Assembly: GCF_016811075.1 (NCBI RefSeq)
Contig: NZ_JAFBGL010000009.1
Coordinates: 124,001-188,000, forward strand
DNA length: 64,000 bases
Direction of reading: 5' to 3'
Origin: Oceaniferula flava
Lineage (GTDB): Bacteria > Verrucomicrobiota > Verrucomicrobiia > Verrucomicrobiales > Akkermansiaceae
Translations under genes and position numbers: made by a program
The notes under the pieces: model-generated
What the model was told of the DNA's origin: nothing
Seen by the model: the letters and a program-made list of their open reading frames with translations, nothing else
The model's database searches: none
Part shown: positions 1-64,000 of the stretch, piece after piece
Numbering within the stretch: position 1 is the first letter of the stretch
Layout: every line of letters begins with the position of its first letter

Positions 1-408
1 CATCAGCCAGTTTTCCTGTTTCATCAGCGGCCAGGCGTCGTGGAGTCGGCCCGCCCGCCATTCCGGATGTCGCTCAAAGGCCGCGTAAACTTGCTGGCAG
101 AAGGACTCGAGGGGCGTGTCACAGTAATCGGTCCAACACTGGCAGAGGAAGTGATCGAAAAAGATATCCACCACCACTCCGGCAAAGCGCCGCCGCTCTG
201 GCGCCAACAGTCCCCGGCATTCCTTGAAAACTGGGTGTGAGTCGGTGAAGCGATCCACCGCGCGGTGCATCGCTATCCCCGTCATCACCTCCGGTGGAAA
301 CACCTTGGCGAGTTCATCCAAGGAGCCCTTGGTGAAGTCGCCTAACAGGTTCCCAATGCGCGAGGCATCCGTATCGTCGGCAAGCAGAAGATGGGCGAGG
401 TAGTTCAA
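1..408 (-). CDS. Acyl carrier protein phosphodiesterase (AcpH/DUF479 family), 3' end cut by window edge
   Basis: Read on the minus strand this frame gives a protein starting (TTG) NYLAHLLLADD and continuing GNLLGDFTKG, MHRAVDRFTDSHP and DIFFDHFLC. These are the conserved N-terminal features of the ACP phosphodiesterase family, which removes phosphopantetheine from acyl carrier protein. The frame is open through the left edge, so only the first 136 codons are seen. An in-frame TGA at 439-441 and the lack of any ATG in between force a TTG start at 408, 17 nt after the ferrochelatase stop. The gene therefore probably shares a transcript with hemH. The family call rests on the His/Asp-rich N-terminal pattern; the enzyme activity is inferred from the family. 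Confidence 0.8.
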   Translation of the reverse strand, partial: MNYLAHLLLADDTDASRIGNLLGDFTKGSLDELAKVFPPEVMTGIAMHRAVDRFTDSHPVFKECRGLLAPERRRFAGVVVDIFFDHFLCQCWTDYCDTPLESFCQQVYAAFERHPEWRAGRLHDAWPLMKQENWLM

Positions 409-424
409 TGCGGGGGCAGTCGGA

Positions 425-1480
425 TCAGGTGGCGGAACTCAGCGTCTTGGTCTCGGCGCCGAGGCTTTGCTCCCACTTGTTGATCCTGTTAGAAAGGAAT
501 TTGATCCAGCTTGGATGCGCATTCATGCAGGGCACCAGAGTCAGCGATTCCCCACCGGTGGAGGTGAATTCCTCCACGCCGCGCATGCCAATTTCCTCGA
601 GGGTCTCAAGGCAGTCGGAAACGAAGGCGGGGCACATGACCTTGATTTTTTTCACCCCTTCTTTGCCAAATCGTTTCAGCTCAAAGTCGGTGTATGGTCC
701 TAGCCATGGATCGCGCAACAGGCGGGACTGGAAGGAGATGGCAGTCTTTGATTGATCGATGCCGATCTTGTCAATGAATGCCTTGGTGGTGGCGAGGCAT
801 TGATGTTTGTAGCAAGTGGCGTGGCAGGGGTGGGGGGTGACGCAGCAGTCATCGCGCACCAGGCAGTGGGCGTGGGAGGGATCGGATTTCTGCACATGCC
901 GCTCCGGGATGCCGTGGTAGCTGAACAGTAGCAGGTCATCGTCGTCTTCGAGGTGTGGCTTGGCACTGTCGACCAAGGCCTCAATGTAGTCGTCGTCCTG
1001 ATAGAATGGCTGCAGCAGGTTGGTCTTCATGCTCGGCTTGAGCTTGTTGATCTCATCCATGGCCGCCACCACGGCGGTCTCGTAGCTCGACATCGCATAG
1101 TGCGGATAGAGCGGCATGATGAACAGGTCGGTGACGCCGTCGTCGACAATCTGTTTGACGATGTCGGCGGTGGAAGGGTTGCCGTAACGCATCGCCAGGT
1201 AAACCGGCATATCACACTGCTCGGAGACCAGTTTTTGCTGCTCAAAGCTGGTAACGATCAGGGGCGATCCTTCATCGGTCCATACCTCGGAGTAGGCTTC
1301 GGCAGACTCGGCTGGACGCTTCGGCAGGATGAAAAGCTTGAGGATGAGCGATCGTTTCCAAGCGGGAATGTCGAGGACGCGGTCGTCGCTCAGGAATTCT
1401 TCAAGATAACGTCTAACGTCTGGAATGGAGGTGCTGTCGGGGGAACCTAGGTTGAGTAGTAAAGCGGCTGGCTTGGACAT
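425..1480 (-). CDS. hemH: Ferrochelatase (protoporphyrin/coproporphyrin ferrochelatase)
   Basis: A 351-residue protein that inserts Fe2+ into the porphyrin ring in the last steps of heme synthesis. It starts MSKPAALLLNLGSP, the usual ferrochelatase N-terminus. It has the catalytic-His motif SYHGIPERH (His near 189), the segment FQSRLLRDPWLGPYT, and C-P-A-F-V-S-D-C-L-E-T-L-E-E-I near 285-297 with the conserved glutamates. The open frame extends upstream to 1540, but the ATG at 1480 is where family similarity begins. Six cysteines lie within about 23 residues (near 206-228), reminiscent of the Cys clusters of iron-sulfur ferrochelatases, although their spacing is not one I can match to a known cluster. 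It is followed closely by the ACP phosphodiesterase gene and is divergent from queD. Confidence 0.93.
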   Translation of the reverse strand: MSKPAALLLNLGSPDSTSIPDVRRYLEEFLSDDRVLDIPAWKRSLILKLFILPKRPAESAEAYSEVWTDEGSPLIVTSFEQQKLVSEQCDMPVYLAMRYGNPSTADIVKQIVDDGVTDLFIMPLYPHYAMSSYETAVVAAMDEINKLKPSMKTNLLQPFYQDDDYIEALVDSAKPHLEDDDDLLLFSYHGIPERHVQKSDPSHAHCLVRDDCCVTPHPCHATCYKHQCLATTKAFIDKIGIDQSKTAISFQSRLLRDPWLGPYTDFELKRFGKEGVKKIKVMCPAFVSDCLETLEEIGMRGVEEFTSTGGESLTLVPCMNAHPSWIKFLSNRINKWEQSLGAETKTLSSAT

Positions 1481-1596
1481 GGTGAATAATCTGATGATCT
1501 GGTGCGCGCAGCATACCGAGGAATCAGTGCTTGTCCACACTTGGGCAGGATATGATATGAAATTGACAATTGATGGGCGATAAGCGATGCGAGGTC

Positions 1597-1962
1597 ATGC
1601 GCGCGCGATTGACCAAGGACTTCTGTTTTGAAGCCGCCCACCACCTGCCCAGTTTGCCGGAAGGCCACAAGTGCATCCAGATGCACGGCCATAGCTTCAA
1701 GGTGGAGGTCAGCATTGAAGGGGAGGTCGATCCGAAAATTGGCTGGATCTACGATCACAAGTGCATTTCTGACGCGATGAAACCCTTGCTCGATCAGCTC
1801 GATCACGCGGTGTTAAACGACGTCGAAGGGCTGGAAAGCCCCACCATCGAGGTGATGTGTGCCTGGTTCTGGCGCAAGCTTGAGCCCGATCTTCCGGGGC
1901 TCGCCGAGATCACGATCTTCGAGACCCCCACGGCCCGCTGCTCCTTCCGGGGAGAATTTTAA
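1597..1962 (+). CDS. queD: 6-carboxytetrahydropterin synthase QueD
   Basis: A 121-residue pterin-binding enzyme of the QueD/PTPS family, which converts dihydroneopterin triphosphate to 6-carboxytetrahydropterin in queuosine (7-deazapurine) synthesis. Zinc-ligand histidines are visible as H15/H16 in FEAAHHL and H30/H32 in MHGHSF. The catalytic cysteine of QueD is present (C26 in GHKCIQ). The C-terminal ETPTARC matches the family's E-T-P-T segment that binds the pterin. The frame is open from 1570; the ATG at 1597 (MRARLTKDF) gives the usual length. No other queuosine genes are in the window, so the pathway assignment is from the family. It is divergent from hemH. Confidence 0.92.
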   Translation: MRARLTKDFCFEAAHHLPSLPEGHKCIQMHGHSFKVEVSIEGEVDPKIGWIYDHKCISDAMKPLLDQLDHAVLNDVEGLESPTIEVMCAWFWRKLEPDLPGLAEITIFETPTARCSFRGEF

Positions 1963-2016
1963 GCACCCCACAATTTCTGGGTTTACTGCCGGGCCACTTG
2001 TGGCTCAATGGGAGCT

Positions 2017-2544
2017 ATGAACAACGTGTTGTGTCGCCCTCTCCTCAGCGCCGTCATGCTGTCGCTGCTCCTTCCTTCGTGCGGCTTGTTCAAGCGGAAG
2101 AAAAAAATCGAGGTGGCAGCCAAGCCGGAAGTGCGCCTGGCCGGCCGGATTCAATCGGTCAATATGGATTCCAAATTCGTCCTCATCCGTCGCTACGGCG
2201 GCTGGCATGTCGATGAAGGAGAAATCGTGGAAAGTCGGGGCGGCAATCGCACCGCTAACTTGAGGCCGACCGGCGAAAAACTTGGGGAGCACATTGCCGC
2301 CGATATTCGCAGTGGCGATGCTGCGGTGGGTGATGCGGTCTATATCCGGCGGATTGCGGAGAAGAAAGAGCCGAGCCTTTTGACGGCGGATTCGACACCG
2401 AGTGCTCCAGCCTTGATCGTTCCTGCTCCTGCTGCGTCACCAAGCGCCCCGAAGGTGATGGAGCCCATCCCCGTGCCCCCAGCGCTACCTCAAAAAAACA
2501 CCGACAAAGATAAAAATTTACAGGTCGAGGAAGATCAGTTGTAA
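2017..2544 (+). CDS. Predicted lipoprotein of unknown function
   Basis: A 175-residue protein with a lipoprotein signal peptide. A basic N-terminus and hydrophobic stretch end in a lipobox L-L-L-P-S-C-G, with the lipidated Cys followed by GLFKRKKK. A compact domain follows (about 35-110, with GRIQSVNMDSKFVLIRRYG and VGDAVYIRRI) and then a Pro/Ala/Ser-rich tail that is probably disordered. The middle part has alternating beta-like hydrophobicity, but I do not recognise a named family. An in-frame ATG at 2008 is an alternative start. GGAG sits at 2011-2014, too close to the 2017 ATG to decide between them. It lies 54 nt after queD on the same strand. Confidence 0.7.
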   Translation: MNNVLCRPLLSAVMLSLLLPSCGLFKRKKKIEVAAKPEVRLAGRIQSVNMDSKFVLIRRYGGWHVDEGEIVESRGGNRTANLRPTGEKLGEHIAADIRSGDAAVGDAVYIRRIAEKKEPSLLTADSTPSAPALIVPAPAASPSAPKVMEPIPVPPALPQKNTDKDKNLQVEEDQL

Positions 2545-2737
2545 AATTTTTTACTAGCTTATATGGACCTTTAACGGACTTGTTAAGCAATCTTTATAAA
2601 AAAATAGCGAGTAAACGCCTTTATTTTATATCTTTATTTTAAAAAAGGTCTTGCGGCAGCTTGATAGTTTGTGTATCCCTGACTTCGCAACTGTGTTCAC
2701 ATTGGTCGAAAATAAACAACTAATGTACACTAATAAA

Positions 2738-3184
2738 ATGAAAACTAGTCCCTCCACCACTAGCCCGATTGATACGGACCGCCTTGCAGACTTCGTGTTG
2801 TTCACACAACGCTCCTGCATTCTCAACCTGTCCAGCGAACTGAGCCGCGGAAACATCTCGTTTCCACAGTTCTTCCTGCTGGCCTACCTTTCTAGCGAAG
2901 AATATCTGACCATGTCAGACATCGCCAAGAAAATGGGGCACTCTACTGCAGCCGCCACCGGCCTGGTAGATCGCCTTGAAAAGTTGAGCTATGTTGAGCG
3001 TGTGCACGCCGCTGAAGATCGCCGCAAGATCATGGTTCGCATCACCCAAAAGGGAACCGAGCTAGTGGCACGTATGCGCCGCGAGATCGCAACAAACCTC
3101 TCTGACGTCATGTCCGAGATGGATGAAGAAGAAGCTGATACCGTGGATCACGCAAATCGCGCCCTTTCCGGCCGATCACTGTAA
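2738..3184 (+). CDS. MarR-family winged-helix transcriptional regulator
   Basis: About 148 residues with MarR architecture. An N-terminal dimerisation helix is followed by a winged helix: YLTMSDIAKKMGHSTAAATGLVDRLEKLSYVERVHAAEDRRKIMVRITQKGTEL, shown here in segments. The recognition helix (S-T-A-A-A-T-G-L-V-D-R-L) and the wing with D-R-R-K are typical. The frame is open from 2651 with other candidate ATGs at 2723 and 2738; 2738 is chosen because the earlier residues look non-conserved. The upstream 190 bp are distinctly AT-rich and probably contain its promoter. Its ligand and targets cannot be read from the sequence. The next gene on the strand is the PgeF-like gene. Confidence 0.85.
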   Translation: MKTSPSTTSPIDTDRLADFVLFTQRSCILNLSSELSRGNISFPQFFLLAYLSSEEYLTMSDIAKKMGHSTAAATGLVDRLEKLSYVERVHAAEDRRKIMVRITQKGTELVARMRREIATNLSDVMSEMDEEEADTVDHANRALSGRSL

Positions 3185-3217
3185 AGAACTAGGTCGAGCC
3201 TCTTCGGAGGCTTGGCA

Positions 3218-3319
3218 ATGCAAGGCGCTTGCGTTATGCCTCAGGGCAATGACGCAAGCGCCTTTATATTTGCAACCGATCCATGCTCAGCCTGGGTTCT
3301 ACGCCGACTTTATCGGTAG
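3218..3319 (+). other. Possible 33-codon leader ORF overlapping the PgeF start
   Basis: ATG at 3218 is preceded at 7-nt spacing by GGAGG (3206-3210), a better ribosome-binding arrangement than that of the overlapping PgeF gene. The frame runs 33 codons to TAG at 3317-3319 and overlaps the beginning of the PgeF gene in another frame. The GGAGG is itself part of a small hairpin with a UUCG-type loop (3197-3212). The peptide has no recognisable features. It could be a translated leader or a chance ORF. Confidence 0.22.
3222..3264 (+). promoter_or_regulatory. Hairpin enclosing the PgeF start codon
   Basis: Positions 3222-3234 and 3252-3264 form a perfect 13-bp inverted repeat (AAGGCGCTTGCGT and its complement). 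The 17-nt loop contains a second small stem (TGCC/GGCA) and the ATG at 3249-3251 next to the 3' arm. In RNA this would hold the start codon at the edge of a strong stem. This suggests translational control or coupling to the upstream 33-codon frame. Its function is inferred. Confidence 0.4.
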
Positions 3320-3926
3320 GATTCCCGGCGTGTCGGTTGATACGGATCGCGAAGCCACCGTGAATCGACTGCAACCCGCTCACGAAGCCCGTGTGCGCGA
3401 GTTGGGTTTCGATTGGTCACAGCTGCACCGTGCCGAGCAAATCCACAGCGCCGAGATCGCGGTCATTGGCCAAGGGGATGCTGCCCCCACCTGGCCCCAG
3501 GTCGACGGGCTCATCACTGACCAATCGGATGTTTTGCTGGGGATCTACGTCGCCGACTGCGGAGCGGTCTACATCTCGGATCCGGTGAAGCGGGTCGTCG
3601 CGCTTTTGCACTCGGGGAAAAAGGGGAGTGAAGAAAATATCACCGGTAAGGCGATCCTGATTATGAAAGAACGCTTCGGATGCCGACCCGCCGATCTGCA
3701 AGTGGCCTTGGCTCCCTGCATTCGTCCACCGGCTTACGAGGTGGACTTTGCTGCCGAAATTCAGAATCAGGCACTGGCCGCTGGTGTTCCGGTCGAGCAA
3801 TTCACCGACTGCCATATCTGCACCACTTCGGATCTGGAGCAATATTACAGCTATCGCGTGGAAAAGGGCAGCACGGGCCGCATGCTGGCGCTGTTGGGAA
3901 TGAACCAGGAAAATGGTGAAGCCTGA
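3249..3926 (+). CDS. pgeF: PgeF/YfiH family (former polyphenol oxidase/laccase-domain) protein
   Basis: A 225-residue member of the DUF152/YfiH/PgeF family, described as purine-nucleoside phosphorylases/deaminases and as peptidoglycan-editing factors. The three metal-ligand positions are visible: His in RAEQIHSAEI, Cys in YVADCGAVYI and His in ALLHSGKKGSEENI (the last corresponds to the usual A-H-A-G-W-R-G, here diverged). The C-terminal L-A-P-C-I-R-P-P-A-Y-E-V matches the family's G-P-x-I-x-x-x-x-Y-E-V. The frame is open from 3123, but similarity begins at ATG 3249. It follows the MarR gene on the same strand by 64 nt, with structured RNA potential between them. Confidence 0.82.
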   Translation: MTQAPLYLQPIHAQPGFYADFIGRIPGVSVDTDREATVNRLQPAHEARVRELGFDWSQLHRAEQIHSAEIAVIGQGDAAPTWPQVDGLITDQSDVLLGIYVADCGAVYISDPVKRVVALLHSGKKGSEENITGKAILIMKERFGCRPADLQVALAPCIRPPAYEVDFAAEIQNQALAAGVPVEQFTDCHICTTSDLEQYYSYRVEKGSTGRMLALLGMNQENGEA

Positions 3927-3967
3927 ATGTTTGCCCGGCAGCATTGTTAAAACCACCCTCAGAAAGC

Positions 3968-4252
3968 ATGAAAGAAGCCAACTACGCCAAGGATAAAAAC
4001 GCTCTCATTCACATCGCTCTCTCCGCTCTGATCATGGCGGGGATGATCTATGTGGGGATCAAAAACGGTCATCTGTCGGTCGGGCGGGGGATTTTTTACC
4101 TGGCGGTGCCGGCGAGCTGCATTTGGTTTCCCGATGCGATAGCTACGCTGAAGGAGGATGTCATCAGTCCGCGCACGATTCGCATCGGTGGCTGGTGTCT
4201 CATGGCCATCATGCTGCTGTTTCCGGTGTTTTTGAAGTCGCTCACCAGCTGA
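3968..4252 (+). CDS. Small membrane protein of unknown function
   Basis: A 94-residue protein starting MKEANYAKDKN with about three hydrophobic segments: roughly residues 13-32, 42-60 and 73-90. A polar stretch with VISPRTIRIGG separates the last two. An upstream ATG at 3944 is in frame but adds residues without features. It has no recognised domain. It sits between the PgeF gene and a zinc-ribbon membrane protein, all on the plus strand with short gaps, so co-transcription is possible. Confidence 0.6.
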   Translation: MKEANYAKDKNALIHIALSALIMAGMIYVGIKNGHLSVGRGIFYLAVPASCIWFPDAIATLKEDVISPRTIRIGGWCLMAIMLLFPVFLKSLTS

Positions 4253-4299
4253 TTCGTGACATTTGGGCTTCTGGCTGGTCTTTTCTGGAGCAGGCATAG

Positions 4300-4659
4300 A
4301 TGATGGAGAGGATGATCGATCCCTACCAAACTCCGTCGGCCGAAGATCCGGCTTCTGCTGCTGTCGAAGTGGCGAAAAACGAGGAACGGGTGCTTGTCGG
4401 GCCACCTTGTCCGTCCTGTGGTAGCACGAATACCACAAGTGATTCGGTGCTGAGATCGCGACCCAACTTGCTCGCGGTGATGCTATTCGGCTGGATCTTT
4501 ATGTTGGCACGAGGAGCCTTCGCGATGCGGAACTCGCTGTGTATGGACTGCGGAGAGACCCATCGTTACAAATCGCTGGGCTCCTGGATTGCACTGCTGA
4601 TTTTTCTCGGAATCATCGGCCTGGTGGTGGCCGGGGTGCTGATTGATCCCGGAGCTTAA
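4300..4659 (+). CDS. Membrane protein with an N-terminal zinc ribbon
   Basis: A 119-residue protein. After a polar Ala-rich start it has a four-Cys zinc-ribbon pattern split by a membrane-like stretch: C-P-S-C near 37-40 and C-M-D-C near 81-84. Hydrophobic segments lie at about 58-72 (LLAVMLFGWIFMLARG) and 93-115. GGAG at 4287-4290 lies 9 nt before the ATG at 4300, supporting that start; ATGs at 4303 and 4312 are alternatives. The arrangement resembles the small zinc-ribbon membrane proteins frequent in Verrucomicrobiota. The function is unknown. Confidence 0.65.
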   Translation: MMERMIDPYQTPSAEDPASAAVEVAKNEERVLVGPPCPSCGSTNTTSDSVLRSRPNLLAVMLFGWIFMLARGAFAMRNSLCMDCGETHRYKSLGSWIALLIFLGIIGLVVAGVLIDPGA

Positions 4660-4796
4660 GAAAGCCGGGACAGGGAAGTGGGAAATGCGGCGACCGCCGA
4701 CAAGATTCCGCGCTATCATTGATGGGGCGGTTCTTGGCGATGGCTCATGACGTTGCCGCTTTGGCTGACGATCCAACGGATCGTTGAACTGCTGTC

Positions 4797-5306
4797 TCAT
4801 TCCTCGGGGCGCACCCAGGTGATCATCACCGTGCCGCCGTCACGTGAACGGCTGATTGTGGGATTGCGCATTGAGTCTCTGAATTCTTCCAGCTCCTGGC
4901 TTTCCTGTGCGTTGCGGGGTGCCCGGTTGATCACGATCTTGTGCAGCTCCAAGCCGGCGAGGTCGTTCCAAAAGCGCGCTGGGATTTTGATCTCCTTGTT
5001 GTCGATGGTGACGGTGAAGCTGCGGATCAAGGTGGGTCTCCGCCAGAGCACTCCGGAGGGGACTTGGCGATCGCCGACCCAGGCTTCGGGGGCTTGGTTA
5101 CGGCCTTTGTTGACTTGGCGAATCTGCGATCGATCAAGGTGTTCCAGGGTGACACTTAATTGACTGGTTTTATCGGGCGACTGCACCGTCAGTTGCTTGG
5201 TCGCTTCGCTTTCGAAGGCTCCCACATCAGCCTGCGCGAGTGTTTGGCTCAGCATGGCTGCGATGGCCACGGAGGCCAAGGGAGTGAAACGAAATGGGGA
5301 GTTCAT
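4797..5306 (-). CDS. Secreted/periplasmic protein of unknown function
   Basis: A 169-residue protein beginning MNSPFRFTPLASVAIAAML and SQTLAQA, a clear Sec signal peptide with likely cleavage after AQA (about residue 26). The mature part has segments such as VTIDNKEIKIPARFWNDLAGL and ends in an acidic WVRPEE tail. I recognise no domain. The open frame extends upstream to 5498, but the upstream part overlaps the serB coding region and lacks signal-peptide character, so 5306 is chosen. It is on the same strand as serB and 79 nt downstream of it. Confidence 0.65.
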   Translation of the reverse strand: MNSPFRFTPLASVAIAAMLSQTLAQADVGAFESEATKQLTVQSPDKTSQLSVTLEHLDRSQIRQVNKGRNQAPEAWVGDRQVPSGVLWRRPTLIRSFTVTIDNKEIKIPARFWNDLAGLELHKIVINRAPRNAQESQELEEFRDSMRNPTISRSRDGGTVMITWVRPEE

Positions 5307-5385
5307 CGCGACAGAAGTATGGAGATTACGTGGAAGATACCACGTCTCCAGACGATCGTCACGGTCTCTTTTTTCGTGGATCCAG

Positions 5386-6021
5386 CTAAGCGAGTAGGCT
5401 TGGGATCTGATCGAGGGAATCGACACAGTGTGCGGCCTCCTGCACCACCTTGTCGCGGGCGGCGTAGCGGGTGAAGCCGATGAAGAGATCGACCTCACTT
5501 TGAGTTTCCAGATCGGAGATGCCGTCGCCCACCATGACGCTGCGTTCGGGATTCATTTCCTTTTTAAAACCGGCGATCAACTCTGGTTTGCCGCCATTTC
5601 TGGTTGGTGGGGCATCGGCGTCGAATCCGGCGTAGCTGCCGTCGGCATTGAATTTCAGTGGCACTGCCTCGATCCGCTCGATCCCGAGTTCGGCAGCCAG
5701 TGGCTCAATCACCTGGGTGAACCCGCCGGAGACGATGACAATTTCCCAGCCTTCGGCCCGCAGTTGTTTGATCGTCGCCTTGGCGGTGGGTTCGATATGC
5801 TCGATGTAGAGCTGACCCACTTTGTCCACGAAGTCGCGGCTGGGCTGGATGATGTCGAGTCGGCGGGCGAAAATTTCATCGATCGGCACCTCACCGTCCA
5901 TGGCGGCATTGGTGAGAGCTTCGATTTCAGCGAAGGTGTCGTCACCACGCAGGCGCGCCAGCTCGTCAATGCCTTCGATGGCAGAGAGGGTGGAGTCGCA
6001 GTCGAATACGATGAGTTTCAT
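5386..6021 (-). CDS. serB: Phosphoserine phosphatase (SerB-like HAD hydrolase)
   Basis: A 211-residue HAD-superfamily phosphatase that hydrolyses phosphoserine to serine. Motif I is F-D-C-D-S-T-L (nucleophile D7, acid D9), motif II S-G-G-F near 98-101, the motif III lysine lies in GGKPEL, and motif IV is G-D-G-I-S-D-L-E. The cap region between motifs I and II (ARLRGDDTFAEIEALTNAAMDGEVP) is the helical type seen in SerB. It is short compared with E. coli SerB, lacking the N-terminal ACT-like region, as in many bacteria. Substrate choice within the HAD family is by resemblance. It lies downstream of hisI on the same strand (26-nt gap). Confidence 0.85.
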   Translation of the reverse strand: MKLIVFDCDSTLSAIEGIDELARLRGDDTFAEIEALTNAAMDGEVPIDEIFARRLDIIQPSRDFVDKVGQLYIEHIEPTAKATIKQLRAEGWEIVIVSGGFTQVIEPLAAELGIERIEAVPLKFNADGSYAGFDADAPPTRNGGKPELIAGFKKEMNPERSVMVGDGISDLETQSEVDLFIGFTRYAARDKVVQEAAHCVDSLDQIPSLLA

Positions 6022-6047
6022 AAAGGGGGCAGGGGGTGGCTAAAGAT

Positions 6048-6506
6048 TTACTTACCGTAGACTGCGGCAGGGTCGAAGGTGCGGTCGGCGTCGTTGAAGC
6101 TCAGCGCGGTGGGGTCGGTGCCTTTTTCCACGTCCACCACTCGGTAGAAGCAGCTGTTGCGGCCGGTGTGACAGGCTCCGGCACCATGTTGCTCGACGTA
6201 AACAATCAGGGCGTCCTGGTCGCAGTCGGTGCGGATTTCCTTCACCTTCTGCACGTGGCCGGAAGTGGCGCCCTTGTGCCAGATTTCCTGACGGCTGCGG
6301 GAGTAGTAAACGGCCTCGCCGAGCTCGAGGGTTTTCTTCAGAGATTCTTCATTCATGTAAGCGAGCATCAGCGGCTCTTTGCTCTCGGCATCCATGGCCA
6401 CGGCGGGAATCAGGCCGTTGGCATCGAATTTTGGAGCGAATACGGGGTTTTCTTCGAGCGCTTTTTTATCGTCGCGGGCACCAAAGGTGATAGCTGCGTT
6501 TTCCAT
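6048..6506 (-). CDS. hisI: Phosphoribosyl-AMP cyclohydrolase
   Basis: A 152-residue HisI enzyme that opens the adenine ring of PR-AMP in histidine biosynthesis. The signature is complete: [24 protein letters not shown], then [13 protein letters not shown], the Asp/Cys metal site RTDCDQDAL, and the second Cys pair in [11 protein letters not shown]. There is no HisE (PR-ATP pyrophosphatase) domain, so it is monofunctional. The frame extends upstream to 6557; ATG 6506 is the conserved-length start. It is isolated from other his genes in this window and probably co-transcribed with serB. It is divergent from the Prc protease gene. Confidence 0.93.
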
Positions 6507-6671
6507 AAGCGGGGTGTAGCATCTCAGCGGAGGGTGTCGAGTCCTTGTCTTTGTCATTTCAGATTACCCACGGGAAATTCAGGGAAATGGGTCGACAAAG
6601 TAGCATTTTAGGGCGAGTCTACCGCACGCCCTTACATTAAAAAGGGCGATTACTACCGAGCGTATTTTCAT

Positions 6672-8927
6672 ATGAAGAAACATTCCCTTCTCAAAGTTCT
6701 TTCCAGCGGCCTTTTGATTACCATGACCTGCGTTTCATGTGCTGTGGCAAAGACCGATTTCAACGAGGTTGGCAAGCAGATGCTGATCATGCTGCGTAAT
6801 AGCCACTACGAACGTTTCGATTTCGATGCCAAGCTTGGTGAGCGCTTTTTTGATTCCTACATCAACGAACTTGATCCGAATAAGCAGTTCTTCCTCGCCG
6901 GAGACGTCACCAATTTCCGTAACAAGTATGGCAAAAACATGCACCAACTGTTGCTCGAGGGAAAATCGATGGAGGCGGCCCAAGAAATCCACTCCGTCTA
7001 TCGCGCACGAGCCAAGGATCGCATCAAGTATGCCCAAGATCTGCTCAAGAATGAAGATCAGTTCACCTTCGATACGCATCGCACCGTGATGATTTCACGC
7101 AAGGATGCGCAGTGGCCCCAAACCGAAGAGGAAGCCAAGCAGGTCTGGCGCGACCAAGTCGAGCAAGGATTGCTTAGCGAGGTCCTGCGCCGCGAGACCA
7201 TCACCGAGATGGCCAAGAAACAAGGGAAGGAAGATCCGCAGAAGGATAAGAATTCTCCCGGAAAGAAAATTTCCCTCCGCTTCGAGCGCATTCTCCACGG
7301 AATCGAATCGTCCAACGAGGAGGAAATCGCCGACAGCTTCCTCAGCGCCGTGGCGAAAAGTTATGATCCTCACACCGACTATTTCAGCATGTCTGAGATG
7401 GAACGTTTCATGGCCGGAATGCAGAACTCCTTGGTCGGCATCGGTGCGATGCTTCAGGCTGAAGACGACGGAGCCACCAAGATCACCGGTATCGTGGTGG
7501 GTGGTCCGGCGGACAAAGGAGGTGAGCTGAAGTTGAACGACCGGATTGTCGGCGTCGACACTCTGAACGTTGGCACTGACGAAGCAATGGTCGATATCAT
7601 GTTTGAAAAGCTCGACCGTGTGGTCGATCTAATCCGCGGAAAAGAAGGCACCGAGGTCCGACTCAAGGTCGAACCTGCCGCTGGTGCCGCCGGTGATGTC
7701 AAATTCATCGTGATCAAACGAGGCAAGGTGGAACTCAAGGATGAGCTCGCCAAGGCGGAGGTGATCGAAATGACCCGTGAGGACGGAAGTGTCCACCGGA
7801 TGGGATGGCTTTCACTGCCAGCATTCTATGCCGATTTTAAAAATTGGGAAACCCGCTGCTCCGTGGACGTTCGCAAACTGGTCGAGCGCATGAAGTCGGA
7901 AAATATCGAGGGCCTGATCTTTGACCTGCGTGGTAACGGTGGCGGATCTCTCGAGGAAGTTCGCCGCATCACCGGCTTCTTCACCGGTCGTGGACCCGTG
8001 GTTCAGGTGAAAAATACGCTGGGCCGGATCGAGGTGAAAAACTCCTCCAACCCGAAACCTATTTACGACGGACCGATGGTGGTCCTGATCGATAAGACCA
8101 GTGCCTCTGCCAGTGAGATTCTGGCTGGCGCCCTTCAAGATTACAACCGCGCCGTGATCGTGGGGGATTCCTCCACCTTCGGAAAAGGCACGGTGCAGCA
8201 GCCGATGGAAATCCGCAAGATGATGCCCTTCATGGTGGATGCCCGCCGCGCCGGGGTGCTGAAGCCAACGATCCAGAAGTTTTACCGTGTTGCCGGCAGC
8301 ACTACCCAGCTGAAGGGCGTGGAGTCCGACATCGTGTTGCCTTCCCTGATGGACGCGTTTGAGATCGGTGAGAAATACCTCGATCACGCTATGGCGCACG
8401 ACAACATCCGCCGCGCTGCCGGTTTCAACCCTCTGAACCGTGGTAATCTGTTCCTGCCTATTCTCAACGAGAAAAGCCACGGACGCGTGGAGGACTCCCG
8501 TGACTTCTCCTACATCGCAGAGGATGCCAAGCGCATGATCGAACGCCGCGAGCGCAACCGGATTTCCCTCAACAAGGAGGAGCGTAAGAAGGAACTTGCC
8601 GAGAGCGATGCCCGCAGCACCAAGCGCAACGAAGAGCGCCGCGAGCGCTTTGCCAAAGTCGCTGCCAAGGATGCCAAAACGCTGCGCTTTTTCCGCCTTA
8701 ACCTCGAAGATGTGCAGCTGGAGAAGCTGGCAGAAATCGATCGGGCCAAGGACAAGGAAAGTTACATGCGCGAGGCCGAGGATGGCATTGCCGATCTCGA
8801 CGACACCCCAGAGTGGCCGAGCTCGCTCGATCCAGTGAAGCGCGAGGGGATCAAGATCCTTTCCGACCTGGTGGAAGTCACCGAGCGTGCACGCATGGCG
8901 GGTGCTCTGCAGAACAACAACGGATAG
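6672..8927 (+). CDS. prc: Carboxy-terminal processing protease (Prc/Tsp, peptidase S41A)
   Basis: A 751-residue periplasmic tail-specific protease. The signal peptide (about 1-26) contains SCAVAK and may be a lipobox-like or ordinary Sec signal. An N-terminal Tsp helical domain follows (DELDPNK-like DPNKQFFLAGDV near 70). A PDZ domain lies around 245-330 (LVGIGAMLQ, GGPADKGG, LNDRIVGVD), and the S41 protease domain has F-D-L-R-G-N-G-G-G and the Ser-Lys dyad. By alignment the Ser is near 479 in S-A-S-A-S-E and the Lys near 505 in T-F-G-K-G-T-V. The C-terminal 150 residues are a charged, coiled-coil-like DUF3340-type region. It probably trims envelope proteins or handles penicillin-binding-protein partners. 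It starts a plus-strand run with the YggS and DUF971 genes. Confidence 0.93.
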   Translation: MKKHSLLKVLSSGLLITMTCVSCAVAKTDFNEVGKQMLIMLRNSHYERFDFDAKLGERFFDSYINELDPNKQFFLAGDVTNFRNKYGKNMHQLLLEGKSMEAAQEIHSVYRARAKDRIKYAQDLLKNEDQFTFDTHRTVMISRKDAQWPQTEEEAKQVWRDQVEQGLLSEVLRRETITEMAKKQGKEDPQKDKNSPGKKISLRFERILHGIESSNEEEIADSFLSAVAKSYDPHTDYFSMSEMERFMAGMQNSLVGIGAMLQAEDDGATKITGIVVGGPADKGGELKLNDRIVGVDTLNVGTDEAMVDIMFEKLDRVVDLIRGKEGTEVRLKVEPAAGAAGDVKFIVIKRGKVELKDELAKAEVIEMTREDGSVHRMGWLSLPAFYADFKNWETRCSVDVRKLVERMKSENIEGLIFDLRGNGGGSLEEVRRITGFFTGRGPVVQVKNTLGRIEVKNSSNPKPIYDGPMVVLIDKTSASASEILAGALQDYNRAVIVGDSSTFGKGTVQQPMEIRKMMPFMVDARRAGVLKPTIQKFYRVAGSTTQLKGVESDIVLPSLMDAFEIGEKYLDHAMAHDNIRRAAGFNPLNRGNLFLPILNEKSHGRVEDSRDFSYIAEDAKRMIERRERNRISLNKEERKKELAESDARSTKRNEERRERFAKVAAKDAKTLRFFRLNLEDVQLEKLAEIDRAKDKESYMREAEDGIADLDDTPEWPSSLDPVKREGIKILSDLVEVTERARMAGALQNNNG

Positions 8928-8940
8928 AACAACCGATCAG

Positions 8941-9633
8941 ATGGCTGATAGCATCGCCGACAATTTGTTGGAAGTTCGGCAGCGGGTGGAACAAGCCGCT
9001 GCGAAGGCAGGCCGCAAGAGCGACGACTGCGAACTGCTCGTGGTCTCGAAAACTTGGCCGGCCGACAAAGTCGCCGAAGTGGCAAACGCCGGTCAGCTGA
9101 GTTTTGGCGAGAACAAGGTGCAGGAAGCCGAGGGTAAAGTCCCGGCCCTGCCTGATAATCTGTGCTGGCATTTGATCGGGCATTTGCAGCGCAACAAAGT
9201 TCGCAAGGCGCTGCCTCTTTTCGATGTCATCCACAGTATCGACTCCCTGAAATTGGCTCGTTACACCTCTAACATTGCGACCGAGCTCAAGCTGAAACCC
9301 CAAGTTTACCTGCAGGTCAACATTGCTGGCGAAGAAAGCAAGAATGGCTACAGCGTGGAAGATCTACGACGTGATTACGACGATTTGTTAGGCCTGCAAG
9401 GACTGCAGATTCAGGGCCTGATGTGCATCCCACCAGCCGCGAAAACTCCCGAAGACGCCCGTCCTTGGTTCGCTGCACTGCGCGAGCTACGCGATGAACT
9501 GGAACAACGGGGCGGTCACACGCTGCCCGGTCTGAGCATGGGCATGAGTGGCGATTATCCAGTGGCCATCGAAGAAGGATCCACCATCGTGCGGGTCGGT
9601 TCCGCCATTTTCGGTCACAGGAACTACCACTAG
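8941..9633 (+). CDS. YggS/PROSC family pyridoxal-phosphate homeostasis protein
   Basis: A 230-residue single-domain alanine-racemase-fold protein. The PLP-binding lysine is in LLVVSKTWP, followed by the family hallmarks FGENKVQEAEGK, WHLIGHLQRNK, IHSIDS, QVNIAGEESKNG, GLMCIPP, LSMGMSGDYPVAIEEGSTIVRVGSAIFG. It has no racemase catalytic domain and serves in PLP balance. ATG 8941 lies 13 nt after the prc stop, and the open frame upstream of it overlaps prc. It is very probably co-transcribed with prc. Confidence 0.93.
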   Translation: MADSIADNLLEVRQRVEQAAAKAGRKSDDCELLVVSKTWPADKVAEVANAGQLSFGENKVQEAEGKVPALPDNLCWHLIGHLQRNKVRKALPLFDVIHSIDSLKLARYTSNIATELKLKPQVYLQVNIAGEESKNGYSVEDLRRDYDDLLGLQGLQIQGLMCIPPAAKTPEDARPWFAALRELRDELEQRGGHTLPGLSMGMSGDYPVAIEEGSTIVRVGSAIFGHRNYH

Positions 9634-9673
9634 GGCAGCTGCTTGTTTGCTGTCTCTTAACAGAATTGAATTG

Positions 9674-9970
9674 ATGTCTGCCATTACCCTCACCAATCAC
9701 GCGCTCATTGGAAATGAACTGGCCCTGTCATGGGGCGACGGTCAGGAGAACTTTATTTCCCTGAAAAAATTACGCGAACACTGCCCATGTGCGGTCTGCC
9801 AAGGGGAGCCGGATGCGCTGGGCCGTGTGGTCAAACCCACGGTGCACCACACCGAGCGAAGTTTTAAACTGATTCGCCTGCAACAGGTTGGTGGCTACGC
9901 TCTGCAGCTGTTCTGGGCGGATGGTCATAACAGCGGGATCTACACCTTTGATCTGCTGCGTCAGATGTAA
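9674..9970 (+). CDS. DUF971 (gamma-butyrobetaine hydroxylase-like N-terminal) protein
   Basis: A 98-residue protein with the DUF971 pattern: ELALSWGDGQENFISLKKLREHCPCAVCQG and a C-terminal YALQLFWADGHNSGIYTFDLLR. The Cys cluster C-P-C-A-x-C is the family's conserved metal or cluster site. The same domain forms the N-terminus of gamma-butyrobetaine hydroxylase and is also found beside iron-sulfur or ATPase (Mrp/ApbC) genes; the function of the stand-alone protein is unsettled. The open frame runs from 9548, but ATG 9674 gives the family length and follows the YggS stop by 40 nt. Confidence 0.87.
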   Translation: MSAITLTNHALIGNELALSWGDGQENFISLKKLREHCPCAVCQGEPDALGRVVKPTVHHTERSFKLIRLQQVGGYALQLFWADGHNSGIYTFDLLRQM

Positions 9971-10036
9971 TGAGAGGCTGGGAAAAAAAAGCTAATTTTC
10001 CCTAAGAAAAAAGAGGGCCCGCGCATTCTATTGCCG

Positions 10037-12112
10037 ATGAAGTATCCGATTTACTTACTAATGTTAGGAGGGCTCCCGGCCCTCGCCGCCGATGAACTCC
10101 CGGAAACGGTCATTTCCGCCAGTAAAACCGAGGAGCTGCTCAAGGATACTCCCTATTCCGTTTCGGTTTTGGGTCAGGATGATTTGGTGAACCACGCCGT
10201 GCGGACACTGCCGGAAGCGCTTCGAAATGTGCCGGGTGTGTTCATTCAGAAAACCGCCTATGGTCATGGCTCGCCCTACATCCGCGGCTTCACCGGTCGG
10301 CAGAACCTGTTATTGGTCGATGGTATCCGCATCAACAACTCCAGCTTCCGCAGCGGTCCGGTGCAATACTGGAATACGGTCGATAGCAGTGCTATTGAGC
10401 GGCTTGAGCTAGTCAAAGGACCCGGCGCTGTATTGCACGGCTCGGATGCCATTGGTGGCACCCTGAACACGCTCACCAAGTCCTCAAACTTCCGAGACCA
10501 TGCCGAGGGATGGTTTAATGAAAATTCACTTTCCTACCGCTATGATACCAATAGCAGCAGCCATGTCAGTCGACTCGAAAGTGCCTTCGGTGTAGGCGGT
10601 CAATGGGGTATCTTGTTAGGTGCCTCAGTGAAAGACTTCGGCGATATCAAAGACTCCGCCGTGGGTCGGATGGAGAACACCGGCTACGAAGAAATGGACT
10701 TTGATTTCCGTTTGGACTTTGCCCTGTCCGAGACCACGACGCTGACCATGGCGCATCATCGCATTGATCAAGATGACGTCTGGCGCTGGCATTCCACTAC
10801 CTTCAACTCAGGCTGGGAACACGACGGGCATGAAGCTGCCGCAGGCACCTACAATGCGCGGATCTACGACCAAGAACGCACGCTTTCTTATCTCAAAATC
10901 GCAGGTGAAGAAAGCGGCAGTTGGCTGAACAAGTGGTCGGCCACACTGTCCTACCAAACGTCCCAAGACTCGCAGTATCAAGACCGCTCGGCCACAGACA
11001 TCCGCACCGACAACATTGACCTCATCACCTGGGGGCTCGGTGTGAATCTGGAGTCCGATCTCGGCCCAGGATCGCTGGTCTATGGTTTTGATTATTATCA
11101 CGATGAAGTCGATTCCAGCGGCACACGCACGGGACGCGATCCTCGCACCCAACGACCTATCGCCGACGACTCTACTTACGATTTGTTAGGCCTCTTCGCT
11201 CAGTATCGCTGGCAACCGCTGGCTTCCGACAAATTGGAGCTCACCTTGGGCGCGCGTTACACCTACGCCGATGCTCATTTGGGGAAGGTCTACGATTCCA
11301 GCCTGGGCGAAGACATCAGCACGGATGCGGACTGGGATAATCTGGTGTTCAGTGGTCGGGCACTTTATCGGGCCAACGATTGCTGGAACATCTTTGCGGG
11401 AATCTCCCAGGGCTTCCGCGCACCTAACCTGAACGACCTGAGTGGCAACACGACATCTCGTTCGGGGCTGACATCTCTCGGATCTCTGGATGTTGAACCT
11501 GAAGAATTTTTGACCTATGAAATTGGCACCCGTTTTGTGGGCGAGACCGTTAGCTTTGGTGCTTCGGTTTACTACACCGACATCGAAAGCATGGTCACCA
11601 GCGTTCCTGCCACCAGCGGGAGCAGCACAACCGTGACAACCAATGGTCAGGACGGTGAAGTCTACGGTGTGGAGGTGGATGCCAGCTGGAAGTTCGCACC
11701 ACAATGGCAGGTGTTAGCTCAAACTTCTTGGCAAGATGGCCAGACTGAAACACTGACTTACATCGGTGGCCCGGCGACAGAAGACTACATTTCCCGCCTA
11801 GCACCACTGATGGGATCCGTGTCCTTACGATGGACGGCAGCGAGTGAGAAATACTGGATCGAAGGACGGGTGTCTGCTGCAGCCAAGGCTGACCACCTCT
11901 CCAATGGCGATGAGAGCGATACCCAACGGATTCCCACTGGTGGCACTCCATCTTATGTCGTGGGGTCGATCTACGCCGGTTGGCAAGCTCGCGAGAACCT
12001 CGAGCTTAACCTTGGCTTGGAAAATGTGACCGATGAAAACTACCGGATTCATGGGTCCGGGCAGAACGAGCCTGGCTTCAATGTCATCATGGGCGCCAAG
12101 CTGGTATTCTAA
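10037..12112 (+). CDS. TonB-dependent outer-membrane receptor
   Basis: A 691-residue outer-membrane transporter. A signal peptide (MKYPIYLLMLGGLPALAA) is followed by a TonB-box-like DELPETVISAS. The plug domain follows (about 35-150; YSVSVLGQDDL, RNVPGVFIQK, PYIRGFTGRQNLLLVDGIRINNSSFR, ERLELVKGPGAVLHGSDAIGG). The 22-strand beta-barrel has RGFRAPNLNDLSG and VEPEEFLTYEIG motifs and ends in a terminal Phe. The frame can start at a TTG at 10031, but the ATG at 10037 is preferred. The substrate (iron-siderophore, heme, cobalamin or a glycan) cannot be read. Dps lies convergent downstream, separated by a shared terminator. I find no convincing Fur box in the 66-bp upstream gap. Confidence 0.92.
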   Translation: MKYPIYLLMLGGLPALAADELPETVISASKTEELLKDTPYSVSVLGQDDLVNHAVRTLPEALRNVPGVFIQKTAYGHGSPYIRGFTGRQNLLLVDGIRINNSSFRSGPVQYWNTVDSSAIERLELVKGPGAVLHGSDAIGGTLNTLTKSSNFRDHAEGWFNENSLSYRYDTNSSSHVSRLESAFGVGGQWGILLGASVKDFGDIKDSAVGRMENTGYEEMDFDFRLDFALSETTTLTMAHHRIDQDDVWRWHSTTFNSGWEHDGHEAAAGTYNARIYDQERTLSYLKIAGEESGSWLNKWSATLSYQTSQDSQYQDRSATDIRTDNIDLITWGLGVNLESDLGPGSLVYGFDYYHDEVDSSGTRTGRDPRTQRPIADDSTYDLLGLFAQYRWQPLASDKLELTLGARYTYADAHLGKVYDSSLGEDISTDADWDNLVFSGRALYRANDCWNIFAGISQGFRAPNLNDLSGNTTSRSGLTSLGSLDVEPEEFLTYEIGTRFVGETVSFGASVYYTDIESMVTSVPATSGSSTTVTTNGQDGEVYGVEVDASWKFAPQWQVLAQTSWQDGQTETLTYIGGPATEDYISRLAPLMGSVSLRWTAASEKYWIEGRVSAAAKADHLSNGDESDTQRIPTGGTPSYVVGSIYAGWQARENLELNLGLENVTDENYRIHGSGQNEPGFNVIMGAKLVF

Positions 12113-12167
12113 GTTTATTTTACCCGCTTTTCTGCATTAGAGGGAAGTAGGCATAACATTGAAAAAT

Positions 12168-12206
12168 AAAAACCTGGTGTCAGCAGAAGCTGACACCAGG
12201 TTTTTT
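12168..12206. terminator. Bidirectional intrinsic terminator between the TonB receptor and dps
   Basis: A perfect 14-bp stem (AACCTGGTGTCAGC at 12171-12184 and its complement at 12189-12202) has an AGAA loop. It is flanked by A-run and T-run that extend the pairing. Its position between two convergent stops (12112 and 12246) and the U-tract on both strands make it a two-way terminator. Confidence 0.92.
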
Positions 12207-12245
12207 AGGTGATGAATCGGTGCATATCGATGCCCGATCCTGGCA

Positions 12246-12695
12246 CTAGGCCAAGTAACTGTTGAGCATCCAGATGGTTTTTTCGTGCACCTGAATGCGG
12301 GCGATGCAGAGGTCTTCACTCTGTGAATCTCCAACCTCACCAGCAAGGTCACGAGCGGATGTCAGACTTTCCACCACCTTGCGGTTGGCTTCGGACAGGT
12401 GCTGCACCATTTCCTTTTCATTGGCATCCTCCTTGAGCTCGGGCATGCCCGACATTTTGGCGAGATTGCCGAGTCCACCAGGAGCGAGTGAGCCCAGCGC
12501 GCGGATGCGTTCGGCCACTTCATCGATGGCGGTAAAGAGTTCGGTGTATTGTTCTTCAAAGGCGACGTGTAGGGCGAAAAATCCAGGTCCGCGGACGTTC
12601 CAGTGGCACAGGTGGGTTTGGCCTAACAGAGCGTAGCTATCGGCTACGACTTGACGCAGGGCATTGACGACATCTTGTTGGGTGTTATCTGACAT
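12246..12695 (-). CDS. dps: Dps family DNA-binding/ferroxidase protein
   Basis: A 149-residue ferritin-like four-helix protein that stores iron and protects DNA under oxidative or starvation stress. The inter-subunit ferroxidase site is recognisable: His in L-C-H-W-N-V-R-G, His and acidic residues in ALHVAFEEQY, and Asp/Glu in AIDEVAERIRALG. The length is normal for Dps. The N-terminus (MSDNTQQD) is short and not Lys-rich, so DNA binding by an N-terminal tail is not obvious. It is a single-gene unit on the minus strand facing the TonB receptor. Confidence 0.92.
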   Translation of the reverse strand: MSDNTQQDVVNALRQVVADSYALLGQTHLCHWNVRGPGFFALHVAFEEQYTELFTAIDEVAERIRALGSLAPGGLGNLAKMSGMPELKEDANEKEMVQHLSEANRKVVESLTSARDLAGEVGDSQSEDLCIARIQVHEKTIWMLNSYLA

Positions 12696-12740
12696 AAGAT
12701 TAATCTAACGAGCTTTTGGATATTCTCAACTGATCAAAAA

Positions 12741-12780
12741 TAAAAAAATCCGCCATGCTCGCAGTGGAGACATGGCGGAT
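12741..12780 (-). terminator. Intrinsic terminator of the giant heme-protein gene
   Basis: ATCCGCCATG at 12748-12757 pairs perfectly with CATGGCGGAT at 12771-12780. On the minus strand the stem is followed by a run of T (A-run at 12741-12747). It lies 26 nt beyond the stop at 12806 of the upstream minus-strand gene, as expected for a terminator. Confidence 0.85.
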
Positions 12781-12805
12781 GGGGAGGGAGTTTAGGAAAG
12801 CGGGC

Positions 12806-15800
12806 CTATTTCCACTGTTTGAGATATTCAACGAGGTCGGCTACGTCCTGGGCCTTGAGCCCGAGCTGATCGGCGGAGAGCATCAGTGAGTGCTTCATGC
12901 GTTTAACATCTTTGACGCGATCCTTGGGGATCATTTGGGTGACGCCGCCTGTGGACTTGATGATCACCGGATCCGCATTGCTAATGACCAGGCCGTCCAC
13001 TTTTTTACCATCTTTCAGGGTGACGGTGTAGCCATCGAATCCGTGAGCAATGTCTGCGGAAGGATCGATGATGCTGCGGGCGATCACGTCCTTGGTCTGG
13101 GTCTGACCCCAGCCCTTGAGGAAGGGGCCGTAGTTGGCGCCGTTGCCGTCGACTTGGTGGCACATGATGCAGCGCATGAGAGTGGCTTTACCTTTGGCGG
13201 CATCACCTTCGAGAGCAAGCACGTCAGCCGGGCTGAACGAGGGCTTCTGGGTCGGCTTCGGCGCGGAGACAGGGGTGACCACGATTTTCTCCGGATCGTA
13301 AATACCACGTTTTTTCAGTTCGGGCATGAGGTTGAATTTCTTCCAAACGCCGGTGCCGAGACGGAACAACCAGTAGCCAGCTTCTGCCTTCACGGGAGAA
13401 TCTCCAGCGGCGAGGTCGAGCATGGCCTCGGCTGCGGATGCATCGTCGATGAAGGCCAGCGACTCGACGGCAAAGACCTGTTGCGGGTGGCTCAACTTGC
13501 TGCTGGTGGCACGGGCCTTGAGGTCGGCCACGGCGGCCGATGGCCACAGGCGCCAGGTCAGGCGGGCAAAGCTGTCGCTCCACTCGTCCGGATTGTCTGA
13601 GCCGAGTTCTTTTTTCATCGCGAGCCAGATGGCGTTCTCTTGGCTCTCGGCAGCGAGGCCGATGGATTCGATGTAGTTCTTATCGTTGCCGTTGTAATCC
13701 TTCTCCACATAGCTCTTGGCTAGGGTCGTGAGGATGGACGCGGACTGGGCGGCGGGAACACCACGCAGGGAAAGAGCGACATCGCGGCGGACGGCGCGGG
13801 ACTCATCGGAGGCCAGTTTCATGGCGTAGTCGAGGTAGTCCTTATCGGCCCGTTGCAGGGCGCGGAATGCGGTCAGACGGATTTCCGGGTTCTGGTCGTC
13901 AAGCAGGCTGACGCACTTGGCCAAGCCGGCCTCGCCGAGATGGGGGAGCACCCAGATGGCACGCGCGGCCACCCACTTGTTCGGGTGGTTCATCAGTTTT
14001 TCCACGGCATCGAGCGACTTGGCTCCACCGGCCACCAGACCTTTAAAGCCAGAGTAGCGGACGTTGATCGCCGGGCTGGAAAGCGCAGTGATTTGGCCTT
14101 CGGTGGTGTTGAAGTTCACGGCCGGGATGCTTGGCTTAAATCCTTTCGGGGCGATGCGGTAGATGGCTCCCGAGCAGGAGCTGTCGCGATCGCCGTGACC
14201 ACCGACTCGACCATCGAACCAGTCCGAGATGTAGATCGCGCCGTCGGGGCCGACAGCGACATCGGAGGGGCGGAACTGGGTGGGCGCTTCCTTGCCTTTC
14301 CAGTTCTTGTGGCGATCGGTTTTTTCATTGCGGAGAATGAAATCCGAACCGGCGAACTGGCCTTCCGGGTTGGTGGTGCAGAAATCGTTGCGATCCAGCT
14401 TGAAGGTGGCGCCGTTAGGCTCTGGCTGGTATCCGAAGATGACGTTTTTGCCGGCTTCGGCTGAGAGCAACAGACCGTTCCACTTCTCGCCGAGGGCTCC
14501 ATTTTCGTAGAATGCCACACCGGTGGGCGAGCCGCCGCCGTAGACGTCACCGTAATCGAATGTGCCGGGGTCGTCCTGTCTCCAGTGGGCGCGGGCGTGG
14601 TCCTGGCCGGGGCGCTTATCTTGTTTCCAGCTGCGGGTGCCGAAGCGATTGAAGTAACCGGCGGAGCTGTAGGGCAGCACGTAGGAAACACGACACGCTG
14701 GAGGGTCATCGTTGTCGTTTTGGAACAGGTCGCCGAGTGAGGTGTTGATGTGTTCGTAAGAGTTGCGGTATCCGTGACCGATGATTTCAGCCTCGGTGCC
14801 GTCCGGGTTCATGCGCACGGAGAAACCGGCGGTCCAGACGAAGCCATCGTCGCTTTTCTTACCGGCTTGCTTGCGGTGATCGACATACCAGTCGCCGCCG
14901 CCGCTCTTGTAATAGGTGCCGCCCATGCGGAATGTTTTTCCTGACTTGTCGGTGAAAATAGCACCGCAGTTGCCGTTGTTGAAATACCACTTGCCGTCCG
15001 GACCGGAGGTCATGGAGTGCAGTGAGTGATCGTGGTTACCAGCATTGAATCCGGTGAGCAGCACTTCACGTTTGTCCACTTTCGGGTCGAACTTCAGGTT
15101 GCGGTCGACATCGGTGTAAACCAGCATGTGCGGCGGCTGGGCCACCACCACAACGTTATCAAACACCGCCACACCGAGTGGGGCGATCAGTTCCTTCTCT
15201 TGCACGAAGGTGTGTGACTTGTCGGCCACGCCGTCACCATCGCTATCTTCGATGACCACGATGCGGTCGCCACCGGGACGACGACCTTTGTGGCGACGGT
15301 AGTTCACCCCTTCGGCGGCCCAGATGCGGCCTTTTTGGTCGATATCGATATTGGTGGGGTTGTAGAGCAGGGGCGAGCTGGCCCAGCGGGTGACTTCCAG
15401 TCCTTCGGGGACTTTGAAATACTCGAGGTCCACATTGCGTGGTGCCTCATTCGGCTCCCAAGGGGCGTTCGGGTCGCGTGGTTTCTTGACGAAGAACCGG
15501 ACCGCAGCGGTGGATGGTTTGCCATCGCGGATAACTCCTCCGTCGTCCAGACCCACAAGGGCGGTGAACTGAGTTGCTCCCTGGGGAACGTTCACCGTGA
15601 TGGACGACTTGGCGTGGGTGCCGAGTCCTTGGGTGTAGGTTTTACCTCCGATACTGAGCGGACTGCCTGCGGCATTTTTTCCGTGCTGCAGCGTTCTCCA
15701 TGCTTGGGTGGATTTGGCGACGTGATCCGCGGTGAGCGGTGTGCGTTTGCCGTCTTTGTCGATGAAGGTAGGCTCAATCCAGTTGGCCCAGTCGTTGGCT

Positions 15801-16966
15801 TTGTCGCCGAGGTCGTCGATCAGTAGTTCCAGCTCCTTGAGTCCGGTCACATCGACGCTGACTTGCTGCGTGCGTTGGGGATCGGACGCCTTCATGACAG
15901 GGCTTTGGAAAAGCACGCTGCTGGTGGGGGCTTGGGCCTTCTTACGGGGAGCTTTCTTCTTTTTCTCGGCCTTCTTTTTCTTTCTTGGTGCAGGCATTTT
16001 CATCGGCTTCTGCTTCAGCAAGGCCTCTGTGGGCAGGAGCACCGGTTTGCCTGGGACGGGACGATCCAAGTTTTCGTTCAATTGCTCTTGGGTGATCGGT
16101 TTGGAGGGGACGCCGTCTTTCGGCACCTCGCTGCGAGCGAGCCAAACAATGGCGTTCAGCACCAGCTGGCGAAACTCGTCGATCGCCCAGTTCCGGTGGT
16201 AGTGGCCGCCGACAAAGCCGACGCCGCGAGCTCCGGTTTCAGGGTCGCGGCACCACATCAGTGCCTGAGGTTTATTCATTGTGGCAACGCCGTGTTCGTT
16301 CCAGAGATTGATGTAGCGGACGATTTTTTCCGGTGTCGGAGTGGCGGTGGCCAGTGCGTGGCAGCAATCGCATTCCTGCTTGGTGGGGAAGCGCATGTTC
16401 CAGTAAAACTCATCGTAGGCGGTGATTTTGTCCTGAATGCCATTGCCGACCGGGTGACCGGCCTTGGGGGTCATGTCGGCAATCCAGTGCGGGTTCACCG
16501 ACCAGCCGGTTTCCATGTATCCGCCAATCCATGGGGTGAAGTATTTCTGGCCGATTTCCTTGGGCGGGTGCACGCCGTAGTGCATGAACATGATCCCCAT
16601 GCCGGCTTTCACTTTCTCATCGAGCACGGCGTATTTGTCGCCAAAACGACCACCGGCATCGGCGTAAATCACGCAGGCGTCCACGCCGTCGAAGATGGAT
16701 TCGTCTTTCGGCCAGCCGTAGTAGTGAACCTTGGCTTCCACATCCAGACCGCTTTCGTTCAGTGCCTTGGCGAGCAACATGCAACCGGCGCGGAACTCAT
16801 GCTCGCCATTGCCGTGGCTGGGTTTTCCTGCGATGAACAGGATCTTTTTCTTCGCTTCGGCGAAGGAGGCGGAAACGATCAATACCGTCAGGATCGTGAG
16901 GATGGCTTTGCTCCACAGAAGGGGAGTCAAGAGGCGAGGGTGTCTGGATTTCATAGATGATTGCAA
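12806..16966 (-). CDS. Giant secreted ThuA / NPCBM / PVC-type heme-binding dehydrogenase-like protein
   Basis: A 1386-residue exported protein (signal peptide ending near SFAEAK). Domains in order are: ThuA-like, about 40-285 (KILFIAGKPSHGNGEHEF; GIMFMHYGVHPP); a Pro/Lys-rich linker, about 320-350; NPCBM/beta-sandwich, about 355-505 (GGKTYTQGLGTHAKSSI); a PVC-type membrane-bound dehydrogenase beta-propeller, about 530-960 (LLYNPTNIDIDQKGRIWAAEG; FRPSDVAVGPDGAIYISDW); HEAT-like repeats, about 985-1230; and a C-terminal cytochrome c with C-I-M-C-H and a PVC heme-domain ending (GYTVTLKDGKKVDGLVISN). It is probably an extracytoplasmic sugar-oxidising or sugar-binding redox protein; the substrate is unknown. 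It is divergent from a PAS-AraC regulator that may control it. The start is the first ATG of the frame at 16966; one at 16954 is also possible. Confidence 0.88.
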   Translation of the reverse strand: MQSSMKSRHPRLLTPLLWSKAILTILTVLIVSASFAEAKKKILFIAGKPSHGNGEHEFRAGCMLLAKALNESGLDVEAKVHYYGWPKDESIFDGVDACVIYADAGGRFGDKYAVLDEKVKAGMGIMFMHYGVHPPKEIGQKYFTPWIGGYMETGWSVNPHWIADMTPKAGHPVGNGIQDKITAYDEFYWNMRFPTKQECDCCHALATATPTPEKIVRYINLWNEHGVATMNKPQALMWCRDPETGARGVGFVGGHYHRNWAIDEFRQLVLNAIVWLARSEVPKDGVPSKPITQEQLNENLDRPVPGKPVLLPTEALLKQKPMKMPAPRKKKKAEKKKKAPRKKAQAPTSSVLFQSPVMKASDPQRTQQVSVDVTGLKELELLIDDLGDKANDWANWIEPTFIDKDGKRTPLTADHVAKSTQAWRTLQHGKNAAGSPLSIGGKTYTQGLGTHAKSSITVNVPQGATQFTALVGLDDGGVIRDGKPSTAAVRFFVKKPRDPNAPWEPNEAPRNVDLEYFKVPEGLEVTRWASSPLLYNPTNIDIDQKGRIWAAEGVNYRRHKGRRPGGDRIVVIEDSDGDGVADKSHTFVQEKELIAPLGVAVFDNVVVVAQPPHMLVYTDVDRNLKFDPKVDKREVLLTGFNAGNHDHSLHSMTSGPDGKWYFNNGNCGAIFTDKSGKTFRMGGTYYKSGGGDWYVDHRKQAGKKSDDGFVWTAGFSVRMNPDGTEAEIIGHGYRNSYEHINTSLGDLFQNDNDDPPACRVSYVLPYSSAGYFNRFGTRSWKQDKRPGQDHARAHWRQDDPGTFDYGDVYGGGSPTGVAFYENGALGEKWNGLLLSAEAGKNVIFGYQPEPNGATFKLDRNDFCTTNPEGQFAGSDFILRNEKTDRHKNWKGKEAPTQFRPSDVAVGPDGAIYISDWFDGRVGGHGDRDSSCSGAIYRIAPKGFKPSIPAVNFNTTEGQITALSSPAINVRYSGFKGLVAGGAKSLDAVEKLMNHPNKWVAARAIWVLPHLGEAGLAKCVSLLDDQNPEIRLTAFRALQRADKDYLDYAMKLASDESRAVRRDVALSLRGVPAAQSASILTTLAKSYVEKDYNGNDKNYIESIGLAAESQENAIWLAMKKELGSDNPDEWSDSFARLTWRLWPSAAVADLKARATSSKLSHPQQVFAVESLAFIDDASAAEAMLDLAAGDSPVKAEAGYWLFRLGTGVWKKFNLMPELKKRGIYDPEKIVVTPVSAPKPTQKPSFSPADVLALEGDAAKGKATLMRCIMCHQVDGNGANYGPFLKGWGQTQTKDVIARSIIDPSADIAHGFDGYTVTLKDGKKVDGLVISNADPVIIKSTGGVTQMIPKDRVKDVKRMKHSLMLSADQLGLKAQDVADLVEYLKQWK

Positions 16967-17111
16967 TTGATGATTTCGATAAGATACGAAGATAGGGGCG
17001 CAAAGTTAATGGGATATTTTCGCCAAAAAATTGACTATTTCCGTCAATCTCCTAACTTGCCATGGCTGCCCTCCAACAGGGAATGCGCATTCATGGCATA
17101 CCAGAATTTTC

Positions 17112-17852
17112 ATGCAACCATCAATGAAACCCAGTGATTTTTTCGATCAACTGCACCCGGGGCAAATCTCGACCGTGCTGATGGATCTGCTGCCCGATAT
17201 CATCACCTACATCAAGGATCTCGACGGACGCTACGTGCATGTCAACCGTGCCTTTGCCGAGACCTTGCAGCGTGGAGCCGATGAAATTGTGGGGAAAACC
17301 GATGCCGAACTGTTCGTGGCCGAACTGGCGACCAATTACATTCAGGACGACACCACCGTCTGCCAATCCGGCGTGCCCATCATGGAAAAGGCGGAGCTGG
17401 TGACGCATCGGCCGGGTATCGTGCGTTGGTATATCACCAACAAAATCCCCCTGCATCAGCGCGATGGTCAGGTGATCGGTATGGCCGGATTATCCCGCCC
17501 CTCCAATGCTCACCAACGTGTCAGTGGCCCGATAGCTTCGGTAAGCAAGGCGGTGGACTACATCTACGAACATCTCGACGAAAGTTTGGGGGTGGATCAG
17601 CTGGCCGACGCCTGCGGGCTCTCGATTAGCAGCCTGGAGCGGCATTTTAAAAAACACTTCGGCTGCACGCCGGGGCGCTTTATCAGTCAGGTCAAAATCT
17701 CCGCAGCCTGTCGGATGTTAGCAGACACCAGCTATTCGATCGCCTCCGTGGGCGAGCAACTGGGCTATCCGGACCCCGTGGTGTTCAGCAGGGCATTCAA
17801 ACGGGAAATGAAGATGACTCCGAGTGTTTATCGGAAATCCCTGCTCGCCTGA
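17112..17852 (+). CDS. PAS-domain AraC-family transcriptional regulator
   Basis: A 246-residue protein. An N-terminal PAS/PAC domain spans about 20-135 (DIITYIKDLDGRYVHVNRAFAE; GADEIVGKTDAELF; RWYITNKIPLHQRDGQVIGMAGLSR). A C-terminal AraC double HTH follows: SLGVDQLADACGLSISSLERHFKKHFGCTPGRFI and YSIASVGEQLGYPDPVVFSRAFKREMKMTPSVYRK, in segments. The frame can be opened from a TTG at 17031, but ATG 17112 (MQPSMKPSDFF) is more convincing; ATG 17124 is also possible. The 145-bp gap to the divergent heme-protein gene probably holds both promoters. A carbohydrate-responsive role is inferred from that neighbour only. Confidence 0.86.
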   Translation: MQPSMKPSDFFDQLHPGQISTVLMDLLPDIITYIKDLDGRYVHVNRAFAETLQRGADEIVGKTDAELFVAELATNYIQDDTTVCQSGVPIMEKAELVTHRPGIVRWYITNKIPLHQRDGQVIGMAGLSRPSNAHQRVSGPIASVSKAVDYIYEHLDESLGVDQLADACGLSISSLERHFKKHFGCTPGRFISQVKISAACRMLADTSYSIASVGEQLGYPDPVVFSRAFKREMKMTPSVYRKSLLA

Positions 17853-17872
17853 AGCGCGGCTCCAGTCCGTCT

Positions 17873-19333
17873 TTACTCCTCATCGTCATCACCCCATGCG
17901 CGGGATTCGAAGCGCATGATTTCCTTGATGAAGGTCAGGGGGACGTCGCCGGTAGGACCGTTACGGTTCTTGGCAATGACCAGCTGGGCCTTGCCGTCTT
18001 CCTCGTCGCGGTCTTCCTGGTTATCGGCGTAGTAGGCGGAACGATAAAGCAGCCCGACCATATCCGCATCCTGCTCAATCGAGCCGGATTCACGAAGGTC
18101 GGACATCCGGGGCTTACCGCCGCCGCCGCTGTTACCGACACGACTTTCAGGGCCACGGTTCAGCTGCGCCAGCACGATGATTGGAATCTCGAGCTCCTTG
18201 GCGAGGGCTTTCAAACCGGCGGAAATTTCGGCCACCTCACGTTCACGGGAGTTTTGCGCCTGCTTCGAGTTCGAGCGCATCAGCTGGAGGTAATCGATGG
18301 CGATCACTTTGATGTCACCTTCCTTTTTCTTCCGTCGGGCCTTGGCGCGGAGTTCGTTGATACTGATCGACGGGGTGTCATCGATGTAGAGCTTGCAGTT
18401 CTTGATCTCTTCGGCCGCTTTTTTGATATTGAGGAGGTCTGCCTTCACCGGTTTGTAGCCTTTCATCAGGCTGGATTTGGCAAAGCGGGAGCGGGCGTAG
18501 AGCAAACGCTCAACCAGCTGGGTGGCGCTCATCTCCAGCGAGAACACCATGGAAGGCAGGCCCTGATCGAGACACATGTGCTCCACCAGGTTCATCGCAA
18601 ACGAGGTTTTACCCATCGAGGGACGGGCGGCGATAATGAACATCTCACCGGCTTTCAGGCCACTCGACATCTTGTCAATGTCCGGGTAGCCGGTGGGGAT
18701 GCCGTTGCCTTGGCTCTTGCCGGCTAAGAAATCCTGCAGTTGGTCGAGCACTTGGGCAACCGAGCTCTCCACGGTGACTTCGGTGTTTTTCTCGGCACCC
18801 TCACGGATGGCCAGCACCTGCTGCTCGACGTTGTCCAGCAGCGCTTCCACTTCTTCCTGCTCATCGTAGGCGCGGGTGATGGCTTCTGTGCACTGACTGA
18901 TCACCGAGCGCAGCACGTATTTGTCCTTAACAATGTCAAGGTGGTGGGCGAAGTGAGCGTGAGTGGGCGCGTAGGTGTAAATCTCGGTGATCGCGGCAGG
19001 GCCACCGACCGATGGCAGCAGCGAGCGATCCATCAGGGTCTGGGTCAGTGAGACCAGCTCGATCGGGAGGTTCTGCTCGAAAAATTCCAGCAGAATGGTG
19101 AACAGGGCGCCGTGCGCCGGGTGGTAGAAATGCTGGTCGGTCAGCTTGTTTTCAATCGCCGCAGCGACGTATTCCTGTGGGTCTTGAAACATCGACGACA
19201 GGATGCTTTTTTCCGGACCAATGGCGTGAGGTAGGGCGCGCTCAGACGAGCTGTGATCAGCTTCTTGAGGACCTTTTTGCAGCGCAGGTCCGCCTTTCAT
19301 TTTGGATTTGGTGGATTGGGTATCAGTGGCCAT
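17873..19333 (-). CDS. dnaB: Replicative DNA helicase DnaB
   Basis: A 486-residue hexameric replication-fork helicase. The N-terminal DnaB_N domain is about 30-150 (GPEKSILSSMFQDPQEYVAAAIE; HFYHPAHGALFTIL). The RecA-like ATPase has Walker A A-R-P-S-M-G-K-T-S, Walker B V-I-A-I-D-Y-L-Q-L-M, the conserved VFSLEMS and Q-L-N-R-G-P-E-S-R, and D-L-R-E-S-G-S-I-E-Q-D-A-D. The tail is acidic (GDDDEE). No intein is present. An in-frame GTG or other start at 19372 is less likely than ATG 19333 (MATDTQSTK). Its upstream region carries a DnaA-box-like array. It is convergent with the AraC gene, only 20 nt away. Confidence 0.96.
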   Translation of the reverse strand: MATDTQSTKSKMKGGPALQKGPQEADHSSSERALPHAIGPEKSILSSMFQDPQEYVAAAIENKLTDQHFYHPAHGALFTILLEFFEQNLPIELVSLTQTLMDRSLLPSVGGPAAITEIYTYAPTHAHFAHHLDIVKDKYVLRSVISQCTEAITRAYDEQEEVEALLDNVEQQVLAIREGAEKNTEVTVESSVAQVLDQLQDFLAGKSQGNGIPTGYPDIDKMSSGLKAGEMFIIAARPSMGKTSFAMNLVEHMCLDQGLPSMVFSLEMSATQLVERLLYARSRFAKSSLMKGYKPVKADLLNIKKAAEEIKNCKLYIDDTPSISINELRAKARRKKKEGDIKVIAIDYLQLMRSNSKQAQNSREREVAEISAGLKALAKELEIPIIVLAQLNRGPESRVGNSGGGGKPRMSDLRESGSIEQDADMVGLLYRSAYYADNQEDRDEEDGKAQLVIAKNRNGPTGDVPLTFIKEIMRFESRAWGDDDEE

Positions 19334-19452
19334 GGACAGAGCTGTCTTAGAGCAATCACCTCTGGCGGTCAATCTGGGTAATGAGAGAAATTGTGGTGAT
19401 AAGTATGAGCGCCGAGGTCGACACGATGTAGATCAAATCTGGAAAAAGTCGC

Positions 19453-19570
19453 TGTGAATAAAATGTGGATAAGTCGTGAATAAGAAATTACCGCATCTAG
19501 GAAAGTGTCTCTGTTTGAGGTGTCTGGGTCCATTGTTGAAAATAGCAACATGTGAACAAGCTGTGAATAA
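19453..19570 (+). promoter_or_regulatory. Array of five DnaA-box-like 9-mers, 11-bp phased, upstream of dnaB
   Basis: Five same-orientation matches or near-matches to TGTGGATAA (complement of TTATCCACA) occur at 19453 (TGTGAATAA), 19464 (TGTGGATAA, exact), 19475 (CGTGAATAA), 19551 (TGTGAACAA) and 19562 (TGTGAATAA). Starts within each group are exactly 11 bp apart, leaving 2-bp gaps, which is the register used by cooperatively filled DnaA sites in E. coli oriC. The array lies in the 324-bp gap between dnaB and an 80-aa gene. That gap is AT-rich towards its right end (T-run near 19600, TTTTCACAAAG near 19625). It may be an origin, a DnaA-titration site or a DnaA-controlled promoter for dnaB. 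Confidence 0.6.
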
Positions 19571-19657
19571 GTGCGTTTTCCGGTCGATGGAACTGTGATG
19601 TTTTTTTCATCCCCACTTCATCAAATTTTCACAAAGCCACGATAGTTTGCAGGCCTT

Positions 19658-19900
19658 ATGAATGAAACCAGCTCCGAAAAGATCACCATCCAGCTCCCTC
19701 ACTCCGTTTATCACGCATTGCGGAATCAGGCGAAGAAGCAGAACCTCTCTCTGCCCGAGATGGTGCAGCAAAAAATCGTCCTCGAGCCAGCGGAGCCCGG
19801 GAGTTTGGAACGCTTGGCGAAGTTGCCACTGCGTGAAATCTTGGCACGCACCGCTCCGGTGGGTATGGACCCCGACGACCGATTGGATTTCTTCGCTTAG
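19658..19900 (+). CDS. Small ribbon-helix-helix-like protein
   Basis: An 80-residue protein. The segment KITIQLPHSVYHALRNQAKKQ then NLSLPEMVQQKIV has the beta strand plus two helices expected of CopG/Arc-type ribbon-helix-helix DNA-binding proteins. The C-terminal half (LAKLPLREILARTAPVGMDPDDRLDFFA) resembles the flexible neutralising tails of antitoxins. No toxin-sized ORF follows on the same strand, as the next genes are on the opposite strand. It is therefore an orphan regulator or a relic. It sits immediately downstream of the DnaA-box-like array. Confidence 0.6.
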   Translation: MNETSSEKITIQLPHSVYHALRNQAKKQNLSLPEMVQQKIVLEPAEPGSLERLAKLPLREILARTAPVGMDPDDRLDFFA

Positions 19901-19944
19901 TCCTCGCTTAGAAAACCCGCTGGATGGGGGCATGGGGCAGCGCC

Positions 19945-20370
19945 TTAGCGGTCGGCTCCGAAGCCGTAATGCGCGATGCTCATGCCCACGAGCATCAGGG
20001 GCACAAAGACCAACGCCTCACTTCGCAGGGCGGCGAGATTGGCCAGTGCCGGACCGGGGCAAAATCCCGCCAAGGCCCAGCCGATACCGAACAGGGCCGA
20101 CCCGATCAGCAAGCGACGGTTTAGCGGTTCGGAATCGCCGCAGGGCAGATCGGTCTGATCCATGCCTTTGCCGCCGCGCACTTTATGCGTGATGAACATG
20201 CATAGGGCGTAGGTTCCGAGGGCTCCACCCATGACGAAGATCAGCGAAGGGTCCCAAGCCCCGGCGACATCGAGGAAGGCGATGACCCGCGTAGGATCGG
20301 TCATGCCACTGACTGCGAGACCGAGTCCGAACAGCAGGCCGGCTAGAAATGTTAGAAAAAGACGGCTCAT
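19945..20370 (-). CDS. YeeE/YedE-family (DUF6691-like) transporter half
   Basis: A 141-residue membrane protein starting MSRLFLTFLAGLLFGLGLAVSGM, with about four hydrophobic segments. It has the conserved cysteine motif ALAGFCPGPALANL of the YeeE/YedE sulfur-transport family (thiosulfate permease relatives). It is one of two half-length proteins; the partner lies immediately upstream and overlaps by 4 nt (ATGA at 20367-20370), implying translational coupling. The two probably assemble into one channel importing a sulfur compound; the substrate is inferred from the family. Confidence 0.86.
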   Translation of the reverse strand: MSRLFLTFLAGLLFGLGLAVSGMTDPTRVIAFLDVAGAWDPSLIFVMGGALGTYALCMFITHKVRGGKGMDQTDLPCGDSEPLNRRLLIGSALFGIGWALAGFCPGPALANLAALRSEALVFVPLMLVGMSIAHYGFGADR

Positions 20371-20795
20371 GCGATCAGGTGGTGAGTGAGGTAAACAGTG
20401 AGGATGCCGAAGGCCATGAAGGTGCAGGTCGCGATCAGCGAGTCCTTGGCTCCCAGGCCAATGCCGCAGACGCCGTGACCGCTGGTGCAGCCACCACCAA
20501 CACGGGTGCCAATGCCGACCAGCAAAGCGGCGAGCGCGGTGACCCAAACAGAAGATTGGGGGCGATAGATAGCCGCTGCACTCAGTGAGGAAAAAGCGAT
20601 GCCAGCCCCGGCAATCAAGCCTATCATAAAGGTGAGGCGCCATAGCTTGTCGGGCGTGGCGGGGATGAGTAAGCGAGCGCAAACGCCAGAGATGCCGGGG
20701 ATTTTTCCTGTGACGAAGCTGGCGAGAAAACTGGCCAGACCGATCAGAACTCCGCCAGCGAGCGCGTGGTAAATTGTGTAAGGTCCATCAAGCAC
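20367..20795 (-). CDS. YeeE/YedE-family sulfur transporter half
   Basis: A 142-residue membrane protein with hydrophobic segments near 10-30, 52-75, 82-98 and 117-135. The signature is VGGGCTSGHGVCGIG, with the conserved cysteines that relay thiosulfate or persulfide in this family. The only plausible start I find is the GTG at 20793-20795. It is coupled to the downstream half-transporter by a 4-nt overlap. This two-gene arrangement is common for the family in Gram-negative bacteria, often near sulfur-handling genes. Here no persulfide dioxygenase or repressor is adjacent. Confidence 0.85.
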   Translation of the reverse strand: MLDGPYTIYHALAGGVLIGLASFLASFVTGKIPGISGVCARLLIPATPDKLWRLTFMIGLIAGAGIAFSSLSAAAIYRPQSSVWVTALAALLVGIGTRVGGGCTSGHGVCGIGLGAKDSLIATCTFMAFGILTVYLTHHLIA

Positions 20796-20882
20796 AGGGA
20801 TAAACTAAGGCGGAACTCAAAGGAGTCAAGATGCCCGAGGATGAACTGGTCAAAGCGGGTCCGAGCACCTAACTTTCGCACC

Positions 20883-21338
20883 GTGGCCACTGAAATTGAG
20901 CGCAAATTTTTACTGCATGGTGAGTTCCCCCGTGAAAATGGGGTGGAAATGGTGCAGGGGTATCTCTGCAAGGACATCGATCGCACCGTCCGCATCCGAC
21001 TGGAGGGTGAGCGTGCTGTGCTGACAATCAAAGGCAGGACCTCGGGAATTTCCAGACCTGAGTATGAATATGAAATTCCTGCCGACGAAGCTCAGGAGCT
21101 GTTGGGTATGGCGGTGGGACCTCTCGTGGAAAAGACCCGCTATTACCATCGGCGTGGCGGTCACGTTTGGGAAATCGACGTCTTCAAAGGAGACAATGCC
21201 GGCCTCGCGGTGGCAGAAATCGAGCTTGGCTCCGAAGATGAACCTTTCGAAAAACCCGCATGGGTGGGGAACGAGGTCAGCGGTGATTCACGCTATGCGA
21301 ACTCCGCGCTGAGTGTGCGTCCATTTACGCAGTGGTAA
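20883..21338 (+). CDS. CYTH-domain protein (triphosphate tunnel metalloenzyme)
   Basis: A 151-residue CYTH protein. It begins (GTG) ATEIERKFLL, containing the E-x-E-x-K signature that binds triphosphate and metal in the tunnel. RTVRIRLEGERAVLTIKGRTSG follows, then RPEYEYEIP, RYYHRRGGHVWEIDVFKGDNAGLAVAEIEL and ENEP-like acidic strands. Single-domain bacterial CYTH proteins are typically inorganic triphosphatases; class IV adenylate cyclases share the fold. The GTG at 20883 is chosen because the E-x-E-x-K motif is always within the first few residues. It is divergent from the YeeE pair. Confidence 0.87.
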   Translation: MATEIERKFLLHGEFPRENGVEMVQGYLCKDIDRTVRIRLEGERAVLTIKGRTSGISRPEYEYEIPADEAQELLGMAVGPLVEKTRYYHRRGGHVWEIDVFKGDNAGLAVAEIELGSEDEPFEKPAWVGNEVSGDSRYANSALSVRPFTQW

Positions 21339-21447
21339 GCGGCCGGTAGCACCGTGGCGAGCTCCGGCGTGAGTTCGGTAAATTTGTGTGGATTGGAGAA
21401 TTGTCACGATCCCTTTTTCACATAGTCTGGACGGCAATCCATTGTTT

Positions 21448-22992
21448 ATGAAAACCCATCCATTCTGCATCGCGCTGGTATCCTTGTTAGCCATCCAAGC
21501 CCCGGCTCCCGCCGCCACCGGAGATAAACTCAACGTGCTCATCCTCTATGCCGATGACATGGGCTACGGTGACTTGATTTCAAACAACCCCAACTCGAAG
21601 ATCCCCACGCCGAACCTCGACCGACTGGCCGCGGAGGGGCTTTCCTTTTCCGACGGTCACTCGTCGTCTGGCATCTGCACGCCATCGCGCTACGCCTTGC
21701 TGACCGGGCGTTACCACTGGCGCGATTTCCACGGCATTGCGCAGTCGTTTGGTCCCAGTGTATTTAAGAAAAACCAGCTGACCATTCCGAAGCTGCTGCA
21801 AAGCCATGGCTACAACACGGCGGCGATCGGCAAGTGGCATCTGGGCATGGGTTACAGTGCGATCCGGAACCAATCGGTGGAACTCTCTAAGGTGAAACCG
21901 AAAAAGGGACGGGCGAAAACCCACTACCCAGCGAATGCCTTTGATTGGTCGAAGCCGATTCCCGACGGTCCGCTATCGATAGGTTTCGACCACTACTTCG
22001 GCGATGACGTGATCAACTTTCCTCCTTACGCATGGATTGAAGATGACAAGCTGGTGAAGGCTCCCGACACTCAGATGGACCCCGCCAAATGGCCCAAGAT
22101 CAAGGAGGGAAATTGGGAGTGTCGCCCCGGCCCCATGGTCACGGGGTGGAATCCCTACGAGGTGCTGCCGACGCTCGGTAAAAAAGGGGCGGAATACATC
22201 ACGGCACAGGCCAAGGAGAATCAGCCCTTCTTTCTCTACTTCGCCTTTCCATCGCCGCACGCACCGATCATTCCCAACGATGAGTTTGACGGGAAATCTA
22301 AGGCCGGGCCATATGGTGACTTTGTTTACGAGACCGACCACATCGTTGGCAAGCTGCTCACCGCCCTTGAGGAATCGGGTCAAGCCGACAACACCCTGGT
22401 GATTTTCACCGCCGACAACGGCTCCGAGCACTATGCTTACCCCCGCGACGCGAAGTATGACCATTGGTCGTCAGCTCCTTTCCGTGGTGCCAAGCGTGAC
22501 CTCTACGAAGGTGGGCATCACGTGCCATTCATTGTCAAACTGCCGAGTGTCACCCAGCCGGGCAGCCGCACCGAGGCGCTGGCGTCTCAGGTGGATCTTT
22601 TTGCCACCATCGCGGAGGCCACCGGCATCAAGCTTCCGGCCGACCGCGGGGCTGAGGATTCCTTTTCCCTGATGCCGGTTTTGAAGGGCGGGGAAAGTTC
22701 GGGGAGAGATGCCATCGTGCACAATACCAGAGCTGGTGCCTACGCGCTGCGAAAAGGTGATTGGGTTCTGATCGATACCGGCAATGGCCATCACAACAGG
22801 GTGACGTCGCAGTGGTATAAGAAACACGGGGTGAAACCTGAGAAGGCTCCCGTCTATTTGTATAATTTGGAAGAGGACGTCATCCAGTCGGACAATCTCT
22901 ATCAAAAGAACCCTGAGAAACTCAAAGAACTCAAGGAGGAGCTGAAATTGCTGCGCGATTCCAAGCACACAGCACCGCGATTGAGTGACTAG
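21448..22992 (+). CDS. Secreted sulfatase (type I, formylglycine-dependent)
   Basis: A 514-residue protein with a signal peptide (to about A22-A23). The type I sulfatase motif C-T-P-S-R lies at residues 77-81, where Cys77 is converted to formylglycine, and is followed by the LLTGRYHWR motif. The metal-binding N-terminus is [15 protein letters not shown], and the C-terminal metal site is [11 protein letters not shown]. It resembles arylsulfatase A / N-acetylgalactosamine-6-sulfatase-like enzymes that desulfate polysaccharides such as carrageenans, ulvans or mucins. The substrate is not deducible. ATG 21448 is selected over 21388 for the signal peptide. No sulfatase-maturating radical-SAM enzyme is in the window. 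It is convergent with another sulfatase. Confidence 0.93.
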
Positions 22993-23012
22993 TTAGTTTC
23001 TAACAAGTTGAC

Positions 23013-23037
23013 CCGTGTCATGGCTGCCATGACACGG
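23013..23037. terminator. Hairpin between convergent sulfatase genes
   Basis: A perfect 11-bp stem (CCGTGTCATGG at 23013-23023, complement at 23027-23037) has a CTG loop. It lies in the 58-bp gap between the convergent stops at 22992 and 23051. There is no clear U-tract on either side, so it may terminate inefficiently or only slow transcription. Confidence 0.55.
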
Positions 23038-23050
23038 ACTAAGGAGAAGG

Positions 23051-24625
23051 CTATTTCGCAGCCTTCTCTTTTTTCGCTTTGTTTCTCTTCTTTTTCGCCT
23101 TGGTCTCGATCGGTTCAATCCCGTCTTGGGGTTGGTTGGAGAAGCGATAGGGATCGTCGTGCTGGCGCATTTGAGCTAACAGAAGATCCTCCATTTCCTT
23201 AAGTTTGTCAGCGTGTTGAGGATCGGTGGCGAGGTTGGTTTGTGTCGCCTTGGGTTTCACTCCGGTGAGAGCCGTGACTTCGGGAGCTTGGTGCGCAGCA
23301 ATCAGTTCATGTGGGTTCTCGGCGAGGTTGAACAGCTGGGTGTGGCTGGATTTGCCTTTGGCATCTTCATACTTGATGAGTTTCCAGTCGCCCTGCTTCA
23401 CCGTGCGGATGCCAGGTTTGGCACCACCTGCGTAGACGCCGTAAAGGGTGTCACGACCCTCCACCTTGGCTTTCTCACCTTTCAAAACGGGAGCCAAGCT
23501 GACCCCTTCAGCCGTGGCGGGGCGGGGCACTCCGGTGAGATCGCAGAGGGTGGGGAGAATGTCTAACAAATACATGTTCTGCTCACTGCGGACACCGTAT
23601 TGAATACCGGGCCCTTTGACAATGAAGGGCACGCGCCAGGTGTGCTCGTAGAGGTTCTGTTTTCCTTGCAGCCCATGTCGACCGATCGCCATGCCGTGAT
23701 CGGAGGTGTAGATGATGTAGGTGTTATTCAGCTCACCCATGGTTTTGAGCTTGTCGAGCACGCGTCCCAGTTGGATGTCGATATTCTCGCTGCAGGCGAA
23801 CTCTCGGCCGAGCTCATTGCGGATGGTGCGTTCGTCGCGGTTTTTCCAGACTCCGGAGACCTTGGTCTCATCGCGAACGTTCAGGTGGCTGTTGTCGAAG
23901 GGATGTTTCGGCAGATAGTTGGCTGGGAGTTGGGGCTGTTTGGGGTCGGCCTTCGGCAGTGCATTTTCGTCGCGATGGTTGCTGGCTCCGTATTTGGCGA
24001 GCAACTCAGGTTTGCCATCGCGGATGTCGTGTGGGTGGGAGAATCCGAAGTAGATCATGAACGGGGCGCTTTTCTCATCGCGCGTGCCGAGGTAGTTCAG
24101 CACCTGTTCGGCGTGCCAGGCGCTGCCGGTTTCGTCGGTGCCGCCGCGTTTGGTGGCATCGTGGACGATGGTGAATTGCTCGTTGGCGGCGGCATAGCTG
24201 TTGCCCTTCTTGCAGGTGCGCATGGTGTCGTAGCCGGCTTTGTTAAAGACCGCAGCGAGGGTGGTTTTGGCCAGATTTGGCGGCACCAGTTTATCGTTGC
24301 CGGTGTGTGGGTTTTGCTTTTTCGACTTACCGGGGATGTGCCAGACAGTGCGGCCCGACATGATCATGTGGCGCGACGGCGTGCAGACCGCCCCGCTCCA
24401 CGCTCCCATGTGGTAGGCAGCGTCGAAGACAATGCCCTCAGCGGCCAGTTGGGAAATGCGCGGCGTCTCCAACTTCGAGTCAGGCTGATAGACGTTGAGG
24501 TCGAATGGCGATTGATCATCGACCACGACAAAGAGAACGTTCGGCCGCTTGTCGGCGGCATGACTGAGTGGCGCGGAAATGGCCAAGGCTGAGAGCAGCA
24601 GGCCGAAGTTGAATGGGGAATTCAT
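23051..24625 (-). CDS. Secreted sulfatase (type I), second subfamily
   Basis: A 524-residue exported protein (signal peptide about 1-24, LSHAADKRPN). It has RPNVLFVVVDDQSPFDLNVY at the N-terminal metal site (D36-D37) and C-T-P-S-R at 81-85, the formylglycine site. YTSDHGMAIGRHGLQGKQNLYE forms the C-terminal metal site, and the tail is Lys-rich (KAKKKRNKAKKEKAAK). The SDHG...GRHGLQGKQNLYEH pattern is that of iduronate-2-sulfatase/choline-sulfatase-like members, so it belongs to a different subfamily from the convergent neighbour. It probably acts on polysaccharide sulfate esters; the substrate is unknown. Confidence 0.92.
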   Translation of the reverse strand: MNSPFNFGLLLSALAISAPLSHAADKRPNVLFVVVDDQSPFDLNVYQPDSKLETPRISQLAAEGIVFDAAYHMGAWSGAVCTPSRHMIMSGRTVWHIPGKSKKQNPHTGNDKLVPPNLAKTTLAAVFNKAGYDTMRTCKKGNSYAAANEQFTIVHDATKRGGTDETGSAWHAEQVLNYLGTRDEKSAPFMIYFGFSHPHDIRDGKPELLAKYGASNHRDENALPKADPKQPQLPANYLPKHPFDNSHLNVRDETKVSGVWKNRDERTIRNELGREFACSENIDIQLGRVLDKLKTMGELNNTYIIYTSDHGMAIGRHGLQGKQNLYEHTWRVPFIVKGPGIQYGVRSEQNMYLLDILPTLCDLTGVPRPATAEGVSLAPVLKGEKAKVEGRDTLYGVYAGGAKPGIRTVKQGDWKLIKYEDAKGKSSHTQLFNLAENPHELIAAHQAPEVTALTGVKPKATQTNLATDPQHADKLKEMEDLLLAQMRQHDDPYRFSNQPQDGIEPIETKAKKKRNKAKKEKAAK

Positions 24626-24780
24626 GAAGATTGATAAGTAGAATGTGAAGTGACCCTTTCAGTCTAAGCTGTATTCACATCCAAAAGGGGGAGCTCATTG
24701 CGTCATACTTGGCGCTCGTGGATGACGTTGGTGTTTTTTCTGATTGCCGTAGGTCCCGCGAAGGTGGAAACAAAGACGCG

Positions 24781-26388
24781 ATGGATGTCGACTTTTTGAT
24801 TATCGGACAAGGACTGGCCGGCAGCACGCTGGCGATGTCTCTGCTGGCTCGTGGGCAGCGACTACTGGTGGTGGACCGGCAGGACGCTGGGTCATCGTCG
24901 CGGGTGGCGGCCGGATTGGTCACTCCGGTCACAGGAAAAGGTCTGAATCCAGCATGGCGACAGCATGAGTATCTTCCTGCGGCTGTGGACTTCTATCAAA
25001 AATTGGAAAAGAAGACTGGTGAGAAGTTTTATCACCCCATGGACGTGGTCCGGATCTTTGGCTCCGAAAAAGAACAAACGAAGTGGAGAGGCAAGGCTGA
25101 CGAACACCAACGCTGGGGCAGCGAGACCGATCTGAGCAAGTGCCAACTCACCGCTGAGCACGGAGGGGTGCGCATGCATGACGGTGCTTGGCTGGACACT
25201 CGAAAATTTCTCGATGTGGTTAGAAATCGGCTGATCACGGAGGACGCATGGCGTGAGGCTGAATTTTCAGAAAAGGATGTCCGTTTTTCAGAAGGAAGCA
25301 TCAGCTGGCAGGATGTGACTGCAAAGAAAATCATCCTCTGTCAAGGTGCCTACGGACTGGGGCAAGGGGGATGGTTTGGCAACGTGCCGCATCGGAGTGC
25401 CAAGGGGGAGATTCTGACGCTCAATGTCGACGGCCTCGACTCCGATAAACGCTACCATGCTAACGGCTGGTTAGCACCGCGAGGCGACGGCACTTGGAAA
25501 GCTGGAGCCACTTATGAATGGAATCGTCTCGACTCTGAACCCACTGCCGGGGGGCGCGAGGAGGTGATGGAGAAAATTTCCAGCTGGTGTCCTGCGGATC
25601 TGAAGGTAGTTGGTCACGAAGCGGGTGTTAGGCCAATCATCCGCAATAGCCGGCCAGTGATCGGGTTTCATGCCGAGCACAAGCAGGTGGGCTTTTTCAA
25701 TGGTCTTGGCTCCAAAGGCTCGCTGATGGCTCCAGCGGTGGCGACACATTTTGCTGAGGTATTAACTAGTGAATGTGAAATCGATCCAGAGTTGGTATTT
25801 CCTACCGCGAATCATTCTCAGCATTTGATAAGTGGGAGCTTAATCGCCTCAGCGCATGCAGCTGTTAGGGAGTGTGTGAGCGATGGCGATACCGTGATCG
25901 ATGCAACTGTAGGAAATGGGCACGATACCCTGTTTCTGGCTAAAACGGTGGGGGCTGGCGGTCAGGTGATCGGGTTTGATATTCAGCAGCAAGCGATTGA
26001 GTCCGCCCGCATTCGTCTAACTGAAGGCGGTGTCGGCGACGACGTTGTGCAGCTTCATGTTAGATCGCATGCAGAGATGGAGGACGTGGTGCAAGGCGAG
26101 GTCTCCTGTGTGATGTTTAATCTCGGTTACCTACCAGGCGCCGACAAATCGCTGATCACCAAGGAGGACAGCACACTCCGAGCATTGTCTCAGGCGGTGG
26201 CGTTGCTGAAAAGCGGGGGCTTGCTGAGCGTGATGTGCTACCCAGGCCACGCCGGAGGGGATACCGAGGCGGCGCAGGTGAAACGTTGGCTGTTAGGGCT
26301 ACCAGAGGAGCAATACGAGATGCACCTCTACCAGCGATCTGGCTATCGCAGCAGCACTCCATTTCTCCTTCTGGCACGAAAGAAATAA
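24781..26388 (+). CDS. Fusion of MnmC(o)-like FAD oxidase and MnmM (YtqB) tRNA methyltransferase
   Basis: A 535-residue two-domain protein. Residues 1 to about 340 are a DAO-type FAD oxidoreductase: a dinucleotide-binding G-Q-G-L-A-G-S at 9-15, VVDRQDAGSSSRVAAGLVTPVTGKG, and a C-terminal GVRPIIRNSRPVIGF with FFNGLGSKGSLMAP. Residues from about 355 to the end match the MnmM/YtqB family: ASAHAAVRE, IDATVGNGHDTLFLA as the SAM motif, FDIQQQAIESA, FNLGYLPGADKS, CYPGHAGG, and a C-terminal PFLLLARKK. In E. coli MnmC, an oxidase removes the carboxymethyl group of cmnm5U and an unrelated Rossmann methyltransferase adds the methyl. Here a MnmM-type methyltransferase is attached at the opposite end. The role in the wobble-uridine mnm5 pathway is inferred. 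The TTG-initiated frame from 24709 is longer; ATG 24781 is used. Confidence 0.82.
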   Translation: MDVDFLIIGQGLAGSTLAMSLLARGQRLLVVDRQDAGSSSRVAAGLVTPVTGKGLNPAWRQHEYLPAAVDFYQKLEKKTGEKFYHPMDVVRIFGSEKEQTKWRGKADEHQRWGSETDLSKCQLTAEHGGVRMHDGAWLDTRKFLDVVRNRLITEDAWREAEFSEKDVRFSEGSISWQDVTAKKIILCQGAYGLGQGGWFGNVPHRSAKGEILTLNVDGLDSDKRYHANGWLAPRGDGTWKAGATYEWNRLDSEPTAGGREEVMEKISSWCPADLKVVGHEAGVRPIIRNSRPVIGFHAEHKQVGFFNGLGSKGSLMAPAVATHFAEVLTSECEIDPELVFPTANHSQHLISGSLIASAHAAVRECVSDGDTVIDATVGNGHDTLFLAKTVGAGGQVIGFDIQQQAIESARIRLTEGGVGDDVVQLHVRSHAEMEDVVQGEVSCVMFNLGYLPGADKSLITKEDSTLRALSQAVALLKSGGLLSVMCYPGHAGGDTEAAQVKRWLLGLPEEQYEMHLYQRSGYRSSTPFLLLARKK

Positions 26389-26496
26389 GCGCTCCTCCAC
26401 CGCCGCTGGGAGAGATCGGAGGAAAGAGAGACTTCGATTATAACAGTCGAAGAGCTGTGGTGGCGGTAATCTGTGTCTAAGTAATTGAACACCGCC

Positions 26497-26823
26497 ATGG
26501 AACCGCTCTTCGACATGATGAAAAAACGCCGCCCTTCTTTGAACGACTGCGGAGTGAAACCATTGGCCAAAGAAGTGCACCATTTCCTGCTGAGTTCCTA
26601 TCTCATGTGGCCAGTGATTGTGGCCTTTGGTCATTTCAGCACCAATACGACAGTCGCCGTGTCGATCATCGCCATGTTTATGGTGCTCGGTTTTTTATTC
26701 TACAACCTCTTGGTGGCTATGGTGCAGATGTCCCATCATCCAAAAAAGCGACTGAGGATCAGTCAGTGGATTTTCTACGTCAGCTTGACCGTGATGGTGC
26801 TGCGCATCGTGCCTTACCTGTAA
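26497..26823 (+). CDS. Small membrane protein of unknown function
   Basis: A 108-residue protein starting MEPLFDMMKKRRPSL, with three hydrophobic stretches of about 18-22 residues each, separated by short polar loops with a HHPKKR basic patch. I recognise no family. A TTG start at 26485 is in frame but less likely. It ends 14 nt from the stop of the minus-strand DUF4190 gene, so the two converge. It may be transcribed separately from the upstream oxidase-methyltransferase gene, which ends at 26388. Confidence 0.55.
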   Translation: MEPLFDMMKKRRPSLNDCGVKPLAKEVHHFLLSSYLMWPVIVAFGHFSTNTTVAVSIIAMFMVLGFLFYNLLVAMVQMSHHPKKRLRISQWIFYVSLTVMVLRIVPYL

Positions 26824-26837
26824 TTACGGCCCCTCGC

Positions 26838-27458
26838 TTACTCCTTGATCATGGGGTGCCCATCGACTGGGAAATCGGTGGGTTCGAGGGTGAAGGACAA
26901 GTCTCGATCGCCGTCGCTGCCATCGACGTAAATCACGGTTTTGTAGTGGTTCGAGCGAATGAAATATTTTGACTCATACGACTCTGAAGTGAGCCCTTGG
27001 AAATAGAGCCAGTTTCCGCCCACCTGCGGCTGAAGGTGATCGAGTGAGCCGACGTATCCTTCCGTGACCAGTTGGCTTAGTCGGTCTGGGAACTTGCCGT
27101 GGTCGGTTTCGTATTTGATAACGAGTGCGTAAATTTCTTTTCCTCGGCGGATTTCCTCGGTGATGTCCGCTGCCTTCTTGGCCTCAGCGGCGTTGTGGCT
27201 CACGATCATGCTGGTGATGATGGCTGCGACCAATAGCAGACTGGCATAACCGCAGATCAGGCCGGCGAGCGCCATTTTTTTACCGACCAGTTTGCCCTCC
27301 GATTTTTTAATTTTCGACCTCGCCACATGCCCGAGAATGATGGCGATGGGGCTGGGGAGCGCAAAAAAGAATAAGGAGACAATGCCGCAAACCATGCTGC
27401 CAATGGCGAGCCCAGAGGTGCGGCGCATGTGGGGTCCTGGAGGGGGCTGGCCGTTCAT
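26838..27458 (-). CDS. DUF4190 membrane protein with a pilin-like C-terminal region
   Basis: A 206-residue protein. The N-terminus is Pro-rich (MNGQPPPGPHMRRTSG), followed by a DUF4190-type region of about 13-85. That region has two hydrophobic segments flanking GHVARSKIKKSEGKLVGKKMALAGLICGYASLLLVAAI, given in parts. From about 90 the pattern AEAKKAADITEEIRRGKEIYALVIKYETDHGKFPDRLSQLV then YVGSLDHLQPQ resembles the helix and loop of type II secretion pseudopilin G, without a prepilin-peptidase site. It has a paralogue 4 nt upstream (27462) and is probably co-transcribed with it. The biological role is unknown; the similarity to pilin tails is my reading of the segment. Confidence 0.7.
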   Translation of the reverse strand: MNGQPPPGPHMRRTSGLAIGSMVCGIVSLFFFALPSPIAIILGHVARSKIKKSEGKLVGKKMALAGLICGYASLLLVAAIITSMIVSHNAAEAKKAADITEEIRRGKEIYALVIKYETDHGKFPDRLSQLVTEGYVGSLDHLQPQVGGNWLYFQGLTSESYESKYFIRSNHYKTVIYVDGSDGDRDLSFTLEPTDFPVDGHPMIKE

Positions 27459-27461
27459 AAA

Positions 27462-28109
27462 TTACGGTGCGTTTTGTGATCTCAATGCCGCTTGGTAAGA
27501 AGCGTCCTGCAGAACCTGAACGGAGCCATCAATGCGGAGAATTACCCACTTATCCGTGTGTTGCTGCTGCCATGATAATAAGAAAGCGCCACTGTTATCC
27601 GAGTTGCTTAGAGTGTCGCCGTGATAGATCCATTCGCCGCGATGGGGTTGAAGCTCGTCGAGGTCGATAGACTTATTCGCTGCAGCGAGGGCTTCGAGAG
27701 ATTCTGGGAATTGCCCATAATCGTCATCGTATTCGATCAGGTGGAGAAAGATCTGCTTCGCTGCTGAGGTGGTTTGCACCTGTTCCGCTTTACGTTTCTG
27801 CTTCATGATCACCGGAGTGGCCAAGGCAGATAAGAAGGCGATGACGAAGATCATTCCAAAGGAAACATAGCCGCAGATGAGGCCGGCGGTGGCTTTGCCT
27901 GAGCCTGTGAGTGCTCCGCCAGATTTCTTGATCTTGCTCTTGGCCATGTGACCGCAGATCACGGCGGGGATTCCGGTAATGATCCAGGTGAAAAAAGCGC
28001 AGATACCGAGGACCAGACTGACCGTTGCCAGTGGGCACGTTTCCGGCTGTCGCGACTCAGTCGGTTGGGGGACTGGGGGCTGGTATGGCTGAGGGGGTGG
28101 GTTGCTCAT
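27462..28109 (-). CDS. DUF4190 membrane protein with a pilin-like C-terminal region (paralogue)
   Basis: A 215-residue paralogue of the adjacent gene. A Pro/Gln-rich start (MSNPPPQPYQPPVPQPTES) is followed by two hydrophobic segments around GHMAKSKIKKSGGALTGSGKATAGLICGYVSFGMIF. A tail follows with TTSAAKQIFLHLIEYDDDYGQFPESLEALAAANKSIDLDELQP, again like pseudopilin G. Both copies share the same domain order but differ in sequence, so the duplication is not recent. It starts 14 nt after the ridA stop, and the run ridA-DUF4190-DUF4190 is on one strand with tiny gaps. Confidence 0.72.
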   Translation of the reverse strand: MSNPPPQPYQPPVPQPTESRQPETCPLATVSLVLGICAFFTWIITGIPAVICGHMAKSKIKKSGGALTGSGKATAGLICGYVSFGMIFVIAFLSALATPVIMKQKRKAEQVQTTSAAKQIFLHLIEYDDDYGQFPESLEALAAANKSIDLDELQPHRGEWIYHGDTLSNSDNSGAFLLSWQQQHTDKWVILRIDGSVQVLQDASYQAALRSQNAP

Positions 28110-28122
28110 GATGAGTCTGTGG

Positions 28123-28578
28123 TTACTCCACCTCCACGATCATGTTGATCTCCACGGAGACATTGAGCGGCAGTGCTGCGGCTCCGAGTGCTGTGCGGGA
28201 GTGGATGCCCTTGTCGCCGAAAATTTCCACTAACAGGTCCGAGCAGCCATTGATCACAGCCGGGTGCTGATAGAAGTCCGGCTCCGAGTTGACAAAGCCA
28301 CCGACGTTGACGATGCGGACGACTTTATCGAGATCGCCGATTTCATCTTTCACCACCGCGAGGCGGTTCAGAGTGATCAGACGGGCCGCCTCCTGAGCAG
28401 TTTCCAGCGAGGTGTCGGTGGGGACTTTTCCGAGATAGGTGTCGTCATCCAGCGGTGGGATGCCACCGGCGAGGAACAGCTGGTTGCCGGAGCGAACGCA
28501 GTTCACATAAGAACCCGCAGGGGCTGGAGCTTCGGGGAGCGTGTAGCCGAGGGAGGAGATTTTTTCTTCGATCGTCAT
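28123..28578 (-). CDS. RidA (YjgF/YER057c/UK114) family protein
   Basis: A 151-residue Rid-family enamine/imine deaminase. The family motifs are visible: AGSYVNCVRSGNQLFLAGGIPP, VGGFVNSEPDFYQHPAVINGCSDLLVEIFGDKG, and the key Arg in IHSRTALGAAALPLNVSVEI. It is longer than the archetypal RidA (about 130 residues), matching the longer YjgF-like subgroup. These proteins hydrolyse reactive 2-aminoacrylate-type imines. It is followed by the DUF4190 pair and preceded by pyrG with a 27-nt gap, suggesting one transcript. Confidence 0.9.
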   Translation of the reverse strand: MTIEEKISSLGYTLPEAPAPAGSYVNCVRSGNQLFLAGGIPPLDDDTYLGKVPTDTSLETAQEAARLITLNRLAVVKDEIGDLDKVVRIVNVGGFVNSEPDFYQHPAVINGCSDLLVEIFGDKGIHSRTALGAAALPLNVSVEINMIVEVE

Positions 28579-28605
28579 GGTCGTGGTGAAGTAAGAAGTG
28601 AAATG

Positions 28606-30225
28606 TTAGGCTTCGTTTTTCGCGGCCAGAGACGCGGCGACAAAACCGGAGAACAGGGGATGCGGATGATTGGGTTTCGATTGGAATTCCGGGTGGAACT
28701 GGGCACCGATGAAAAACGGGTGCTCGGGGATCTCGACAATTTCCACCAGCCCTTGATCGGCTGAGACGGAGCTGATTTTCATGCCGGCATTCTCAACCTG
28801 CTCGCGGTAGCTCGGGTTGAACTCGTAGCGGTGGCGGTGGCGCTCGCTGATGGTTTCCGCTCCGTAGAGTTCGGCCGCTTTGGTGTCGGGGTAGACCACG
28901 GAATCGCTGGCGCCGAGTCGCATGGTGGCGCCGAGATCTTCGATCCCTTGCTGTTCTTCTTGTAGGGAGATGACCGGGTGCTCGGTGTCTTTGTCGAACT
29001 CGGTGGAGTTCGCGGTGGTGAGACCGCAGACGTTGCGGGCGAACTCGATGGTGGCGATCTGCATACCGAGACAGATGCCGAAGTAGGGGATGTTGTTCTC
29101 GCGGGCAAACTTGGCCGTGAGGATCTTGCCTTCGGTGCCACGATCGCCAAAGCCACCGGGGATGAGGATACCGTTCACTTCGGAAAGGTGTTTCACCGCG
29201 CCATCTTCCTCGATGGCCTCGGCTTCCACCCGCACGAGGTTGATCCGGGTATCATGGGCGGCACCGGCGTGGGTGAGGGATTCGTAGATCGACTTGTAGG
29301 CGTCCTGAAGCTCGATGTATTTCCCGACCACCGCGATGTTGACTTCGTGGGTCGGGTTGATGATGCGATCGACAAATTCGCGCCACTCCTTGAGGTCGGG
29401 CGTTTCCGATTCGATACCGAGTTTATCGCTGACGAGGCGGTCTAACTTATCGCGACGGAGGTCCAGCGGGCACTCGTAGATGGTGTGATCGACATCGCGG
29501 AAGGCCACCACATTGCCGGGCTCGACGTTGCAGAACATGGCGATCTTTTTCTTGTTTTCCTCATCGAGATCGTGCTCGGTGCGGCAGACGATGATGTCCG
29601 GCATGATGCCGATCTCGCGCAGTTTGGCCACTGACTGTTGGGTCGGCTTGGTCTTGATTTCACCCGCCGCACGGATGCGTGGCAGCAGGGTGACGTGGAC
29701 GAAGCAAACGTTGTCGCGGCCGACTTCGAGAGAAAACTGGCGCAGCGCCTCGAGGAAGAGGTGGCCTTCGATATCGCCGACGGTGCCACCGATTTCAGTG
29801 ATGATGACATCGGCGTCTGAGCGCAGGGTAACGTCATTGATGCGGGCCTTGATCTCATCGGTGCAATGCGGAATGAACTGCACGGTTTTTCCCAGATACT
29901 CACCTTTGCGCTCCTTGCGGATGACGTTTTCAAAGACCTGACCTGAGGTGAGGTTGTTGAAGCGGGTCAGGGTGCAGTTGGTGAAGCGCTCGTAGTGGCC
30001 GAGATCCAGATCGGTCTCCGCACCATCGTCGAGCACGTAAACCTCACCGTGCTGGTAGGGCGACATCGTGCCTGGGTCCACATTCAGGTAGGGGTCAAAC
30101 TTCTGCAGGATGACGGAAAGTCCGCGGTGTTCGAGCAGGGTGCCGAGCGAGGCGGCGGCAAGTCCCTTACCGAGTGAGGAAACAACTCCTCCGGTGACGA
30201 AAATGTATTTAGTAGGCTGAGGCAT
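28606..30225 (-). CDS. pyrG: CTP synthase
   Basis: A 539-residue enzyme that aminates UTP to CTP using glutamine and ATP. The N-terminal synthase domain begins [23 protein letters not shown] and has HYERFTNC and [22 protein letters not shown]. The C-terminal class I glutamine amidotransferase has G-I-L-I-P-G-G-F-G, the catalytic G-I-C-L-G-M-Q (Cys near 385) and F-H-P-E-F. The length is standard. It is located between kdsB and the Rid gene on the minus strand. Confidence 0.97.
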
Positions 30226-30256
30226 GGCTGTGGAGTGGTGGTAGGTGAGTGTGGTG

Positions 30257-31000
30257 TTAGCGCAGCAGGGCTTCGATCTGTTGCGCCTGTTCGAGGGTGT
30301 CGACGCCGGGGGATTCGTCGTCAGTGATCAGGACTTTAATGCGGGCACTGTTTTCCAGCGCGCGGAGTTGTTCGAGAGATTCCGCAAGCTCTAGCGGTGA
30401 GGGCTCCCAGGTGACGAATTGTTCCAGAAAATCGCGTCGGTAAGCGTAGATCCCTTTGTGCCGATAGAGCTGGAGCGCTGGACTCTCGGACCGGCGGTAG
30501 GGCAGCGGGCTGCGGGAGAAATAGAGGGCGTCGCCGTTGTGGGCAAGCACCACCTTGACCACGTTCGGGTCGTCCATCAGAGCGTCGTCGGTGATGGGGG
30601 TGGCCGCGGTGGCCATTGAGATGCCTGAGTCGGCGAGCAAAGATTCGCCCAGCTGGTCAATCAGTGCCGGATCGATTAGCGGCTCGTCGCCTTGAATGTT
30701 GATCACGTGGGTGGCGTTGGGTAGCGCGGCGGCGGCCTCGGCGATGCGATCGGTGCCGGTCGGGTGCTCGGCGGAGGTCATGACTACTTTGGCTCCAAAA
30801 GACTTGGCGGCTTCCTCAATGCGTGAGTCGTCGGTGGCGATGACCACGTCGTCCAAGATCGAACATTGCTGGCAGCGTTCCCAAACGTGCTGCACGAGCG
30901 GCTTTCCGGCGATCAGATGAAGCGGTTTCCCAGGGAAGCGCGTCGAGGCCCAGCGAGCTGGGATGATGCCAATAAGATGATGTTTTCCAGAACTAGCCAC
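30257..31000 (-). CDS. kdsB: 3-deoxy-manno-octulosonate cytidylyltransferase (CMP-KDO synthetase)
   Basis: About 247 residues. It activates KDO with CTP for lipopolysaccharide core assembly. N-terminal nucleotidyltransferase signatures are [17 protein letters not shown] and VVIATDD. Downstream are [43 protein letters not shown] and the C-terminal [19 protein letters not shown]. The open frame extends to 31126, overlapping the divergent symporter start. The similarity starts just after the GTG at 31000 ([12 protein letters not shown]), which I use. Pairing with pyrG (CTP supplier) on one transcript makes functional sense. It implies an LPS-bearing, Gram-negative-type envelope. Confidence 0.9.
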
Positions 31001-31124
31001 GTTGCTCAAATCTGGAAGTGAGTTATGATCGACCCAGCTGAAACGACAAGACTCTTTTGGAAATTGTTTCAAGTTTTTGGATTGTAGATTGATCGAATGA
31101 GCACCTCTGCTAGCCTCCGCGCTC

Positions 31125-32696
31125 ATGGAGAAAGAGGTTCACGAATTTTTTACCCTATTGGACTGGGCTGTTGTGGTGGTTTACATGCTGCTGACCACCT
31201 GGCTCGGGCACAAACTCTCCGGCAAGCAGGCCAGCATTAAAGATTTCTTTCTCGGTGGCAAAACCATCCCGTGGTGGGCGGTGAGCGGATCGATGATCGC
31301 CACCGAAATCAGTGCACTGACATTCATCGGGGTGCCGGGCGGCGTCTATGCGCTATCGGGCGACTGGACTTACTTGCAATGGGGCATAGGCTCCATTATC
31401 GCGCGCTTGGCCGTGGCTTACTGGCTGGTGCCTCTTTATTACGAGAAGGAAATTTACAGCCCGTATGATTTCATGGGGAACCGACTGGGTGAGGGGGCTC
31501 GCCGTCTAGTGACCGGATTATTTTCCCTCGGTGCCATCCTCGGGCAGAGTGTGCGCGTGCTGGTCACGGCGATTATTTTGAAAGTGGTCACCGGCATGGA
31601 TGTCAGTGTATGCATCATGGTGATTGGTCTGGTTGCCGTGATCTGGACTTTCATGGGAGGGATGCAGACAGTGATCTGGACCGATGTCATGCAGTTCTGC
31701 CTGTTTATTTTTGGCGGGCTTCTTGCCTTCGGTATCCTCGCCGGGCAGCTCGGCTGGGGGCAGATCTCGGTGCTGAACCAGGTGGTGATCGATGGCGAAC
31801 ATGTGAACAAGTTGCGCTGGATCGATCTCACCACGCCCTTCCAAGATCCCACCTTGAAATACACCATGTGGGTCGCCTTGTTGGCCATGCCGTTCCAGAA
31901 CTTTGCCGCCTTCGGGGTGGACCAACTGAATACCCAGCGGATGTTCTGCTGCGGTAATATTAAGGACGCCCGCAAGGCCATGGCCTGGAGTAGCGTGTCC
32001 ATCCTCATCACCATCCTTATGCTGGCGGTGGGGGCGGGTCTGTTCGCCTGGTATCAGGTGCACATTCCTGGCGGGCAGCTGGCCGAAAGTTTCAAGGCCA
32101 ATCCCAACTACGTCTTCCCCACTTGGATCACTCTGGAGGTGCCAGCTGGTGTCAGCGGATTGATCCTCGCCGGTGCCTTTGCCGCGGCAATTTCCAGTCT
32201 CGATTCCATCCTCGCTGCGCTGAGTCAGACCAGCCTCTCCGTGATCTACGGAAGGGAGCGGTTAGAAGAAGAAGGGAAGGGGGAGGAAATGGTTCGTTTG
32301 TCACGAATCGTGGTCTGTATCTGGGGTGTGATTCTGACCGCTGCGGCGCTGCTCCTGTGGGTGGTCTATCAGCGGAATCCGGACAGCGATTTGATTGGCC
32401 TGGCCTTCGGGATGGTGGCTTACACCTATGGCCCACTTCTGGGTGTTTTGCTCGCCGCCATTATTCCGCTGCGCAGCCATGTTGTCGGTTTGGTGATCGG
32501 AACCATGGCTTCGGTTTTGTTGGTCTCTTGGTTCCGTCCGGAGTTGCCAATGCTGTTAGATGTGGCCGGTTTAAAGGATCTGAGTGAGGCAGTTATCGGC
32601 TCCCGACCTAGCCTCGCATCCGAGTGGTTTTTCCCTGTGAATGCGAGTCTGACTCTGGTGTGCGGATTGCTCAGTGGTTTGTTTGTTAGAAAATAA
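31125..32696 (+). CDS. Sodium:solute symporter family (SSS) transporter
   Basis: A 523-residue integral membrane protein with roughly 13 hydrophobic segments. The family core is present: FFLGGKTIPWWAVSGSMIATEISALTFIGVPGGVYA, QWGIGSIIARLAVAYWLVPLYY, GGMQTVIWTDVMQFCLFIFGG, AFGVDQLNTQRMFCC and ILAGAFAAAISSLDSILAALSQTS (given in short parts). The last is the sodium-site signature segment. Relatives transport sugars, amino acids, sialic acid or other acids with Na+; the substrate cannot be fixed. It is divergent from kdsB and ends with a hairpin at 32709. Confidence 0.92.
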   Translation: MEKEVHEFFTLLDWAVVVVYMLLTTWLGHKLSGKQASIKDFFLGGKTIPWWAVSGSMIATEISALTFIGVPGGVYALSGDWTYLQWGIGSIIARLAVAYWLVPLYYEKEIYSPYDFMGNRLGEGARRLVTGLFSLGAILGQSVRVLVTAIILKVVTGMDVSVCIMVIGLVAVIWTFMGGMQTVIWTDVMQFCLFIFGGLLAFGILAGQLGWGQISVLNQVVIDGEHVNKLRWIDLTTPFQDPTLKYTMWVALLAMPFQNFAAFGVDQLNTQRMFCCGNIKDARKAMAWSSVSILITILMLAVGAGLFAWYQVHIPGGQLAESFKANPNYVFPTWITLEVPAGVSGLILAGAFAAAISSLDSILAALSQTSLSVIYGRERLEEEGKGEEMVRLSRIVVCIWGVILTAAALLLWVVYQRNPDSDLIGLAFGMVAYTYGPLLGVLLAAIIPLRSHVVGLVIGTMASVLLVSWFRPELPMLLDVAGLKDLSEAVIGSRPSLASEWFFPVNASLTLVCGLLSGLFVRK

Positions 32697-32708
32697 GTGA
32701 ATCGCCGT

Positions 32709-32731
32709 AAACCCCCGTAGAATGGGGGTTT
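32709..32731 (+). terminator. Probable terminator after the SSS transporter
   Basis: AAACCCCC (32709-32716) pairs with GGGGGTTT (32724-32731) around a 7-nt loop, 12 nt after the stop at 32696. The U-tract is only three to four bases, so termination efficiency is uncertain. Confidence 0.6.
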
Positions 32732-32828
32732 GTAGGTTTCATCTGTTTGGGGTGCTTGTGGCTCTAAAGTGGCCAATGTATATGCAATAGACGTCGATAT
32801 TTTGGCGTTGCTTATTAAATTTTGAGTC

Positions 32829-32867
32829 AAGTTTTTAAAAACTTTTGTGTGGAACCATTGTGGAAAC
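32829..32867 (+). promoter_or_regulatory. AT-rich palindrome and two DnaA-like boxes upstream of dnaA
   Basis: A perfect 16-bp AT-rich palindrome AAGTTTTTAAAAACTT (32829-32844) is followed at once by TGTGGAACC (32848) and TGTGGAAAC (32859). Both resemble DnaA boxes and are again 11 bp apart. They lie in the 339-bp gap before dnaA. It is a weaker match than the array near dnaB, and could be a DnaA-autoregulated promoter or part of an origin. The rest of the gap shows a terminator hairpin and no gene. Confidence 0.35.
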
Positions 32868-33035
32868 GGGGATCTTTCTCGGTGGCTCGGCGATGATGCT
32901 AAAAAGTTTTGCGCTAAAGCCCGGAACGGACTTTGATGGGCGTGTTGCACGTCACCAGCTAACCGCACCAGCGAGGCGGTGACGAAAGACTAGCTACCGC
33001 TAACGTATTAACTTTTTATTTCTGCTCTCAAACTT

Positions 33036-34571
33036 ATGAAGAAAACCGCCGCTGCTCGTGATCTCCCCGTCGATGGAGATGTTGCTCTTACCAATGGAGA
33101 AATGATGACCGAAATGGTCGATGAACCGAAGCTGTGGAATAAGGTTTCTGAGTTGCTGCAAGAGCTGGTGAGTGGGGATGCTTTTCACCGTTGGTTCGAG
33201 TCCGCTCGCTTGACCTCTGTCAGCGAAACGGAAGCAGTGTTAGCTGTGGCTAGTGACATGCACCAGGTGTGGATCGAAACCAACTACCTGCCCGAAGTTC
33301 AAACAGCCTTTTCCCAAGCCTCACGATTGCCCTGCAAGGTGAAGATTGTCGTCGATGACATGACCACAGAGTCGGCTTCTAACAATGGTTTGGATACTGC
33401 TGAAAATGGAACCGCATCAAACGCTGTTTCAAAGTCGTCTAACAAAAACTCCGGAGTGGCAGCTTCGTCACCCAAAAATAGCAGCATCCAGTTCGGGAAA
33501 AATGCTAAGGTTAAAGATGAGCCTGCCATTGGGCGTAAGTTGAAACTGGCGGGCTTGAACCCACAGTTCAGTTTCGATCGCTTTGTGGTCGGCCAGAACA
33601 ACGAGTTTGCTCACGCGGCCTGCATGGCGGTGGCATCCGCAGCCAAGGCCGTTTACAACCCACTTTTCATCCACGGTGATTCCGGTCTTGGAAAAACTCA
33701 CTTGATGCAAGCCATCGGGCAGAAGCTCATGGAGCAGGACCCAAGTGCGAAAGTGGTTTATCTCACCTGTGAGAAATTCACCAACGAGTTCATCGACATG
33801 GTGCGCAAGGGCTCCCTCGAGAAGTTCCGCCGGAAATACCGCCGCGCCGATATTCTCCTGATCGATGACATTCAGTTTCTGGCCGGAAAAGAACGCTCGC
33901 AGGAAGAATTCTTCCACACCTTCAACGAGCTTCTCGATTTGCAGAGCCAGGTGGTGTTGACCTCAGACCGCCCCGCTTCGGAGTTGAAAAATGTCGAGCC
34001 ACGTTTGGTTTCCCGATTTGAAAGTGGCCTAACTGTGGAGCTGCAGCCTCCCGGGATCGAAACCCGACTCGCGATTCTGCGTCGCAAGATGGAGGACTGG
34101 GATGTGAAACTGGGGGACGATATTCTCAATATGCTGGCCGAACGGATCCAGAGCAACGTGCGCCGTCTTGAAGGTGGTTTGGTTCGCATCGCGACCTACG
34201 CCTCTCTCGGAACCGAGCAGATCACCATCGAGCGCACTGAGTTTTTGCTGAAGGACATTCTTCGTGAGGAGGGTCAGAAGCGGGTCACGATCGATTCCAT
34301 TCAAAAAGCAGTTAGCGAACATTTCGATCTGCGAGTGGCCGATATGACCAGCCGTCGCCGTCCTACCAATATTGCCTTTCCTCGTCAGATCGCGATGTAT
34401 CTGAGTCGGAGTCTAACACAGTGCTCTCTGGTGGAAATTGGCGAGGCCTTTGGTGGTCGGGATCACGGCACTGTTATCTACGCCTGCCGCAAGGTTCAGG
34501 AGCGTGTGACGGATGAGCCTATGGTGCGTGATGCTGTGGATATCTTGACCACGGTGCTGAAGCGGAAATAG
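33036..34571 (+). CDS. dnaA: Chromosomal replication initiator DnaA
   Basis: A 511-residue DnaA. Domain I spans about 30-100 (LWNKVSELLQELVSGDAFHRWFES). A long Ser/Asn-rich domain II linker is about 110-165. The AAA+ domain has Walker A G-D-S-G-L-G-K-T-H, Walker B I-L-L-I-D-D-I-Q-F, the conserved TFNELLDLQSQVVLTSDR and R-L-V-S-R-F. Domain IV has the DNA-binding signature L-V-E-I-G-E-A-F-G-G-R-D-H-G-T-V-I-Y-A. An N-terminal extension of about 25 residues precedes domain I. It is followed by dnaN 314 bp downstream, the classic origin-proximal pair. Confidence 0.97.
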   Translation: MKKTAAARDLPVDGDVALTNGEMMTEMVDEPKLWNKVSELLQELVSGDAFHRWFESARLTSVSETEAVLAVASDMHQVWIETNYLPEVQTAFSQASRLPCKVKIVVDDMTTESASNNGLDTAENGTASNAVSKSSNKNSGVAASSPKNSSIQFGKNAKVKDEPAIGRKLKLAGLNPQFSFDRFVVGQNNEFAHAACMAVASAAKAVYNPLFIHGDSGLGKTHLMQAIGQKLMEQDPSAKVVYLTCEKFTNEFIDMVRKGSLEKFRRKYRRADILLIDDIQFLAGKERSQEEFFHTFNELLDLQSQVVLTSDRPASELKNVEPRLVSRFESGLTVELQPPGIETRLAILRRKMEDWDVKLGDDILNMLAERIQSNVRRLEGGLVRIATYASLGTEQITIERTEFLLKDILREEGQKRVTIDSIQKAVSEHFDLRVADMTSRRRPTNIAFPRQIAMYLSRSLTQCSLVEIGEAFGGRDHGTVIYACRKVQERVTDEPMVRDAVDILTTVLKRK

Positions 34572-34885
34572 CCAGAGCTTCAGCAGAGCAAGCCCTGCGA
34601 GCGATGGCGGGCGGGGCGATTGAGGGAGAACGAGCACGACAGGCTTTGTCGTGCAGAGGAGGAATTGTGTACTGAAAAATGCTCTGGAATTGTTAATGAA
34701 TGCTTGCCATGGAGCGAGAATCCTCCAAAGTCATCTCGATCTTGAAATGAAGATTCGAACAGCTGACCACTATATAGGACGGCGTTCATCGAAATTCCAT
34801 ACATCACAACAACACACATCGCTTAGAGCGTCCCCCCAGATGCCCTATCTAACCGTCCTCCCTTATAAGCCATCCCACATCTCAT
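34572..34885 (+). other. dnaA-dnaN intergenic region
   Basis: A 314-bp gap without a convincing gene; ORFs reading here are overlapping shadows. It contains a perfect 8-bp hairpin (GCACGACA at 34634-34641 and complement at 34647-34654, loop GGCTT). An AT-rich patch with TATATA near 34773 could be part of a dnaN promoter. I looked for DnaA boxes and saw none that match well on either strand. Confidence 0.5.
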
Positions 34886-35983
34886 ATGAAATTCTCAATC
34901 AGCAAGGAAGCGTTCCTCGATGCTCTGCAACAAGTGCAACACGTCGTCAGTAACCGGGCCACATTACCCATCCTTTCTAACGTCCTTATCGAAGCCGCAG
35001 ATGGCAAGTTGAAGCTTACCACCACCGATCTTGATGTGGGTGTCAGCGGTAGCGTGGAAGCGAACATTGAAAAAGAAGGCACCACCACGCTGCCCGTAAA
35101 ACGTCTGGTGAGCATTATTCGTGAGCTGCCAGCCAGCGAAGTGGAAGTTTCCGTGGACGGCAAGAACCACGCATCGATCAAGTGTGGTCCTAGTTTCTTC
35201 AAAATCATCGGTCTGGGTGAAGACGAGTTCCCGCCGCTTCCTAAATTCGAGGACTCCACCGAGTTCAAGATCGCCCAGAGTGTGCTGCACGATGCGATTA
35301 AGAAAACTTCCTACGCCATCTCCACCGATGAAACCCGCTACGTGCTGAACGGTATCTACGTTTCTTTCCGCGAAGGGAAAATGACCTTCGTCGCCACCGA
35401 TGGTCGTCGTCTGGCCATGGTGGAAAACGAACTGGAATACCCGGCCAGCAACGAGACCGATATCATCGTGCCATCCAAGGCCGTGGGTGAGCTGCAACGC
35501 ATGCTCGGCGGTGAAGGGGACGCTTTGGTTCGCCTCAGCGGCAATCAGATTTCCTTTGAAATCGGCGACAGCATCATCGTCAGCAAACTCATCGAGGGCA
35601 ACTACCCAAACTACAAGCAGGTGATCCCCGGCGAGCGCAAAGAGCGCATCACCATCAACCGCGAAGAGTTCCTCAACACCGTCCGCCGTATCTCACTGCT
35701 GACTTCCGAAAGCTCGAACTCCGTGAAGCTGACCTTCAGCAAGGGCAGCATCGACGTGCAGGCTAACTCGAAAGACATCGGTGAAGCGAAAGAACCCATC
35801 GTGGCCGACTACGATGGTGACGAGTTCGCCATCGCCTTCAACCCGGAGTTTCTCATGGCGCCGCTGAAAAACCTCGGCGAAGAAAGTGTCTACCTCGACC
35901 TGATCGACGGCATGAGCCCCGGTGTGATCCGCATCGACAGCTCGTTCCTCTATGTCATCATGCCCATGCGCGTGAGTGCCTAA
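34886..35983 (+). CDS. dnaN: DNA polymerase III sliding clamp (beta subunit)
   Basis: A 365-residue clamp of three repeated domains that holds the replicase on DNA. Segments are MKFSISKEAFLDALQQVQHVVSNRATLPILSN, the second-domain TSYAISTDETRYVLNGIYVS followed by TDGRRLAMVE, and the C-terminal VYLDLIDGMSPGVIRIDSSFLYVIMPMRV. The terminal M-P-M-R is the conserved peptide-binding end. The start is clear because the previous 300 bp are non-coding. It has its own terminator immediately downstream. Confidence 0.97.
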   Translation: MKFSISKEAFLDALQQVQHVVSNRATLPILSNVLIEAADGKLKLTTTDLDVGVSGSVEANIEKEGTTTLPVKRLVSIIRELPASEVEVSVDGKNHASIKCGPSFFKIIGLGEDEFPPLPKFEDSTEFKIAQSVLHDAIKKTSYAISTDETRYVLNGIYVSFREGKMTFVATDGRRLAMVENELEYPASNETDIIVPSKAVGELQRMLGGEGDALVRLSGNQISFEIGDSIIVSKLIEGNYPNYKQVIPGERKERITINREEFLNTVRRISLLTSESSNSVKLTFSKGSIDVQANSKDIGEAKEPIVADYDGDEFAIAFNPEFLMAPLKNLGEESVYLDLIDGMSPGVIRIDSSFLYVIMPMRVSA

Positions 35984-36007
35984 GGGTCTCGACCATTTTC
36001 CCATCCA

Positions 36008-36042
36008 CCTCGTTGGCCGATCATGGCCAGCGAGGTTTTTTT
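36008..36042 (+). terminator. Intrinsic terminator of dnaN
   Basis: CCTCGTTGGCC (36008-36018) pairs with GGCCAGCGAGG (36025-36035) with one G-T wobble around the loop GATCAT. It is followed by a run of seven T. It begins 25 nt after the dnaN stop. Confidence 0.92.
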
Positions 36043-36110
36043 GTCTTTCCGCTGATGTTTTTCGATGAAAAGGCCTGTTCATTGCTAGGCTTGTCATTCA
36101 ACTTCAAGCC

Positions 36111-36632
36111 ATGCACACAGCTCTTTCCACGCTCACCCTGGCGGCGGCCACTCTCTGGCTTGCTGCTTGTTCCGACTCCACCACGCCCGCCAGCCCATCT
36201 CTGGCGACAGCTACTACGCCGGTGAAAACTGCCCCCGTTCGAAGTGAAGTCGCCAAACCGGTCGTGGCCGTGCCGAAGACTCAAAAACCCGTCAAACCTG
36301 GAGCGGTGACGAGCATTGCCATCGACCAGTTGTTCAGCATGAAGGCAGCCGGAACGGCCGTGGTCTACGATGTCCGGCCTCCTCTGTTCTATCGCCTCGG
36401 CCACATCGATGGCGCCGAAAGCATGCCGCTGATCAAGTATGATAAAATCATCGCCGAAAAACGCCCGCAGCTTGATGCCGCTATCAAGGCAGGAAAACTC
36501 ATCATTCTCTACTGCCAAAACTCCAACTGTCCGGATGCCCACAGCACCGCCGTCCGCCTCTCGAAACTAGGCTACTCCACCTCCATCTACCGCGACGGCT
36601 GGGAAGGTTGGAAACAGGCCGGCCTCGAGTAA
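36111..36632 (+). CDS. Rhodanese-domain lipoprotein
   Basis: A 173-residue protein with a lipoprotein signal peptide and lipobox L-A-A-C (Cys about residue 20). A Ser/Thr/Pro/Lys-rich linker to about 65 is followed by a rhodanese domain: SMKAAGTAVVYDVRPPLFYRLGHIDGAESMPL, then LIILYCQNSNCPDAHSTAVRLSKLGYS and RDGWEGWKQAG. The active-site Cys lies in L-Y-C-Q-N-S-N-C. The loop length and a second Cys suggest a sulfurtransferase or a periplasmic thiol protein. It is a single gene flanked by terminator and repeat DNA. Confidence 0.85.
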   Translation: MHTALSTLTLAAATLWLAACSDSTTPASPSLATATTPVKTAPVRSEVAKPVVAVPKTQKPVKPGAVTSIAIDQLFSMKAAGTAVVYDVRPPLFYRLGHIDGAESMPLIKYDKIIAEKRPQLDAAIKAGKLIILYCQNSNCPDAHSTAVRLSKLGYSTSIYRDGWEGWKQAGLE

Positions 36633-36635
36633 TCA

Positions 36636-36710
36636 ACCACCTTCCGTGAATTCCGTCCTTTCCGTGGTTCCAAAAAAAATAATCAACCTCAGCAAAATTC
36701 GCCCAATTCG
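36636..36710. repeat. Dispersed TTCCGTG-type intergenic repeat, copy A
   Basis: It contains CTTCCGTGAATTCCGTCC, TTTCCGTGGTTCC, AATAATCAACC and AAAATTCGCCCAATTCGTAA. All four recur, in different order, in the intergenic block at 50864-51165. No gene lies here. Confidence 0.7.
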
Positions 36711-36713
36711 TAA

Positions 36714-37406
36714 TTAAGAGAAGCGCTTCACAAAATCCGGCACTGTCTCACTGGCCTTGCCAATGAGGTGCTCGTCAAAAAGAGGCGACTGCTCGGTGCC
36801 TTCCAGATTGATCTCAATCGTCTTCGCCCCGTGGTTCTTCGCCACCTCGGCAAATCCAGCTGCCGGATAGACCACGCCTGATGTGCCGATCGCGATGAAC
36901 ACGTCCGCCGCAATCAGCTTGGCCTGAATTTCCTCCATGCACAGTGGCATTTCTCCAAACCAGACGATGTGAGGTCGCATCCGGCCCATGCTGCCGCAAG
37001 CGGTGCAGGTGCAGTCGTGGGTGAGGTCGCCTGTGCAAGGGCTGATCATCTGACAGGAGGCGCAGCGTTTTTTCAGTAGCTCGCCGTGCATGTGAATGAC
37101 ATCGTGACAGCCGGCTCGCTCGTGCAGATCGTCGACATTCTGGGTCACCAGAGTGAGGTGATCACCGAGCTTCGACTGAAGTTCGGCTAAGGCCCTGTGC
37201 GCGGCATTGGGTTCCACTTCGCGGAGTTGGGCGCGGCGTTGGTTGTAAAAATGATGCACCAGGTCAGGGTCCACTGCGAAGGCTCCGGGGGTCGCCACTT
37301 CTTCCACCTTGTGGCCTTCCCAGAGACCTCCGGCATCGCGGAAGGTTTTCAGTCCGGATTCCGCCGAAATACCGGCGCCGGTGAGGATGAAAATCTCTTG
37401 ATTCAT
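36714..37406 (-). CDS. cobB: NAD-dependent deacylase (sirtuin, CobB-like class III)
   Basis: A 230-residue sirtuin that removes acyl groups from lysines using NAD. The NAD site is LTGAGISAESGLKTFR. The catalytic H is in D-V-I-H-M-H-G-E, and a C-x-x-C...C-x-x-C zinc ribbon is formed by CASC and CTAC. FNEV-like, VWFGEMP and IAIGTSGVVYPA follow. The YxxR pair in H-H-F-Y-N-Q-R-R marks the SIRT5/CobB type that prefers succinyl or malonyl groups. The gene lies 11 nt after hipA and in the same direction, hence a likely hipB-hipA-sirtuin transcript. The distinction from defence sirtuins such as ThsA is that this one is a small stand-alone CobB type. Confidence 0.92.
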   Translation of the reverse strand: MNQEIFILTGAGISAESGLKTFRDAGGLWEGHKVEEVATPGAFAVDPDLVHHFYNQRRAQLREVEPNAAHRALAELQSKLGDHLTLVTQNVDDLHERAGCHDVIHMHGELLKKRCASCQMISPCTGDLTHDCTCTACGSMGRMRPHIVWFGEMPLCMEEIQAKLIAADVFIAIGTSGVVYPAAGFAEVAKNHGAKTIEINLEGTEQSPLFDEHLIGKASETVPDFVKRFS

Positions 37407-37417
37407 CGTGGCTCGAC

Positions 37418-38713
37418 TTAAAAATGCAGGCGGTGTTTCTGCGCAATTTCTGCGCTCCAGGCACGGTCGATCCCCGCGTCACTGGCGAACATAGGCCAGC
37501 GACTGACCACTTCGATCACTTCATGCACAATCGTCTCAGCACGTCCTCGTTTCATCACCGCGACCTTAGCGCACTCCTTGAAGTCCTCCATGGAAAAATA
37601 CTCCTGTTTGCCATTCATGCTCATCTGGTGGCTGGAGGTCCAGCGGCCTGTGGGGTTGTAGCTGTAGGTGATGTCGTAGGCGGGGGAGAGGATCCATTTT
37701 CCACGTTGGTCCATGAGAAAGGCGATGTTCTTGACGTGATCATCCTGGTTCCTGGCGACGATGTTGAACGCCATTCTGCGGAATTGCTGCTCGATTTCCT
37801 CCATGGTCAATCCCAGCTGGCGCATCACCAGAAAACATTGCTCGTAGGAATGATGCCCCGCCATGTTGAAATCGTAGTGCGCCATGGCACAGAGGCTCTG
37901 CATGTGGATTTTTCGGCCATCTTCCGCCCGGTCAAAGCGTTTGGTGAGAAAATGCCGACGGTCATTTTCCTCTAGCAACCGACACGGCATCATAGTGATT
38001 CCCGCCGTGGTGGCCATCTGGGCGTAGGCGTATTCGGTGGCAGTGAAGCCTTTGGGATCGTTGAGTTCTTTGTCGCGGTTCGATGCCACACCGTCAAACT
38101 TCAGCAGCCAGTGTTCGAAACCGGACGCAGGATCGATCTGGCCTGACCTCACCTCATTGGTCAGCGGATTCCACGCGATCACCGCCTTGGCCCGCGCGCC
38201 ACCTGCCGAGGTGCCCACTTTGAGAATATCGCCCAAGGCTGCTGCGTCATCTTCGCCAAATTGGGTCTGCAAATGATCGCGATGACTCAAAACCTCCGAG
38301 GCCAAGGCCACCAGCTGGTCCATTTGCAGGGCCTGGCTGTTCTGCGACACCGGATTGCTCGCTGGCTCGAACTCCAGCGCTCCCATGCCGCGCCGACCGG
38401 TATAGCACAGACGCTCGATGACGTTAAACGAATCAGGAGTCCGACCTTGTGTGGCCAACCAGGCGTCGATCAGTGCGTTACCGAATTTATCCGGTAACGA
38501 ATCGGCCAGCAATCCAGGCAATCCGTAAAACGTGGCAGGGGAGAGCTCTGGGAATCGGTAGACCTCTGCGGATAGAGGCATCACCAGCGGAGCGACCTCG
38601 ATGCCGCTGTCTTGGAAATCCGCAGCATATTCGAAGGCGCAGACACCACGATCGTCCAGGCTCGCCGCGCCAATGGTGCGGTTCCAAAGTTTGATTTCTG
38701 CAATGAGGCTCAT
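37418..38713 (-). CDS. hipA: HipA-type serine/threonine kinase toxin
   Basis: A 431-residue HipA family kinase. The N-terminal HipA domain contains YGLPGLLADSLPDKFGNALIDAWL. A Gly/Ser loop (VGTSAGGARAK) follows, including the Ser that HipA autophosphorylates. Then come ATP-site FEHWLLKFDG, the catalytic IVARNQDDHVKNIAFLMD (catalytic Asp) and SPAYDITYSY (metal Asp). It phosphorylates a tRNA synthetase in E. coli; targets elsewhere vary. It is preceded by hipB with a 3-nt gap and followed by a sirtuin gene. Confidence 0.9.
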   Translation of the reverse strand: MSLIAEIKLWNRTIGAASLDDRGVCAFEYAADFQDSGIEVAPLVMPLSAEVYRFPELSPATFYGLPGLLADSLPDKFGNALIDAWLATQGRTPDSFNVIERLCYTGRRGMGALEFEPASNPVSQNSQALQMDQLVALASEVLSHRDHLQTQFGEDDAAALGDILKVGTSAGGARAKAVIAWNPLTNEVRSGQIDPASGFEHWLLKFDGVASNRDKELNDPKGFTATEYAYAQMATTAGITMMPCRLLEENDRRHFLTKRFDRAEDGRKIHMQSLCAMAHYDFNMAGHHSYEQCFLVMRQLGLTMEEIEQQFRRMAFNIVARNQDDHVKNIAFLMDQRGKWILSPAYDITYSYNPTGRWTSSHQMSMNGKQEYFSMEDFKECAKVAVMKRGRAETIVHEVIEVVSRWPMFASDAGIDRAWSAEIAQKHRLHF

Positions 38714-38716
38714 GAG

Positions 38717-39109
38717 TCAGTGGTCAGTGGGGGGGGCGCCCCATTGCCATGGGGTTTCTTTGTTCTCGTTCGGGGCGGTCTTTTTGCTCGATGCTCGAAG
38801 GCGTTTTTTGGGATTGTAGCTGCCTTTTTTTTCTCTCATCAGCATCTCCATGGGAGTGGCTTCATATTCAGGGATGAGCTCCATCAGTGGGGTCAATTGC
38901 CCCAGCGCACGCAGCACGCGCATGAAGCTGGTCAGCTGGACCGAGGCCCCATTTTCAAAGCGTTCAATGGTGCGTTTGGCTACCCCCGATTGCTTCGCCA
39001 GTTGGGTCTGCGTCAGGTTTTTCCTCAGCCGAAGCTGCTTGGCCCGCTCACCCAGCAACGCCATGACGGCATCGTCTGTTAACAGGTTATTGTCATTATT
39101 AGTCGTCAT
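38717..39109 (-). CDS. hipB: HipB-type XRE antitoxin
   Basis: A 130-residue protein with an XRE-family HTH at about 18-75: LGERAKQLRLRKNLTQTQLAKQSGVAKRTIERFENG. The C-terminal region (after about 85) is Lys/Pro/Asn-rich and likely flexible, which fits an antitoxin tail. It sits directly upstream of hipA (3-nt gap), the standard order of HipBA modules. Inverted repeats in the upstream 130 bp are its probable operators. Confidence 0.85.
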   Translation of the reverse strand: MTTNNDNNLLTDDAVMALLGERAKQLRLRKNLTQTQLAKQSGVAKRTIERFENGASVQLTSFMRVLRALGQLTPLMELIPEYEATPMEMLMREKKGSYNPKKRLRASSKKTAPNENKETPWQWGAPPTDH

Positions 39110-39196
39110 AAGTGCCGATAAATCGTGTTTGAATACATTAAATCGTCAAAAACGGCAAATAGCAATAATATTCGTTTAAGGTATGGTTTTAATGTG

Positions 39197-39249
39197 GTCA
39201 AATTTGACGAATTACAGGATAGAATAGAGTCATTTCGTCAAATATGACG
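39197..39249. promoter_or_regulatory. Candidate HipB operators: two GTCAAAT(T/A)TGAC palindromes
   Basis: GTCAAATTTGAC (39197-39208) and CGTCAAATATGACG (39236-39249) are inverted repeats with the same arms, centred 40 bp apart (about four helical turns). A half-site with CGTCAA lies nearer the gene (about 39144). They sit 88 to 140 bp upstream of hipB. Autoregulation by HipB is inferred from the family habit of binding short inverted repeats; promoter elements within the array are not clear. Confidence 0.55.
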
Positions 39250-39263
39250 ATATGGTGGTGTTT

Positions 39264-39928
39264 GGTAGGGCGGAATGGCCTCATTCCGCCGGGCTACGGC
39301 ATTCACGTATCCGCCGATCAAACGGGTGGATCAACGTCATTGGCTGCATGTTCAGGTGTCCGGAAGGTCAATGGCTTCGATCCGGATGATTGAGGCCAAT
39401 CATCCCTACCGTGCTGGGTCACGGGGGATGGCATGCGGTAGGGCGGAATGGCCTCATTCCGCCGGCGGCGACATTCACGCATCTGCCGGTCAAACGGGTG
39501 GATCAACGCCATTGGTTGCATGTTCAGGCGACCGGAAGGTCAATGGCTTCAGTCCGGATGATTGAGGCCAATCATCCCTACCGTGCCGGGGCACGGTGGA
39601 TGGCATGCGGTAGGGCGGAATGGCCTCATTCCGCCGGGCGGTGGCATTCACGTATCCGCCGATCAAACGGGTGGATCAACGCCATTAGCCGAACGTTCAG
39701 GCGTCCGGAAGGTCAATGGCTTCGGTCCGGATGATTGAGGCCAATCATCCCTACCGTGCTCGGTCACGGGCGATGGCATGCGGTAGGGCGGAATGGCCTC
39801 ATTCCGCCGGGCGGCGACATTCACGTATCCGCTGATCAAACGGGTGGATCAACGCCATTAGCCGAATGTTCAGGCGTCCGGAAGGTCAATGGCTCCGATC
39901 CGGATGATTGAGGCCAATCATCCCTACC
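39264..39928. repeat. Tandem array of four ~173-bp units with paired REP-like hairpins
   Basis: Left-type hairpins (GGTAG followed by stem GGCGGAATG, loop GCCT) start at 39264, 39437, 39609 and 39782. Right-type hairpins in inverted orientation (on the reverse strand GGTAG, stem GGATGATTG, loop GCCT) end at 39410, 39582, 39755 and 39928. The period is 172-173 bp. About 90-95 bp of near-identical spacer lie between left and right elements of each unit. The block sits between hipB's operators and the stop of the giant macroglobulin-like gene. ORFs reading through it are artefacts. Confidence 0.93.
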
Positions 39929-39990
39929 GTGGCAGGCTAAACGTTGATGGTGTGTCTTGGCCCGTGGTGATCCATTTGGTGGCACCTGGT

Positions 39991-42900
39991 TTATTTCTTA
40001 ATCGCTTCCTTGGCTTTCACGCCTTTGCCTTTGCTGCGGCGGAGTTGTTCGTATTGGCTGGCGTTGTCTTTGTTTAGCTGCTGCTGCTTTTTCATCAGGT
40101 TGCCCTTGAAGTCAGGTTTGGCTTTTGGGGCTGGTAGGGCGTTTTGCCTTGCGGCGACGGGACTGTAGTTCGCCTGACTGCGGTAGAAGGCGTAGCGGCC
40201 TTGTTCATCGCGGGCGATCACGGTGGGGCGACTGGTGATATTTTCGGCTTTCCAGATGCCTCGCAGGTCGGTCTCGCCGGATTTGAACTTGCTGTCGCGC
40301 ACACCGATGGCTTTGACGTGCACGTTATCGAGGTATTTGCCGCTGCCTTGATCGCTGATGTTGACCCGCAGGGAGCGGGCGGCGAGGTTCTCCTGCACCT
40401 CCATTTTCAGCGAGGTGATAAGCACCAGGCCGGAGGTGTAGAGGTAGTCGCCACGGCAGATCACCAGGTAGGCACCATCGTCTTTCACCGGCAGGGTGAC
40501 CCGCTTTTCGCGGTCTTGGAAATCCTGGCCGTCGCCCAGCTGAATGGTCATCTCGTGTTTCGGCGCGATGCCGGCGAGGTTGACGTTGGCGACATTACTG
40601 AGGCTTTTTTCACGCAGGTAGAGCTTCATCAGATCGACCCGGTAAATCTGCAGGTGGGCCTCTTTGATGTTGCGGTAGTGCAGCTTGATCTCGGCTTTTT
40701 CACCGCTTTTGAGGAGCTTGGCTTCATCGAGACGCACGCTTTTTTGCTCGAAATACGCGATCGATTCCTGAGCGTCCGGATAGATGCCCTTGACGCGCTC
40801 ATACCACCGGGCGGCCTCGAGCGGCTGACCTTTGGCGTGGTAAATCTGGGCGGTGATGTAGGCGGCGAGATTTTTGTCTTCAGACGATCCCTGAGCCACT
40901 TCGGAGGCTGCTTTCAGCGCGGCATCGTAGTCGCGCAGCCAGAAACTACCGAGCGCTTCCATGTAGCGGAAACTGCCGGCGTGTTTGCTCTTCGGATAGC
41001 GGTCGACACAGGCGTGGGCGTGCTCGACGACTCCTTTGAACTGCTTCAGCGAGAACAGCACGTTGGCCAGGGTGAACGCGGCATCGTCCGCCAGCGGGCT
41101 ATCGGGTGTGGCCAGCAGGAAGGAGTTCAGAATATCGCCGGACTCTTCGATGAGCTGCAGCTCGGTGGGAGCTTTCTCCGTGCCTCGGCGCGGCTGCATG
41201 CTGGTGGCTTTCGGTGCCATCTGGAACAGCTGCTGGGCAAGGGCGAACCAGGCATTGGCGATGGCGCCTTCGTCGGGGTAGAGCCGCCAGAGTTGCTTTT
41301 GGTAATCGACCGCATCCAGAAAGCGACCCTGATCCTCCAGAGCCACCCCCACATAGGTGTCCTTGGCAAATCCGGCTTCGATGGTGGCGGTGAACACCTC
41401 GAGGCCTCGCTCAAATTCCTTCAGCTGCTGATAAGCCTTGCCGACTTTCAGGATTTTCTCGAAGGGGATCACCAAGTCCGGTGAGCGCTCGTTGAGGATT
41501 TCAAACGACTCCACCAGCAGACGGGCGTCCGGCTGATAGCTGGCGGTCTCGATCCACAGCAGCATCCGTGAGTTCTCGACATTTTCCCAATCCGGCCGCT
41601 CCTTGCGGATGGCCATGATCTCGGCGCGGGCGGCGGGGAACTTGTTCTGTTCGAAGTGCAGCTTGGCGAGTTCACTGCGCTCGGAGTAGTTTTTGACATA
41701 AACGTCCGGGTTTTTCTCCTTCGGTCCGATCACTGTGAGGCTGCCGGGTTTTCCGTGCACGCCATCGGCCGGGTTCCGAAGCGGCAGCATCAGGGTGGGG
41801 GGCTGACGCCAGATGCCGGGGTGACGGGCGATGATGTTGTAAGAAATGAAACGATGTTTGACCCGACCGTCAAAGGTGACCACCAAGTGATCGTTCTCGA
41901 CTCTAGCACCGCTGTGCTGACCGCTCAGGCTGCCTTTTTCATAAACAAAGCCAGCCGGAATGCGCTCGATGACCACCACTTCACGCTCGTTGTTGCGCTG
42001 ATGGTGGACAAACAAATCCACTCTCACACGCTCACCCTGGTTCACAGTTTTGGCCGGTGAGGTGCCGCGGGCTCTCAGGGGTTTGCCTTGGAAACTGAGT
42101 CCTTCACGGGCGTAGCGATGGCGGGTGATTTCGAAGTTGGGATCGATCTTGTGTTCCTCCGGCAGTGGGGCAAATCCGGTGATGGTGGCTCCGGCAACGA
42201 GTCGGCCAGTTCCTTCCATGGCAAAGGACAGCGTGTTCTCTCCCTCGACCAATAACTTGGAATCGACCGTGATGTTGGCCATTTCCTTCGGTTGATCGGT
42301 GTTGATCTCTGCGAGTTTTTTACCATTCAAGCTGATGCTGACTCGGGCGTCGGCAGGGTCGGCTTGCTGTTCGAATTTTGCCAAAGTGACCAGTGCCGCG
42401 CCTCGATCGAGGTCCGAGGTGAAGCCATCTGCGCCGGAGTTCATCAGCACCACATCACGCAGCGTGGTAGTGAGTGCCGACTTCGGCTGGACGGCGACCG
42501 CGGCACTGAGAGCACGGGCGGCGACGAAGGTTTCCGTGGCGAGGATGCGGGTGCTTTTGCTCTGCCACTTGTCTTTTCCGGCCATGGCGGCGAGTAGGGT
42601 CTTGGCGGTGTCGGGACGGTCCAGATTGACAAAGGCGGCGGCTAACAGCGCCTTGCCGACATCGCCCAACTTGCCACGTTCACGGAACAGGCGGTTGCAG
42701 GTGGAGAAATCGGCGGCGTCTGCGCAGGACAGGGCGTATTGCACCGTGGCCCGGGCATCGACATCGCTGGAGGCAATGCTCGATTGCTGTTTCTCCAGCC
42801 ACAGGCGAGCCGTGGTCAGCGTCGGTTGATCCACGGTGAGTTGGAGTTTTTTCGCCAGAGTCAGGGCTTCGAAGGCCATGGCGCTGTGGTCGAGATCGCC

Positions 42901-45900
42901 AGCGCTGCGACCTTTCACCGCCGGCCAGCTACCGTCCTTATTCTTCGTCACGGCGAGTTCTGCGGCGAGCTGGTTGGCGCGGGTTATCAGATCGGCCATC
43001 TGGGCATCGGGCAGACCACGATCGCGGTGGTAGCTGATCACTGCGGCCACGGCGAGGAGCTTACCGGACGCGTGAGATTGGCGGAAAGGGATACGGGTGC
43101 CGCACCACGATGCTTGGGGCGCGAGGGCCAGCTGGCGCAGGGCCGTGTGCATGCCGGGGAGAATCTGCAACTTCAGCTCCTGCTGTCGCACCTTGGCGGG
43201 GAGCTTCAGTGTGAGGCTTTGTTTTCCGGCTTTGAGCACCGCACTTGCCCGATCCGCCACCGGCAGCCCCCATGGGCGAATGGTGACTTGGCGAGCGATT
43301 CTCAGCTTGTTCTCGCCAGTGAGGAGGAAATCCAAGGTCGGTGCCTTGGGAACCTCGATCGCCTTGGGTGAAATCCGCTGGGTGGACTCTCCGGCGGCGA
43401 AATTCAGGGTATGTTTCGTCTGCATCAGCCGCTTGGTGCCGGCCTTGACTCTGAGGTTCAGGGTGATGCTTTCCGCGGCATCGGTGTTACGACGCGTGAG
43501 CACGATCTCGGGTGCGAGCTGGTCTCCCTCGATCAGCACGGAGGGGTGGTTCAGGTGGAGATCGTAGGGGAGACGCGTGTGCAAGGTATCTACTTTCTGC
43601 CCCAGCACACCACCGGCAGTGGATGCGTGGCTGAGAAGTTTCCATGAGCCGGATGTTTCAGGCAGGGGGATCTCCAAGTCCCGACCGCTCTTGGGGATGG
43701 CCTGCTGCGCCATCGCCCAGATCAACGTAGGCTGGTGGCTGTGATGGCTGAGAGTGAGCAGTGAGGGGGCTGCGATGTAGCCGTCGGCTACTCCTTGCTG
43801 CTCTTTGCCAGCGAGGCGGTAATTGTAGGTCTTCCAGTTGGCATTGTATGAATTGTTGGAAAATCCTCGGCCATTGCGGTTGTCCAGCTCGGCGTCGATG
43901 CTGTTTCTGTTGGGATTGTTGAGAATGGCATCGATGTTATTTTGCGAGAAGGCAAAATCACCTGAGCGCAGGCCGCCGGTTGCGATGTTGCTGGCAGGGC
44001 GAGCTCTCTGGATGTTCCCGCCATTAGCACCCCCGCCACTGCCTCCGCCGAATGCGTCTGCTCTTTGGCTTTCCCCGGCGACTTCCCATGCTCGTTCCAC
44101 TTGGCTGAGAAGTTGGGCGCGGGTCTGATCGTAGGCGGAGCGGTAGTAGTCGGATTGTGTGGAGGCGATGCGTTCGAGCCAGCGCCGTGCGGCTTTGTTG
44201 TATTTGTCTACCTTCAACACGCTTTGGAACATGGCGGTGGCCTGATCGTATTGGCCGAGATTGAAATAGCCTTCGCCCATGTAGAGCTGCTTGCGGACTT
44301 GCTGCACCGCTTGCGCATGATGCTGGGAGAGTGCTGTGTTTTGCCGTGCGAGGGGTCGGTTCGCCATGTTCATGGCACGTCGTTCCTCGGCGCGGGCGAC
44401 CATATCAACCGCCTTCTGCGAGCCTTGATGACGGAGTCCGCAGCTGGTTCCCATGGCGAAATTAGGCAGTCGCTGACTGCGGCTGAAGTCTTGGTGATTG
44501 ATCGCGCTGTGGGCGTCGCGTTGATCGATCAGGGAAAGGGAAACCTCCGCGTCCTGCGGCTGGTCATTGCCGTCCAGCACTTTGACGTTCACCTTCAGCT
44601 TGCCGCCGGGTGCGATGGTGTTGTCGGCATCGAGCCCCTCGATTTGCGTGACGACTTTCAGCTCTCGGTCCACCGGCAGGATTTCATCGCTGGAGTAGAA
44701 CTTGCGCTGGTGCATGGCCATCATCGCCGCCCGAAAGACAGGAGCGTGACGTTCGTTCAGCTTCAGGGTGATCGGAGTCTTGCCGGGGGCGAGTTTCACC
44801 ACCCGATATTCCACCAACTTATCCGCCTCAATGCTGAGCAAGGCGTGGGTGGGGGAGTCGAGCCGCGACCAGGCATCGATCTTCGCCTCACCGCCGCTGT
44901 GGAGTTTGTTTTTATCCACTAACAGACGGATTTTCTGCTGGCTGTCCTCGCCGTAGATTTCGATGAACGACTCGGCATAAACCAATCGACCACGCGCGTC
45001 CTTGCCTCGGATTCGGAGGATAAAGCGACCACCTTCATCGAGGGTGATGGCCTGCTTGGCGAGGCCGGTTTCGGCATCGGTGGTCAGGGTGTGAGTCTGC
45101 ACGATTGTTTCGCGCATTGGAGTGGCGGGAATGACCTGGCGTGATTGCACGGCGTTGGGGAGCTCTGCTGGCGTATCGCGACCGAGGATGGGGTCGGCCT
45201 TTTTGACCTCCTGTTTCACCACTTCCAGGGTGATTTCACGGGTCGCCGCTTTGCCATCGGGTAGCAAGGTTTTGGCAATCACTTCGAAGGCTTCGCCGGA
45301 GGCGATGGTGGCGTGTGAGAGCTCGGCCTCGATGCCGAAACCCAAGGGGTCGATATCAATGATCTTCCGCACCAGATTCGCCGATTCCGACGGCATGCTC
45401 ACGCTGAAGCTGGCAACGCTGCCGGAGGCCAGCAGGCTGGTGTCGTAATCAAAGGTCGCTACGCCCTCGGCATTGGTGGTGGTTTTTAGTTTAAGGTTGT
45501 TAGGCAGCTTGACGGTTACTTCGCGGTCCGCCACGGGCGCTCCCCAGTGGTATTTGGCGGTCACTGTGCCGGTGACTTTCTCGCCGAGTGCGGTCCATGT
45601 TTTGGGAAAGTCCAAGGAAAGAACCACCCGATTGCGCGGCTGGTTTTTCACCGTGATCAGGGTGTGGAAATCGAGACTCTTATCGCCCTCGGTCCGACTC
45701 AGGGTAGCGGTGATCCGGGCCTGACTCAGCCCCTTGGGGATGGTGAAGCTGGTGCTGAAGCTACCGTGATCATTGAGGGTGATGGCCGTCTGGTGGATGA
45801 GTTTTCCTCCGTTCATATCGACACAACGCAACGTCCACTGTCGGTGCTCCTTGGCGGGGATCTGATAGAGTCCGTTCGCAGGAGTGCGGAGCAGGCCGGA

Positions 45901-48288
45901 GAGCTGCACGCTTTCGCCGGGGCGATACCATTGCTGCGGGGTGTTGAACCAAGCACGTTCTAACAATATGGGGACGGGCACGAGTCGGCTGAGGTCGAGA
46001 TCGCAGGTTGCGGCACCGGCGCTGGACAGAGCCAGCACGCGCAGGTCGTTGATTTCCGCGAGCTTCTCCGATTTCAAATGCAGCACGCCATCGGCTCCGG
46101 TTTCACCCGTGGCGACGATCTTGCCGCCATCGGCCACGAGCAGTTTCACCCCGGCGGTGGGCGCTCCCTCACGGCGCCAGTTGGTGGCAAAGGCGAGCAG
46201 CTCATCCTTGCTGGAGCGTACCGCGATATCGATGTCGCTGCGGACGATCACGGTGGTGGAGAGAAAACCTTCGCCTTCGACTTTCACCACGCAGACGCCT
46301 GGCTTGTTCGGCTCGAAGGGGACGGGGATTTGTTTCTCGATGGGGATGTATTTCTTGAAGCCATCGATGGCGACGTCCCACTGCTTGTCCGGCTCGACCA
46401 GATCGACATCGAGCTCGCTGATGTTGCCCAGCTTGCGGGCCTTGCGGAAGTAGGATTCGAGATCGAGCCAATACTGTCGGATGGTGACCTTCTCAACGTT
46501 GCGCAGGCTGAGGGAAACGGTCGGGTCTTCGTCTGTGCGGAAGACTTTCGGGCTGGAGGCGATCAAGCGCTTCGAGGTGAGCAGCTGTCGACGTTGCGCC
46601 GCCATGGGGCTCTTGGTTTGGCGGTAGATCGTGAGCGCTTTTTCAAGATCGCCCAAGCGTTGTTCGTAGATCAGGCCGATCAGTTCGCGGGCGTCGGTGG
46701 CGTGTTGGGTTTTGGGATACTTCGAGAGCAGCTCGTCCCAGACGGCGATCGATTTTTTAAATAAGGCAACCTGGGCCTCGCGCTGTTCCGGAGTGAGGTT
46801 TTTCTCCTCGTCCATCTCGATGGCGAGCTGGTGGGGGATGCGTCCTAACAGAAAAAGAACCTGCGGTGCGTGCTCGGACAGTGGGTGCTTGGTCAGAAAC
46901 GACTGCAGCAGGGCGGTGGCTTTCTCGGCGGCCGCCGGTGGGTCGTCGGCTTGGTGGGTCTGGCGGATGGCTTGCAGTGCCTCGGTGTAATCGATGGTCA
47001 CCAGTCCCTTCTGGCTATCGGCCCAGCGAGTGCCATTGGGGAAGTCCACCGTGGTTTGGTTCCACGCTTGGCGTGCTTGATCGAACTGGTGCAGCTGCAG
47101 GTGAAGTTGCCCGATCTGATAGCTGGCTTCTTCACGTTTCCGGGCGGCATTTTCCTGACGTTTGAGAAATGCGTCACGGCTTTCCTTTTCCAGCGTGACC
47201 GGATTTTCAGCCACCGTGACCGGGTTTTTCAAGAGATCCTGATAGGCGCTGATCGCTTGTTCCGGCTTGCCGTGGCTGGCGAGCATCGAGGGAATCATGA
47301 ATGCGGTCGAGTTGGCGTGCAGATGCCGCGGGTGCTTTTGCAAATACTCCTTCGCCGTTTCCACCCAGAGCTCGACGTCGCTGCTGCGGCCTCCCTGCGC
47401 ACGCATAGCCATCAGCTTCAGCCAAGCGGCATCGGCGGTGAGGCCGGGGCTGGATTCCAGCTCTCCTTTTTCCATCATGCTCAGCAGCTCATCGAGGTAG
47501 CGGACGGCGAGCGGGCGTTGATTGCTGCGGTGCAAGGCCTCGGCCATGCGATAACGCACCTCGGAGCGATGCTCGCCGGGCTCCTTGGAGCTGGTGTTTT
47601 TCTGAAAGGTGAGTCGCTGCTGATTCTGCATCTCGCCGCGCCAGCTGGGATCGAAGACTTGGAGGTAGGAAACGGCATCCTTCACCACTGTCGGCCACTG
47701 TTGCAGGTGGCCCGCCATCCGGATCATCGAATAGTGCGCCAGCTCCCGCAGCTTGAGCGAGCACTGTAGGTCGAGCACTTCCTTGTAGAGGTGGTAGGCT
47801 TTTTGGAAATCAGGCTTCGGGGCCTCGAGGTCCTCGGGCGCTGGGATCTTGGCGAAGAGATCGGCGAACTCCAACAGGCTCTTGGCGACCTCGTCCTTGC
47901 GCTTTTCGGAGAAAAGCCGACCGCTCTCCGCCTCGTAAATCGCCAGTGCGGCCTGGTATTGACCGCGGGCGGCGAGGCTGTGGGCTTTCAGGAAGGAGGC
48001 TTTGTGGCGCCAGTCGCTGTCAGGAAACTTTTGCTTCAACGCATCGCAGACATTTTCGGCATCGGCGTGTTTTTTATCGAGATGCAGAGCGCGCGCTTTC
48101 AGAAGCATCAACTGGTCTTCGGTGAAGTTGGCGTCCTGCTTGGCCATGGCAGCGAGGTCACCGTTGAGAATTTTCAGCGCAGCGGGGTATTGTTTAGCCC
48201 GTATCCGCTCGGCGGCATCCGCTGCCTGGGCAAGGAGAGGGCAGACGCTGAGCAGCAGGGAGGTCAGACCGAAAAAGATGGTTTTCAT
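39991..48288 (-). CDS. Giant alpha-2-macroglobulin-like TPR/MG-domain protein without a thioester
   Basis: A 2765-residue exported protein (signal peptide to about A22). The order I read is: N-terminal TPR-like repeats, about 25-600; MG/beta-sandwich domains, about 600-1300 (an A2M-type MG2 region with VLSLDFPKTWTALGEKVTGTVTAKYHWG); a helical TPR-like insertion, about 1300-1450; more MG domains; an alpha-helical A2M-like domain, about 1720-1990 (SWCGTRIPFRQSHASGKLLA, then EALTLAKKLQLTVDQ); an MG10-like domain with ERIPAGFVYEKGSL, about 2060-2190; further TPR repeats, about 2200-2540; and a final beta domain. The thioester C-x-E-Q is missing. It may be an envelope scaffold or proteinase trap that does not use covalent bonding. 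Function is unknown. Confidence 0.8.
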   Translation of the reverse strand: MKTIFFGLTSLLLSVCPLLAQAADAAERIRAKQYPAALKILNGDLAAMAKQDANFTEDQLMLLKARALHLDKKHADAENVCDALKQKFPDSDWRHKASFLKAHSLAARGQYQAALAIYEAESGRLFSEKRKDEVAKSLLEFADLFAKIPAPEDLEAPKPDFQKAYHLYKEVLDLQCSLKLRELAHYSMIRMAGHLQQWPTVVKDAVSYLQVFDPSWRGEMQNQQRLTFQKNTSSKEPGEHRSEVRYRMAEALHRSNQRPLAVRYLDELLSMMEKGELESSPGLTADAAWLKLMAMRAQGGRSSDVELWVETAKEYLQKHPRHLHANSTAFMIPSMLASHGKPEQAISAYQDLLKNPVTVAENPVTLEKESRDAFLKRQENAARKREEASYQIGQLHLQLHQFDQARQAWNQTTVDFPNGTRWADSQKGLVTIDYTEALQAIRQTHQADDPPAAAEKATALLQSFLTKHPLSEHAPQVLFLLGRIPHQLAIEMDEEKNLTPEQREAQVALFKKSIAVWDELLSKYPKTQHATDARELIGLIYEQRLGDLEKALTIYRQTKSPMAAQRRQLLTSKRLIASSPKVFRTDEDPTVSLSLRNVEKVTIRQYWLDLESYFRKARKLGNISELDVDLVEPDKQWDVAIDGFKKYIPIEKQIPVPFEPNKPGVCVVKVEGEGFLSTTVIVRSDIDIAVRSSKDELLAFATNWRREGAPTAGVKLLVADGGKIVATGETGADGVLHLKSEKLAEINDLRVLALSSAGAATCDLDLSRLVPVPILLERAWFNTPQQWYRPGESVQLSGLLRTPANGLYQIPAKEHRQWTLRCVDMNGGKLIHQTAITLNDHGSFSTSFTIPKGLSQARITATLSRTEGDKSLDFHTLITVKNQPRNRVVLSLDFPKTWTALGEKVTGTVTAKYHWGAPVADREVTVKLPNNLKLKTTTNAEGVATFDYDTSLLASGSVASFSVSMPSESANLVRKIIDIDPLGFGIEAELSHATIASGEAFEVIAKTLLPDGKAATREITLEVVKQEVKKADPILGRDTPAELPNAVQSRQVIPATPMRETIVQTHTLTTDAETGLAKQAITLDEGGRFILRIRGKDARGRLVYAESFIEIYGEDSQQKIRLLVDKNKLHSGGEAKIDAWSRLDSPTHALLSIEADKLVEYRVVKLAPGKTPITLKLNERHAPVFRAAMMAMHQRKFYSSDEILPVDRELKVVTQIEGLDADNTIAPGGKLKVNVKVLDGNDQPQDAEVSLSLIDQRDAHSAINHQDFSRSQRLPNFAMGTSCGLRHQGSQKAVDMVARAEERRAMNMANRPLARQNTALSQHHAQAVQQVRKQLYMGEGYFNLGQYDQATAMFQSVLKVDKYNKAARRWLERIASTQSDYYRSAYDQTRAQLLSQVERAWEVAGESQRADAFGGGSGGGANGGNIQRARPASNIATGGLRSGDFAFSQNNIDAILNNPNRNSIDAELDNRNGRGFSNNSYNANWKTYNYRLAGKEQQGVADGYIAAPSLLTLSHHSHQPTLIWAMAQQAIPKSGRDLEIPLPETSGSWKLLSHASTAGGVLGQKVDTLHTRLPYDLHLNHPSVLIEGDQLAPEIVLTRRNTDAAESITLNLRVKAGTKRLMQTKHTLNFAAGESTQRISPKAIEVPKAPTLDFLLTGENKLRIARQVTIRPWGLPVADRASAVLKAGKQSLTLKLPAKVRQQELKLQILPGMHTALRQLALAPQASWCGTRIPFRQSHASGKLLAVAAVISYHRDRGLPDAQMADLITRANQLAAELAVTKNKDGSWPAVKGRSAGDLDHSAMAFEALTLAKKLQLTVDQPTLTTARLWLEKQQSSIASSDVDARATVQYALSCADAADFSTCNRLFRERGKLGDVGKALLAAAFVNLDRPDTAKTLLAAMAGKDKWQSKSTRILATETFVAARALSAAVAVQPKSALTTTLRDVVLMNSGADGFTSDLDRGAALVTLAKFEQQADPADARVSISLNGKKLAEINTDQPKEMANITVDSKLLVEGENTLSFAMEGTGRLVAGATITGFAPLPEEHKIDPNFEITRHRYAREGLSFQGKPLRARGTSPAKTVNQGERVRVDLFVHHQRNNEREVVVIERIPAGFVYEKGSLSGQHSGARVENDHLVVTFDGRVKHRFISYNIIARHPGIWRQPPTLMLPLRNPADGVHGKPGSLTVIGPKEKNPDVYVKNYSERSELAKLHFEQNKFPAARAEIMAIRKERPDWENVENSRMLLWIETASYQPDARLLVESFEILNERSPDLVIPFEKILKVGKAYQQLKEFERGLEVFTATIEAGFAKDTYVGVALEDQGRFLDAVDYQKQLWRLYPDEGAIANAWFALAQQLFQMAPKATSMQPRRGTEKAPTELQLIEESGDILNSFLLATPDSPLADDAAFTLANVLFSLKQFKGVVEHAHACVDRYPKSKHAGSFRYMEALGSFWLRDYDAALKAASEVAQGSSEDKNLAAYITAQIYHAKGQPLEAARWYERVKGIYPDAQESIAYFEQKSVRLDEAKLLKSGEKAEIKLHYRNIKEAHLQIYRVDLMKLYLREKSLSNVANVNLAGIAPKHEMTIQLGDGQDFQDREKRVTLPVKDDGAYLVICRGDYLYTSGLVLITSLKMEVQENLAARSLRVNISDQGSGKYLDNVHVKAIGVRDSKFKSGETDLRGIWKAENITSRPTVIARDEQGRYAFYRSQANYSPVAARQNALPAPKAKPDFKGNLMKKQQQLNKDNASQYEQLRRSKGKGVKAKEAIKK

Positions 48289-48470
48289 AAGGCGTGGTGG
48301 GGTTAGCTTGAGCATGACGATGCCGAGATATTAGGCTCATGCCGAGAGGTTTTTGTGTAAATCCTATGTAAAAGATGAGGGTGGACGACAGCCAGACGGG
48401 ATTTTCCCCACCGGCAGCCCCTGACGCCAGACTTGCCAATCCAGGAGACTCTTGCTAAGGGATCGACGCA

Positions 48471-50825
48471 ATGTATCTCAATGATCCTAAGAAGAAAGAG
48501 GCCAAGTTCCACTGGCAGCACCTGTTGGCGTGGTTGGCGGGGATCGTTTCCGCGATGGTTCCCTTTATCGGATCTTGGGAAATTGGCACCATGCAGATTC
48601 CGGTGCGCTTCGGCCCGGGGAACTTTGGTTTCAATCTGCTGATCGCCACCGGACTGTGCACCTTGGGTGGTGTCGTCGGTGGTTACTGGTGGCGGTTTTG
48701 TAAGTGGTTGCTGGGGCGCAATGACCTGGTGCTCACCTTGCTCACCGTGGCTCTGGCAACGGTCGCCTTGCTAGCCTGCGTCTCGGAGGTGCTGCACGAT
48801 TTCTTTTTCTACCTGATCGGCGGCCTGCTGCTGGCGGGGCTGGTGATGGCTTTTGTGAAAAAAGACCGAAGCTTCCGTCGCTGGAGAGGCTGGCATGGAT
48901 TGCTCGATTGGTTAGGCGAACGCAGCCGACTGAATGCCGTCTTTTTCCTGCTGCTTTTCCTCGTGCTCGCCGTCAATAACTCGCTGCTGATCTTCGGTCT
49001 GGATGTCACGGTGGCAGAGAAAATCAGCGCGCTGATGGGGCGGGTTCTGATGAGCGGTGCCGTCGCCGGGATCCTTTACCTGCTGGCGGAACTCACCATG
49101 CGTGCCGCTCCCCGCTATTTCCGCTGGGCTCCCTGGTTGGCGCTGAGCATGGCTCCTTTGATCGTGATCGCGGACCAGTGGATGGGGATCGCTTTGGGGC
49201 GCCGCTTGATTGAATTTGTCAATGGACTCACCGCCTCGGGCGACTTCAACCCGGCCGTGGAGCTGGCGGCCAGTGGCCTGGATGTCGGACCTCTGGGTGC
49301 GATCCTGCTTGTGGTCGGTATCGTCGCTTCCGCCTTGGGCCTTTCATGGGCGGCGTGGGTTTTATCGAAACGCTGGGACATGAAAATTTCCGTCGGCGTG
49401 GCCCTGCTGATCTCCTTCATTTGCTGGGGTGGGGTGGTTGCCGAGCAAGGGATCGGTTCGAAGTGGAAGAGCACCGCTGCCTGGCAGGCCGAGCACAAAT
49501 TGTTTGATCTCAACCTCGGCGTCTTCAGCCCGCCCAAGGGTGTCGGGCATTACGCCGTGAGCTTTCGCACACCCGAATCCGGACTGGAAAATGCCCCGGC
49601 CAGCACGCTTTTCGTGAAGCCGGATGTTTATTTCATCATGGTCGAGAGCGTGCGCGCCGATGCCCTCAGCGAAAAAACCTCTCCCTTCCTCTGGCAGTTG
49701 AAAAACGAGGAGTGCCAAGAGCTCGGCGATACCTGGTCGACGTCCAATGCCACCCACCTGTCATGGTATGGCCTGTTCCACAGCCAGGTGCCGGTATTCT
49801 GGCGCGATACCTTGGAGACAATTCCTGACAAGTCGAACTACCTCGGGTCGGCCGCGCTGCAGTGGATGAAAAAGTCCGGCTACGAGATCGAAGTCCGCGC
49901 CGTCTGTGACCTGGGATACAAGGACTTCGGCATGCTGAACTTCGGCGGTCCGGGCGCCCTGACAAGTGTCTGGGAGGACACCGAACGCGGCACCGATTTT
50001 GGCGATAAAAATATCCCCGAGCGCGAAGTGGTCACCTTTGATAAACTTCGCGAGTCGGTGAAGAATCGGCCCGAAGGCGGCGGCTTCTACTACACGGCGC
50101 TCGATTCCCCCCACTACAATTACTACTGGCACAACGATTTCACACCGCCCTACGAGGACTACGAGCACGACATCCGCTTTCCCTTCAACCCCAGCGAGGA
50201 AGAGGTCAAACGCTACGTGAATCGCTACTGGAACTCGGTCGCTTGGGTCGATCACCAAGTGAAGGAGTTCTGCGATTTTCTCAAAGCCGAAGGTCGCTAC
50301 GACAACGCCATCATCATCGTCACCGGAGATCACGGCGAGGAGTTCCAAGAGCAAGGGAGCTGGTGCCACTGTTCGTCGCTGCAGCCCGAACAAACTCACG
50401 TGCCCATGCTGATCAAGTGGCCGAGCTACATGGGGCGCGGACCGTCCCATACACAGGCCAGCCACATGGACATCATGCCATCGATTCTTGGATTGTTAGG
50501 GTGTCCTGAGGAGGAGTTGAACAAACTCGCCGGCCACAACCTGCTCGCCAACGAGCCCACCTCCCACACCCAGATCTCGACCACCGCCTACGCCGGAAAA
50601 AGCGGCGAAACCATGGTGCTTCGCCGCGACGGCTACACCGCTACCTTCTCATGGAAAAACTACTGGGAAGCCAATGTGCCGAGTGACGTCGTGTTAGAAC
50701 GCCTGGTCGGCCCCGATGGCCCCGTCATCCACCCCGACCCCAGCGCCTACGCCGAAGAACTCCGTCTACGCTTCCCAGACGCGTTCACCCGCTTCTTCGA
50801 CAAGTTCGAAGTGATCGAAGACTGA
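48471..50825 (+). CDS. Membrane-anchored sulfatase-fold protein (YejM/LtaS-like)
   Basis: A 784-residue protein. The N-terminal half (to about 340) has roughly eight or nine hydrophobic segments. The C-terminal half is a sulfatase/phosphatase-type domain: FIMVESVRADALSEKTSPFLWQL, TWSTSNATHLSWYGLF with the likely Thr nucleophile in N-A-T-H-L-S-W, and VTGDHGEEFQEQGSW with the metal Asp-His. This is the layout of LtaS/OpgB/YejM-type membrane enzymes that transfer phosphoglycerol or phosphoethanolamine or act on lipids. The exact reaction is unknown. It is divergent from the giant macroglobulin-like gene; the 182-bp gap should hold both promoters. Confidence 0.8.
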   Translation: MYLNDPKKKEAKFHWQHLLAWLAGIVSAMVPFIGSWEIGTMQIPVRFGPGNFGFNLLIATGLCTLGGVVGGYWWRFCKWLLGRNDLVLTLLTVALATVALLACVSEVLHDFFFYLIGGLLLAGLVMAFVKKDRSFRRWRGWHGLLDWLGERSRLNAVFFLLLFLVLAVNNSLLIFGLDVTVAEKISALMGRVLMSGAVAGILYLLAELTMRAAPRYFRWAPWLALSMAPLIVIADQWMGIALGRRLIEFVNGLTASGDFNPAVELAASGLDVGPLGAILLVVGIVASALGLSWAAWVLSKRWDMKISVGVALLISFICWGGVVAEQGIGSKWKSTAAWQAEHKLFDLNLGVFSPPKGVGHYAVSFRTPESGLENAPASTLFVKPDVYFIMVESVRADALSEKTSPFLWQLKNEECQELGDTWSTSNATHLSWYGLFHSQVPVFWRDTLETIPDKSNYLGSAALQWMKKSGYEIEVRAVCDLGYKDFGMLNFGGPGALTSVWEDTERGTDFGDKNIPEREVVTFDKLRESVKNRPEGGGFYYTALDSPHYNYYWHNDFTPPYEDYEHDIRFPFNPSEEEVKRYVNRYWNSVAWVDHQVKEFCDFLKAEGRYDNAIIIVTGDHGEEFQEQGSWCHCSSLQPEQTHVPMLIKWPSYMGRGPSHTQASHMDIMPSILGLLGCPEEELNKLAGHNLLANEPTSHTQISTTAYAGKSGETMVLRRDGYTATFSWKNYWEANVPSDVVLERLVGPDGPVIHPDPSAYAEELRLRFPDAFTRFFDKFEVIED

Positions 50826-50863
50826 CCGCGAATCTGACCAATCTGACGAATTTTTTCAGGGGG

Positions 50864-51165
50864 TGATAGTTCATTGTGGAAGCACGGAAAGGGCGGAAGG
50901 CACGGAAGAAGGCATGGTTGCTAAATCAAAGCTAGTGCTAACCACTCTGAAATTGAGTGTTTTCCCTGTGAAATCATCCACACAACCCCAGCCAAAATTC
51001 GCCCAATTCGTAAGATTCGCGGTCAAAAAAGCACAACCCAAGCAACCTTCCGTGTATTCCGTCCCTTCCGTGGTTCCCATCGAATAATCAACCCAAGCAC
51101 TTTCGCGTCTTTCGCCTATCTCGCAGTTCAGCGTCCCGCGAATGCGGGGCATCTACCCCTGCACT
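50864..51165. repeat. Dispersed TTCCGTG-type intergenic repeat, copy B
   Basis: A 352-bp gene gap filled with short degenerate repeats. AAAATTCGCCCAATTCGTAA, CTTCCGTGTATTCCGTCC, CTTCCGTGGTTCC and AATAATCAACCC are shared with 36636-36710. The complement form (GCACGGAAAGGGCGGAAGG) also appears at the start near 50882. A 74-codon ORF across it (50863-51087) is not protein-like. Confidence 0.65.
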
Positions 51166-51177
51166 TCATTTTAGCGG

Positions 51178-51918
51178 TTAGAAAAAGCAAAGCTTCACCC
51201 CCGCGATCATCGCAAACACAATCACCGTCGCTTCAAACGCGCGCTGGGGGATTTTCACCAGCACTTTTTTGCCTCCGAACACCCCAAGCGCAATCGCCGG
51301 GAGCAGCAGTAAGTTCGAGAGCAGCGAGCTCGCCGTGATCAAGTTCATCCCCGCACCCAGCGGCAGTTTGAGGAAATTGATCACCAGGAAAAACCGCGCT
51401 CCCACACCGATCAGTTCCATCTTGTCCATGCGCCGTGAAAGCATGTAAATTTGCATGATCGGTCCGGCCGCATTCGCCAGCACCGTGGCGACCCCACCGG
51501 TGGTGCCAAAGAAAAATCCAAACTTGCGAGTCAGCGCGATTTTGTAGAACCCCTCGGCATTGAAGCGACCCAGCAGCTGCAGCGAAACCATCACCAGGAT
51601 GATCGACCCGATGATTTTTCGCATGGCGGCATTGTCGACATTACCTAACACCAGCACCCCGATCCCCATGCCCACCAGCGCCGGCCAAGTGAGCAGCCAG
51701 ACGGATTTCCACGAGGCGTATTTGCGAAAGGCCGGGTAGACCATCAGGTCGGCCATGATCAGCATCGGCAGTGCGAAGCCCAAAGATTCCTTGGCGCCAA
51801 AGACATCCGCCAGAATGAATACCGAGATCAGCGAGATGCCGGAAAAGCCTGCTTTCGAGACCCCGATGCAAAAAGCCGCGATCGCCGCCAGCATCCATAT
51901 CGTGGGGTTGTCCGTCAT
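51178..51918 (-). CDS. TauE/SafE family (TSUP) sulfite/organic-anion exporter
   Basis: About 246 residues (or 250 from an ATG at 51930), with eight hydrophobic segments. It shows family patterns: IAAFCIGVSKAGFSGISLISV near the start, GMGIGVLVLGNVD, FFGTTGGVATVLANAAGPIMQIYMLSRRM, and the second-half GAGMNLITASSLLSNLLLLPAIALGVFGGKKVL. TSUP transporters export sulfite or import/export small organic anions; the substrate here is undetermined. It is divergent from gpmI by about 80-95 bp. It could complement the YeeE pair in sulfur handling. Confidence 0.88.
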   Translation of the reverse strand: MTDNPTIWMLAAIAAFCIGVSKAGFSGISLISVFILADVFGAKESLGFALPMLIMADLMVYPAFRKYASWKSVWLLTWPALVGMGIGVLVLGNVDNAAMRKIIGSIILVMVSLQLLGRFNAEGFYKIALTRKFGFFFGTTGGVATVLANAAGPIMQIYMLSRRMDKMELIGVGARFFLVINFLKLPLGAGMNLITASSLLSNLLLLPAIALGVFGGKKVLVKIPQRAFEATVIVFAMIAGVKLCFF

Positions 51919-52012
51919 CAGCGCTGGCATGGCGCACCCTGATCAGATCATGGCTTACTTTTCAAGGATTCGTCATTGGAATTTGTCGGTGCTGAGCTAA
52001 AAAGACCGCGCC

Positions 52013-53557
52013 ATGGCAGATAAAAAACCGACAGTGCTCATCATTCGCGACGGCTGGGGAGTGAACCCAGGAGGAAAGAAAACCGCAAAAAAAGAGGGGA
52101 ACTCCACCCTGCTTGCGAACACACCTTTCCATGACGAAATGTTCAAAACCTATCCCAAGGGCTTTGTCAGTGCCTCGGGACTCGATGTCGGACTGCCCGA
52201 TGGCCAAATGGGGAACTCGGAAGTCGGCCACCTCAACCTCGGCGCAGGGCGCGTGGTCTATCAGGATCTAACAAGAATCAACAAGTCCATCGAAGACGGC
52301 GACATCGCCGACAACCGTGTGCTCAAGACCGCTTTCAACAAGGCGAAAAAAGGCAAGGTCCTGCACTTCATCGGCCTGGTTTCAGACGGTGGCGTTCACT
52401 CGCACCAGGACCAACTCATCGCCATGGCGAAGTTGGCCCGTGAGAGCGGGGTGGAGGAGATCTACGTGCACGCCATCACCGATGGTCGCGACACCTCACC
52501 GACCGCTGGAGCCGGCTATCTCAGCTACGTTGAGGACGAGCTCGCCAAATACGGCGCCCGCATCGTCACTGTCATCGGTCGTTACTACGCCATGGACCGC
52601 GACAAGCGCTGGGAGCGCACCAAGATCGCTTGGGATGCCATCGTGCACGGCAAGGGCACCAAGAAAGACATCCTCGCCAGCGAAGCCGTGGCCGAGATGT
52701 ATGAGCAGGAGAAAACCGATGAATTCCTGCTGCCGATGACCTTCTTCAAACACAACACCAAACGCGTCAACGATGGCGATGTGGTGCTCTGGTTCAACTT
52801 CCGTGCCGACCGCGCACGTCAGCTTTCCGAGGCATTCCTCACCAAACCACGCTTCACCGGCTTCAAAACCGGCCGCCGTCCCAATGTGCATTACGTCACC
52901 CTCACCGAATACGATGAAACCTACAAAGTGCCCGTCGTTTTCAAACCTGAGAAACTCAAGAATGTGTTAGGTGAAGTCGTGGCCAAGGCCGGCAAGACGC
53001 AAATGCGCATTGCCGAGACCGAGAAATACCCGCACGTCACCTACTTCTTCAATGGTGGCAAGGAAAAGCCTAACAAGGGCGAAGACCGCTACATCGTGCC
53101 ATCGCCAAAGGTCGCCACTTACGATCTCCAGCCGGAGATGAGTGCTCCGGAGGTCATGGACAAAGTCGTTGAGAAGCTCAAGGGCTACGATCTCTGCATC
53201 CTCAACTTTGCCAACCCTGACATGGTCGGGCACACCGGCGTGGTCGAGGCTGCGATCAAGGCCTGCGAAACCATCGATGAGGGCTGTCGCCGCGTGGTCG
53301 AGGAAACACTCCGCCTGGGAGGCAAGCTCATCATCACCGCCGATCACGGCAACTGTGAAAAAATGATCAACGCCGACGGTTCCCCGCACACCGCCCACAC
53401 CACCAACCTGGTGCACGCAATCTACGTCGCAGACGACCATGACAAATTCACCGTCAACGACGGCATCCTCGCCGACATCGCCCCAACATTGTTAGATATG
53501 ATGGGCGTCAAACCATCCCCAGAGATGACCGGCAAAAGCCTCTTGGCCAAGAAATAA
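52013..53557 (+). CDS. gpmI: 2,3-bisphosphoglycerate-independent phosphoglycerate mutase
   Basis: A 514-residue GpmI that interconverts 3- and 2-phosphoglycerate in glycolysis. The alkaline-phosphatase-type metal site starts V-L-I-I-R-D-G-W-G (usually L-D-G-W-G). The phosphoserine nucleophile is Ser in M-G-N-S-E-V-G-H-L-N-L-G-A-G-R. H-A-I-T-D-G-R-D-T, the R-Y-Y-A-M-D-R-D-K-R-W-E-R segment, and the C-terminal I-I-T-A-D-H-G-N-C-E and H-T-A-H-T metal ligands are all present. A new repeat cluster begins 15 nt after its stop. Confidence 0.96.
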   Translation: MADKKPTVLIIRDGWGVNPGGKKTAKKEGNSTLLANTPFHDEMFKTYPKGFVSASGLDVGLPDGQMGNSEVGHLNLGAGRVVYQDLTRINKSIEDGDIADNRVLKTAFNKAKKGKVLHFIGLVSDGGVHSHQDQLIAMAKLARESGVEEIYVHAITDGRDTSPTAGAGYLSYVEDELAKYGARIVTVIGRYYAMDRDKRWERTKIAWDAIVHGKGTKKDILASEAVAEMYEQEKTDEFLLPMTFFKHNTKRVNDGDVVLWFNFRADRARQLSEAFLTKPRFTGFKTGRRPNVHYVTLTEYDETYKVPVVFKPEKLKNVLGEVVAKAGKTQMRIAETEKYPHVTYFFNGGKEKPNKGEDRYIVPSPKVATYDLQPEMSAPEVMDKVVEKLKGYDLCILNFANPDMVGHTGVVEAAIKACETIDEGCRRVVEETLRLGGKLIITADHGNCEKMINADGSPHTAHTTNLVHAIYVADDHDKFTVNDGILADIAPTLLDMMGVKPSPEMTGKSLLAKK

Positions 53558-53571
53558 AGCAGCGCAGCAGC

Positions 53572-54242
53572 GGTAGGGCAGGTTGGCCTCAACCTGCCGG
53601 ATCGAAGCGCACACCTCGGCCCTACCTAACATCCCCCCAACAGCCTTCATCTGCGCCATCCCTGGCCGAAGCATCAAAGCCACCATCCGGATGATTGAGG
53701 CCAATCATCCCTACCACCGGCATGAATAGCCAGCGGTAGAGTATTACGGTAGGGCAGGTTGGCCTCAACCTGCCGGACCGAAGCGCACACCTCGGCCCTA
53801 CCTAACATCCCCCCAAGGCCCCTCATCCCTGACATCCTTGGCCGAAGCATCAAAGCCACCATCCGGATGATTGAGGCCAATCATCCCTACCACCGGCATT
53901 CCAGCCAGCGGTAGAGTATTACGGTAGGGCAGATTGGCCTCAACCTGCCGGACCGAAGCGCTCACCTCGGCCCTACCTAACATCCCCCCAAGGCCCCTCA
54001 TCCCTGACATCCTTGGCCGAAGCATCAAAGCCCCCATCCGGATGATTGTGGCTCAATCATCCCTACCTCCGGCATGGATAGCCAGCGGTAGAGTATTATG
54101 GTAGGGCAGATTGGCCTCAATCTGCCGGACCGAAGCGCCCACCTCGGCCCTGCCTAAAATACCCCCAACAGCCCTCATCTGCCCATCCCTGGCCGAAGCA
54201 TCAAAGCCACCATCCGGATGATTGAGGCCAATCATCCCTACC
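53572..54242. repeat. Second tandem array of four ~176-bp units with paired REP-like hairpins
   Basis: Left-type hairpins start at 53572, 53748, 53923 and 54100. All have GGTAG plus a stem GGCAGGTTG or GGCAGATTG with loop GCCT; the one at 53923 keeps an A-C mismatch, an intermediate state. Right-type hairpins (reverse strand GGTAG, GGATGATTG) end near 53715, 53891, 54067 and 54242; the third has an altered loop. The period is 175-177 bp. The spacers are rich in ACATCCCCCC and CCTCGGCCCTACC and differ from those at 39264-39928. It lies between gpmI and the I78-like gene, with no real coding capacity. Confidence 0.92.
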
Positions 54243-54311
54243 CATAGGTGCTTGATAACGGATTCCAAATTTCCACTAACGCGACGGGTAAAACGATGGC
54301 ATATTGCGGGC

Positions 54312-54890
54312 ATGAAAAAACTCCTCAAACCCATCCTCCTGCTATCGCTTTTTCTAGGCTGTCTTCAGCTGAGCCATGCGACCGAACCCAAAGGCAATGT
54401 CAGCGTCACCCTCAAGGTGCCTGACCCCGGTTGGAAGGTGCACATTGCCAGCATGCACGTGAAAGAGGGGAAGCTGCTCGTCATTTGTCGTGCCTCCCAT
54501 GGCGCCGGTGTCCATGCCTCGATGATCACCGAAGTCACGGCCAAGGCGAGGGTGAAGAAAGGCCTCGCCGCTCTCCCCAGGGAGGTTTACCTCATCGGTC
54601 GTAGCTGGAATTGGGGCGATGGCTACACGGCCATCACCGAGAAGGATCTGCCCAAGATCATCGAGGCCAGTGAACAGGTCTACAGCGCACCCTCCGAGAA
54701 GGCGCCGCAGCCGGAAGATTTCATCGGTCTGACACTCGAAAAAGCCAAAACCCTGGCTGAGCAGCACAAGATCGAATACCGCATCACCATGGTCGATGGC
54801 CAACCGCGTCCCGCCACCACCGACTACCGACCGCACCGCTACAATTTCGAGGTGGAAAAAGGAAAGATCAGCCGTGTCATCAAAGGTTAG
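54312..54890 (+). CDS. Secreted protein with an I78-like inhibitor C-terminal segment
   Basis: A 192-residue protein with a signal peptide (MKKLLKPILLLSLFLGCLQLSHA). The N-terminal part (about 25-125) has no recognised family. Its beta-type pattern includes VTLKVPDPGWKVHIASMHVKEGKLLVICRAS. The C-terminal 55 residues (FIGLTLEKAKTLAEQHKIEYRITM then DGQPRPATTDYRPHRYNFEVEKGKISRVI) match the peptidase-inhibitor I78 fold (G-L-T-x-x-x-A...R-P-A-T-x-D-Y-R-x-x-R...V). The start is ATG 54312; upstream reading comes from the repeat. It may inhibit a secreted protease; that is a family inference. Confidence 0.62.
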   Translation: MKKLLKPILLLSLFLGCLQLSHATEPKGNVSVTLKVPDPGWKVHIASMHVKEGKLLVICRASHGAGVHASMITEVTAKARVKKGLAALPREVYLIGRSWNWGDGYTAITEKDLPKIIEASEQVYSAPSEKAPQPEDFIGLTLEKAKTLAEQHKIEYRITMVDGQPRPATTDYRPHRYNFEVEKGKISRVIKG

Positions 54891-55109
54891 GGGAGTCTTG
54901 GCACTTGGCCGCCTAGCACTTCGCCGCAGAGCTTCAATCCAGCGCTCAAATGGCTGAGCCACAAGGCTTCGCAAGCTAGCCCCAATTTGATTCGGCTATT
55001 CCTCCCTTGGTTCAAAAAGAATCATCACCTCAGTAGGCGGTCAAAATCTCAAACATCCGAGAGGTTTTGCTTGGCAAAACCTACCTTCGTATTTTATCCC
55101 CCACGCACT

Positions 55110-55508
55110 ATGTTTTCACAGGAAGCCATTGAATGGCCGGACGATATTGAAGTGCTCATCGATCAGCTCGAAAGCGAAGCCCCGGACCGCGATCTCAGTC
55201 GCGAGGAACGTGCCGTCATGGATATCTATGAAACGGTCCCCATTCTGCAGAGCGAGGACTGCCTACACGAGTTCTGGCAGAGTGCGATCGATCACCAACG
55301 CATCATCAACTCCTTCGAACTCATCGGTGCCACCGTGCTGGTGGATGCCATGAACTCAAGTCGCTGGTGCGGCACCCGCAGCGAGCACCGTAACGACTAC
55401 ACCGAAACCGAGTCCGAATACCTTGCCACCATCGAAGAGGAACTGGAAGCTGGGATCGATGAACTTGTCGACCTCCTGCTCGAGTTCATCGAAGAGGAAT
55501 TGGACTAA
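55110..55508 (+). CDS. Acidic cytosolic protein of unknown function
   Basis: A 132-residue protein with no signal peptide or membrane segment. It is strongly acidic (E/D-rich, ending EELVDLLLEFIEEELD) and probably mostly helical. It contains WRDQLES-like EVLIDQLESEAPDRDLSREERAVMDIYE and WCGTRSEHRNDY. No family is recognised. The frame can be opened from 54987, but those residues are not protein-like. ATG 55110 is chosen. Neighbours are unrelated. Confidence 0.55.
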   Translation: MFSQEAIEWPDDIEVLIDQLESEAPDRDLSREERAVMDIYETVPILQSEDCLHEFWQSAIDHQRIINSFELIGATVLVDAMNSSRWCGTRSEHRNDYTETESEYLATIEEELEAGIDELVDLLLEFIEEELD

Positions 55509-55678
55509 GGGGAAAAAGGACAAGCCGCTTGCTGCCGCCAAGCTCACCGAGCAGATTGCAGACGAACCTGTGAGCAGTATTGCGATCTAGGTGTTGATTG
55601 GCCAGGGATAGATCGGCCAAACCGTTCCCTATAACCGAGTCGCTTGGCGGAGCGCTTTCCCCATGGGGAGGGCGTCCA

Positions 55679-56686
55679 CTAGAGCTTCACCACTGCCTTA
55701 CCCATCTTGTCGCTTTCGAAGAGCGACAGGAAGGCGTCCGGGGCATTCTCAAGGCCTTCGGTTACCGTCTCTTCCCAGACGATATCGCCCGACTGAATCC
55801 AGCCGCTCATGTCCTTGGCAAACTGCGATTTCAGCTCCGAGTGGTCGGAGAGGATAAATCCCTGCACGCGTAGTCGTTTGCCGATGATGTTAATGAGGTT
55901 TCTTGGCCCGGGGGCCGGGTCCTTGTCGTTGTAACTCGCGATGGCACCACAGCAGGCGATTCTGCCGAAGTCGTTCATGTGATCGATCGCCGCCTCAAGA
56001 TGATCGCCGCCGACGTTGTCGAAGTAGACGTCGATGCCATCGGGGCAGAGTTCGCCGAGCTTGGCTGAGAGGTCGTCCACCTGGCGGTAGTTCAGGGCGG
56101 CGTCGACCCCGGCCTTGGATTTGAGCCATTCGATTTTCTGGTCGGAGCCACTGCTGGCGATGACACGGCAGCCTTTGATCTTGGCAATCTGGCAAACGAT
56201 GGATCCCACCGCGCCTGACGCGGCAGAGACGAAAACAGTCTCGCCTTCTTGCAGCGCACCGATTTCCAACAATCCCACATAAGCCGTCATGCCGGTCAGG
56301 CCAAGGACGCTGAGGTAGCTGCTAGCGGGGGCTTTTTCCACATCCACTTGCTGCACGCCTTCGCCATTGCTGACCCAGTGGTCGCGCCAGCCTTTGCTGC
56401 CGAGCACGTAATCGCCTTCGTTGAAATCGGGGTGACGGGAGCTGACGATTCGCCCGACACAGCCACCGTCCATCACTTCGCCGACGGCAAAGGCCGGCAC
56501 ATAGCTGTCGCCTTCCTGCATCCGTCCGCGCATGTAAGGGTCCACGGACATCCATTCGTTTTTCACCAGGAATTCACCTTCACCTGGCTCAGGAATAGGC
56601 ACCTCCACTCGCTCGAAGTTTTCAGGCGTGGGCATGCCTTCGGGGCGGGACTTCAGATGGATTTGATAGCTCTTGGATGGATTCAT
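55679..56686 (-). CDS. NADP-dependent zinc-independent oxidoreductase (MDR, CurA/LTB4-dehydrogenase-like)
   Basis: A 335-residue quinone-oxidoreductase-type medium-chain reductase. The start has PENFERVEVPIPEPGEGEFLVKNEWMSVDPYMRGRM, typical of the 15-oxoprostaglandin 13-reductase/CurA branch. The NADP site is S-A-A-S-G-A-V-G-S-I-V-C-Q. Later come GIDVYFDNVGGDHLEAAIDHM, CCGAIASYN and the C-terminal KMGKAVVKL. It reduces alkenal or alkenone double bonds; the physiological substrate is unknown. It is a solitary gene on the minus strand. Confidence 0.9.
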   Translation of the reverse strand: MNPSKSYQIHLKSRPEGMPTPENFERVEVPIPEPGEGEFLVKNEWMSVDPYMRGRMQEGDSYVPAFAVGEVMDGGCVGRIVSSRHPDFNEGDYVLGSKGWRDHWVSNGEGVQQVDVEKAPASSYLSVLGLTGMTAYVGLLEIGALQEGETVFVSAASGAVGSIVCQIAKIKGCRVIASSGSDQKIEWLKSKAGVDAALNYRQVDDLSAKLGELCPDGIDVYFDNVGGDHLEAAIDHMNDFGRIACCGAIASYNDKDPAPGPRNLINIIGKRLRVQGFILSDHSELKSQFAKDMSGWIQSGDIVWEETVTEGLENAPDAFLSLFESDKMGKAVVKL

Positions 56687-56883
56687 GAGGATAGTCTACA
56701 AGCGATGCTTCGCATTGCAAACGGGGGTCGGGGGATTGGGGGGAGAAACTCTAACATGTCTCGCCGTGGAGGTTTTTCATCGAGGGGCAGGGGCCACGTG
56801 ATCGGCTCAAGCTACGATGCCTGTGTCAGTAGGACCGATTCTCTGATTGAAATATACCTCCTGTCTGGGATGTATAACGGGTC

Positions 56884-58299
56884 ATGCGCATTGTCTTCTT
56901 GCTTCTCATGAGCTGCTTGCTCACCGCCGCCGCAGTTCCGGTCAAAGTGGCCTTGATCGGCGACTCGATCACGTCCGGTGTCGGTGCCGATGATCCTTCA
57001 AAAAACGGCTACCCGGCCCGACTCAGCGAGCTCATGGGGGAGGGCTATGAGGTCCGTGCCTTTGCGGAGCCTGGGCATGGGCTGCTGAGGAAGTCGAAGC
57101 GTGCATTGCTTGGCACCGACACGTATCGCAAAGCGCTTAAGTTTCAGGCGGACGTCGCCGTGATCCTGCTGGGCACGAGCGACAGCCATAGCACCCCTAA
57201 CAACTGGCAACATCACGCCGATCTGGAAGGCGACGCTGCGTTCATGATCAAGCAGCTCAAGCAGGCCAACCCCAAGGTGATCGTGCACCTCTGCTCGCCA
57301 ACACCGATGTTTCCTGACCCCGACCACAAGGAGTCCCTCAAGCCCCGGATCAAACGTCTCGTCGCGATCAAAGCGGCCTATCAGCGTGTGGCGACGACCA
57401 CCGAGCAGGTCTATTACCACGATCTGGCACGCAGCCTGCGCCCTAAGGAAACCACCGACGGCGTGCATCCCAACACCGCCGGCCACCAGCGCCTGGCTCA
57501 CTTTTTCCACGATATCCTCACTCAGGAAATAGGCACCCGCGCGAACTGCGGTGAAATCTCTCGCAAGCGCAGTGTCTGGAACGGCTTTGACCGCCATGAG
57601 TTTCAATTAGCCAAGACCGGCGCCAGTGCCACCTTGGTGATCCCGCATACCGCGGCTCAGGGGCAGCCGTGGATTTGGCGTGCGCGCTTCTTCGGTCACC
57701 AGCCTGCGCTGGACCTGGCCTTGCTCGATCGTGGTTATCATCTGGCTTACGTTGATGTGTCCAACCTCTTCGGATCGGACGCCGCCATGCAGCGCTGCGA
57801 TGAGTTTTATCAGTTGCTCACATCGAAGTTTAATCTCAACACATCCTCGATCATGGAAGGCATGTCACGCGGCGGCCTGATGATCTTCAACTACGCGGCC
57901 CGATACCCCGACCGCGTCTCCGCTATCTATGGCGATAACCCAGTCTGCGATTTCAAATCATGGCCCGGCGGGCAAAACGGCCAGCTCTCCAAGGCGAACT
58001 GGAAACGCTGTCTCGAGGTCTATGGTATCACCGCTGAACAAGCCGCCAGCCACCCCCAGATCAGCGATGCGTCCTTTGCCTCCAAGCTGGGAAACATTCC
58101 CGTGGCTCTGGTCATTGGCACCGCTGACGAGGTGGTTCCTCCCGCTGAGAATGGTCTCTTGCTCGCCAAGCACCTCAAGGAGAACAACAACCCGCCAAAG
58201 ATCTGGACGAAGCCAGGCGCCGGCCACCATCCTCACGGACTGGACCCCGTCGAGCCAGTCCTCCGTTTCCTGCTGCAAGCGGATGGCTACGGAGAGTGA
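56884..58299 (+). CDS. Fusion of SGNH (GDSL) esterase and alpha/beta hydrolase
   Basis: A 471-residue secreted protein (signal peptide to about A17). Residues about 20-215 are an SGNH hydrolase: G-D-S-I-T with the nucleophile Ser near 28, LGTSDSHSTPNNW (block III-like), and the Asp-His pair in T-D-G-V-H-P-N-T-A-G-H. Residues about 225-471 are an alpha/beta-hydrolase: nucleophile elbow G-M-S-R-G-G (Ser near 331), D in TADEVVPPAE and the His in GAGHHPHG. The combination suggests a carbohydrate deacetylase or acyl-esterase pair acting on sulfated or acetylated polysaccharides. Both parts keep their catalytic residues. Confidence 0.83.
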   Translation: MRIVFLLLMSCLLTAAAVPVKVALIGDSITSGVGADDPSKNGYPARLSELMGEGYEVRAFAEPGHGLLRKSKRALLGTDTYRKALKFQADVAVILLGTSDSHSTPNNWQHHADLEGDAAFMIKQLKQANPKVIVHLCSPTPMFPDPDHKESLKPRIKRLVAIKAAYQRVATTTEQVYYHDLARSLRPKETTDGVHPNTAGHQRLAHFFHDILTQEIGTRANCGEISRKRSVWNGFDRHEFQLAKTGASATLVIPHTAAQGQPWIWRARFFGHQPALDLALLDRGYHLAYVDVSNLFGSDAAMQRCDEFYQLLTSKFNLNTSSIMEGMSRGGLMIFNYAARYPDRVSAIYGDNPVCDFKSWPGGQNGQLSKANWKRCLEVYGITAEQAASHPQISDASFASKLGNIPVALVIGTADEVVPPAENGLLLAKHLKENNNPPKIWTKPGAGHHPHGLDPVEPVLRFLLQADGYGE

Positions 58300-58302
58300 T
58301 TG

Positions 58303-59421
58303 TTAGACCGGGCGCTCGATGAGCGCGTGAGTCTGAGAAGTGAGATTGGTGTGACCGTTTTCCGTGACGATGACCACGTCCTCGGTGCGCACGCCGAAGC
58401 CATTTTCCAGATAGATCCCAGGCTCCACGGTGAAGGCCATGCCGGGTTCCAGCAGGGTGGGTTCATCGCCTTGATTGAAATTGAGTCCCGGGTCGTGGGT
58501 TTCCAGTCCAATGCTGTGGCCGAGGCCGTGAGTAAAGCTGCGACCATGACCCGCGGTGCTGATGACATCGCGCGCCGTCCGGTCGATGTCACGAGTGCTG
58601 ACGCCGGCTCGGATGGCTTGGATGGAAGCATCCTGAGCAGCACCCACTGTGTTGTAGATGTCGTGCATCTGCTCGCTGGCGGTTCCCAGACAGATCGTCC
58701 GTGTCATGTCCGAGGCATAGCCCCGATAGAACACGCCGTGATCAATCAGAACCATGTCGTTTTCCTGAATCACCGTGTGGTCCGGTAGGTGGTGGATTTC
58801 CCAGGCGTTGGGACCGACGGCAACGATCGGCATGAAGGAATAGGCATCCACATCCTCGTTGGCCGCCATTTCGGCGAGGATCAGCCCCTGCACACCACGC
58901 TCGGTCATGCCCGGGCGGATCTGCGGCAGCACCGCGTTGAAGATGGCTTCGTTGATCACCTGGGACTGACGCATGATCGCGACTTCGGTGGGGGACTTCG
59001 TCCGGCGCACTTGCTCGATGATCGAGCAGGGCCGCAGTGCGTGCGGCGAGAAGAGTTCCTGCCAGCTCAGCATGCTGGCGTAGCTCACACTGCGATCGAC
59101 CCCGATGTTCCATGTCTTTCCTGACAAGCGCTTGACGATGTCGTCGAAAGGGCGGGGCGCTGTGCTCAGCTCGATGTGATCCGCCAAGAGCTCCGTCTGA
59201 GCCTCGGCCCAAGGCAGGGTGCGGAAGGAGGTGAACAGGGTGAGGCTGTCTGCAGTGATCAGCAGGGTGCGCGGCTCACCGCGGAAGCCGGTGGTGTAGT
59301 AGGCATTTGCGGCATCGCTGCTGACGATGGCATCCAGCCCACCAGCGGCCATGGCCGAGCGGATACGGGCTAAGCGGTCGGTCATTTCTTGGGCCGAAAA
59401 AACAAGTGATTCTGAAGTCAT
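58303..59421 (-). CDS. M24 family metallopeptidase (Xaa-Pro aminopeptidase/creatinase-like)
   Basis: A 372-residue protein. An N-terminal creatinase domain of about 1-150 (ANAYYTTGFRGEPRTLLIT) precedes the pita-bread catalytic domain. The five metal ligands are recognisable in order: Asp in VLIDHGVFYRGYASDMTRT (two), His in THGLGHSIGLETHD, Glu in FTVEPGIYLENG, Glu in FGVRTEDVVIVT. It would cleave dipeptides or proline-containing peptides. ATG 59421 is chosen; the frame opens further at 59529 but with poor protein character. Its stop lies 3 nt from the end of the convergent esterase fusion. Confidence 0.9.
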   Translation of the reverse strand: MTSESLVFSAQEMTDRLARIRSAMAAGGLDAIVSSDAANAYYTTGFRGEPRTLLITADSLTLFTSFRTLPWAEAQTELLADHIELSTAPRPFDDIVKRLSGKTWNIGVDRSVSYASMLSWQELFSPHALRPCSIIEQVRRTKSPTEVAIMRQSQVINEAIFNAVLPQIRPGMTERGVQGLILAEMAANEDVDAYSFMPIVAVGPNAWEIHHLPDHTVIQENDMVLIDHGVFYRGYASDMTRTICLGTASEQMHDIYNTVGAAQDASIQAIRAGVSTRDIDRTARDVISTAGHGRSFTHGLGHSIGLETHDPGLNFNQGDEPTLLEPGMAFTVEPGIYLENGFGVRTEDVVIVTENGHTNLTSQTHALIERPV

Positions 59422-59712
59422 GGGAATGTGCGCCTGACGCGGCTGCCCAATGCTCTCAGAATCCACCAGAATGCACAGAATTTTCATCCGATCAGCCCCC
59501 GGATCGCCCCCGAAACTCCCACCACCCACGGGTTAAAAATCAACCTGTGAGCTGATTTTGACCAGGTCTCCTAACACAAAGTGGGCGAATCCCCGCAGCC
59601 GAGGCCGAAATCAAGAACGAGGTCTGTTTCTCGAATGACTCCTTGAACTTTTCACACGCGTGCCAACTCGCGCGACCATTGCTTACCGCTCGGTCGATAC
59701 TGACATGACGGC

Positions 59713-60351
59713 CTACTGGCGCGAGGTGTCTTGTTGTTGTAGGTTGGTCACCATCTCCTGAAGCATGGCGAGTCCGATGGAGATTTTTTGGAAGAAACTC
59801 TGATTGTGATGCACGGTGATGAAATTCGGGTGCTGCGACCAGAGCTGATAGAGTTTTTTGTCCAGCTTGGCAGCTTCATTGATGGATTCACGGCGTGTCG
59901 GGTTACCGCCCTCGATGTCCAGGCCTCCCACGGCGGCACTTTCGAAAAAGATCACACCGTCATAGCGCGCCAGTTCCTCGTCCAGACTGCTGCCGAGGTC
60001 TTCAAAAAAAGAGTCGGTATCTCCCGGCCAGTAGGCGGCACCGTCAATGGACCCACGGTCGCAGAGAAGAATACGATCGGGATACTGCGCACTTTGGATG
60101 TCCTCCAGGTTCCTTTGCACATGATAGATGGCACGTTGCGCAGACTGCACGGCATGCGCATTGTCTATGCGGGGCAGCCCACCGGTAAACATCATCGTGG
60201 CCGCTTCAGGAACGATGACCACATCCTCGCCGATTTCACGGCGGAAGAGATCGGCAGCCGTTGTCTTGCCTCCTCCGGGCCCGCCGGTGAGTACAATGCG
60301 GCAACGGTGCTGATGTTTGCTAGGTTCTTTGGAGTTCGGAGCTTGGTTCAT
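59713..60351 (-). CDS. AAA_28-type small P-loop ATPase/kinase
   Basis: A 212-residue P-loop protein with N-terminal Walker A L-T-G-G-P-G-G-G-K-T-T. Features such as VIVPEAATMMFTGGLPR, AIYHVQRNLEDIQ, ILLCDRGSIDGAAYWPGD and TRRESINEAAKLDKKLYQLWSQHPNFITV are typical of the AAA_28 (NadR/Ttd14-like) group, which includes NMN/NR kinase-like folds. Its substrate is unknown. ATG 60351 is preferred over the TTG at 60360. A short frame lies divergent 16 nt away. Confidence 0.83.
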   Translation of the reverse strand: MNQAPNSKEPSKHQHRCRIVLTGGPGGGKTTAADLFRREIGEDVVIVPEAATMMFTGGLPRIDNAHAVQSAQRAIYHVQRNLEDIQSAQYPDRILLCDRGSIDGAAYWPGDTDSFFEDLGSSLDEELARYDGVIFFESAAVGGLDIEGGNPTRRESINEAAKLDKKLYQLWSQHPNFITVHHNQSFFQKISIGLAMLQEMVTNLQQQDTSRQ

Positions 60352-60366
60352 GGCGTGCAAAAGAGC

Positions 60367-60552
60367 GTGGTTTATTTCAAGGGCAAGATAACCGAACAGA
60401 CAGAGGATGTGAAAAGAAATCCTTTGCGAGTCTGTTCAACGTTTCGCCTCGCCGAAGTGGATCGCAAGTCGCTACTCCTGCTCTACGCCGCCAAAGACAA
60501 AAAACACAACCACGCTCGTGTGCTGAAGGGTTACTTAGAGCGGCTGGGGTAG
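60367..60552 (+). CDS. Possible 61-residue protein (GTG start)
   Basis: The frame from GTG 60367 encodes a basic protein with YFKGKITEQTEDVKRNPLRVCSTFRLAEVDRKSLLLLYAAKDKKHNHARVLKGYLERLG, cited in parts, and it ends at TAG 60552. Its amino-acid composition is plausible for a small protein. It is divergent from the AAA_28 gene and not covered by other genes. There is no clear ribosome-binding site, so it could be chance. Confidence 0.3.
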   Translation: MVYFKGKITEQTEDVKRNPLRVCSTFRLAEVDRKSLLLLYAAKDKKHNHARVLKGYLERLG

Positions 60553-60755
60553 AGGACGGTGAGTTGTCTGTTAGCGGTGGTTGTTAGCTCTCTTTGTTTT
60601 TCGACGGCAGTTATCCAAAGTTCTTGGATCGCTAAATCCTCGTTCCTATCATCGTCTTCGTAACGTTATTGAACTGAAGAATGACTGTCTACGCATGACA
60701 TTGTGACTGTATCGGTGAGACTTGTGTTTTTGTTAGGTGATGATAGGCAATACAC
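60553..60755. other. Intergenic region before the SNase gene
   Basis: About 200 bp without a gene, more AT-rich than its surroundings, with GTTAG motifs at about 60571, 60583 and 60734. It presumably contains the promoter of the secreted nuclease. I see no convincing hairpin with a U-tract and no RNA gene. Confidence 0.4.
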
Positions 60756-61640
60756 ATGTGGAAATTCGCCCGAATCGTTATTCAGACTGTGTTGCTTGCA
60801 GGCCTGAGCACAGCTCATCTTTCAGCAAAAGCGGCAAACCCGTTTACGGTGTATAAAAATTGCAAGTTGATGAAAGGGAATGGAAACGATGGCGATAGCT
60901 TCTCCGTTGCGGCGCCCAATCCGGCCAATCAGAAAGGTAAACCTATAGAAATGGTTGTCCGACTCTATGGCGTAGATTGCATGGAGACCAATGACCGAGC
61001 AGACTATATGAAAGCTCGCCTAACCGATCAGGGGCTTTATTTCGGAATGCATGGTATCGACGATGGCCGGAACAAGTTTGCAAAGCGAATCAAACTTGGG
61101 AAAGATGCTACCGCTTTTACAAAACGATCGCTGCAACGGCCCTTCACGGTCATTACCCAGAACGCACCCGCCATGGGCCAACGCCCTGGTCGTGTCTATG
61201 CTTACATCATTACGCATGGAGGAGGGGATTTGGGAAAGCTACTGGTGAGAAATGGCTTGGCCCGCGTTTACGGAAAAGTCGATGCTCGTAGCGATGATGA
61301 AGCACCCTATCAATACCTGGAAGAACTCAAGATGGAGGAAATGCACGCCATCAATCAGAAAAAGGGAGGCTGGCGCGAGACCGACTGGAAAGTCTTTATC
61401 GCAGAGCGTAGCCAGTATTCAAAACACGTCGGTAAGCTCTTCATCAACCGATTGAAAAACAACGCCTTCAATGCCGCCATCATCGCGCAACGTGCCGAAG
61501 TGAATCTTAAGATCGCCCAAGCATTGCTGGATGGTCTTAAAGACGGCCCCTATAAGAACGAAAAGGATCTCGAAAAACGGGTGAAAGGTGTCGGGCCTAA
61601 AACTGCGGAGAAGCTAGGTGAAATTCTGTTGTTTGATTGA
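60756..61640 (+). CDS. Secreted SNase-like nuclease with C-terminal helix-hairpin-helix
   Basis: A 294-residue protein: signal peptide (about 1-26, ending A-K-A-A), then a staphylococcal-nuclease OB-fold. D-G-D-S at about 47-49, the R-L-Y-G-V-D-C-M-E-T loop (Arg, Asp and Glu of the catalytic set with Cys in place of Thr) and Q-R-P-G-R-V-Y-A-Y-I (the second Arg) are visible. A helical region follows, and a C-terminal HhH: KDLEKRVKGVGPKTAEKLGEILLFD. It is probably a periplasmic or extracellular DNase, or a DNA-processing factor, since HhH binds DNA without sequence preference. No competence genes are adjacent. Confidence 0.86.
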   Translation: MWKFARIVIQTVLLAGLSTAHLSAKAANPFTVYKNCKLMKGNGNDGDSFSVAAPNPANQKGKPIEMVVRLYGVDCMETNDRADYMKARLTDQGLYFGMHGIDDGRNKFAKRIKLGKDATAFTKRSLQRPFTVITQNAPAMGQRPGRVYAYIITHGGGDLGKLLVRNGLARVYGKVDARSDDEAPYQYLEELKMEEMHAINQKKGGWRETDWKVFIAERSQYSKHVGKLFINRLKNNAFNAAIIAQRAEVNLKIAQALLDGLKDGPYKNEKDLEKRVKGVGPKTAEKLGEILLFD

Positions 61641-61660
61641 TGTGTTCGCTTTGGAGAATT

Positions 61661-62557
61661 TTATGAGTGGGGTGGGGAAGACTGCCAATGCCCCTCCGGT
61701 GTCCAAGTGAGATCGTCGACTTCTTTTCGAAGCACAGGCAGGAGAAAATCTGCGATGTCCTTGATGACGACGGTCAGCTCAAGCTGCGGTAGTTTTCCTT
61801 TGCGCAAAAAGGCGGACCATTGCTCGAGCTTTTGTGCATCAGAGCGGAACTCGGGAGTAAAAACCAAAGGAACCACATCTGAGATAACCGTTGAGCGCCG
61901 GGCGAAGGTATTGATCACCGCTTCTGTAAGGTCGTTTCCGTCAAAGCTGAGACGAGCCTGCAGCCAGTGGAGATCATAAAGGTCCTTCATTCGGCTGTTG
62001 TTGATACCGAGGGAAACGGCAGCTTCCAATTTTTCAGCGACCACCGTTTCCATTGGATAAGTCGCAAGCTGAGTGTCCTGATAGTCGAGAGGGGCCGTCC
62101 AGGTCTGATGGCGCACTGTGGGTGTAATGATGTCGCCGAAGCCTATATCAAACTGAAGGGGGATTTGTATTTTTCCGAGTTTGCAAGTGATCAGCACGCG
62201 CACACCACCGTAGTGATTGTCATCACGGATTGCTGCCGCCCTGATATTTTCCCAGCTAAGGGCATCTTCTTTGTCGGGAGAAAGCTGGCAAATTTTGGTG
62301 AAAATATCTTTCAAGGCCTCAGGATCATGATCGCCAAAGCTGAGGAAGTCCGCATCTCGCGTCGGACGATGCCCGTCTTGTTCTAGAAAGCGAAAAAGTT
62401 GTGCTCCCTTGAGGATGAAACGATCCGCGTAGTCACTCTTAGCCAGGCGAGCAAAGAATCGACTAAGAGCAAACTGCTCAAGGTGTGAGGCATATTGCAC
62501 ACCGATCCTACGGCCTTCGTTCCTGAGGCGATCTTGGAGTGAGGCGACGAGGTTCAT
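61661..62557 (-). CDS. AbiEii-type nucleotidyltransferase toxin (type IV TA)
   Basis: A 298-residue protein. The nucleotidyltransferase-like motif is FILKGAQLFRFLEQDGHRPTRDADFLSFGD, with the family's G-x-x-L segment and D-A-D metal Asp pair. Further down are VVAEKLEAAVSLGINNSRMKDLYDLHWL and a C-terminal PEGHW tail. AbiEii toxins inactivate tRNAs by adding nucleotides at the 3' end. It lies 2 nt after the AbiEi antitoxin gene on the same strand, so it is part of a two-gene operon. The tail differs from S. agalactiae AbiEii by length, but the core is intact. Confidence 0.88.
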   Translation of the reverse strand: MNLVASLQDRLRNEGRRIGVQYASHLEQFALSRFFARLAKSDYADRFILKGAQLFRFLEQDGHRPTRDADFLSFGDHDPEALKDIFTKICQLSPDKEDALSWENIRAAAIRDDNHYGGVRVLITCKLGKIQIPLQFDIGFGDIITPTVRHQTWTAPLDYQDTQLATYPMETVVAEKLEAAVSLGINNSRMKDLYDLHWLQARLSFDGNDLTEAVINTFARRSTVISDVVPLVFTPEFRSDAQKLEQWSAFLRKGKLPQLELTVVIKDIADFLLPVLRKEVDDLTWTPEGHWQSSPPHS

Positions 62558-62559
62558 TT

Positions 62560-63159
62560 TTAGACTAGGGCATCGAGGTAAGGCCGAATCACGCTGGAGA
62601 CACGTTGGGCTTTTGCGTAGTCCATGATTTCGGCGGGTTTCACTCCCTTGTTGAGGACGTCCTTGAGAGCTTCCAGACAGACATCGAGACCTACCCGACT
62701 GCGGTATTTAAAGCAATCGGCGACCGTCCTCGCTGGATTGGTGATCAGGGTGGGGATGTCATTGATGTTGTGGCTAACGACTCCTTTGGAAAAGGCAGAG
62801 GCTACCTTACTGCGGACGACTTCGAGCGGCGGGTAGTCGATGCGTGGAGTCACCGCATTTTGTTTGAGAAGAATCCAAACGGCATGAGGCTGCTGAGTGC
62901 CAATCTGGTGAAACTGCAGCGCAGATAGTAGAGTGATCACCGCATGAGGCACGCGTGCGGCCACTTCGGAAAGGCTCAGGTGCTCATCGAGCTCTGCTTC
63001 GGGGTGATGATAAACACCACGCGAGAGACGAATTAGTTCTCCAGCCTTCACCGCCTGCGAAATCACCGTGCTGCTAATCCCAGCTTCGCGCAGTTGCTGA
63101 TCACGCAGTAGGCATGACTCGCGCGCAAGTTGTTCGAGTTGGGATCGCTGTATTTCCAT
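62560..63159 (-). CDS. AbiEi-type antitoxin (wHTH, type IV TA)
   Basis: A 199-residue protein with an N-terminal winged-helix region (QLREAGISSTVISQAVKAGELIRLSRGVYHHPE). The AbiEi C-terminal domain follows, with SEVAARVPHAVITLLSALQFHQIGTQQPHAVWI, YPPLEVVRSK, NDIPTLITNPARTVADCFKYRSRVGLDV and LDALV. AbiEi acts as autorepressor and reduces toxin action without binding it directly. It is the first gene of the pair, with inverted repeats over and upstream of its start. Confidence 0.88.
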   Translation of the reverse strand: MEIQRSQLEQLARESCLLRDQQLREAGISSTVISQAVKAGELIRLSRGVYHHPEAELDEHLSLSEVAARVPHAVITLLSALQFHQIGTQQPHAVWILLKQNAVTPRIDYPPLEVVRSKVASAFSKGVVSHNINDIPTLITNPARTVADCFKYRSRVGLDVCLEALKDVLNKGVKPAEIMDYAKAQRVSSVIRPYLDALV

Positions 63160-63244
63160 ATTTTAGTAATATGGATCTAAGTTACTTTATTTTGGAAATT
63201 TGAGCAAGTGGGAAATTGTTACACATGGTGTATAAAGTGTAACA
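63156..63244. promoter_or_regulatory. Candidate AbiEi operator: two inverted repeats at the TA promoter
   Basis: CCATATT (63156-63162) and AATATGG (63168-63174) form a 7-bp inverted repeat over the AbiEi start codon. TGTTACAC (63217-63224) and GTGTAACA (63237-63244) form a second 8-bp inverted repeat 12 bp apart, 58-85 bp upstream. The 240-bp gap up to 63400 contains no gene. AbiEi family regulators bind inverted repeats in their own promoter, so autoregulation is inferred. Confidence 0.5.
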
Positions 63245-63400
63245 CTCGGCACTGAAAGAGTGTCGTGAGCAGATCGCATGGCATCCGCATTTTCTAGCTG
63301 ATGCACCATTTTCATGACCTCATTTTTGCATTTCTCGTCAGTAATTTCGTGATAGTCGGGTTGTTTTCAAAAGCGGTCGGAATGAAACTTGTGATGGAGG

Positions 63401-64000
63401 TTAGCTAAAATAGCATCGCAGTTTGGTCTCGGTCATTTCTACTACTGTTGAGTAAACCGATCCCAACAGTCGTTTCATCTCTGGAGTCAACGAGGAGCTC
63501 TCCACGCCGGGCTGAGCGATGGAAAACTCGAATAAGACATCGCTATACTTCAGAGCTTTCTTGATTTCCTCTAGAATCGCGGAGGAACCGTGGTAGAACC
63601 GCTTGTTCTTCAGCACTCCTGTCGCGTTACGTCTTTCGAGGTGCTTGATGAGCTCTTCGGGCTTCCACTTGTATCGAAGTGAAACGATGGCCTGACCACA
63701 GACTTCGTATAAATCAGACAATCTTGCGCCAGCAGTTGCTTTTGAATACTTGCAATGAACGAGCTCGAACCGCACTAGCCCGTCCTCAACGAAGACTGCG
63801 ACAATGTCGGCAGATTCCCCCGCGTTATCGTCATTGAACACCACTCGAGCACCTGTATCCACGAGGCGCTTCATCATGTATTCCTGGATCGAATTCTTTC
63901 GTTGAGTGGAGCCCTTGTAGATCGACTCAATTTTAAAATCAACACCACCCCATGGTAGGCTTTCGATCCGTTCATGGGGAATTGCGTGGATATCGCCTTC
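63401..64000 (-). CDS. C-terminal part of a probable defence-associated nuclease, cut by window edge
   Basis: The minus-strand frame is open from the stop at 63401 to the right edge (200 codons), extending beyond the ATG at 63877, which is internal. The visible part has RKNSIQEYMMKRLVDTGARVVFNDDNAGESADIVAVFVEDGLVRFELVHCKYSKATAG, cited in part. The D at S-A-D-I-V-A-V, the E and the H-C-K resemble a PD-(D/E)xK nuclease core. SDLYEVCGQAIVSLRYKW follows. I associate such tails with large DEAD/DEAH helicase-type defence proteins, but the N-terminal part is off-window. It is next to the AbiE pair. Confidence 0.5.
   Translation of the reverse strand, partial: EGDIHAIPHERIESLPWGGVDFKIESIYKGSTQRKNSIQEYMMKRLVDTGARVVFNDDNAGESADIVAVFVEDGLVRFELVHCKYSKATAGARLSDLYEVCGQAIVSLRYKWKPEELIKHLERRNATGVLKNKRFYHGSSAILEEIKKALKYSDVLFEFSIAQPGVESSSLTPEMKRLLGSVYSTVVEMTETKLRCYFS

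Follow-up and report, generated by a model that had tools for sequence, protein, structure and literature searches.

A single gene of Oceaniferula flava joins a FAD oxidase of the DAO fold to an MnmM (YtqB) methyltransferase, and we propose, with a probability of roughly 0.8, that its product is one bifunctional enzyme that would convert cmnm5(s2)U to nm5(s2)U and then to mnm5(s2)U, the oxidase being the MnmC(o)-like partner of MnmM. The gene is located in a 64,000-nucleotide stretch of contig NZ_JAFBGL010000009.1 (NCBI RefSeq assembly GCF_016811075.1, positions 124,001 to 188,000 of the forward strand), which was analysed as a whole and is called the window below. In the proposed scheme, MnmE–MnmG would use glycine to make cmnm5(s2)U34 tRNA; the N-terminal oxidase would take this tRNA and oxidise its N-carboxymethyl group, which would leave as glyoxylate and give nm5(s2)U34; and the C-terminal MnmM domain would then methylate the amine with SAM to yield mnm5(s2)U34. 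We infer both what the oxidase acts on and which step comes first; carboxymethyl removal is assigned to the oxidase from gene linkage, co-occurrence, the failure to find alternatives and the reactions known for its closest structural neighbours.

The features of the gene are listed in Table 1. A first-pass annotation, made from the sequence without database searches, had read the oxidase as coming first and an MnmM-type methyltransferase as following it, and profile matches to the two parts confirmed this order. The frame contains no internal stop. Its second part scored 196.9 bits against the MnmM equivalog, above the cut-off of 135, and PF06962 matched residues 396–531 (E 1.3e-41). An AlphaFold2 model of the fusion protein (mean pLDDT 94.5, pTM 0.83) was confident over both domains, and its lowest ten-residue block (341–350, pLDDT 67) fell at the domain junction. 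When the host genome was searched with the fusion gene (E 0.001), the sole match was the gene itself, without internal stops. Two sulfatase-like genes lie upstream on opposite strands, at 21388–22992 (+) and 23051–24625 (−) of the window; the latter matches PF00884, and the former was judged by its sequence alone.

Table 1. Positions in the window of the fused gene, its domains and selected residues.
Feature	Position	Strand	Basis
Fused oxidase–MnmM gene (protein P0001)	24781..26388	+	535-aa reading frame that starts with ATG at 24781 and stops at 26388
DAO-fold FAD oxidase domain, residues 4–326	24790..25758	+	Pfam DAO PF01266, E 1e-33
R284, in one column with R567 of E. coli MnmC and the 1ryi arginine	25630..25632	+	Alignment
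Flavin-loop motif GLGSKG, residues 308–313, form [GA]xG[SAT][KR]G	25702..25719	+	Common to MnmC(o)
Linker joining both domains, about residues 346–354	25816..25842	+	Junction inspected, no stop codon; separate genes here in L121, L122 and L127
MnmM (YtqB) methyltransferase domain, residues 355–534	25843..26382	+	NF053511; 3eey, TMt 0.95
D382 (B. subtilis MnmM D34)	25924..25926	+	39/39 MnmM rows
N447 (B. subtilis MnmM N101)	26119..26121	+	39/39 MnmM rows
Y487, H490 (B. subtilis MnmM Y141, H144)	26239..26250	+	Each 39/39 MnmM rows

Residue numbers of Bacillus subtilis MnmM were transferred by hand from an alignment with 4pon, which we take to be the structure of that protein. Mutants of D34, N101, Y104, K110, Y141 and H144 in B. 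subtilis MnmM were reported to be nearly inactive (PMC9976899), and all six have equivalents in the window protein (D382, N447, Y450, K456, Y487 and H490). D34 contacts U33, and the activity of D34A is very low; N101 is the proposed general base; Y141 and H144 recognise U34 (PMC9976899). The K110 column varies, with K in 29 of the 39 MnmM rows and H, R, E or A in the others. A further residue of this set, K11, which also contacts U33 (PMC9976899), probably corresponds to H359, a position reached by extending two residues past the aligned part, where the 39 rows have H (26), Q (7) or R (6). The known MnmM substrate is nm5s2U (PMC9976899), and from its family membership the window domain would methylate nm5(s2)U34.

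The oxidase part was less readily assigned. Its best NCBIfam match was ThiO (TIGR02352), at 105.8 bits against a cut-off of 250.8; the MnmC_Cterm model (TIGR03197) was outscored by it, at 62.8 bits against 174.2, and no cut-off was passed among the matches listed. A tree of 71 rows placed the oxidases linked to MnmM in one clade with those of the f5 and f20 genomes (54 rows, support 99/99). MnmC(o) formed a separate clade (100/98) of five rows, one from E. coli and four from f32 genomes, and seven above-cut-off ThiO rows fell outside the oxidase clade. A profile built from 18 clade members scored approximately 160–496 bits on members, 61–79 on ThiO and 46–66 on MnmC(o). Judged by the tree and these scores, the oxidase is a third, well-supported clade apart from MnmC(o) and ThiO. 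Membership of ThiO was rejected on the missed cut-off, the separate clade and a flavin loop unlike that of ThiO, and membership of MnmC(o) on the missed cut-off and the position in the tree.

The flavin loop at residues 308–313 leans the oxidase towards MnmC(o). The form given in Table 1, which was chosen after the alignment was seen, occurred in 47/54 clade rows from the phylum of the window, 75/79 rows of L121–L200 and 29/30 rows of L204–L233, as well as in all five MnmC(o) proteins, and in none of seven ThiO or five other DAO proteins. The stricter G-x-G-S-[KR]-G was found in 50/54 phylum rows and 4/5 MnmC(o), but in only 51/79 and 7/30 of the wider rows. The seven ThiO rows have G-[LH]-[YF]-R-[HN]-G in place of the GLGSKG of the window. 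The conserved list for E. coli MnmC, which also names G287 and R653 (PMC3648344), was compared at six residues (G271, G273, G518, R567, G578 and G619), and all six are matched, by G9, G11, G242, R284, G295 and G313. Five of these (G9, G11, G242, R284 and G313) show the same conservation in ThiO and are weak as MnmC(o) markers, and the G295/G578 glycine is missing in 6/7 ThiO yet present in 4/5 other DAO proteins. An arginine in the R284 column was present in 53/54 phylum clade rows, 77/79 rows of L121–L200 and 30/30 rows of L204–L233, and also in 7/7 ThiO, hence it does not discriminate. The 1ryi arginine in this column is taken as R302 of B. subtilis glycine oxidase; given its role there, R284 is no more than compatible with a glycine-like carboxylate.

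Among the structural neighbours of the oxidase, glycine oxidase (Z 36.2) was nearer than MnmC (33.3), with CmiS2 (35.1) and iminodiacetate oxidase (34.0) between them. The substrate of CmiS2 is an N-carboxymethyl amine. Glycine or N-carboxymethyl amines are thus the substrates of these neighbours, which was counted for the proposed reaction. For E. coli MnmC itself, structural similarity to glycine oxidase has been reported (PMC3648344). The first-pass annotation had called the oxidase MnmC(o)-like and had named a grouping with a glycine/amine oxidase outside MnmC-like clades as an objection to its own reading. The score below the MnmC_Cterm cut-off and the position outside the MnmC(o) clade do count against that reading and weaken the case, as do the higher ThiO score and the closer structural match to glycine oxidase; nevertheless, gene linkage, co-occurrence and the shared flavin loop still favour an MnmC(o)-like role.

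The host genome (3.95 Mb in 51 contigs, 98.48% complete) contains MnmE (375.3 bits), MnmG (800.2 bits over the frame) and MnmA (384.5 bits), all above their cut-offs, as the first reading would need. A search for MnmL with TIGR01212, a model that also matches in E. coli and may take in relatives of MnmL, gave no match in this genome at 1e-10, and PF05430 (Methyltransf_30), the MnmC(m) domain, gave none at 1e-5. The fusion protein itself had no PF05430 match and so carries no Methyltransf_30 N-terminal to the oxidase, as bifunctional MnmC (NF002480) does. The host therefore has the upstream pathway, whereas these searches found in it neither of the alternatives known for the final steps.

The two genes co-occur in the phylum of the window. 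Among 240 genomes, MnmM was above cut-off in 39 and the clade oxidase was found in 53, including all 39 MnmM genomes (Fisher p 2e-33, with kinship ignored); MnmM without the clade oxidase was found in none of the 240. The two genes were fused in two of the 39 (the window and G223, locus L010), in tandem in ten, and apart or with no adjacency seen in 27. Within genus g2, 12 genomes had both genes, seven had neither and one had the oxidase only. Four of the 39 (G039, G128, G172 and G228) also have a TIGR01212 match that exceeds the cut-off, and there MnmL could perform the step before MnmM.

The remaining 14 of the 53 oxidase genomes lacked MnmM. Six f20 genomes of this set have a stand-alone MnmC(m), which fits the proposed role of the oxidase, and G146 is cut off by the end of a contig. 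In G193 and six f5 genomes the clade oxidase is accompanied by neither MnmM nor an ordinary MnmC(m), and these genomes count against a reading in which oxidase and MnmM form one pathway. In three of these seven (G085, G088 and G160), Methyltransf_30 matched only within a long frame of approximately 690–725 residues; the one that was annotated, that of G088, is fused to Tgt. Among the 240 genomes, matches to MnmM and to MnmC(m) coincide only in G102, and there too the Methyltransf_30 domain is joined to Tgt. In seven neighbouring frames at four loci of solitary f5 or f20 oxidases, no methyltransferase was found (five frames had no Pfam match, one was an EF-hand and one an amine oxidase). Genomes G091, G169 and G181 (loci L072, L049 and L043) have the clade oxidase with neither an MnmM nor an MnmC(m) match.

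An oxidase that acts on the wobble uridine in another way, for example on a different C5 side chain, with MnmM methylating the product, would suit a clade distinct from MnmC(o) and the three genomes just named, and sequence by itself cannot give the substrate. We consider this unlikely, because nm5s2U is the known substrate of MnmM, the closest structural neighbours use glycine or N-carboxymethyl amines as substrates, and both MnmE and MnmG are present in the host.

Linkage of the two genes extends beyond this phylum. We scanned GTDB contigs and examined the best 80 of 571 relatives; since a locus that holds both halves ranks higher, the following counts are not rates. Sixteen loci were single-frame fusions, 63 were pairs of separate genes, and one, at a contig edge, showed MnmM only. 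In all 63 pairs, the genes were on one strand with the oxidase first. The MnmM model started no more than 100 nt from the oxidase stop in 56 of them, and before that stop in 27 of these 56; in two of the 63 pairs the spacing is 737 and 2723 nt. Nine fusions belong to Planctomycetota and seven to Opitutaceae, Opitutales or Puniceicoccaceae. The nearest named relatives of the fusion gene among these 80 loci are two Akkermansiaceae assemblies and Persicirhabdus sediminis, which are also close to it in a quick tree and agree with a place in Verrucomicrobiota. A search of PVC genomes had been suggested at the outset; the fusion does recur, but the linkage is not confined to PVC, as tandem pairs occur in Methylococcales, Methylobacter, Methylomonas, Methylovulum, Nitrosomonas, Hyphomicrobiales, Hyphomicrobium, Mariprofundaceae and Kapabacteria. 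With 16 fusions and 63 same-strand pairs among the best 80 other loci, chance is not a reasonable explanation. The oxidase–MnmM fusion is real, and the initial view of it as such holds.

In a survey that took in 50 of the 80 best loci, MnmC(m) was found in none of the 50 genomes holding fused or linked loci, and the same search matched in 7 of 14 control genomes. Six of the 50 had TIGR01212 above cut-off, and three more had it below. A flavin oxidase and MnmM are hence tied together, as one protein or as an operon, in groups where MnmC(m) was found in 0/50 genomes and MnmL mostly was not found (6/50), which bears on the gap before MnmM.

The oxidase might instead act on a free amino acid, as a glycine oxidase/ThiO-like or D-amino acid-type enzyme of thiamin synthesis or amine breakdown that was joined to MnmM incidentally. 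ThiO as the best NCBIfam match and glycine oxidases as the top structural neighbours point in that direction. We nevertheless hold this to be quite unlikely, since the ThiO cut-off was missed by a protein whose clade stands apart from the ThiO rows and lacks their flavin-loop form, the linkage to MnmM recurs across phyla, and MnmM never appeared without the clade oxidase in the 240 phylum genomes. An assembly or sequencing artefact that joined two adjacent genes would agree with the 51-contig assembly and with the closest relatives (L121, L122 and L127) being two separate adjacent genes, but it is very improbable and was rejected, as the frame is open across the junction and other loci (16 of the best 80, and likewise G223) are fused too; even a tandem pair would support the same function.

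As regards its origin, the fusion probably arose more than once from an operon. In the quick tree, the window protein nests among the tandem relatives L121, L122 and L127 (SH-aLRT 96–98), and at least six switches between fused and tandem states are needed, although this tree has 34 open forks and long branches and serves as a guide only, and G223 and L138 are near-identical. The nesting and the number of switches are the basis for suggesting repeated origin.

The oxidase clade is also found outside these linked loci. The phylum to which G273, a Kapaibacterium assembly, belongs had matches to the clade or near relatives in 151/296 genomes at 1e-20, mostly alone. MnmM was beside the oxidase in three of the top 30 loci (L204–L233), and a mostly solitary oxidase counts against the pathway reading. 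MnmC(m) as its neighbour in this phylum was considered and rejected, with no match in 20 loci to a home-made model whose controls came from outside Bacteroidota; neighbourhoods covered approximately 6 kb on each side, except for one of the 20 with 3.6 kb on one side. This model does detect MnmC(m)-type domains outside its building set (L081, L082 and L086–L094). Returning to the oxidase as the MnmC(o)-like partner of MnmM, we think it reasonably probable, though less so than the role proposed for the fusion protein, that the whole clade is a general, as yet unnamed MnmC(o)-like wobble-uridine enzyme. Its partner would be MnmM, fused to it or in one operon, in Verrucomicrobiota, Planctomycetota and several groups of proteobacteria; in f20-type genomes, and perhaps in Bacteroidota, it would work with an orphan MnmC(m). 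The oxidase that Cho et al. noted as missing would then be accounted for in many of these lineages. The fusion, together with adjacency in several bacterial groups, points to a hitherto unrecognised enzyme for the oxidase step of a common tRNA wobble-base modification, and a single gene makes the question of that step directly testable.

Cho et al. 2023 (PMC9976899) state that the MnmC(o)-like enzyme of MnmM organisms is unknown. They expected an oxidase–methyltransferase fusion or operon and found none among 198 genes that three Gram-positive species have in common and E. coli lacks (PMC9976899). A 2025 review lists MnmL and MnmM (PMC12548931). We found no description of an oxidase–MnmM fusion in the literature searched, a search that did not extend to the 2024 MnmL paper. 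That paper, by Jaroch et al. (J. Bacteriol.), reportedly assigns MnmL and mentions fusion proteins, which may include oxidase–MnmM fusions.

Other combinations of these domains were observed. The radical-SAM MnmL/YtqA (TIGR01212) is fused to MnmC(m) (Methyltransf_30) in two annotated genes, L095:1623–3455 (+) and L096:1789–3507 (−), and matches to both models share one frame of at least 565 residues in 45/240 phylum genomes, in other classes (two of them annotated). The queuosine transglycosylase Tgt is fused to an MnmC(m)-like Methyltransf_30 at L088:3216–5303 (−) and L092:1655–3700 (+), where the latter domain scored 54.9 and 43.7 Pfam bits, respectively, and was below the MnmC2 equivalog cut-off. 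Frames similar to this fusion, by length only, occur in G045, G075, G085, G098, G125, G140 and G160. Such a protein would possibly methylate at or near position 34. The idea of a third architecture, put forward in the first-pass annotation, understates the mixing seen in the 45 genomes with TIGR01212 and MnmC(m) in one frame.

Among known systems, the glycine oxidases of the ThiO type (1ng3 and 3if9) have the same fold as the window oxidase (Z about 36), and they differ in their separate clade, their other flavin-loop motif and a family cut-off that the window oxidase did not reach. IdaA (iminodiacetate oxidase, 6pxs), which by its name oxidises an N-carboxymethyl amine, and CmiS2 (6j38) are also among the closest folds, whereas they have small-molecule substrates and no methyltransferase. 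MnmL (YtqA) is likewise thought to act before MnmM, but is an unrelated radical SAM enzyme with no match in the host. Bacillus uses MnmL plus MnmM. The MnmM of Bacillus, Staphylococcus and plants belongs to the same methyltransferase family as the window domain and has the same catalytic residues, but is described as a stand-alone protein (PMC9976899). E. coli MnmC, like the window protein, combines a FAD oxidase and a SAM methyltransferase in one protein for the last two steps, with a common flavin-loop motif and several conserved positions; its order is MnmC(m)–MnmC(o), whereas in the window the oxidase comes first, the methyltransferase is MnmM rather than Methyltransf_30, and the oxidase lies outside the MnmC(o) clade. 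Taken with E. coli MnmC, the MnmL and MnmM of Bacillus and the TIGR01212–MnmC(m) frames, the oxidase–MnmM pair suggests repeated swapping of the oxidases and methyltransferases of the wobble-uridine pathway, both halves of which appear to have been exchanged repeatedly in evolution.
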